Of a stretch of 64,000 bases of DNA, positions 1-64,000 are shown in pieces (position 1 is the first letter of the stretch; each line of letters starts with the position of its first letter). The notes beneath the pieces are model-generated. The model did not search any database, was not told the DNA's origin, and saw only the letters and a program-made list of their open reading frames with translations. The DNA lies in contig JAHLTZ010000009.1 of NCBI GenBank assembly GCA_025786725.1, positions 558,001-622,000 of the forward strand. Direction: 5' to 3'. This stretch comes from Syncephalis fuscata. Taxonomy: Eukaryota > Zoopagomycota > Zoopagomycetes > Zoopagales > Piptocephalidaceae. Both the position numbers and the translations under genes were made by a program.

Positions 1-23
1 GATATCTATAATATTCATACATA

Positions 24-1012
24 ATGCCGGCTATTGATTATAACAGCCATGAATATGCTGAATGGATTAACAGTGATATAAAACAATGGGGAATTCGCCT
101 TCATCCACTTGGTGAAATGCGTATATATGATTTTTTTATGGAAGCTTCTGGCGATATTGATAAACAGCGCTTTCGATTATTTGGTATACAAACTCAAATT
201 ATAATGACTGTTATAGCATCTTTTATATTTGCACACAATCTTGTTATTGCCAGCAAAATGGTGATATCACGACCTCATAGCATAATATTCTGGTGCTGTT
301 TTATTCCTTCTGTTTTGGGCATTATAAATAGTTTAATAAGTATATTTATGTTATTGAATTTCTTTGGTAATTGCCGAATTATGGTATGGATTATTTTATT
401 TAATATATCATTTACAATGATTAGCAACAGTTTAATATTGCTTCAAAAGGCCTATCTAGTGCTTTGTCGCCAAAGATGGATACTTTATATCAGTACTCCC
501 TTTATAATGGCACAGCTCTTCTTTGCCCCTATTATAATCTATTATAGTTTTAGTACTTTAGAAGAAAAAGTTGGTTGTATAGATTACTACCCTCAGCCTA
601 TTCTTTGGTATTGGTTTCTAATTAATGTGCCAATCAATATACTATTCTCATATATTTTCTGCCACATTGCTTTAAAGCAGTATCGCTTATTTGGATCGGA
701 TGCATGGAAGAAATTGGCACGCGATGGAATACAAGCAATGACATTGGCCACTTTATGCAATACCCTCTCTTCAATATTTTCTATCATGCCTATAAGCAAA
801 GCCTATTCTGACGACTTCTTCATCATAGCTTGGTAAGTAATGATAGGCAACTGTTTATATAAAACTAACATAAAAACAGGGTGTTTGTTACAACAATATT
901 AGTTCATTATTGTCAAAATACAGGCAAAAGTGCTGATTCTGCACATCGTCCAAAAACCGATTATATGCTTCATTTATCTCAAATTGCCACTGCAAAATCA
1001 ATAGCCTGTTAA
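24..1012 (+). CDS. Seven-transmembrane orphan protein (family member A)
   Basis: I do not recognise this gene. Exon 1 (24-832) has a polar N-terminus of about 55 residues, then six hydrophobic helices; exon 2 (880-1012) supplies a seventh and a short polar tail ending at TAA 1010-1012. The 47-nt intron 833-879 has a GTAAGTAA donor, CTAAC branch site and CAG acceptor, and joins in frame. The start ATG at 24 is supported by a paralog at 63471 that begins the same way (MP-I-YN, then W-NS-I). Conserved family marks are LGE, a KMVISR block after helix 1 and WCC. Seven helices with an outside N-terminus would fit a receptor-like protein, but no GPCR signature is visible, so function is unknown. A decayed third copy lies at about 4080-4839. 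Confidence 0.75.
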
Positions 1013-1552
1013 TAAATATGCGTATTGGCATTCATGTTATGATTAAACTTTTAAATCAACAATTTAACTATATAAAACTTTTTATAAATAAAATATATTC
1101 GCTTTTGATTTGTTGTAATTATGTTGTCGTAAATTCAAAGGTGAGTGTATTTTAAATTGCTTGGCATAAATATATTAAAATGCTGGCGTAGCACACGCTC
1201 ACTACAAATACATACATAATTTGCCCATATTATAATAAATTATTAAGTTCTGTTCTATTTTATTAATTAGTTAGTTGTCTCATCCATGATAACGCTAAAT
1301 AAAACTATCATTGTAATAAATATTGGCAATTTTTTATTTTTAAGCGTTATAACTCACTAGAATTTAGTATGCTTTATAAGATCAAATACTGGATAGCATT
1401 TCATTGCAGTCAACCTTTTACTTGTTATGCTAATTAAATATTCTGTTTCTTAGATTTAACTGACAACACTATATGTATGCAAAACTATTTACGCATTAAA
1501 TAAAAAGCGTAATTTATTTGATAATAGTCTATCTTTATTTGATCTTAATGTG
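1013..1552. other. Intergenic, AT-rich
   Basis: No coding signal, RNA gene or clear repeat seen. It separates the tails of two convergent genes. Confidence 0.6.
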
Positions 1553-1849
1553 CTAACAATAAGCATACACTATCTTTGAACTACAGATATCTGGTATAAC
1601 GCACCGAATAATAATCCAAGAGCCACTAAAACACATCATAAGAACATTGTTAGAGCACATAGACTTCGACCCTTTGCACTCGACTTTAGTGTCATAAACT
1701 TTTCCTAACGGATAATTCATACGAACTAGATCAGCGGGCTTAAGGCTGTTAGCAAATAGCCTGTTTATAGTCTTTTGATCTACATCTTTTTCTTTAGCAG
1801 CAGAAACAACAACGGCGGCTAAAACAAAAAGCATGGCAGATAATTTCAT
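1553..1849 (-). CDS. Small secreted Cys-rich protein, CBM19-like spacing (copy 1)
   Basis: Single-exon gene of 98 residues. A hydrophobic signal peptide spans about residues 1-18, ending near VSAA. The C-terminal 41 residues carry six cysteines spaced C-x6-C-x7-C-x9-C-x5-C-x8-C, with a G-x-W between the third and fourth. That spacing and tryptophan resemble chitin-binding CBM19 modules, which is inference from pattern only. The neighbouring gene at 2219-2524 has the same spacing, so the two are tandem paralogs on one strand, about 370 bp apart. Likely an extracellular cell-wall-binding or effector-type protein. Confidence 0.75.
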   Translation of the reverse strand: MKLSAMLFVLAAVVVSAAKEKDVDQKTINRLFANSLKPADLVRMNYPLGKVYDTKVECKGSKSMCSNNVLMMCFSGSWIIIRCVIPDICSSKIVYAYC

Positions 1850-2218
1850 GATGTTAATATGTTTTAACTTGATATTGAAAATTGTTTAAATGGTTAATCA
1901 AATTGAAGGTTGTTGATTTTGTGTAGTCAAACATATAATAAGAGTAGATTTTAGCTAAGTGGATGATAATTAGATAATCTGCTTTAATATCTGTATCGTT
2001 TTTATAATTAAAAATATTATAAAAAGGAGATATACTGTAGCAGATTGTTTAATGCGATAGTTTTAGTTTTTTTAAGGGTAATTTCTAGGTAACTATCCAT
2101 TGTACAGGAAACAAACAAAGACAAACGTTTAAGAGCTGTGTTTGTTTTCCTTTTCAAACAATCAATATTATTTTGGCATAACAATAGCAACAGTGTACAA
2201 CCTGTTTTATGATGATTG

Positions 2219-2524
2219 TTATTGGGACATAAGACACCCAGGATAACTAACGTTTTTGGTTGGACATTTCTCATTGGCTTTGCATTTTAAACGGCTCCAG
2301 AAGCCGCCGTAACAAACAGAAAGGATTTTTCCGCAACAGAATGAAGCTCCATAGTCGCATTTGACACCGGTGTTGTACATTGTGTCTTGGGTGTGATTTG
2401 CAGGTATCATAACGCTAGTTCCGGTGGCTTTATCAAAACATTTATCGAGAGGATTTGCACGCGTAACAGCCACTTCCAGAGTTATGATTACGCCAAAAAT
2501 AGCAGATAAAATAAATAAATTCAT
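2219..2524 (-). CDS. Small secreted Cys-rich protein, CBM19-like spacing (copy 2)
   Basis: Single-exon gene of 101 residues beginning MNLFILSA, with a signal peptide to about residue 23 (before NPLDKC). It shares the copy-1 framework C-x6-C-x7-C-x9-C-x5-C-x9-C, including the aromatic/Trp between Cys 3 and Cys 4 (GGFW), and adds an N-terminal Cys and a doubled CC. One N-x-T sequon (NHT) is visible. Sequence outside the cysteines has diverged strongly from copy 1, as is usual for secreted interaction proteins under fast evolution. Chitin or carbohydrate binding is an inference. Confidence 0.75.
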   Translation of the reverse strand: MNLFILSAIFGVIITLEVAVTRANPLDKCFDKATGTSVMIPANHTQDTMYNTGVKCDYGASFCCGKILSVCYGGFWSRLKCKANEKCPTKNVSYPGCLMSQ

Positions 2525-4079
2525 GTTCCAAATAAATGTTGCAACGTTTTAGCAGAGGAATAAATACTTGACAGCTATAATGATTTTAATCTAATGTACT
2601 TTAACAAAGAAGTAAAATGATATCGATATTGATAAACTTTATGATATGCTGTTAGAGCTTTATAGCTTTCAAAACTACTAATATATTAGTTGAAGCATGT
2701 CAATTTGGTAGCTTTAAACTATAATTCATAATAATTGTATAATTGCCATGGAAACACGATTACAGCAATGACAACTTGTTAAAGAAGATGTACAACTAAT
2801 ACTGACACCTTGACAAGTCCTTTAATTTTACATCAACAAACTAAAAGTCCAATTAAATTATTTTATTTCTTTGTTTATCGTGTCTATTGCTAGTTCATTA
2901 TTCAAAACAAACAAATGAAAAACCAATGTAATAGCTATGCGCTTATAAACATTTAAGCTTGGTGCTAAATAATAAACTATTGCTTGCAATACTAGATTGT
3001 CTGATTTTTATTTGTGCTATAATAAGTTATCTCCCACAATAATAGCAATGATAATCAATGCTTTTGTCATTTTGTAATTTTTAACAGTCAATTTTGTTAA
3101 CAGCTTTACAGCTTTCTTTCAATTTAATGCAGCTGTAAAACGTAGCCAAATAAAAAATGACATGTTTAACTATGCATATCCTTGTTTGCACAACTGAACG
3201 CATCAACAACCAGTGATGTAAATTAGCTGCACGTTGATTTCTCCTTTTCTTTTGATTTTCTTTTTGCATAATTTACTCTTTTGCACACTTTGTATCATTT
3301 TAAAATTAGTACGCTTTTTGTAGCACATTATTTATTATCATTTTCATTAAAAATATCAAGCAGGTTTTAATAAACAACTGCAATTTTGAACAAAGAAAAC
3401 TAACCATCCAATAAGCAAACGCATTTTTATTGCAGTTCTATTGATGACAATGCACTTAATGAAAATATCTTGAAAACAGCTTGGCAATATGCCAAGGATA
3501 TAAAATAAATCATAATATTACATAAATGTATATACAGCTATGAGCACAAATAATCGGACTGCCGTGTCATACCTTGTCATCTGTGAGTCGTAGTCAAATG
3601 CTAAGGCCAGAAAACCATACAACTCGGTCAGCTACTAAAGCTGAAAGGTTTGAGCAAACCAGTATTGGAGTTTGTGACAGGTGTTGCGATATGTTTACTT
3701 GCTTCAATTGATTAGCGATGCATGTGGATGCATCTGAATATGCATAGATACTACCGCTAATTTTCCATTTTCCACGAGCTATTCCTTATGCTTGCTACCA
3801 TCCATTAACTAAAACGCGTTTATTTCTTTCTATCAGTCATGCAACTATTCATCGTTCAATTGTATTAAAAAACACTTGCTTAATCCGCATTGTTTACTAA
3901 TCCACCAATGGCTGAAAACACGTCAAATGCACACAAAACTGTGACTGCATGTTGTATTTGTCATATTTAAACGCTAAGCCTTCCACCTTGACTCTCTTAA
4001 TTTTAATCCATTCCATCATCATACTAAAAAACGACTAATCTCTATCGCTAAATTTCTTTATTATTACATGCCAGTTTAT
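2525..4079. other. Intergenic, no gene recognised
   Basis: Long AT-rich stretch with many stops in all frames. The right end (about 3,760-4,080) is somewhat less AT-rich and may hold the eroded 5' part of the seven-TM pseudogene that follows, but no translation there matches the intact paralog convincingly. Confidence 0.4.
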
Positions 4080-4839
4080 TCATTTTTCTTAGTGTTGGCT
4101 TGAGTATATCTTTTTCAGCATCCATACTGACTGATGGCATCAACTGTCGACAAGTAGTCTGGTATGTCAACGCTTTCATTAATTTGTCTATTGTCTTCAC
4201 CAGCGCAATTGTCCTACATCACGCCTATCTAGCATTATTTTGACAACGCTAGGTAGCCATTGTTGGCACAATCTTTTACCTTACCGCAATTTGGCTTTAT
4301 TCTGATCATTCTGCTCTACTCCTTTCGTTACCATGAGTTCTCACGAAGGCTGTGTTTTGCACTATCCGCCCTCTCTGTCCTGGTATTGGTTCAGCGTCAC
4401 CACGCCAATTAACACCTTTTTACAGCTATTTTTACTCATGTCGCCTACAAGCAGTACCGTATTTATGAAGTCGCAGCATGGAAACAACTAATATGCGATG
4501 GCATCAGACTATGGGCCAGATAATACTTTGTAATGTTGTGTGCGAAATATTTATTCTTTCCAAAGTTAGTGGCGGACTTGCAGAAATGTTTTTTATTATT
4601 GACTGGTAAGCATGACAATTAATAGCCTACTTCTTGCTAATATAGTGGACAGGTTGCTCACTATTACTATACTGGCTAATCATTGCATCGGTCAACTTCA
4701 AAATCCAACTTTAAATAAGGTTTCAAATGTTAATAATAATAATGTGTTTTCATCAAAGATGGATACATTAGCAACAATGGCAACCTTTGGACGCGTTACC
4801 GCTGCTCTTAAGTTTGATTCAACTTTTGTTCGTCGTTAG
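4080..4839 (+). pseudogene. Decayed copy of the seven-TM orphan family
   Basis: Read across frames, this stretch follows the second half of the gene at 24-1012: an INCR-x-VW helix near 4144-4164, then PSLSWYWF around 4370-4394 (compare PQPILWYWF), a lysine-rich AWK element near 4478, and an exon ending in IIDW at about 4605. A GTAAGC donor is at the same point as the intron of the intact gene, and the following 'exon' (about 4651-4839) has an ILANHC start resembling ILVHYC. Several frame breaks and in-frame stops occur, and the N-terminal half is missing. Unlike the single-base breaks elsewhere in the window, the number of lesions here suggests a true pseudogene. Confidence 0.6.
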
Positions 4840-5190
4840 TCATTCATAGCAACAAACATCTGTCAAATAGTATATAAACGTAATTCTTTTGTATCAGCAT
4901 TGCATATTCGATTCCAATTAGCCAATCATTATTAATACTGCACTTTACACATATCGAAGATTCATAAAGATAATTAAATTTAATATTTCATTAAAGTTTA
5001 TTTGCTTGTATATACTTTTGACGAAGTGTACAATAAAGGTATATACAAGTAAAAACATTGCTATTTGTCTGAATGTGAAAATTGAATCCTATGAATTCAA
5101 AGCCGAATTTAGTGCACGTTCTAGTTTTTTCTTTTTTTATTGTGTCTATCGCAATAGTAACAGGGTGTTTAGTTTAACGTGTCTGCGTAT
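4840..5190. other. Intergenic upstream of WDR6 homolog
   Basis: AT-rich; holds the presumed promoter of the gene starting at 5191. No distinct element recognised. Confidence 0.5.
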
Positions 5191-7871
5191 ATGAACAGCA
5201 TGGCAGATAGTAGAATTCAGGTAACTGCTATGCTGTCGTTGCTGTTTTTGCTAATTAGTAAATGACGAATACAATAGACTGAGAAATGCGCGCTGGTAGG
5301 ACCTGTCACTGCTGTGCATTTCCTTTCAGACAGTGCCTTGCTTGTTGGCAACGGTTCCTTTGTTAAGCTGTATGACACGAGCAATGGAGAACTACTAGAG
5401 CAACGGGATGTGTTTGGTTCGGTTCGCGTACATCATTTCATAGCAGGTAATTAAATTATTATTATTAAACAGCTATAACTCACTGTGCAAGGATCAGCTA
5501 AGCGCTTGGTGAATGAGCAAACGCTAGACGGACAGCAAGAAGCACCGTATCTAGTGGCAGTAGCAGGCGGTAAATCCATGGCATTTATAAAAGTCTATCC
5601 ATCCCTGTCAACGAGGTAGGCAACAATGTAATGGCAGTAGGTATTTATAGCTAATTAAATGACAGTATATTACAAATGGAGAAAAATATATGGCAATTTT
5701 GCGACTGGATACTTGATGCCCAATGGATTTATGCAGAAGACGATAAAGTAGGATATTAAACAGACAAGATGATACAGTATGGCTAATGTTGAAAATAGAA
5801 TTGCGAACGTGATCCGGTTCAATTAGCCATCATTTATGCTCATAATTTTGTAGAGATTTGGTCTTATCCAGAACAGAAAAGATTAAATAGGATTTATTGC
5901 GAGGAAAAGTGTCTATTGTTAGTTATTACTGACATATTGATTGTAATAGCTAACTAGAAGTTAAAATTAGATATGCAGGACGATTCTATGGACATCATTT
6001 ATCCACGCTGAAATTAGCCGTAGGCACCGTATTTAATAAAGTGCTGCTATGGTCTTTACTTTCCGAGTTAGATGATCGAACAGACTGTACAGTTGATATA
6101 CAATTTACAGGACATGAAGTAAGCCATAGGTAGTCATTAATACCGAATACTGATCAATTTGTAGGGCGTTGTATTCAAAATACGATTCAGTCCAGATGGC
6201 CAACAAATAGCATCAGTATCAGATGATCGTACCATTTGTATTTGGGCACTAAACAAACCAAGGTAGGTGAATGAGCAATAATCACAATTAAATAGATTGT
6301 CTAATAGCCTACAATGATAGCAAACCGCTTATGACGCTTTTTGGCCATCAAGCACGTATATGGGACTGTCAGTTTATTGATGATCTTTTAATTAGCGTAT
6401 CTGAGGTAAGGTGGAGCAGTAGTTATTATAACACATTTGCCTATACACATATATAAATATGCATATCAGGATTGTACTTGTTGTGTGTGGAAAATGGAAG
6501 AAAACCGAGAAGATGCACGTCGTATTGCTATATGGGATGGACATTATAGCAAAAATGCTTGGTGTTTATCCGTCAATCCCTCACGCAGTCTTGTTGTAAG
6601 TGATCTGCCTTGAACTTGTAGCTATTATGTGTTATTAACTAGTAATGTCTATTTTATAAATAGGTCACCGGTGGAGATGATGGCGGTGTTCGTCTTTGGT
6701 CATTAGCATCCTTGAAACAGCAAATGATAGGTAGTGTTGCTATCATTAATATATTGAATATATTACCGATTAATATTAATGAGTATAGACTCTAGTGATG
6801 AAATGCAATCAGTAGCATTACCTGAATCAAGTCAATATTGTTTAGGTAAAACATTGTCAGATGTAAGTTAATTAGCACCAATGTTTTAAATAAATAAATA
6901 AACTGTAAATAGAATATGGCATCCAAAGAAAGTATACGTAACTTTGTGTATATCGAGCCTAATAAAATGGTTGTCAGCACATTTTCGGGGTAATTTGTTA
7001 ATTTAATTTAAACATTAATTAACGTAATTGATTTAGATATATTTTACACCACTCTTTATTGGAGGACACATGGCGTTACGTTTATCACAGCGACACATTA
7101 ATAAGCTATTGTATGATGACAGCATCACCAGATGGATCATTTCTAGTCTGTGGATCAATATCCGGTCAATTAACGCTTCTATCGGTTGACAATAAACAGA
7201 AGGTAAGTAATTACAGCGATGTAGATACTGTTTATTCATTGGCATATTAGAGCTCTTTACAATGGCAACCTCATACGGAAAAGATATTTGAAATATTTAT
7301 TCTTCAGTTACATAGTAAGTATGCTCACTAATGTTAAATAACTGGTTGATTGACTAATTAATATAATTTAAACAGATAACAAATCAATTTATGAAATCCT
7401 ATCTATAACATGGTTAGGAGATTTAGTATGGTACCGTTATAATGCATGTACAGTAAGCATCTATGTTAATAATAGTACAGCACGGTATTAACACAATTGT
7501 AACTAACTACAATTAGTCCACGTTAACACCATGGGCAAGAATGGCTCCACCCCCATATACGGTGACAGTATCAGTAGATTTTGATTCTACAACACAGCTT
7601 TTAGTATGTGGGTCACGAGAAGGTGCTTTATTGATCTATGATATGTCAACAATTCAATTGGATGATATCAAAGATCAAGAAGATAATAGTAAAGATATTG
7701 AATCAATCTCTGTAGTTAAACCAGTATGGGAACTACGAAGATCTCATGGCAGAAATGCCGTAACCTCTGTTGTCTTTCGTAGAACAGATACAGCAGAACT
7801 GACCGTATGGACTACAGGCAGAGACGGCGCCTATGCTCAATGGCGAGTTCATTATGACCAAAATAACGACT

Positions 7872-7911
<40 letters not shown>

Positions 7912-10355
7912 ATCTAATGAAGAAAGATCTGTTAAAATGGAGCGTATATTCTATTCTAAAGTTACAAAAGGCTGGTTAGAGAATGTAAGACTAATGAGCT
8001 ATCATTATAGATGTACATAGTAACAATCATTGTTATATTATAGATTTATTTTATGGGCAATGAACTATTACTAGGTGGATTCTTTCAAAAACGATTCTTT
8101 TTATACAATGAAACACGCCACTATGAGGTAGTTATTTGTAGTATCCATTATAATAACAGCGCTTATTAATAGTACAATTAACACTTAGATGCTATCGGTG
8201 GCTTGCGGCGGTGCCCATCGTCGTTGGCGATTCTTAATCCAAAATGCCAAACTTGAAAATACGGCCTTTGCCTTTATGCGTATGGAAAAGGTAGGTCTAT
8301 ATTAACTAGATAGAGAGGGAAAGGGAAACAAGTAATTAACTATTAATTAGGTATTTGTTCATAAAGTAGCTCAATCAGCCATATCACAGCCCCCACCTAA
8401 ACTACAGGTAAGGTTAAATAAAGGGCACTGCCAATAACGAATGTCTAATTAAATACAGCCAAATTTCCATGGACGAGAAGTACGTACCACACAATGGATA
8501 AGTAAGCGTATTTATTCAGTAATGATAGTATACTAATATCTTGTATAGATACCACTAAAGACCCGATTTTATTGAGTGGTGGTGAAGATGGCTACTTGTG
8601 CTTATCTCAAGGTAATGTATAAACGATAAATAAATACAAATAACCGACTATGGAATACAATCTAGTTCAAACCACCCCTGTGAAACACGGCTTATTCCAT
8701 ACTGTCGAGTTAAAGCACATTCATCGGTCATTAGAGCATCTGCTTTAGATAATGGTATTATATAGAATAGTATTGGTTAAATACACATGTTAATAGATGT
8801 ATTCATTGTAACTAGATAGTTCACCTTCTCTACTCGTCACTTGTGGTGGTGCCGATGAATTACGTATCTGGCGTATAAGTAATGCTCATTCATCTTTTAT
8901 GGAGTCTACCCTAAATACAACCGATCAACCAACCATTTCCATTCATGAAGTATCAAGCTGTCCAACCACCAGGTAATTAGATGAATTAGCATAATATACC
9001 GTATTTATGATATCATTGTAGTGATGCATTTGAGATCCGTATTATGGATGTGTGTTTATTCCCTCTATCTCACTTCCCTACACTAAGTGAGATCAATATT
9101 AATATAAGCCATATCATTATCACTGTATGTTCAGATGGTTATGTGCGGGTAAGTAATTATAATAGATCACTAAATATAATAGCTAAATAGAGTATTAATA
9201 GATATGGGGATTCTCTATTACCGACAAATCATGGCAATGTATTGCTCAATCCAATGCCCATGGACAATGTGTTCTATCCTGCCAATTCACCGCACTTAAT
9301 AGTATGTACAATTAGAATGCTTTGTATTTAGTTCTACTAACTATAATAACAATCTAGACCATCCATTATTAATTACGGGTGCCACGAATGGCAGGCAAGT
9401 ATTTGTCATTCTATGATAATACACTATGCCTACTGTAACTGTACTCATGTTGGTATTTAGTGTTTATTGTTGGGATCTGACCCCTACATTATCAAAGGTC
9501 TATTCAGGTACATATCAACAGGGCAATGCCAATCCTAACAATTAACCGGTTTATTAATAGATGGTGATAACACCGAGACCGGTCATCTGCATCCACTTCT
9601 AAAGCTGCATTCAATGCATCAATCCGGTGTCAATACCATGGATGTCACGGTGCAGCCATCGCTGCATACCAAGACTCAAACAAATAGCTGTGATATTAAT
9701 AGTAATGACGATGATGTTGCTCATAGTCACTATACAGCCTGCATTGTCTCTATTGCCACTGGTGGTGATGATAATGCATTTAATGTTATTGAATTAGAAG
9801 CTACTATAGCAGAGCAACAGTTACAACTAACTACTAAACAAATAGTCCATAAAATGCACGCTCATGCATCGGCCCTTCAAGGTGTATATATATATATATA
9901 AATTGTATGTGTTTATTAACCATTGAGTGTAGGCTGTGTATTTTGAATTCACCACAGTGGATTGTTACAGTGTCGTGGGATTTACGTCTTCAAGTGTGGC
10001 AATGGACCCAACTGTCTACATCAAATGCCGAGAATAGTACAAATAGCAAAGTCAATGCGGGTACCAATAAAACACGCCTATTGAATGCAGATCAACAGGA
10101 TGGACAACGTTATCTGTCATTGGTACACACCACTCTACTGAACGTCACCGATCCCTCTGCATTGACCAAACTATCTATATGCCATAGTAGTAGTGGTCCG
10201 AGCATGTAAGTATTACAATTACCGGTTTATTCATAATAATGAACAGCGCTTCTATCTCTAATAATAGACTACTGGCAATTGTTGGTATGGGCATTCAAGT
10301 AGTGCGTATTGCTGGCCTGCCAAGCCAAACCGTCACGTTTCACGAGTCTGTTTGA
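5191..10355 (+). CDS. WD40 protein, WDR6/Trm734 (Rtt10) homolog
   Basis: A large beta-propeller gene in more than 20 short exons. In yeast and humans this protein partners the Trm7/FTSJ1 methyltransferase to 2'-O-methylate position 34 of certain tRNAs in the cytoplasm. The first exon encodes [10 protein letters not shown], spliced over 5221-5277 to the first blade. Diagnostic blocks: a [10 protein letters not shown] segment in the first repeats; GHE followed by a V-F-I-F-DG blade with [11 protein letters not shown] (about 6115-6262); [11 protein letters not shown] (about 6330-6380); SVSEDCT; and [14 protein letters not shown] (about 6663-6712). This order and the GHxARIWD phrase fit WDR6 rather than a generic WD40 protein. 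A run of nine alanines from a GCT repeat lies at 7881-7910. The last exon ends at TGA 10353-10355. Exon borders in the middle are not all certain, and one junction near 5920-5960 is awkward. Confidence 0.88.
7877..7911 (+). repeat. In-frame (GCT)n / poly-alanine tract
   Basis: Trinucleotide run ACT-ACT-ACT then GCT repeats inside the WDR6 homolog, encoding a short Thr/Ala tract between propeller blades. Confidence 0.9.
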
Positions 10356-11132
10356 AGTGCCGCCACTGTCACTTTTGCCTTCACTATTAATTAATAACAA
10401 TTAGTAATAATAATAATAACAATGAACAACAATAGTCGTAGTAATAGTCATATCCATAATTTTAACAAATTGTTATTATCATTATTATTATAATAAACAT
10501 ATTGATAGAGATAGAGACTTTTATTAACTATAATCATTAATGATGAACTGAAATAGTAAAACAATTGTTGTATTTTGTCATGCAGTAGGTGACTCATGAA
10601 TTCACCTTTAATTAGTGTATATTTGTACTTTTATATAAATGATCTATTCTATCCACGCATGCCTTAACCATCTTCGATTATAGTAATACTGTTATTGACT
10701 TTTGTTTACTGGCCTTTCTTACTGCTCTCTCTCTCTTTCTTTCATTTATTTGCTTTCACTCTCATTTACTCTATCGGTTCTTTACTACCACCACTACCAC
10801 CACCATAACACAGCACCATAACACAGCACTCTGTCGTAAAGTGAAACACATTTGTTATTAGTCTTTTATTACTCTACGGGCTATTGTACATTGGTTCACT
10901 TTAGTTTAATTGCATATCTATTTAATTTCCTTTATATTACTTTTACATACCTACTACTTACTTCATCCTTACTTTATATAACCGTACATTGACTACTACA
11001 ACTACAACTACTGCCCCTTTACTCTTTCTTCTTTATTCAATCCTCTAAGTAAGCGGTAATTATAGCAGACCAGCTGGTGCTGTGATTATTATTATTGTTG
11101 TTATTGTTATTGTTAAGAATTGGGCTGGCACG
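10356..11132. other. Intergenic with simple-sequence tracts
   Basis: AT-rich spacer with AAT/ATT triplet runs near 10405-10495, a pyrimidine stretch (CTCTCTCTCTTTCTTT) near 10725-10745, CCA/ACC triplets near 10790-10805 and an ATT/GTT run near 11085-11115. The last part is the presumed promoter and 5' leader of the Rap-GAP gene. Confidence 0.6.
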
Positions 11133-12841
11133 ATGTCGGTCATACTTGACAATCCCCACTATGTGCTCTCTCCGACAGATCCACGTGCACGTGTAGTAGC
11201 ACTTATGGAAACACTGACACAAGAGTCAGAAAAGAATATTGCCTGGTTTAAGGAATATTTCTATGGACGAGGTAAGATTGTTATACTCTACTGTAAAGGA
11301 AAAGACGCGAATAATAGAGATGACATTGTTGTTATTATAATACAAGAAATAGAGAGTGAGAGTAGTAGTGCTATATAGATACTAACTGTAATAATATGGT
11401 ATATACTAAATAGAACATGTCACGTTTTTGGCATTGGATTCACCTCGTGGACCGCTGGCCGTGTCCATTATTGAAGATCAGCGTAATTGCTATCGGGCAT
11501 TAATTCGTAGTACTCAGGTAACACGGCATTGATAGTTATGATGGTGGTGGTTGTTTTACGTAACACTAACTAGTTTATTATATTACGATATGTTATAATT
11601 GAATAGGGCGGTGAACGTATTTCAATTCCGGCATCAAATATTCCAACATCGTGGCTTCGACGTGTATTTGGACTTCGGCCTACTGCTCAAGCAGCTCTAC
11701 AAGCCATTGCCGATAAAGTGCCACTTGACTATTTATCAATGGCCAGAAGTGCTCGACTGGCCCATGAACTATTACTTATGGATGAACGTCAGGTAAATAG
11801 TAGTGTTTATATGGTCAAGTAGTATAAACGATTAATCTTCTGTTATATGTACTGCTAAATAGGTCATTCGTAGCTATAAATTTGGCATTGGTTATTTAAA
11901 GTCGGGCCAAACTACTGAAACAGAAATGCTTGAAAATGATTGGGGTAAGTAATTGTGCTATTGATTAAATTGACGTTGATTGATTAATTAACTATATTTG
12001 TGTGTATTAGATGATACATCACCGGCATTTAGGAAATTTCTTGATTTTATTGGTGAAAAGATCAGGCTTAAAGGATGGTCTGGCTATAGAGCTGGTCTAG
12101 ATGTACGAGGTAGGATCAATTGCTATAGTTGGTTATTTGTATAATTGCTTACTAATATGTCTATGCTAAATGGATAGATGACCATACGGGTACACATTCG
12201 ATATTTGCTCGTTTACAAGGATATGAGATTATGTTCCATGTAGCTCCAATGCTACCAGGTCGTATTACTGATGGCCAGCGATTGGATCGTAAACGACATC
12301 TTGGCAATGATATTATCTTAATTATCTTTCAAGATGATCCACAATCGGGAGCATTCCAGTTATCAAGTATTCGAAGCAAGCAGAATCGTATGTATTTATA
12401 TAATACAGTATTGTAAGTAAATTACTAACAACATAATCATTAGATATTATCTGTTTTGTATCTCCCAAGAACGATGGATTTGAGTAAGTAACGCATCATA
12501 CTAATATGAATCATAATATTAGTTATACATTATATAACTAAATAACTAAATAACTAAATAGAATATTGGTGGCACCAAGAAAGGAAGTCCCGTACTTTAC
12601 ACCAGACTTACCAGAACCGGCAGTCATTGGTACAGATGCCACTTCTCGAGAATTCCTATTGCACAAACGTAAGTTGATTTAGTGTGACTATGAACAAATG
12701 GTTGTTAATTCTTGGCATTTTTATAACTGTGTTTTAGTTATTAACGGTGAACGCGCATCGTACAAAGCGCCAATTTTTGCGTCAAAAATCACCCGAACTC
12801 GCTCCGTATTGTTATACGATGTAATCGACCGCTATATTTAG
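11133..12841 (+). CDS. Rap/Rheb-type GTPase-activating protein
   Basis: Rap-GAP domain protein that stimulates GTP hydrolysis on Ras-family GTPases (Rap, Rheb, Ral types). ATG 11133 is the first ATG in the open frame and begins MSVILDNP; an upstream non-coding exon is possible. The first intron is 11272-11411. The catalytic domain covers about 12,030-12,410: YRAGLD, GTHS, EIMFHVAPMLP, then RKRHLGNDI, whose Asn is the 'asparagine thumb' supplied in place of an arginine finger. It is followed by a FQDD strand. After two short exons the C-terminal end (APRKEVPYFTPDLPEP..., SREFLLHK) closes the GAP fold, ending at TAG 12839-12841. At least eight exons. The catalytic Asn is intact, so an active GAP is expected; the partner GTPase cannot be told from sequence. 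Confidence 0.92.
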
Positions 12842-34991: not shown

Positions 34992-37773
34992 ATGGGACGT
35001 AACAAAAGAAAAACTAAAAAACACTTAAATGTTACTGCCACAACGTCATCTAGTGTGGAGAATCACTCTATAGATGAGGCGGCTATTTTGACTGCATCCA
35101 CTATGCCAATTAAACATTCATTGGATGCAGCTATGCCAATGACGTCGGCCACGTTGGAATCTAGTTCTAATAACGAAACAACTATCAGCGTTACTACTAC
35201 TGCTACTACAACTACAACTACGACTACAACTACTGCTACAACTACTGAGCTTTCAACTAAAGGCGTAAAGCGTAGTTTGGAAGAATCTGGTAGGTAGCGC
35301 TATATTGTATAAGTAGTAAACTAATAGCCAGTATGAAACGATGCTACTAGGTGCAACTGATTTTGTTAGTCATGTTAGTAAAAAAAAGCAAAAAAAATTG
35401 CGTAAGCTTCAAAAGGCCAACAACACAAATTCAACCCTTAGCGTTAGTATAGCATTGTATGTATCGACAACTTGCTAACTGAACTATCATTAGACTACAC
35501 CTGAATTCGTTGTAAATCCAAATGCGCTTAAAAAAGGCATATCCGTCGGTGTAAGTATTTGTGTTAAATAACACCAAATTATATTAATAATATGATAGGA
35601 TATACGCAGTTTAATTTTATGGTGTCTAACCGATGGTGTTAATCCCAAGTGGGTCTTTGTAAAAGTAAGATAGCCACTCAATGGCATGGCAACGTTGTTC
35701 TAATGATATGTTGGAGTACAGAATAAACTGAATCTACAACGACTCGTTGTATTAATGATCCCATCTTTGGATACATCAATCTTGCAGCATGGATATGGCC
35801 TTGATAGTCGTCCAATTCCACTCGAGGAAGTGGTACGCGAAGCATCGGCTCGATGTGAGCTTGATCCAACGCTTCCAAAAGGCATGTTTGCCTATTTACC
35901 GCAAGTTAAAGAGCTATTTTCGCATATTTATCCAACACGCGGACCGGCCGATAATGTTAGAATGCACAGTCCATTAGAGGCATTGCTACAGTGCCCGTTA
36001 ACCAAAAATGAATTAGCAGAATGGAAACAACAAGCGAAACAAGGTAGATCGCCAGTTTACCTATTAAAAATTGCTAATAATAGCGGCAGTTGCCAATATT
36101 AGTTTTGTAGGATTACAACCGGAAGAGTTGCTAGCACCTATTGATTTGTTAAGAAAAGCCTCCTATCCAATGCCGTCATCAATTACTGGTGACATACTGG
36201 CAGACGATTGGATTGAAACAAAGCCACGTCCTGAACAAGTCAAAGATGAAATGGAGAATATACCTGATCCAGATATTTATGCAATTGATTGTGAGATGGT
36301 TTGTTACTATAATAACACTATTGTTAATTGTAGTGACTAATTCGATAACTATTAGGTAATGACAGAGATGGGATCACGGCTAGCTCGTGTAACATTATTG
36401 AACGCCAAAGGAGAAACAGTGATTGATGAATTAGTCAAACAAACATTACCTGTAACCGACTATTTGACTGCGTAAGTAGTGCTTAATAATGAGAAGCTGG
36501 AAGAAAGTCAATTACTTATAATTGCTATACAATAGATTTAGTGGTATGACTGAGGAGAAGTTGAAAAATGCATCTTGGACATTGCAACAAGTACAGGAGC
36601 AGCTATGTAATTGGATCTACCAGGATACCATTCTAGTTGGCCATTCTTTGGAAAATGATCTTAAAGCATTAAAAGTAAGTAATAAAATAGTATATCTAAA
36701 TAGCATTATATTAAATAATTTATTTAGATGGTACATACACGTATCATTGATACCAGTCTTGTTTATGCTCATTCAATGGGGTTCCCTTATCGACACAAAC
36801 TACAATGGCTAGCCTCAAACTACTTGTTACGAAATATACAAGTGGCTGGCGTTAGCGTCAGTGGAGAACCAATAGGCCATGACAGTGCCGAGGATGCACT
36901 TGCTTGTCTGGATCTTGTAAAACTGAGACTGTCCAAAGGTAATTAAAACATAACAATAATACATTAGTGTTAATCTAGATATAGAATTTGGGCTTTATCA
37001 TTTTAAAAGATCAGTATCGATATTTCGTCGAATTCAAGAACAAAGTCCGCCGCGACTAAGTGCGGCCATTGACTGTGAGTCACAAAGGAAGATGCACTCG
37101 GATGTAACAACATTTATACCTCCGATTCAGACGATCAAGTAATTGTAGAGATGGAGTTTATACAAAGTATATTCTAATCAAACAATATAGGTTATTGCTA
37201 ACATGATAGAGAAGATACGAGACCATCATTTTGTTTATGGAAAACTAAGTGCATTGGAGAATTATCATGGTATGAAATAATTACAAGAGTCGTAAATAAT
37301 ATAGCTTAATAGACAATTTAGGTGGCAAGAACAATAAAATAACAATAATAATAGTAACGGCATTGTAATAAGGAAAATAGCACCAACCAGCAATTTGATG
37401 ATATTCATTTATCGACACCATCAAGCCCACTAGAACCAAATCCTGAATTACTAGCTCATATGGATACACAAATACGTCGACTTGTTGATAATTTACCAAC
37501 AGGTACAGGGCTTATTCTGCTTTCTGGTCATGGTGATACACGAGAGTTTCACCGGTAAGTAACCATGTGCATTTTCATTATACATTTTATAAATATTTAA
37601 ATCATTTTAGATTGATTGCCAAACGTCGACGGTTTAGAGAACTAAATCGAATAACCGATTCAACTGACACTTCCTCATCTGAAACTATAACTTTTTCGGT
37701 CAAAGATGACATGGCACTAAGTAATGCGATTATTAAAGCACGTATGGGTATTTCATTATTTACAACACGTTAA
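34992..37773 (+). CDS. RNA exonuclease of the REX1/Rexo family (DEDDh)
   Basis: 3'-5' exoribonuclease that in yeast trims 3' ends of 5S rRNA and tRNA precursors in the nucleus. About ten exons. The N-terminus is basic ([11 protein letters not shown]), then a Thr tract from ACT/ACA repeats (about 35195-35245). A middle domain contains [16 protein letters not shown] and [12 protein letters not shown]. The exonuclease domain shows Exo I AIDCEMV (36283-36302, D-x-E), [22 protein letters not shown], Exo [15 protein letters not shown] (36638-36675), [10 protein letters not shown] and Exo [18 protein letters not shown] (36876-36920), so all four acidic residues and the catalytic His are present. The C-terminal part ([32 protein letters not shown] split by an intron) matches the conserved tail of Rexo proteins. 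It ends at 37773. Some C-terminal exon joins (37000-37380) are uncertain. Confidence 0.94.
35192..35252 (+). repeat. In-frame ACN repeat (poly-Thr) in REX1 homolog
   Basis: ACT/ACA/ACG triplet run encoding about 17 threonines within a disordered N-terminal region. Confidence 0.85.
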
Positions 37774-38238
37774 ATTTAACAAAATAAAACAAAAATAAAT
37801 ACCAAGCCATATCTTGTGATGAAATAAGGAGTTGATCCATTTGTGTTATTATTATTATTATTGTATAATGGTAATGTTATCATCATTGATAACAATAGTA
37901 GTAGTAGTAGTAGTAAAACAAGGAGAACATGGCTTCTCGACAACCGGTATCCATGAGTCGCTATACAAACACTCGGCTGCCATGGAGCAGTGGACCAACA
38001 TAATGGCTTTGATAGTATCGTAAATAAAGCGTTTTTCTTTTTCGCTTCCTTCAATGGTGTCGTTGCCAGTCTGGCTGGCCGGCAACTACGGCTGTTTCTA
38101 ATAGCAATATACTTATCTTGATCGGCTTCTATTGAGTTTACAGTACTGTTTTTTTCGTCGGTAGTCTAGTTCTATTGAACGAGCCTCTTACTTTCTACAA
38201 CCTCGTCTTCCCTTACTCGTTCTTGGTCGGTGCTATTA
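37774..38238. other. Intergenic with ATT/AGT triplet runs
   Basis: Contains TTATTATTATTATTG near 37846-37862 and a GTA/AGT run near 37896-37913. Probable MFS promoter at the right. No gene supported. Confidence 0.5.
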
Positions 38239-40898
38239 ATGTGGTCGCGTGTGGTGCAATCGACGATCCATGGCCACGAGGTCGATCTTTCCTCGAATGA
38301 TGATAAACACGCATTGGCACGCGCTACGACCTTTCAACCATCTACTCATAGTACCAAATCTCGATCGAATACGACAGTTTATGTATCAGCCGAGGAGATA
38401 AAACTTGTGAACGAAAAAGAAGAAGAAGAAGCAATAGATAAATATGAATCGTTAACTATCACTGACAAAGAAGAGATTATTGAGTTGCCTAAAAATACTC
38501 GTCGAGGAATTACGCGCTATCCGGGTTCACTTCACTTACCAGCGACGGCCAATTCGTCAAATACATTACAGAGAGTGGATGGTGCACGTAGAGTAACGTT
38601 CTCTTCAGGTGTGCCTCCAACGCGTATTGTCCACTCTATTAGTGACTACGAAAAAGAAGATGACTATTTTAATTGTATGGAAAATGCTTTTAGACAGGAT
38701 CAGGAACGAAGACGTCAGAATCAACACCGCCGTCACAGTTCAAGAACACCCCGGCGCAATAGTATAGTAGTTAATACATGGCGCCATGCTATTGTATTAG
38801 TTGGGTAAGTAATTTAAATATATTTCAATTATTTATATTAAACTAATTACGTAATAAATTATAAATAGCTGGTTAATTGCCGTATTTGTAGCCATTATTG
38901 ATACATTAGCGGTTAGTATTGCTGCACCAGCTATGGCTTCGTCCTATCGATCATTCGATAGGATAGTCTGGCTAGGTGCGGCCCATTTACTGGCCAGCAC
39001 CATTGGCCAACCGATAGCCAATCAATTGGGCGCCAGTTCATCGTTGGGTAGACGCGGTGTTGTATTATCAGCTGTACCGTTATTGCTTATAGCCAGTGGT
39101 TTGGCAGCCTTTGCACCTACTTTTACAATATTAATTATTGCTCGTGCAATGGCTGGCCTAAGTTCTGGGGCTATTACTTGTATTGCTAAAGATTCAATGC
39201 AAGGTAGGTGGATAGATAGTAAATTGGTGCTATTTTATTGATGTATTTAATATTAGCTAACTAATTAATTAATTAATGATTAGAACATATGGCGCGCAAA
39301 TATAGCGCAACCATTCAAAAAATACTAACTACAACGAGCGTACTTGCTACTTTAATTGGCCCGCTTTTCGGTGGTGCATTAAATGAATCATTTGGTTGGC
39401 CAGCCCTATTTTATGTTATCATGCCATTTGGTTGTATTGCTCTTACTTTACTGTCGTTATTGCCACGACGTCAGCTTAGTACGAGTGAACTTATCGATCA
39501 ATTAGCGCCTAATGTATCAATAGCACGTCGAGTTGGTCGTTCTATTCGTCGTGATACTGTAGCACTATTTCGCTTTTTCTGTAGTGTTCGACCAGATTTA
39601 TTAGGTGCAACATTGCTTGGTATAGCACTAATGTTATTTCTACAAAGTACATCTTGGGCTGGTCGACTCTATCACTGGGTATCACCTATAATTATTTCAC
39701 TATATGGTGGTGCCTGTGCTATATTAGCCATCTTTATTATTGTCGAATGGCGTTGGACTAAACATCCTATTGTTAATCCTATCAAGCATTGGACGCGCAA
39801 TCTTTGGATAGGCTCAGTGCTAAGTTTTAATTCGGGTGCTATTTATACAGCTTTACTTTACTATTTACCTGTTTGGTTTCAGGTAAGTAATAGTGCTATT
39901 AAATTTTTTATTGTATTAATAGAACGACAATGACGGTGTAAGCTTGTGCATGCCACGTCAAGTCTCGACACCGGACTGTGGATGTTACCATTATTAGTGG
40001 TGGCACAATTGACAGGATTTATAACGGGTTGGCTACTTCAACGTTGGGAAACACGCTTTACCACCGATGCCGAGGCTTGTTCCCGTTCTTGCTTCTACAA
40101 AAGTGGCATTGATCCAGCTGTGCTTTTATTGGTGGCTGGTCAGCTACTTACTGTGCTGGGTACTGGTCTACTGGGTCTTCCGTCCAATATGCCACGCACT
40201 CTAACCGGTAGCACTATTACGACAGGCCCACAACTACAAGTTATGGCTTATATTGCGCTTATTGGATGTGGTCTTGGTCTTACCACTCAGTCGACATTTA
40301 TGACGGCAAAACGCTCATTTGCATCTTATAGTAAGTTATTATTACTATTGTTATTAATATTAATTCTTTTAAATAAATTATTATTAACTATTATCTTACG
40401 CAATCGATATAGATATTAGTGCCGTCACACAGACCATAACACTAGCACGTAATATAGGTGGAATTATTGGTCTTGCTGTGGCAAGCAGCGTTTTTACCAA
40501 TGTTTTTCGCTATGAAATACACTCTGCTTTTAAAACCGACAATGCACTAACTGTAAGTTTAATCATTTTAATAAAAATACTAATAGCTTAGCTATTATAC
40601 AGAATGCTCTGCGTCTTGAAAAGGATCCTCGACTGCTTATTTTTGAATCGGATACAGCAATCCAAGCACATATGCTTCGCTGTTTGGCACAGCAGCTCGA
40701 TGGTCTTTTTTGGCGCTTGTACCGTTTTCAGCCATTAATTTTCTTATTTGCTGGTTAGTTGCTGCTCCAGTAGCTAGAGCCATGCAGCCATCAACCGAAA
40801 ATCGTCTACAACTAGCACCAAAAGAACCAGCATCGACATTACTTGACAATCTTTCTGAACAAAACTCGACTGTTATTATTAAAACAGCAGCTCTTTAA
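38239..40898 (+). CDS. MFS transporter, drug/H+ antiporter-like, with long N-terminal extension
   Basis: Major facilitator transporter with about 14 helices, likely exporting drugs or small molecules at the plasma membrane or vacuole. The first 190 residues (ATG 38239) are polar and disordered, with acidic KEEEEA and basic RRRQNQHRRHSSRTPRR stretches. The helical part starts WLIAVFVAIIDTLAVSIAAPAM. Motif A-like region LGRRGVVLSA, then LIIARAMAGLSSGAI (helix 4), TLIGPLFGGAL (antiporter motif C-like GP-FGG) and FGWPALFYVIMPFG. Later helices include GLGLTTQSTFMTAKR, VTQTITLARNIGGIIGLAVASSVF and a last helix INFLICWLVAAPVA. One missing-base break falls in a T-run near 40710, just before the last helix. 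Five or six exons with 50-60-nt introns. Confidence 0.92.
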
Positions 40899-42089
40899 AT
40901 AGTATATAGTTGTGCTATTTAATCACAATTTTTAATTATTTTATCAATTAATTAGTACTTTGCCCATTAAATTCCATTTATAGTATATGAACTATTTTAT
41001 TTTGCGCCCCTATTCTTAAACTGAAGAATAAAGAGATCCATAACTCAAATAAACCGTCGATCAGTTTTTAATACTGAGAAGTGGCTTGTTGAAGAGACGC
41101 TATGTCAACTTTGTCTGAATTAGGTGGAGATAAACCAGTCCGCACTATTTTCAATATTTGATATTAATGTTAATAAATGTTATAGTATTCCATGTTACTT
41201 ACAATAAAATATAATAGATAGATAAATGTTAATCCATTTGATTGTTGTTGTAAAGTATTCAAGGCATTATAGTTTGATATTTAATATAACTCACCACCCA
41301 GTTCCATGTTTAGTAGAACAACAAATGCGTAGTTCAGTCAAGGATGTCAATTTTGGTCTTTTTGACACTGAATCATATGAATTTACTAATAAATTATTAA
41401 CATTAAGAGGCTATTGTACTTTGACTGTTACATTTTTATTTACTCATTTCGTCATCTTTTTCTTAATACTTTTAAACAGAATTAAACATTCACTCATCAC
41501 TATAGCATGTATAATATTACATTCAATATTAATTAATTTATTGTAATTATCAATAAAATCATGTAATTAATTAATTATTTTATTATTTCATTAATATATT
41601 TATATTGCCATTATAATATTAATTGTTCAAATGCCATTTATTTAGTCAGATTGACTATAGGAAAAGTGGCTGTTTAATAAACAACACTTATACTAATTAT
41701 ATTAATATTGATATTACAGCACAAATATGCCCAAAATGCAATAGTAGAATAATAGAAAATAAAAAAAATCATTTAGATGCAACAACAAATACAAATAACA
41801 TGGAATCAATTATATGATTTCTATTAATATTCAATCAATTTTTCTACACATGGCCAACAGCAACAATGATGACCTTAAACGTTTCAAAGAAATCAAATGG
41901 TATGTTAAATTATTTAATTAAATCAATTTATTAATAGTATTTTAATACAAGACATATAATTATGTTGTCATAACAACAGCATAATTTAGTTGGAACAAAT
42001 TTTGCTTTGGGGACTCAAAATAGGATAATCAAAAACGCAATTCGCTCAAGCACTGTATTGTTGCATTTCTAATTTAAAACCGCAACTTG
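40899..42089. other. Intergenic, left flank of repeat island
   Basis: AT-rich. An ATG-started frame at 41226-41546 (106 codons) has one strongly hydrophobic stretch near its end but no recognisable domain and AT-driven composition; I do not call it a gene. Confidence 0.4.
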
Positions 42090-42610
42090 ACCAAGCAACA
42101 CATTATCCTGGCGTTATCCTATAATGTTAATTTATAATGCTTGCTAACATTTATCTTAGTGCACATAATACAGTATGTTGATTAGTTGTATTGATTTGAT
42201 AATAAACTATTCTTTATTGGCCATTAATCACCACAGTTTAGCTATAGTAGACTGAATAACTTATATGATATCAAGTAAAAATAAGATAGACTAGAAACTA
42301 GTATACTTTATTGACATGAATAAAGATGTCATTAAATAGTAAAGATGGCTAATAACAGAACTTGAATGCTTGTAGTATTTCATAATTAAGGCGGCGTATC
42401 AGTTTATACAATTACCCATATGTTACAACTAATAAATGCTTGCTCTCATATCTTCTTAATAGGTGTTTATTGTTGGTAGTTATTGCTAATACTTATATAT
42501 ATATAACATTATTGTATTCGTTTTAATGTAGCGTGTAGTTCTAGCATATGATGTATTTATTTAACATGCTATCATAACAGCATAATCATGATATTGAGAT
42601 GGTAAAAACA
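42090..42610 (+). repeat. Direct repeat, left copy (flanking the palindrome)
   Basis: Matches 44095-44540 in the same orientation with moderate divergence. Shared blocks include CAAGCAACACAT, GCTAACATTTAT, TTTATTGGCCAT, CACAGTTTA and, further right, CTTTTTAATAG-like and AGTGCTAAT-like pieces. Confidence 0.7.
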
Positions 42611-42811
42611 ATGCAATTTTAAAATGTAATATTTTTATTTTTAATAGCTATGATTGTAGCAAAAATATCTTGTTACGGTTTATAATACCTTGAAATACTG
42701 ATAAGGCACTAATTAACAAATTTAAACGTGCAGCTATTGTATCAATGCTACAGCAGAATGAAACAGTATTAAAGCGGTTATTTAAGTATAGTTAGGTGGT
42801 CAAACACAATA

Positions 42812-43178
42812 GAATGCAAATTAAAAAGTAATAGCCATTTAATAACAAAGAAATGGCAATACTATGTATAACTTTACATACGATTGATTAAATTGCATAA
42901 TATTTTGCACAGATGTGCGTATAGCATATAGTAGCTATCGGTAAAGTATACCGTTATTGTATTGCGTAATGGTATAATAATTATGATAATACGTTAATAA
43001 ATATGCAAAATAACAGTTTTATGCCATTCATAACTTGTATAAGTAAAATACAACAAAATTATTAGCAGATTCGAGTTCTCCGTGCTTAGTTATACATATT
43101 GACATAAGATTTAGAACAGTGATTTTTGCAAAAAATGTCAACCAAAAATGCAATTTACATAAATATTTGTTAACAAAA
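42812..43178 (+). repeat. Inverted repeat, left arm (L)
   Basis: Reverse complement occurs almost unchanged at 43342-43660 (R1) and, more diverged, at 43681-44043 (R2). Shared pieces include AACGGTATACTTTACC, ATTATACCATTACG, GCACAGATGTGC (itself palindromic) and AATGGCAATACTATG. Confidence 0.85.
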
Positions 43179-43341
43179 ATTTAAGCTATATGTATATCTA
43201 TGACATAGATTGTCACTGTATATTAGTATATCTGGATATTAACTTGCTATTGTGCTTGTTTTTCGTTATAAAGTGTTTTGGACTTTCGTTATGCCAAATT
43301 TCATCTTTAATATTAAATTTTAAGCATAAAACTTTAATTGC

Positions 43342-43660
43342 TTTTTGTTAACAAATATTTATGTAAATTGCATTTTTGGTTGACATTTTTTGCAAAAATC
43401 ACTGTTCTAAATCTTATGCAATATGTATAACTAAGCACGGAGAACTCGAATCTGCTAATAATTTTGTTGTATTTTACTTATACAAGTTATGAATGGCATA
43501 AAACTGTTATTTTGCATATTTATTAACGTATTATCATAATTATTATACCATTACGCAATACAATAACGGTATACTTTACCAGTAGTTATCTATATGCTAT
43601 ACGTACATCTGTGCAAAATATCATACAATTTGATTCACTATACGTAAGGTTATACGTGAT
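43342..43660 (-). repeat. Inverted repeat, right arm R1
   Basis: Closest partner of arm L: near-identical over TTGTTAACAAATATTTATG through AACGGTATACTTTACC. The spacer between L and R1 is only about 163 nt, so L plus R1 forms a long hairpin if transcribed. Confidence 0.85.
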
Positions 43661-43680
43661 TTTATCAATGTTTTACTAAG

Positions 43681-44043
43681 TGAATTAAAATACGTAATCG
43701 CATTTTTGACTACATTTTTTGTAAAATCACTGCTTTGTAAATATACAATGATATAACTAAGCATGGAGAATTTGAATCTGCCAATTATTTTGCTGTATTT
43801 TACTTATATAAATCATAATCGTAAAAAACTGCTATTTCTACACATTTATTAACGTATTATCATAATTATTATACCATTACGTAATACAATAACGGTATAC
43901 TTTACCGATAGCTACTTATATGCTATACGCACATCTGTGCAAAATATTATGCAATTTAATTGATCGTATGTAAAGTTATACATAGTATTGCCATTTCTTT
44001 GTTATTAAATAGCTATTACTGTTTTAATTCAATTTATTGCATT
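43681..44043 (-). repeat. Inverted repeat, right arm R2
   Basis: Same orientation as R1, diverged, but extends further outward and pairs with the complete outer end of L (AATGGCAATACTATG to AAGTAATAGCCATTTAATAAC). The L/R2 pair looks like the original termini, with R1 a later duplication or a nested copy. Confidence 0.8.
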
Positions 44044-44094
44044 TGCCATAATTTTGCAATTATGATTAAAAAATTTACAACTTAGATGGCCAAG

Positions 44095-44540
44095 CAACAC
44101 ATGATTTCGGCGCTACCCTATAGTACTAGCCTTTGATGTGTGCTAACATTTATTATAATGTCTAAAATACAATGTGCTGATTGATTAGTATTACTTTGCC
44201 AATAAACTTATTTTTTATTGGCCATCAACTAGCACAGTTTAACTATAATAAATTTAATAACGCATCACAAGAAGTAAAAACGAGATGAACTGGAAACGAC
44301 TGATTTCCTTATTAGTATTGAATAAAACCATCATTATAATAACTGTATTTAATATTAGTATTTAAATGCTTTTTACTATATATCATTAATGCAGAACATT
44401 AGCTTATATAGCCGCTTATATGTTTACAACCAACAAGTAGCTACTCATTGTATCTTTTTAATAGACATTTGTTACTATTAATCAGTGCTAATATCCAATA
44501 TGTATATTATCATTTTGATCAATCACATGCGACTTTAACT
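44095..44540 (+). repeat. Direct repeat, right copy
   Basis: Counterpart of 42090-42610 in the same orientation; together they bracket the palindromic block. Confidence 0.65.
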
Positions 44541-44869
44541 AGTTATCCAATCATACGGTATATTTCATAGTCGCATTTTCATAAAATTCCGTTCATAATA
44601 TCGAAATAGTAGAGATACATTATGTTGTAACATTTCAGTTTATGAATAAAAAAGCAATAAACAATTTTTGAATAGTATTTTGATACTGTATATTTGAAAC
44701 AAATAACTGAAATATAGTTTAATATCTAACTGAATATCCAATGTATAGTAACTGTGCTTTTAAAATATAACTTTAATAAACTTTTAATTTCACTATAAAT
44801 TTTTCTTTTTTAAAATTGATTAAAACTATTTATTAATAAAATCATTTTTTGTTTGCTCCACACTTTGTT

Positions 44870-46530
44870 TTCTTGTAATGACGTTTACCACAAATTAAAC
44901 ATTTTTAATAACACGCTCTCTTTTCTTTATAGCTGTTTCATTAGTAGTTTGTATTTGCTTTTCAATAAAGATGTTTGTTTCAATGTTATTCATGCTAGTG
45001 TTTACAGCGCATGTTCTTGTATTGTGTCCTTTTGAGCTACAGTTGCGACAAGTATATCGTTGGTGGTCTGCAAAGCTTTACTATAACATCTAATTCTTTT
45101 AACTCTCGGTCTACCGGCTTTCTTTGTTATTTTCGGTGGCAAACACAAAATATCCGCAGTAATTGACTCTATTTCAACCAGGCAAATTTCCGGAGCATAT
45201 AATTTGTTTAAATAATCAATGGTGTAAGATTTATTAATAAACTCATTTAATAAAAAACCACAATTCTTCAAAATTAGTAGTTTTAATTTGAAATTTGGTA
45301 TCAAAATAATCATCAACTATATAGTTATTGATGTCAGTTAATGTTGATTTATACAAAAAATAGCTATTATTAGTTAACAATCCTTGAGCTTGTGAATACT
45401 TAATTCAGGTACTGAATCTGCTAAACGTTTAAGGAAATAAATCCAGTTGTTTTCATTTTCATTAAATACTATAGCAACAGCCAAAGGTAAAATATTATTA
45501 TTTCCATTTTTAACAACCGCATCAAGAGCAACAGCGCCATAAGAAAACCTTAGATGGCAACCGTCAATTACCAGTACTTTACGGGTATACTGGCAAGCTT
45601 TAATAAATGATAAATGACATAAAAATGCATTTTCAAAATTACCAGACTGGTTTTGCAAGAAGTGCTGAACAGAATCCGGATTAAAATGTTCAAATTTGAT
45701 AAAGTAATATTTAATAAATGAAAAAGAATTGATATTGCTGTTAATAGTATTTTTTATTAAATTAAAAGCAGAACAAGCTTTGTAATAAGAAATAATAGCA
45801 TCTATTAAGCTATTACAATTGTTAGTGTATATTGAATAATCAAATGTGTACATACTTTGATACTTTTATTCGTACATCTGTTGATTTTACATTTGAGAAT
45901 ATAGCGACACCACTTGTAATATATTTAATAATAGATTTAATAGTATCATTACCAGAATCATATAAACAACCATTAAAATGTTTAATATTGCATTAAACAA
46001 TTTTTAATAAGCCGATTTTCCGCTTTTTGGCAGTTAAAACAAACTGGCATTTGTTGCTGGAACGGTCTTCATGAGAACAAATAAGCTGTAATTTTGTTGA
46101 ATTGCTATTTTTCTATTAAAATTGCAACTGTTAACAAGCTTAAACTTGTCAATAGCAATCTTCAGTTTGCAATACTGTTAAATATAGCTTTTTAAGTATT
46201 TTGGTAGACATTTGGTAAACTTTTAAACAGTGTATTTCAATAAATAAAGCTAAAACGGCTTATTGTTACTTATTAAATAAGTTTAGTAAAATTGAAAACG
46301 GTACATTTTTCTATTTTTCCTTAATTTTATGGTCAAGTGCCATATGATCGATAATATTGTCGTTATTGTTAGCCATTACCATTAAACGCTATGACTATTC
46401 ATTATCTAACTAACAAGTACTCTTATAAATACTAAACATTATCTTATTCAATAAAAAACAATAATCTCTCAATAACTTCTCTAACTTTAACATCAAATGT
46501 TTTACCAATTGAATCTGTCTTTAAATACAC
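44870..46530 (-). pseudogene. Mutator-like (MULE) transposase, broken
   Basis: Minus-strand remnant of a MuDR/MULE transposase, a DDE enzyme for cut-and-paste transposition. In order: an N-terminal SIGKTFDVKVREV element (about 46468-46520); C-x8-C-x-FVL and KKRK typical of the N-terminal DNA-binding part (about 46020-46100); then the core frame 45374-45853, with YYKACSAF, HFNPDSVQ, the first catalytic Asp in VLVIDGCHLR, and NNNILPLAVAIV-NENE-NW. The core stops at LKDC, and the region that should hold the later catalytic residues is missing. The C-terminus resumes at 45002-45316 with LPPKITKKAGRPRVKR, and one base out of frame a CCHC zinc knuckle (C-x2-C-x4-H-x4-C, near 45005-45050). Internal deletion and stops make it inactive. 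No terminal repeats could be assigned. Confidence 0.85.
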
Positions 46531-46595
46531 TTTTATTTGTATTTGCCAAACAACTCAGCAACAGCGTTGAAAGCTAAACTCGTTTGATACCTTTA

Positions 46596-49471
46596 TTAAG
46601 AAAAGCTAGACTTAACTCGTCCGATATCCCTAAATGCAATATCCCAATTTTGACGTACAATCTCTATGCTATCACTATCATTCTCGTCGTAATGTATCGT
46701 ACCTTCATATCCTTTGTGATCAATAGCCACGACCACTGGGACCACTTTGTCATAATTGCTTCCAAAGTAGCCTAGCTGTTCACTGGAGCTGGGACATAGA
46801 TTAATTACATACACCGCAGCACAGCCGTAAGTTTGGGCGTATTTTTCGGCACGACAACATTGCTCATCAAATACCGCTTTGGTTGCATCAACCATCAATT
46901 TGAAGCCGTATTTAGGTCTGTTGCGGCCATTATGTACGAGAATGTCTAGTCTTCCATTGTCTTGGCCGCGATCCTTGACTTCCAGGAAGGCTCTGTAGCC
47001 TAATCCTGAGTACGCTTTTGGGAGCAGACTGTTAAGGATAATGCCAAACTCGGCTTGAAACGCATACTCAGACGGAAATCCGCCAACGTTCAAGGATTGC
47101 CTAGCCCAAAGGCGCTGAATAGACAGGTTCTGTATAAATAGGAATTGACCAAACAAATGTCGATATCAATCCATTGTCAATGAGCTCCATACTATATATA
47201 CAACACTCACCTTAATTATATGTTTTAACAACCACCGAGGGTCAAGTTCATCCACGTTCGGTGGCCCTTCAGATAGCTCGATTTCCCGCATACTCATTGT
47301 TTCCAGCATCAAACTGCGAAGAATAGACGCACTGCACTTGGCTGTAGCTGTAAGTCCATCTTCGGCTAGGTCTACAAGAACAATCATTCCCTCCGAGACA
47401 AGGCACTTTGTAGCAAAATCATACGTCTATGGAATTAATCAATTAGTAGGTAAATAAGAACGACGAATTGACAATTGAAACATGAAAGTCAAGATCGTCA
47501 ACTTACCTCGACCTCAGCGGTCTTATTATAAAGGACTTTAATGAGAATAGATTTGGCCCTTTCTGTGAGGTGCTTAAGAGCTTGAATTATGGAGTCATAA
47601 TGTTCCGACGTCCGCGCAGAGCCTGCCAATTGAAGGCTATTACTTTTCCAATCGTCAACAGTAAGGATGGGATTTTCTATTTTCCTTTTTTCAATAAAAC
47701 AGCCACAAACGCCGACAAGACCTTTGTGGCCAGATGTAAGGGCGTAAATGTCTTCTCCGATACCAGCTGCGTCAAATCCAGGCACATGTTTGGCATACTG
47801 GAACATGAGATCTTGAACCTCTTCTTTGGTAAACTGGTCGGCTCCAAAAGTCTGTCCTCCCTCCTCTGAAAACGACGAAATACGGCTTGATAGACCAGAA
47901 TTAGGGCGGGCGAGAAGAAGCTCTCTGATTTTGGAAGTGCCAACAAACGCAAGAGAAAATAGATTAAAGTTGATGCGGTTGCCTTTAAGGGCTCGTAGGG
48001 CGGTTATGAATTCGTTCGTATTTTCTTTAATCCTGTTGTCTTCGTCACCCAGACTAGCCAGATACGAAACTTCGTCAATAATGAGAATCATCTTCTTCGG
48101 ATGGAGCCTCTTTGAAAAGAAATGCTTGAACGTTGCTGAATTCACATTGGCTTTAGAATCAAGGTTGAACCGGATGTTGTCGGCGGCACAAAAGACCATG
48201 CATATGGACTCCCAGAACGCTTGGCTTGTTTGGTTGATTACAACGTTACTATTAAAGGTTACAAGGCGTATTTCGAAATCTTTCCTGGGGCTACCAGTAA
48301 ACTCCAGAAACTTATTCGGATGCTCGGCGAACCACCGCAACAGTGCGTAGCAAAATGTGGATTTGCCACTCTGACGATGACCATCGTAGAGAATAAACCT
48401 GCGCTTGAGAAGGTTCTCTCCAAATTCCTGGACTTGTCTGGGCTCAATATAGAAGTTACTATCCGGGAATACTTCATTAGTGTGCTCAAAGTGACGCGGC
48501 CCTGTAAAAAACCAGCGAGTGGTTGGTTAGACAAATTCACATCCAGTACAGACCACGCTACTAACAACAACAGCCAAAATAACTTACTGTTTAAAGTAGT
48601 AAAATTGTACGCTAGTTCATATTCTTGTTTCAGGCGAGATACTGATCCCTCGTCATAGAAATCACCCTTTCGTTTGAGTAAAAGACTACCTGTAGGAAAA
48701 ATGGGATAAAGTGTGAGAAGACCTGATAATATTTATAACTAGTAACCTAGCAATATTGCGCCCGCACTACTTACCAGGCTTGGGTGGCGCTACAACGATC
48801 AGGGCAGTCCTCTTCCTACCGCCCTTCCCGGCCTCAATAAGCTCTAAAAGTGGAGTATCTTCTTCAATAGGCTCTCTCCGGTTGGTAGCATCTTCGTCGT
48901 TGTTGTAGACTTGGAGTTTGGACGAATCAATACCTTGAAGCTCGTTTCTGAAAGCAACATCAGTGATAAGTATTTTACGAAGGTCGGCAATATCATTGCT
49001 TTGATTGAGATTTGTGATTTTATCAATGCCCAGCTCCGTAAAGCGTGAACTGTTTGGTGAACCTTGAAGGAGCTTGACCCAGACGGCCGACATCACTTCA
49101 GGTGCTGCTGAGACTGGCTGATCTTGATCTGCAATAGAAAGAAAGGAACAAGGTTACAGGCAACGGTGAGGTCAGGTAGTGCTAGAGTAAGAACGAAGAC
49201 GTCGAGAAAGAGAAAGCGAGTAAGAGATATAAAGGGCGACAAGAGCCACGTAGACTCATGCGCCAGCCTGACAGCAATGACAAGCAGAGGCGTGAGACAC
49301 GAGACGGCTCATAGTTCTCTTTTTGACGTCTTGCAGATGTCAAAATAGGCGCAGAGCAGATAGAAGGTGCATGGGACGGAGAGAAGAAGTGTCTATTGCT
49401 GTTGGGATGAGTTTACCTTGAACGATACGAGACGCTTCTTCAAGAAGTCTTTTAAGCACTTTGGAAGACAT
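46596..49471 (-). CDS. Crinkler (CRN) family protein: CRN header, P-loop NTPase, restriction-type nuclease
   Basis: CRN proteins are candidate effectors or intracellular conflict proteins of oomycetes and early-diverging fungi; several act in nuclei. Six exons. Exon 1 (MSSKVLKRLLEEAS) starts at ATG 49471. The ubiquitin-like header starts VWVKLLQG and has ADLRK, LQVYNN, EEDTPLLELI and RTALIVVAPPKPG, the counterpart of the oomycete HVLVxxP end. The NTPase domain has Walker A GHRQSGKST (about 48355-48384) and Walker B ILIIDEV (about 48075-48095), then a sensor-like LAFVGTSKIREL. The C-terminal domain (46596-47130) has a PD-(D/E)xK-like core, GRLDILVHNG followed by YGFKLMVDATK. No signal peptide, as usual for fungal CRNs. 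The gene is GC-richer than its surroundings and lies next to a MULE remnant, which hints at transfer or mobility. No frame break seen. Confidence 0.9.
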
Positions 49472-50222
49472 TGTGCAGAATTGATAGAAAGATGCCAACG
49501 GTACCAAACATACTAGAGGAATTGAAGAGGCTAACGGGAGTGAGGATGAGGTGAGGTGATAGAAGCTGATAGCGTGTAAAAGTGGATGAGACGAAAAACA
49601 AAAAGAAAAAGAGCCGCGCGTGACGAAACGCGACTTGGCAAAGAAAAAAGTTTATGGCAGATCTCTATCAATCCTGTTACTGGTTGGTTTATCACAATGT
49701 GCAGTCACTATATTTAGGATTGCGTCATTTTACTAATAGGTAGCGATTATGTTATTGAGCTATTAGATTTTGAAAAGTAGAGAATGGTAATTTACTGGAC
49801 GTCATCTGCCTTTTAGTCTCAATTGCCACATGTCCTTCCTACAGCAATTGCTATCTCATTTCGACCTGCCCACTCGTCCAGTCAATGAACAAACAGATTC
49901 AACGTCTTTGAGCATGGCTGGAAGCACGCCGAGCGGTGTGCTAGAACTACACCAGCCAAGCTTTCCACTAGCTCGCTGTAGCGCATGCTTGCCTATATCC
50001 AAAGTTATATCCTCTGCTCCAATGTCGGCGGTTGTGTAGGCGATGCATTGGCGAGCTGGCAGAAGCAAAGAAACAAGACATGATCTTGTCAACTGGACCA
50101 CCCAACGCTCATTTTGTTCGGCTTTGTTGCAACACGCCCCATATTGTATCAATAATGTAACTTGGAAAACAGTTATGGCTTTATTTCTTTGATCTTTTTC
50201 ATAGCAAGCTATTAAATCCAAT
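49472..50222. other. Intergenic upstream of CRN gene
   Basis: The CRN promoter region is purine-rich on the plus strand (GAAAAAGAGCC, AAAGAAAAAAG near 49600-49650). Open frames on both strands in 49830-50335 overlap each other and show no domain; I leave them uncalled. Confidence 0.4.
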
Positions 50223-50474
50223 CTAACAAGCAGGCCTAGAACAGCATCCAGGATATGGCGCATCGGGATCTCCAGGAATTCTACCACATCCAGGCGAAGG
50301 GACAAAACCAGGACAGCCAACACCGCTATTAGCATTAATCATACGAATACATGTCTTTGTTTTCGTCGATTTAGCAACAGCCCGACGGAGTAGACGAGAA
50401 TCGGCATCCGCCATAGCTGCACTGGTTACAAGCACCACGACAAGAGCACAGAAAACGGTGATATAAATCTTCAT
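50223..50474 (-). CDS. Small secreted Cys/Pro/Gly-rich peptide
   Basis: 83-residue product with a clear signal peptide (MKIYITVFCALVVVLVTSAAMA) and a dibasic RR at about residue 30, a possible Kex2-type cleavage site. The mature end is rich in Cys, Pro and Gly (GCPGFVPSPGCG, PYPGCCSRPAC) with six Cys after the signal peptide. This resembles fungal secreted effector-type peptides; function unknown. It lies between the CRN gene and the two secreted kinase-fold genes. Confidence 0.65.
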   Translation of the reverse strand: MKIYITVFCALVVVLVTSAAMADADSRLLRRAVAKSTKTKTCIRMINANSGVGCPGFVPSPGCGRIPGDPDAPYPGCCSRPAC

Positions 50475-51099
50475 GGTAACGGCTGCCTAATAAAATAAAT
50501 AGACAATCAAACAAATGTAAATATGTATACGCCAAAAGATATATAATAGATAATAAGGTGATAGAAAACATAAAAAATTAAACAAATGTAAAGATATATA
50601 TAATAAAATACAGTTAATAGAAAAATAGAATGTCGATGCAAGGAGTAATATTTACTGCTCATTCTCCTTTACATGCATGCGTAATTGGCGATCATTTACA
50701 CATTTATGCAATTGTTTTCTCACAGTAATAAATTTCATATATTACGACGTTATTTACGAAATATCCAATGGAATGATTATCATAATACTTTTTAAATAAT
50801 AATAATGAAAATCTAGTGTAATATGCTAACTAATAAACTGTATTGCAATAAGTACTTTATTTTTGGTTTATTGAATAATGTGCACCGTAACCTTTTATGG
50901 ATGAAATGCGTGGTTATCAGATGTTAATGAGCGTGCTTGTTTCAAATATCAACAGAATCAGCACTATTTTAGTCATTCATACTTGTATCTATGCGAATTC
51001 GCGTGCTATTCTGAAACTAGTCGTGATTTAAACAAAATAAATACGGAATGATATTTGATGGTATACCACATTATTAGGTTTCTTGTTTGTCGCTCCAAT
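50475..51099. other. Intergenic between divergent secreted-protein genes
   Basis: AT-rich divergent promoter region; no element recognised. Confidence 0.5.
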
Positions 51100-52465
51100 A
51101 TGAAAAAATTTATTGTTACTTATTGGCTATTCACTAATTTGTTCTGGCCAGCAATGCCTGTATTGGCAATGGATGATGAACCTGTGCAGAGACCATCCAT
51201 AATAGCACCATGGTCGATTACAAAACAAGAGAATCAGCCACCCCCATTTCCCGCAGACGGAATAAACCCCTCACAGCAATCGTCTATTTTGTTAGGTCGT
51301 GGTCCACAATTGCCAGACTATGCACCTAACGGATTGGCTCTTAAAGACTCAGGAGATTACGATGCGTATGGGCAGCGTGGCTTAATGGTTACCGAATGGT
51401 TACACCACGATGAGCAAACATCAACTGCCATGGTTTTTTTCCGTAATACTCGAGGATTACTAAAATGCACCAAAAATATTGAAGCAATTAATAAAGAATT
51501 AAGCATATTAAAAGTAGGCCATTACAACTATCGTTAAGGTTGATTAATATAATATTATGTAGAAAATTGAACAAGGTCCACAAAGCTCAGATACATTTTT
51601 GATGGCTAGCATTAATCGAGTTGCTCGTTTTTTGCACATATTTCCGCAAAACAAGTTGCGTTGTTTAATTACATCTCAATCGAGTAAAGTTACATTTGGC
51701 CAATATACTGCAAAGCTTACTTATGAAGAAAAACTCTGTTTTATGCCTCTGCTTTTCAAACAATTGATCCAAGGTAAACATCAAAAAATGTGCACCATCT
51801 ATTTACTAATGCCAAATTACTAGCGGCTTCGTTTTTACATTATGTTGGTATAGCACATAGTAATATTAATCCGGATAGTAAGTTATTGTAGTAGCTACAT
51901 TTATTGTTTTACTTATTATATTTAAACTATTACCAGATGTTTGTATGTTTTTAGATGATTACGAAAAACCAGAGTTGATGCTAGTCAACTATTCCGCCGT
52001 TTCTTTTCTTTTAAATCTAAAGGTGCTGAAGATGTACAGCATCAAGTACCGCGCGGTTCTACTTTTGGATATGACTCGCCGGAATCCATTGTCTATCCAG
52101 CGGTTAATCTTCTGAAACGCGATGCTTGGGCTATCGGAATGACCCTCTATACCGGCTTCACAGGGATCCCTTTTTATGGATTTACTTTAGAAAAACAAAA
52201 GGTGGTTGCGCTGTCCAGAAACGACTATAGCAAGGTTTTAATAGATGCCTACTATTTTGGTCGTGGCCAAGAAGAGCCGATTAAATTGGACGTGGATTCA
52301 CAACTGAGTTTTCGCTCATTTGGGCCACAAGCCATCAGACTACTTATCTCCGATCCAGCCTATCGCCCAACTCCTCTCGCCATGCTAAATATGTTGACGC
52401 GTTCAGCTAATCAGGCTTCGTCAAAAACAGATACTTATTTAGCTGAAACAGCATTTAAATCTTAG
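51100..52465 (+). CDS. Secreted kinase-fold protein, probable pseudokinase (copy 2)
   Basis: ATG 51100 begins MKKFIVTYWLFTNLFW with a signal peptide to about residue 23. A Pro-rich linker leads to a DAYGQRGL block shared with the gene at 19813-21078. About four exons; introns near 51510-51550, 51774-51830 and 51880-51935. The kinase-like C-lobe reads LHYVGIAHSNINPD in place of HRDLKPEN (catalytic Asp replaced), MLVNYS in place of DFG, YDSPES in place of APE, then DAWAIGMTLY and a closing YRPT. One missing-base break near 52000, in a CC run. Phosphotransfer is unlikely. A further secreted kinase-like gene follows 480 bp downstream on the same strand, suggesting local duplication. A role outside the cell is inference. 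Confidence 0.73.
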
Positions 52466-52947
52466 ATATTTACGAAAATAAGTGCTGCACATAAGGGGTT
52501 TAATTAATAAACTGATAATAAATGGATTAAGCTGATGGGTTGTTACATTGGCAATAATTATCGCATATAAATAGAACTGCCATGTATCAATTTCAAATCA
52601 ACGTGATACTTTTTAGTACAATTATGATGATTCTAAATGCTTTAGCCAAACTTGCCCACTACGACCTAATGAGACCATGCTATATTGGAAATATTGATTT
52701 GAACTAGCGCAACTACTTTGGTTGCCGGAGTATTAATAGGTATCAGGCACCAATTTAGGTAAACATGGGACATGCCAGAGGTGCAAGCTAGAAATGGCTG
52801 GTGGCCACATGGCATATCTTTGCTATAAAACATGCCAGGGACTCTAGGCAACTCAATAGTCCTGCATTGCTTCTCCAACCTCCAGCGCCTTTCTTTTAGA
52901 ATAACTTGGCTTCTTCATCTTCTCAAAACTATAAATACGCCAGCATA
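52466..52947. other. Intergenic between the two secreted kinase-fold genes
   Basis: Presumed promoter of the downstream gene; no element recognised. Confidence 0.4.
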
Positions 52948-53886
52948 ATGACTTTTGATCGTAAATCCATTTTCATGACTTTTGCCAGCATGGTGCTTTT
53001 GGCATCAAGCGCTATAGGCTCAAATATACCTTTGGACCATTACAAATCAAGTATGATAGCTGATGTCATTACATATTTTATACTTGGGCTAATTGATAAT
53101 CTCAAATCAAATAGAATTTACGGAAACATCGATGCTTCCTCGTTATAACAAGAACGACAACACCTATTCTTTATGTGCATTGTCCAACAAGCTTCCAAAA
53201 AGCTTTGATGTGATAGAGGTATGCTTGAATAACATTAGCTATTCTTATATTTATACCGCTTAAATACAGAGTCTCTACACAGGCCGTGCTCCTCAGGATG
53301 CCAATATTGCTATTGGTAAAATGTATTTTAGCATTCCTATTAGAAAGACTCAAGGTAACGGACAAACCTGCTACATTATGCAATACGAGGACACCACTCC
53401 ATTAGAGTACTTTTTCTTAGGCAATCGTCCTAATTATAATCATGATCAGGTGTTAGATATAATTAAGCAAATCGTAACAGGTAGGCAATGATAGCCCAAA
53501 AAGACACTGATTTTAACATATTATCAATTAGCTGTGAAGTACATGAAGGCAAAAGGCTGGATATACAACGAAAATATAACTCATGGTAAGTGACTGACTA
53601 GTCTTTTATTTAATTATTAACTTGTTTACTAGGCGGTGGCGTCAGTAAGAATGGAATCGTAAAGTTTACCAACTTTGATCGTACTTATTCCTGGGATCTG
53701 GCAGGAATTCCAGCAGATCAAATGCGGCTAAAAGTAAACAATATCAATACAGCTTTTTATCAAGCAATTGCCCAATGCTACATGAAGGCAATGGGCATGA
53801 CTAATGCTCAAGAGGCATTACGCGATGTTGAGAACGCTTATGCAGAAGTCAGAGTAGATTTTAAGCTACCAGAACATAGCCCATAA
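52948..53886 (+). CDS. Secreted kinase-fold protein, degenerate (copy 3)
   Basis: ATG 52948 (MTFDRKSIFMTFASMVLL) encodes a signal peptide ending near AIGS. After a frame discontinuity around 53050-53120 (an unrecognised intron or sequence error), the reading continues FTETSMLPRYNKND and, across introns near 53220-53271, 53481-53531 and 53585-53632, as a kinase-like fold. GKMYFSIPIRK resembles the N-lobe strand with Lys, and CYIMQYEDTTPLEYFF resembles a hinge. GWIYNENITHGG stands where HGDIKPDN would be, and IVKFTNFDRTYSW where the DFG segment would be. No APE motif is visible and the C-lobe is short, ending HSP at TAA 53884-53886. Catalytic residues are absent. Similarity to copies 1 and 2 is mainly architectural. 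Confidence 0.62.
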
Positions 53887-54231
53887 TAATGCATATTAAG
53901 AAATATTTTCTATTTGAATTACATTTAATTTGGTTTATTACAATAGAGTAACTTTCATAAATAAAATTTAAAACAATAAACGAATAATTTTAAGCTTTAT
54001 CTTGTTATTCAGTTTTTGTAATTGCATAACTATTACTATTTAATGATCGATATTAGGACAGTGTAATAAGTAGCAATATTGTGTATTTCATTTATATTGG
54101 TTTTGTATTTAATCAATCCTTACGTTTTAATATTCTATCACATTTGTTTTAGTTTTTTAGTTTTTTTCTTCTCTACACTTTTAGTTGTTTGTAGTCCAAT
54201 TAAAAATACATTTATTACTAACATTAGCATT
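53887..54231. other. Intergenic upstream of CutA
   Basis: AT-rich, T-rich just before the CutA start (about 54140-54185). No element recognised. Confidence 0.5.
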
Positions 54232-54718
54232 ATGTTCGATGGCAAAGACGCAGCAATAAAAACTACACCAGACGCATCAGTTGTTTATGTTACTTGTCCA
54301 AACGAAAAGACTGCCAAAGAATTGGCCCATGGATTGTTACAAAAACACTATGCTGCATGTGTATCCATAATACCTGGCATTACTTCTATTTACTGTATGA
54401 CTCAATAGTTCTAAAGTATATTACACAGCTAATTGCCAATAAATATAGGGTGGAAGAATGCAATAGAAGAAGATACAGAATTGATTTTAATGATAAAAAC
54501 TACAACTGATTGTTTAGCCGCGTTAACAGACTACGTCAATCTACACCATCCATACGATGTACCAGAAGTTATTGCTCTTCCGGTAAAGTTTATGTACCAA
54601 CTTAAGTTATATTATACTAAGATTATTATAGATCCAAGGAGGTAATCCCAGCTATCTTCAATGGTTAGCCACAAGTGTTACATCGCCAAACAATGATAAT
54701 ACAAATAATACAGAATAA
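54232..54718 (+). CDS. CutA family protein
   Basis: Small trimeric ferredoxin-like protein linked in bacteria to divalent cation tolerance; role in fungi unclear. ATG 54232 starts [10 protein letters not shown]. Family marks: [34 protein letters not shown], then after an intron (about 54395-54449) [29 protein letters not shown] and, after a second intron, [14 protein letters not shown]. It ends NNTE at TAA 54716-54718. Length of about 120 residues fits the family. An open frame extends upstream of the ATG and is hydrophobic, but it lacks an ATG, so I keep the internal start. Confidence 0.95.
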
Positions 54719-55196
54719 ATCTGGTTTTATTTTATTTTGACTCCCACATCTATCCCCAAAGCACAATTTGTTCCAATCAAAGCCATGCCGTTATAATGCA
54801 CAACATAGTTATATTACTTCCTATTAAAATATTGTTAATAAATTGATTAAATAAATAATGTAACATACCATTTGATTTTATTAAAACATTTGAGGTTGAT
54901 TATTATTGTTGTTGGCTATGTGTAGAAAGGTTGATCAAATATTAATAGAAGCCATATGATTGCGATTCCATGCCATTCCGCATTTGTTGGTATTGTGGCG
55001 TTAATATATACATGCTATGTACCATTTTATTTTTAACTTTTAACTTTTAGTACTTGTTAATTGAGTTAAATAAACTGCATCATCATATAAAATATTGTGT
55101 GTCATTTAACAACAGTATACTATCTAATTAAATTTATCAATTATCATAGTATGATTTGTGGTTAAAATGGCTATTTTTAATAACATCCAATCTATT
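54719..55196. other. Intergenic
   Basis: AT-rich; nothing recognised. Confidence 0.5.
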
Positions 55197-55957
55197 GAAC
55201 ATGATAGTGGGTGGTGAGTGACATCAGTCATCAAATACTTATTATTGTAAATTTATTATCCAGTATGCATATATCATCACAGTATGTGTTATTACTATAT
55301 ATACCCGTCACTTTGCTTGATAAACATTAAAATCATAACTAATTGACATGATCTAATTTATTTATAAATAATCTTAATAAAACATAATTCCGTTCATATT
55401 CATATTATATGTTCTATCAATATAGTCCAGTGAACAAACTAAGTGCGATAAGTTAATTTTATTAATAAAAAAGCTGGAACCATACCGACAATGACTATAG
55501 ACAGCGTATTGCCAATATATAATAAAATGATAAACGTTATAATGAATATGCAATATTGAGCGAGATTAGCAATGTTCTAGTTATTGAGCACATATGCATG
55601 ATCAATGAGCGGAGTTAATCGACATTTATTAATAATAGTGCTAGAACAAAAATAAAAAAGCTTTGAATAGAGGAAGGCTATAAGAGTATATAATGATATC
55701 TAAAATGATAAGTGTATGGTAAGAAAGTACATAAAACAATGAAGTTATAGTGCATACAATGCAATGAGTTGAATAAGTGGAGTATATTGCTGCATATAAT
55801 AAATAGAATGTGTCTAGTGTATCTTAGAATGATATATAGTAGTGTGGGATAGAATGAAAATAATATAAATAAATGGTGGATATATACATATTGGATAATA
55901 AATCTATGATGATAAGTATTTTAAATCCTGATGTGAATTACTCCTAGTTTCATGTTC
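55197..55957. mobile_element. MITE with about 80-bp terminal inverted repeats
   Basis: The left end (55197-55275, GAACATGATAGTGGGTGGTG...) reappears as its reverse complement at 55880-55957 (...ATCCTGATGTGAATTACTCC to CATGTTC). The roughly 600 bp between them have no coding capacity. Other pieces of the same family lie at 22789, 27745 and 62350. No clear target-site duplication was found. Confidence 0.75.
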
Positions 55958-56737
55958 TACAAAAAAAAGTTTAATTTAAAGTGTAAATATTATTAAATGT
56001 AGTCATTTGACCACCAACAAAACAATAAATGACTTATAAACTGTTTAATGTGAAAAATATTATTTTATTTAGTTAATAAATAATGTAATATATACGATCT
56101 ATAAATTGAATGACATTGTACATAAAAGACTATGAATAAATTGAAATATAGATGAGGGAATGGTTCAAGTGGTGGAATAAAAGAAAGAGTAAAAATCAAT
56201 AGCATAAAAGCAAATATATTCATAGAGTATGTTATCAGTAAAACAATGGCTGTAATAAGAAGAATAGATAACAAACAATAGAGACAAATATATTCATAAA
56301 ACAATGTCACTGGTAAAATAAGAAGGATGAATATTAATGCATAAACAAATGTCATTATCGTAGAACATGATATTATAATTGACAGCTAAACTTTTAAGCA
56401 TTAAATTCGATATATAAGCAACAGTGTTTATTGAATGTTAAATAAAATACTTGTAAACATACCTATTCTAAACTACGCCTTGTATATATAATTAAATAGT
56501 GATTTACCAAGAAAGAAAGCAACAGAGCTAACAAAAAAGATTAGTGTAAATGGTTATACCTAACACACCACTTGAGTAAAATAAATGTTTAAATTATTAC
56601 TAATGCAATGCTCTGTTACATTTAATTTTGGCATAAAGGCAAAGCTCTCACAGAGTCGTTTTCCTTCTCACGCACTTTTACTTTTTTATTGATACTTTTA
56701 TTGCACAACACATTTGTTGATCGATCAACACAACACT
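55958..56737. other. Intergenic, Aly/REF promoter at right end
   Basis: AT-rich. A minus-strand hydrophobic frame at 56065-56355 is probably composition-driven and is not called. Confidence 0.5.
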
Positions 56738-57724
56738 ATGGCAAATCTAATGGATATGGCACTCGATGATGTGATTCGTCAAGAATCAACAGCCAAAAAG
56801 AGTAATGGTAATAATAATAACAATAGGCGTCGCAATACGCGTAACCAAAATAAAGACGGTGGTAATGTCCGCCGTCGAGATCGCGGCAATAATCGCCAGA
56901 CACCTTACGCACGATCGGTAAGGAATAATGTGGACAGCCATGCGAGACGAAGCAGTACTAAAGCCAATTGTCCGTGGGGGTCGATGTAGGCGCGACAGGG
57001 TAATTCAGATGAGACTTGGACGCATGATCTATATGAAGGCAAAGGTGCCACGCGTGCTCAACCAGACGCACGGACTGAAATTAGTGGAAAGAAAGATGGC
57101 GGGCAACAACAACAGCAATTTACCGTTAGCTTTCGCGGTGCCGCCTCATCTAACGGCACTAATGGTCAAGATGCTACTAGCAATGCCACCGGAAGCCGTG
57201 TGACCGTCAAAAATTTGCATTATGATGTATCTAAAGACGATTTGAATGTAGGTATATCATACAGAGCGATAGTCTGTGTTTTTAACTGTTTTTCAATTAA
57301 TGCTATTATAATAGGAGTTGTTTGGTAAAGTAGGCTCTGTCAAGAAGGTCTTTATGCACTATGACAAAGCAGGTCGATCGACCGGTGTGGCCGATATCAT
57401 ATTTGCTGATGGCGATAGTGCTCGGCGATCTATTGAACGCTACGATCGAGTCACGCTTGATGGTAAGCTGGTTATTAATAGTATATGCACTAAGTGAAAC
57501 TATGAAACTGATCTGGATTATTGATGGTTATAATAGGCAAACCAATGTCAATATCCTATACTGATGGTAAAGATAGCAATCGTGGTCGCACTTCGATTCT
57601 AGATCGATTGGGCGGTAAAGTGTAAGCATATTACATGAATTAGTATAAACATCATAATAACTAATATTTATTAATGTCTATAAATAGTACGAATAATGAA
57701 GGTAGTCCACGAGGTAACCGTCGC

Positions 57725-57755
<31 letters not shown>

Positions 57756-57918
57756 CAGCAATGGTTCAGGTCAATCAAATCAGCGTCGTCAACAACAAGG
57801 TCGTGGTCGACAAAATAACCAGCGAAGACGCAATCAGCAAAAACAAGAACCGAAATCGGCTGAAGAATTGGATCAGGAATTAGATGGCTATATGCAAGTA
57901 GATGTTCTTGCACAATAA
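56738..57918 (+). CDS. mRNA export adaptor Aly/REF (Yra1 homolog)
   Basis: TREX-complex RNA-binding adaptor that links the UAP56/Sub2 helicase to the mRNA export receptor in the nucleus. The N-terminal helix MANLMDMALDDVIRQ is the UAP56-binding motif, followed by an Arg/Asn-rich RNA-binding region. A 72-nt intron (56918-56989) removes an apparent stop and joins to ETWTHDLYEG. The RRM covers VTVKNLHYDVSKDDLN, intron, ELFGKVGSVKKVFMHYD (RNP-like), GVADIIFADGDSARRSIERY and LDGKPMSISY. The C-terminal region has a poly-Asn run from (AAC)n and one missing-base break near 57755. It ends in the second conserved helix, SAEELDQELDGYM, at TAA 57916-57918. A second TREX-related gene (THOC1) is in this window. 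Confidence 0.95.
57725..57757 (+). repeat. (AAC)n in-frame microsatellite in Aly/REF
   Basis: About ten AAC codons (poly-Asn); the adjacent frame break suggests length or base-call uncertainty here. Confidence 0.9.
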
Positions 57919-59003
57919 ACTATACTACTATATCGCAGCTATATTGCTACTACATTATCCGCTGGTTTATCTGCTGCCAAACGTACATATCTTAATAGTT
58001 ATTGAATTATTTCAACGTTTTTTCTAAACATCACAGCAGTTATGCCGTATGATATAGTGGTACAAGCATGGAGAATATTATAACAAAAAATATGCAAAAT
58101 AAATATGTTAGTTGGGTCAATGAAGTGTTGTTCGATTTAAATTGATAATTTTATTATTATAAATATTTTTACGTAAAACCTAATAAATGGTCAATAATTT
58201 CATGCCTCGTATTAATAAGGAGTAAAAGACACAATATTAAATGTGCCATACCTACATTCAATCATATTCTTGGCGATGATCTTCCCAGCTAAGAATACTG
58301 TGAATTTACCATAATTGTATATGTTCTATGGCTCCGATTTATCAAAGTATTAATTGCCAAGAAAGCCACGGCAAATTTACTGCTCCGTTCCGTCCTGGTC
58401 ATATGCTTATTCGGTACAAATAGTCCAATGGCTGTGTCGTTAAACAGCTAGTGCCCCAATTCGGTCAGACTCCGACTTCAAACCGTTAATATGCGTGTCA
58501 CTTGAAACAACGATAACGGCGACCACCACGGCAACAACACGCTACACGCACGCTGCATAAAGAAAGAGGCATTTTTAGATATTGCCCATGTGGTATAAGG
58601 GAAAACGCGTGGATGGTCCGACAGAGTGAGAGTATATACAGCCGCGGACTTGACTCCTTGCTAACGGGCGTACACATCCCTTAATCTTTTCATTCTTCAT
58701 TTTAACCTTTTATACTAAACAACTGTAGTAGCATCTCTCCAATACTTGCTGTTTGTTGCTAGCTCTTTTATTACACTACTATTACTACCGTTATTAACGG
58801 CTATCTAGCGTCTTTGGTATTTTTTTATAATCAGACCTTTATTTGTTGATCTGCACAGTGTGTACTGCATTTCACTGAACATACACTACAGCTAGCCGTT
58901 GGTAGTACTAGCTGGCTGACCAATCTACAAGTAGTCCGGTCAAGTAACCAGGTACAGCTGTACAGTTGCATTTTTGCGTCTACTGAGCAATTATACGGCC
59001 AGT
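57919..59003. other. Intergenic upstream of ceramide synthase
   Basis: The first 500 bp are AT-rich. From about 58440 to 58700 the DNA is GC-richer with ACC/ACG triplets and may be promoter or 5' leader. No gene recognised. Confidence 0.5.
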
Positions 59004-60403
59004 ATGGCGTTTACACCTTTAACGACTGCACATCAAGCGCAATGGCATCATGGAAAGCGATCCATGAGTGCAAAAGGGGCAACTGCCGCACAAACAAGTT
59101 CACTAGTTAATACATTGCGTAATTACTGGTACTGGGGAGAAACGAGTAAGTATTAGTAATAGTAGTATGTTGGCTGGACCATAATGCACTGTATTGTTTG
59201 CTGGTCTAAAGCGGTTTTATTAAAGTGTAGAATAACACAATAGCTAATATTTAATCGGCGTTATTTAGGAGTGACCAGCAGCATAGTATTCGCTCTATTG
59301 GTTGGACATTATGTGTTTCAATTGCCTGGTTTTGCACCGTTTGTTGAACTTCAACATCCTATTCCAACGGAGGAATTAAAAGATCCTAATGGTGGCCACG
59401 TTATCAACGAGGCTACTATGACTTTTACTATGTCGTTCATTGGATTGTTATTTTTACCTTTCTTAGAGCAGCGACGATGCAATGGCTATTGCGTCCGCTT
59501 GCTATCTCGCAAGGGGTTCGTGCACCGGCAAAGCAACAACGATTTATGGAACAAGGCTGGCTTGTAGTGTTTTATTCAATTTCATGGACGGCCGGCATGT
59601 GGATCATGTACAATAGCAAGCATTGGTTTAATACGGACGAGATGTGGCGCGAGTATCCATTCTATCAGCTAACACCAAGCATGAACATTATTATCTGATC
59701 CAACTGGCCTTTTGGTGGCAACAAATGATTATTGTTAACGTTGAGGAGAAGCGTAAAGACTACATTGTGATGTCAACACATCATGTAATCACTATTCTTT
59801 TGATTATGGGCAGTTACTATACCCATGTTACTCCTGTTGGTAATGCTATTCTATGCTGTATGGATTTTGCAGATATTTTATTATCGGTAAGCTATACAAC
59901 TGTTTAATAATACTAAACAACACTTCTAACCGCTATCTGCATTGCACTTTATGAATCTATAGACGGCCAAAGTATTTAATTATATGAAATGGCAACGTAC
60001 GACCGATACCTGCTTTATCGTATTCCTCGTGAGCTGGATTGTGACCCGTCATGGCTTTTTCAACATTCTTACCTATAGCGTGTACAATGACATGCCAAGA
60101 TTCAATACTATTCAATGGGATCCATCTCGTCAATACTTCCACACCTATGGTATCTACACTAGCTACATAGTCTTGTTGAGCGGTCTAGAGATTCTATGTA
60201 TCTATTGGTTCTACCTAGTGGTGGGCATCGTACGTCGTGTCATTAGTGGCCGCAAGCCCGAGGACACTCGTAGCGATAGTGAAGATAGTGGCGATGAAGA
60301 TGCAAGCAAGCAGAAGAAGAAGCAGCAGCAGAAGAAGGCAGGAAAGAAGCAACAGGCGGTGGACGCAGCACACCACAAGGCGTTGCCAGTACACAAGCTA
60401 TAG
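59004..60403 (+). CDS. Ceramide synthase (Lag1/Lac1, TLC domain)
   Basis: ER membrane enzyme that N-acylates sphingoid bases. ATG 59004 (MAFTPLTTAHQAQW); the upstream open part lacks an ATG. N-terminal segment TLRNYWYWGE, intron about 59145-59270, then luminal and membrane parts INEATMTFTMSFIG and GWLVVFYSISWTAGMWIMYNSKHW. The catalytic Lag1 motif is intact: YLIQLAFWWQQM, EEKRKDYIVMSTHHVITILLI with the paired His, and MDFADILLS with the acidic pair, followed after an intron by KVFNYMKW. The C-terminus is acidic then Lys/Gln-rich (KQKKKQQQKK), cytosolic, and ends at 60403. Two missing-base breaks (near 59478 and 59690). With all active-site residues kept, a working gene is likely. Convergent with the Ac45-like gene. 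Confidence 0.95.
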
Positions 60404-60664
60404 AAGAACAAACGAATGACAGACAATTACGCCGCCGCCAATAAATCATTGGGTATATTATTAGTTATCATAGTAGTGGTGTTGGTGATTTTTATACTGT
60501 CAGTAGTTGATATAATGATGATGTGATCCGGTGTGTTATGTATCAGCTTTAACGCTGCTGTATTGAGTTAATAAATTGAACATTCTTTATAAACAATAAT
60601 TGGTCAAGTTTCATTGGAAATCAACTAAAATGGCTTTATAAATTTATGATCTTTGCCTATCTGT

Positions 60665-61833
60665 TTAAGCCTTCTTTTGCTTGACTGGCGCCATTGGCAC
60701 AGCAGCTTGCATGGCACTCAACCAGCCAATGCCTACCATGAGAATAGCAATTAACAAAGCGCTAACAATCAGTCCCATCAATACACCAGTGGTAAAAATA
60801 TCATCTCGAGCAGATCGTGTATGAGACGATCCTACAAATAAAATCATATAGTTCTGCTTAAAACTGGTTTCCATTAAATCTACCATTGCGTGGACCACAC
60901 GAGCTGTTCAATCGATAAATTAATGATAAATAACCATTTGTATACCGTTAACTATTAGTATTACCTTGATGCTGTATCATAGATGCTCTCTTGTCGTTAC
61001 CAACGGCTGGTAGTCGGCCAAGCGAAAGTTTAATCAATCTTGGACCGCTATGCTCATCGGACACTTCGTTTAAATCGACCACAGCATCCTCTAATATATT
61101 TTAATATTAATAATACTATTTAAATAATATAATAAACTACTAGTACTTGCCATTGCCAGTCAATTCCATTACAATCGCATGACATGCACGCTTTACGTAG
61201 TGTTCCACGTCATGTTCGGTAATGCGAGCATGATCACCTTCCGAAAGAACTCGATGCTAAAGTTGGCATCAGTGCAAGTTATCATACTTACAATATACAC
61301 TTGCCTTTAATTCATCATTTAGCGGAAGAGCCGTCTCTTCAGCAGCTGGAGTGTCGGCATTCTATTGCAATCTCGTTAGTATATGTGCTGTTACAATTCA
61401 GCTGGATTTTTAAACTTACTTCAGGCCGTTCAATAATAAGTAGCGCTTTCATGCTGCATTCCCGTAGATATGTCTCCAAACGTTGTGCAGAGGCTGCATG
61501 CTCTCCAGTAGGCAAACGGAAAACATGCTGCTCTTCTTGTTGTTGTAGCAGCTTTTCTTGGTCCGTTGGATTATTCGGTAATTGATGTCTATGATGCATA
61601 CAGATTTAGCAAGTATATAATACAGAGATGCATTCGCTGTTATAGAGATCGTAGTGTACGTTGTCTATAGCCTAGTAAAAAACATACCTGACAGGTGACC
61701 AAAGTAAAGAAGCCACTTTAACAGCACCTCTACCGCCTTGCGAGGCCGATACTGGCTGGACAAAGGATTGCATCGTCATATGCAAACTCATGCCAATAAA
61801 GGTCCATAGAGCAATGCTGGACGCTGTTCGCAT
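60665..61833 (-). CDS. V-ATPase accessory/assembly protein, Ac45/Voa1/Big1-like
   Basis: Type I ER/vacuolar membrane protein. The family assists V-ATPase assembly (Voa1, ATP6AP1) or beta-1,6-glucan synthesis (Big1). ATG 61833 begins MRTASSIALWTFIG, a signal peptide ending near VSA. Six short exons encode a poorly conserved luminal domain: RLETYLRECSMKALLIIERPE, LNDELKHRVLSEGD, VKRACHAIVMELTG, then DLNEVSDEHSGPRLIKLSLGRLP. The C-terminal segment is diagnostic: DDIFTTGVLMGLIVSALLIAILMVGIGWLSAMQ, one membrane helix with the family's G-x-x-M/L-G-x-x-V-x-x-L pattern and a following W-L-x-x-Q. The tail ends KQKKA, a dilysine-like ER/Golgi retrieval signal. Which family role applies cannot be told. 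Confidence 0.82.
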
Positions 61834-63470
61834 CCGACGAGGCAAAGAAAACACATAGTTGGTTTGATGGGTGAATTTGCACCAAAGTATACACCAGAGA
61901 TAAACAGAGAAAGAAGAAGCGGTAGTTTGTAAGAGATGTGGCGTAGTCGTGGTAGCATAGTAATAGCAACAGTGGCAACAACAGTAGCAGTAGCGGCAAT
62001 GAAACAAAAACGTTCAGGTGACGTGATGTCAAACAACCTTCATTCGTTTCCTCTTCAAATCATAAATGAAATTGGACTAAAACTGGCCCATTCGATGACG
62101 ATTATTACCAGAAATGCAGTTCATGTATATTGTGCATTTAATGCTATATTCTTTTATTTCATTATTCTATTGATGCAAGGGAGAGTATATTTAATTTAGT
62201 AAAATAATATAGATTCAAATGAATAATGTGTGTGTGTATGTTTAAAAGAATTGAATTGAAATCCATAAAGATATAACTACCAGAAAAAGAAAATTTATTT
62301 ATAAAATACATTATAGTATAATATATATATATAATGGAAATAATATGAATAGATAGAAAATATATGCATACTGGATAATGAATCTACAATGATGAGTAGT
62401 TTGATGACTGATGTTACCCAGTTTCATGTTCAATTACGCGAATGCTATCCAATTTAGTCATTTATCCTCCAAATAATAATCAATGGCCAATAATTTTTTA
62501 ATTAACAAAAATAACTTTAATGATATCATTTGCTGGTAACACCATTGGTGTTTATCTATAAATGCATGTGCAGTGCATTCGAATGAATGTGCGTGTGATA
62601 GATTCATTCCTAAGACTCGGTGTCATTATCGTATACATTGGGTGTGCATAGAGATACAAGTTTGCACTCGCACGATATACAAGTTTATTGTATATGACAT
62701 AAATTTTAATATAATACGCTACTAATGGGGCGATATTATCCAAAGTGAAACGGCCTGACCGCAGCTATGTTTAGTCATTTACTGCGTACAGTAGCTAGTA
62801 ATTAGCTGCAGTCCTCATTAATATTCCGTAAATACAATATAATATTTGTATCGATGATATATCTGTAAGCCAAGATTTCAAGCCATCTCTTTTACATTCT
62901 ACCCCGTGTCTCAAACATATAAATACACATTTCTTCTATATGCTAATTATGCATATGACACTTGTACTATCACATTGTTACATCTTTTTGACCCTAAATC
63001 ATTATGCAATGTAATTACTATGAAGCCCAAGAAGATTGATATGTCATATATTACATAGCGATCAGCTATTACACTTACCTTTGACTTGATTAATACTAGT
63101 AGATCTATAGTGCTAAATTATTTCAAGCATCCTGTAATTTCAGCATACCATACTCTAAAACTGGCCATTTACCAGGCCTTTATTCATATGGATACAAAAT
63201 AAGTTATTTGCTGTCATGCGGCTGGCAACAGGATAACAAACACACTGCTATCCCGTTTAGTATCATTGTTGCCCCAGTTGCAGTTTCTGACACGCACAAC
63301 AGGATTATTATCGTTGATCATTAGCTTGTTCATAGTATAATTGGTGCATGGTAGCCATGCCGTGCGCTCTTGATTTGCATCTACTTCTTGAACTCTTCCA
63401 TCAGTCTTTTTGTTTAACACACATCCGCGCATTATTTTACATTTTATTGCTGTTATCTAAAGTTTTTATA
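61834..63470. other. Intergenic with MITE fragment
   Basis: Near 61930-62000 lies a low-complexity GTA/GCA-rich tract upstream of the Ac45-like gene, giving several spurious frames. A MITE end sits at 62350-62431. The remainder is AT-rich with no gene. Confidence 0.5.
62350..62431 (-). mobile_element. MITE fragment (terminal region)
   Basis: ATATATGCATACTGGATAATG through GATGACTGATGTTACCC to TTTCATGTTC matches the right terminus of the MITE at 55880-55957, which is the reverse complement of its left terminus. Confidence 0.65.
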
Positions 63471-64000
63471 ATGCCAATCATTAATTATAATGACCCAAGA
63501 TACACAGAATGGATGAATAGCAACATACAAGCACTGGGGGCTCGTATTCATTTGCTTGGTGAAGTGTACATGCTTGATTTCTTTATGGATGCCACTGGCG
63601 ACATTCCAAACAACGCCTTCGAGTATCTGGTGTACAAACCCAAATTATAACGCACATGGTAGTGTTATGTATATTTGCACGCAACTTTATTGTGGCCGGC
63701 AAAATGGTCATATCACGGTCTCGTAGCATTGCATCGTGGTGCTGTTTAGTTCCATCTGTCTCGGGCATTATGTCGGTTTTATTGGCTATACTTATGTATT
63801 TGAATTTAGGCATTAATTGTCGGGCTATGGTATGGTTTTTCATATTCAATGTGTCATTGACAATGCTTGGTAATAGTTCAGTACTTTACAAAAAGTTTAT
63901 TTGATACTCTGTCGAAAAAAATGGATATTATACATTGGTATTCCGGCTATGATGGCACAGCTTGCATTTGTTTTCATTACCATTTATGACAGCTTTATTG
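63471..64000 (+). CDS. Seven-TM orphan protein (family member B), cut by window end
   Basis: Paralog of the gene at 24-1012, beginning MPIINYNDPRYTEW and continuing LLGEVYMLDFFMDATGDI (compare LGEMRIYDFFMEASGDI). The helices follow in the same order: VAGKMVISRSRSIASWCC, INCRAMVWFFIFNVSLTM, and after a break ILCRKKWILYIG-PAMMAQL. Two missing-base breaks (near 63618 and 63902) are needed to stay in frame with the intact copy. The C-terminal half lies beyond the window. As with the other copies, function is unknown. Confidence 0.72.

Follow-up and report, generated by a model that had tools for sequence, protein, structure and literature searches.

Two adjacent genes of Syncephalis fuscata appear to encode kinase-like proteins that have lost their catalytic residues, within a large and mixed family of putatively secreted kinases and pseudokinases. 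They lie at 51,100 to 53,886 of the window, the whole 64,000-nucleotide stretch of DNA analysed here. Our preferred reading, to which we give about half of our confidence, is that the pair comprises two secreted pseudokinases of a large secreted kinase-like family, acting non-catalytically at the interface between mycoparasite and host. Family membership, catalytic loss, signal-peptide-like starts and the age of the dead state of gene 1 are supported by the predicted genes and proteins; an effector role would be plausible in a mycoparasite. Syncephalis, in the order Zoopagales, is a genus of ubiquitous mycoparasites (title cited in PMC10386755).

The first-pass annotation had proposed two adjacent plus-strand genes, and both are present, with GT-AG boundaries at all proposed introns. 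Gene 1 (51100-52465, plus strand) has four exons. Gene 2 (52948-53886, plus strand) has five and encodes 241 amino acids with no internal stop. Their features are as follows.

Gene 1, exon 1: 51100..51513, plus strand; signal-peptide-like start (51100 to about 51168), Pro-containing linker and N-lobe strands.
Gene 1, exon 1, beta3 Lys-Cys: RGLLKC at 51451-51468, plus strand; the exon ends at a phase-0 intron.
Gene 1, exon 2: 51563..51773, plus strand; 211 nt, from the end of alpha-C to alpha-E, phase 0 in and phase 1 out.
Gene 1, exon 2, conserved beta5 Cys: LRCLIT at 51656-51673, plus strand.
Gene 1, exon 3: 51824..51877, plus strand; 54 nt, phases 1/1, end of alpha-E and catalytic loop.
Gene 1, exon 3, loop: HSNINPD at 51856-51876, plus strand, against HRDIKPx.
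Gene 1, exon 4: 51955..52465, plus strand; VNYS at 51984-51995 (NYS against DFG), then a C-lobe with SPES, DAWAIG and YRPTP.
Gene 2, exon 1: 52948..53050, plus strand; signal-peptide-like start (MTFDRKSIFMTFASMVLLASSAIGS).
Gene 2, exon 2: 53115..53218, plus strand; beta3 YSLC at 53165-53176, with the Cys kept and the Lys lost; phase-0 end.
Gene 2, exon 3: 53270..53480, plus strand; 211 nt, with the length and phases of gene 1 exon 2; alpha-E.
Gene 2, exon 3, beta5 Cys: QTCYIM at 53363-53380, plus strand.
Gene 2, exon 4: 53532..53585, plus strand; 54 nt, phases 1/1, in the family position, with YNENITHG in place of the catalytic loop.
Gene 2, exon 5: 53633..53886, plus strand; TNFD at 53668-53679 (NFD against DFG), followed by a short C-lobe that lacks APE, DxW and RPT.

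The motifs quoted earlier were read directly in both genes: HSNINPD and NYS in gene 1, the latter as VNYS, and IYNENIT and NFD in gene 2, the latter as TNFD. Gene 1 keeps the beta3 Lys and has Asn at both the HRD Asp and the DFG Asp positions. All three residues are lost from gene 2, where direct reading places a Glu at the HRD Asp. Neither gene therefore has a catalytic Asp or a Mg-binding Asp, and the loss of catalytic residues is borne out for the pair. DAWAIG and YRPT, described as confined to gene 1 of the pair, do occur in its last exon and are absent from gene 2. Two further genes flank the pair. Just upstream of gene 1 and divergent from it, on the minus strand at 50223-50474, lies a small Cys-rich protein of ~83 aa with a signal-peptide-like start. 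Directly downstream of the pair, from 54232 to about 54720, is a CutA1 gene whose first exon matches PF03091 at E = 5e-11.

The proposed kinase fold is supported by sequence and by matches to the general kinase profile PF00069 and, for the gene 1 ortholog, also by a predicted model. A near-identical copy of gene 1 on contig C97 matches PF00069 at E = 9e-7 and 29.0 bits, slightly below the 31.7 cut-off, and the Syncephalis plumigaleata ortholog (P0001) exceeds it at 39.2 bits. AlphaFold2 failed on P0001 when given close relatives only (pLDDT 39.4); the good model came from an alignment that included 22 generic kinases, which steer it toward a kinase fold.

Membership of gene 2 was harder to establish. 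Against Pfam, gene 2 alone gave a best E of 0.054 and nothing above cut-off, and its only database match was P0003, a partial hypothetical protein (BDF19DRAFT_443913) without relatives. The family profile scored it at 18.6 bits, compared with 8.5 for the best of 2000 shuffles; of the 615 ORFs of the window, the top non-kinase one reached 9.2. On the same profile an exon of an ordinary kinase, at 29.4 kb, reached 49.0 bits, above gene 2, so this score speaks for kinase likeness alone and not for membership. The spliced-profile score of 18.2 lay inside the background, which extended to 21.5. In our reading, gene 2 is nonetheless a family member of weak sequence signal, by its exon lengths, its intron phases and both cysteines: it has the beta3 and beta5 Cys, the 54-nt catalytic-loop exon in phases 1/1 and the phase-0 alpha-C intron. 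Its catalytic loop was misplaced in our 39-row alignment, and its H, D166, K168 and N171 letters were set aside; its dead status comes from direct reading and, for the Lys and DFG Asp, also from the alignment. Two other loci, L058 and L065, have degenerate C-lobes somewhat like that of gene 2 and pair on the tree, on long branches. The window has another kinase gene at 28.3-30.5 kb, in which HGDIKPDN and DFG are present and a signal peptide is not evident; it lies outside the secreted family.

The related copy reported at 19.8 kb exists as a gene of four exons on the minus strand (21078-19813), which matches PF00069 at E = 1.7e-6 and 28.1 bits (cut-off 31.7).

19.8-kb paralog, exon 1: 20737..21078, minus strand; signal-peptide-like start, N-lobe, beta3 Gln-Cys.
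19.8-kb paralog, exon 2: 20477..20690, minus strand; beta5 Cys, alpha-E.
19.8-kb paralog, exon 3: 20354..20407, minus strand; 54 nt, SQYYLTPA against the HRDIKPx catalytic loop.
19.8-kb paralog, exon 4: 19813..20303, minus strand; INFS against DFG, and a C-lobe with APES, DAW and DRPD.

The genome was searched with the last exon of gene 1; counting haplotype copies, 41 matches were obtained at E up to 1, and matches were modelled iteratively with our own spliced profile aligner. Of 38 loci entered, 36 scored at about 117 or more, and two weak gene 2 matches (L050 and L051, 17-18) were dropped. Nine of the 36 are haplotype copies, near-duplicates or repeats, which leaves 27 distinct genes, together with a second gene at C201. 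Eight more loci were picked by hand from 76 matches, ordinary kinases among them. All eight are spliced and have the 54-nt exon; seven score 90-206, and the eighth, L075, scores 62.2, near an ordinary kinase of the window (54.9). With gene 2 the total is 37 S. fuscata genes modelled, of which gene 2 and L075 are the least secure. The suggestion of an expanded, diverging family thus stands, as judged from these sequences, and the figure of three copies is replaced. As only part of the genome matches was modelled, the true number is probably higher than 37. Median pairwise identity is 22% (36 S. fuscata genes, gene 2 left out).

In the commonest gene layout, an intron in phase 0 close to alpha-C is followed by an exon of about 160-270 nt and then by the 54-nt catalytic-loop exon in phases 1/1. 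This last exon was found in 25 of 36 family models (16 of the 27, the C201 gene and all eight added loci); in the others it had merged with an adjacent exon or was left out of the model. The first intron of the C201 gene is in phase 2. Near-identical family duplicates, one pair of them inverted, occur at 50-53 kb and 203-209 kb of C289, the contig of the window, and suggest recent local amplification. At another locus (L079, C205:3300-5200) the catalytic residues are intact, and five PPLPPR motifs follow a signal-like start; four of the five are 17 residues apart, in near-identical repeats, and we take them to resemble SH3-domain ligands.

A further protein search returned 34 proteins: P0001, P0004 (the public model of gene 1), generic kinases and a metagenome protein that resembles the first two (P0005). 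P0002 was not among them, so the search cannot delimit the family to Syncephalis. The view that no such fungal family had been described held for secreted kinases of Syncephalis and other Zoopagales, the scope that was covered: none was among the matches listed in the open-access literature, and the word "kinase" is absent from PMC9816061 and PMC13304671.

Signal-peptide starts had been attributed to both genes, and a signal-peptide-like hydrophobic stretch is present in each by a crude test, which 19% of shuffled starts and, at its loosest threshold, 25% of control ORFs also pass. Gene 2 passes; gene 1 clears only the loosest threshold and fails the middle one. Among models with their start in the first domain exon, 16/16 had such a stretch at the loosest threshold compared with 9/36 control ORFs, and stricter thresholds gave 15/16 compared with 7/36 and 14/16 compared with 5/36. 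Twelve of the 27 models have the stretch in the first domain exon, 14 have it in a separate short first exon, picked by its hydrophobicity, and one (L056) has none. This assessment leaves out L013, L073, L074, L075 and L077.

Catalytic residues were compared in a 39-row table of the 37 S. fuscata genes and two proteins from other species. Twenty-five rows retain the full set of Lys, HxD Asp, Asn and DFG Asp (L073 and L075 without Lys data), and 14 have lost one or more of these residues. The label of a pseudokinase family does not survive these counts, which describe a mixed family of kinases and pseudokinases. The intact rows share unusual active-site positions. At the DFG Gly position 21 of the 25 have Asp, three Asn and one Gly; the VAIK Ala position is Phe or Ile in 23/23 with data; and 24/25 have no HRD Arg. 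As GxGxxG occurs in only one of 36 rows with data, the family lacks a Gly-loop.

Two cysteines are more constant than any catalytic residue. One directly follows the beta3 Lys position (36/36 rows with data) and the other stands at the start of beta5 (38/38), and both are kept in every dead row with data. The beta5-position Cys was found in 0/22 generic kinases; this control covers beta5 only, the beta3 column being mostly gaps in those sequences (alignment A6). Because strands beta3 and beta5 lie side by side in the N-lobe sheet of kinases, the two cysteines probably form a disulfide.

The main rival to a role at the host interface is that the proteins stay in the secretory pathway of the fungus itself, or work by way of it, and modify or scaffold its own cell-wall and secreted proteins, in the manner of Fam20A and Fam20C. 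Signal peptides and conserved cysteines would suit any secretory location. Fam20A and Fam20C likewise combine a secreted pseudokinase with an active kinase, disulfides and a function in the secretory pathway, and the Fam20A heterodimer raises Fam20C activity (PMC7948968). Fam20 is, however, an animal family. The nine Pfam families that were listed for 12 of the members include none of Fam20 type, a result compatible with a remote link. Fam20-type kinases are few and conserved, and their active-site architecture is different. The size and divergence of the Syncephalis family (median identity 22% across 36 genes) are more typical of interaction-driven families, and we regard an own-pathway role as less likely than one at the host interface.

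A second alternative is that both genes are pseudogenes in decay, now without function, from a kinase family that was once active. In the window, the last exon of gene 1 (exon 4) is one base off the length that it has in two near-identical copies, so that the frame is broken relative to the C97 copy; the first-pass annotation missed this. The public model of gene 1 (P0004, BDF19DRAFT_437278) leaves out the stretch around this break; it also lacks the N-terminal exon and begins within exon 2. On C90, the copies of both genes carry one-base gaps, and gene 2 has a truncated C-lobe, which would likewise suit decay. Against decay, both genes read through in their C97 copies, and gene 2, with the two cysteines retained, stays open across its five exons, which are separated by GT-AG introns. 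The C90 gaps affect non-coding as well as coding DNA and point to errors of assembly no less than to decay. Along most of window 41.6-60.4 kb, C97 runs collinear at about 92-98% identity, and it is probably the other haplotype; C90, with matches to pieces of window 44.8-55.0 kb, resembles a segmental duplicate. These near-identical copies were not counted as further family members. Across exons 1-3 and most of exon 4, the window and C97 copies of gene 1 differ by 6 synonymous and 9 non-synonymous codons, too few for a selection test. The C90 region also contains a stretch similar to the Cys-rich protein gene at 50223-50474, and duplicates part of a stretch near the gene pair at window 45.4-48.6 kb, where minus-strand ORFs encode what we take to be transposase-like, ATPase (Crinkler-like) and PD-(D/E)XK-like proteins.

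The age of the dead state also bears on decay. Gene 1 falls in a clade (100/98) with its S. plumigaleata ortholog, L018, L007 and a Syncephalis pseudoplumigaleata protein that is the sister of L007. All five members have Asn for the DFG Asp, and the S. plumigaleata ortholog shares this loss with gene 1 at 53% identity. With the DFG Asp missing from the ortholog and from three more relatives as well, the dead state appears to be an old one that has been maintained; most simply, the residue would have been lost in the gene 1 lineage before the three species split and the loss then kept. Taken with the read-through copies, this makes the pseudogene explanation improbable in our judgement. Over the tree as a whole (34 rows, 12 labelled dead), the dead label requires 8 changes, at least 4 of them forced by well-supported branches. 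Shuffled labels required 10.1 changes on average, and 48/500 shuffles needed as few as 8; many branches are also long, so clustering of the dead label is weak.

It is also quite unlikely that the family arose within the FunK1 kinases (PF17667), which expand in fungi, as a divergent branch that gained signal peptides. Six of 12 members match PF17667, weakly, at E up to 0.01; one of them, L009, exceeds its cut-off (29.9 against 24.1 bits), and the other five fall below it (22.2, 19.0 for one exon only, 16.8, 18.2 and 16.0 bits). PF00069 matches 12/12, and its scores for these six (69.9 to 108.4 bits) are in every case far above those of PF17667. The Syncephalis family also differs from FunK1 in its signal-peptide-like starts.

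Secreted families of kinases and pseudokinases are best known from apicomplexan parasites. Toxoplasma WNG1 is active without a Gly-loop, and changing either the acidic residue that stands in the DFG Gly position or the bulky one at the VAIK Ala leads to loss of activity (PMC6442604). The same source describes a DFD in RNase L and, in BPK1, a helical lid in place of beta1 (PMC6442604). Like the WNG kinases, the Syncephalis proteins are made by a parasite, are secreted (here as predicted), comprise dead members together with active ones (here intact and probably active), and combine the absence of a Gly-loop with a bulky VAIK Ala position and an acidic residue for the DFG Gly (PMC6442604). The WNG kinases are apicomplexan and use Val and Glu at these two positions, whereas the fungal family uses Phe or Ile and Asp (PMC6442604). 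In WNG1, a basic residue at VAIK Lys+2 forms a salt bridge (PMC6442604); no such basic residue was found in the 23/23 intact Syncephalis rows with data, which have S, T, V, I, F, L or M after the conserved Cys. The beta3-beta5 cysteine pair of the Syncephalis family is not mentioned for WNG in the cited portions of PMC6442604. We read the likeness to WNG kinases, as seen in these residues, as convergence.

The ROPK family of rhoptry kinases and pseudokinases (ROP2, ROP5, ROP18) is lineage-specific and secreted, with pseudokinases across its tree and an altered catalytic triad in about half of its members (PMC3682881). It shares with the Syncephalis family the mix of kinases and pseudokinases and a family-specific disulfide, predicted here, although the ROPK disulfide joins alpha-F to alpha-G/H in the C-lobe (PMC3682881) and the Syncephalis cysteine pair lies in the N-lobe. 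Export of ROPK proteins to the host is established (PMC3682881); secretion of the Syncephalis proteins is predicted from sequence. Another eukaryotic parasite, the gall-forming Plasmodiophora brassicae, has a secreted kinase family in a 20-member cluster (PMC12503489). That cluster is not fungal, and we liken it by description only. Phytophthora CRN8 is an oomycete, modular Crinkler protein and, to our knowledge, belongs to no large kinase family. It resembles the Syncephalis proteins as a secreted kinase of a filamentous parasite that acts in the host (PMC3426532).

If the pair are secreted pseudokinases at the host interface, as we prefer, family members would enter the secretory pathway and presumably pass outside the cell, with an N-lobe that has no Gly-loop and is probably held by the beta3-beta5 disulfide. 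The intact members, which mostly would use DFD as their Mg-binding motif, are probably active kinases. With their machinery lost, genes 1 and 2 would most likely serve as non-catalytic partners, decoys or allosteric regulators, as ROP5 is a non-catalytic partner of ROP18 (PMC3682881) and Fam20A of Fam20C (PMC7948968). Their targets may be active paralogs or host proteins, at the interface between mycoparasite and host. More tentatively, the family as a whole could be an independently evolved, WNG/ROPK-like arsenal of dozens of secreted, Gly-loop-less DFD kinases with an N-lobe disulfide and recurrent pseudokinase partners, delivered to rewire signalling in host hyphae. An expanded family of this kind in a mycoparasitic fungus, sharing the unusual active-site changes of the WNG kinases, would be a clear case of convergence, and its members would be candidate effectors in the biotrophy of Zoopagales on other fungi.
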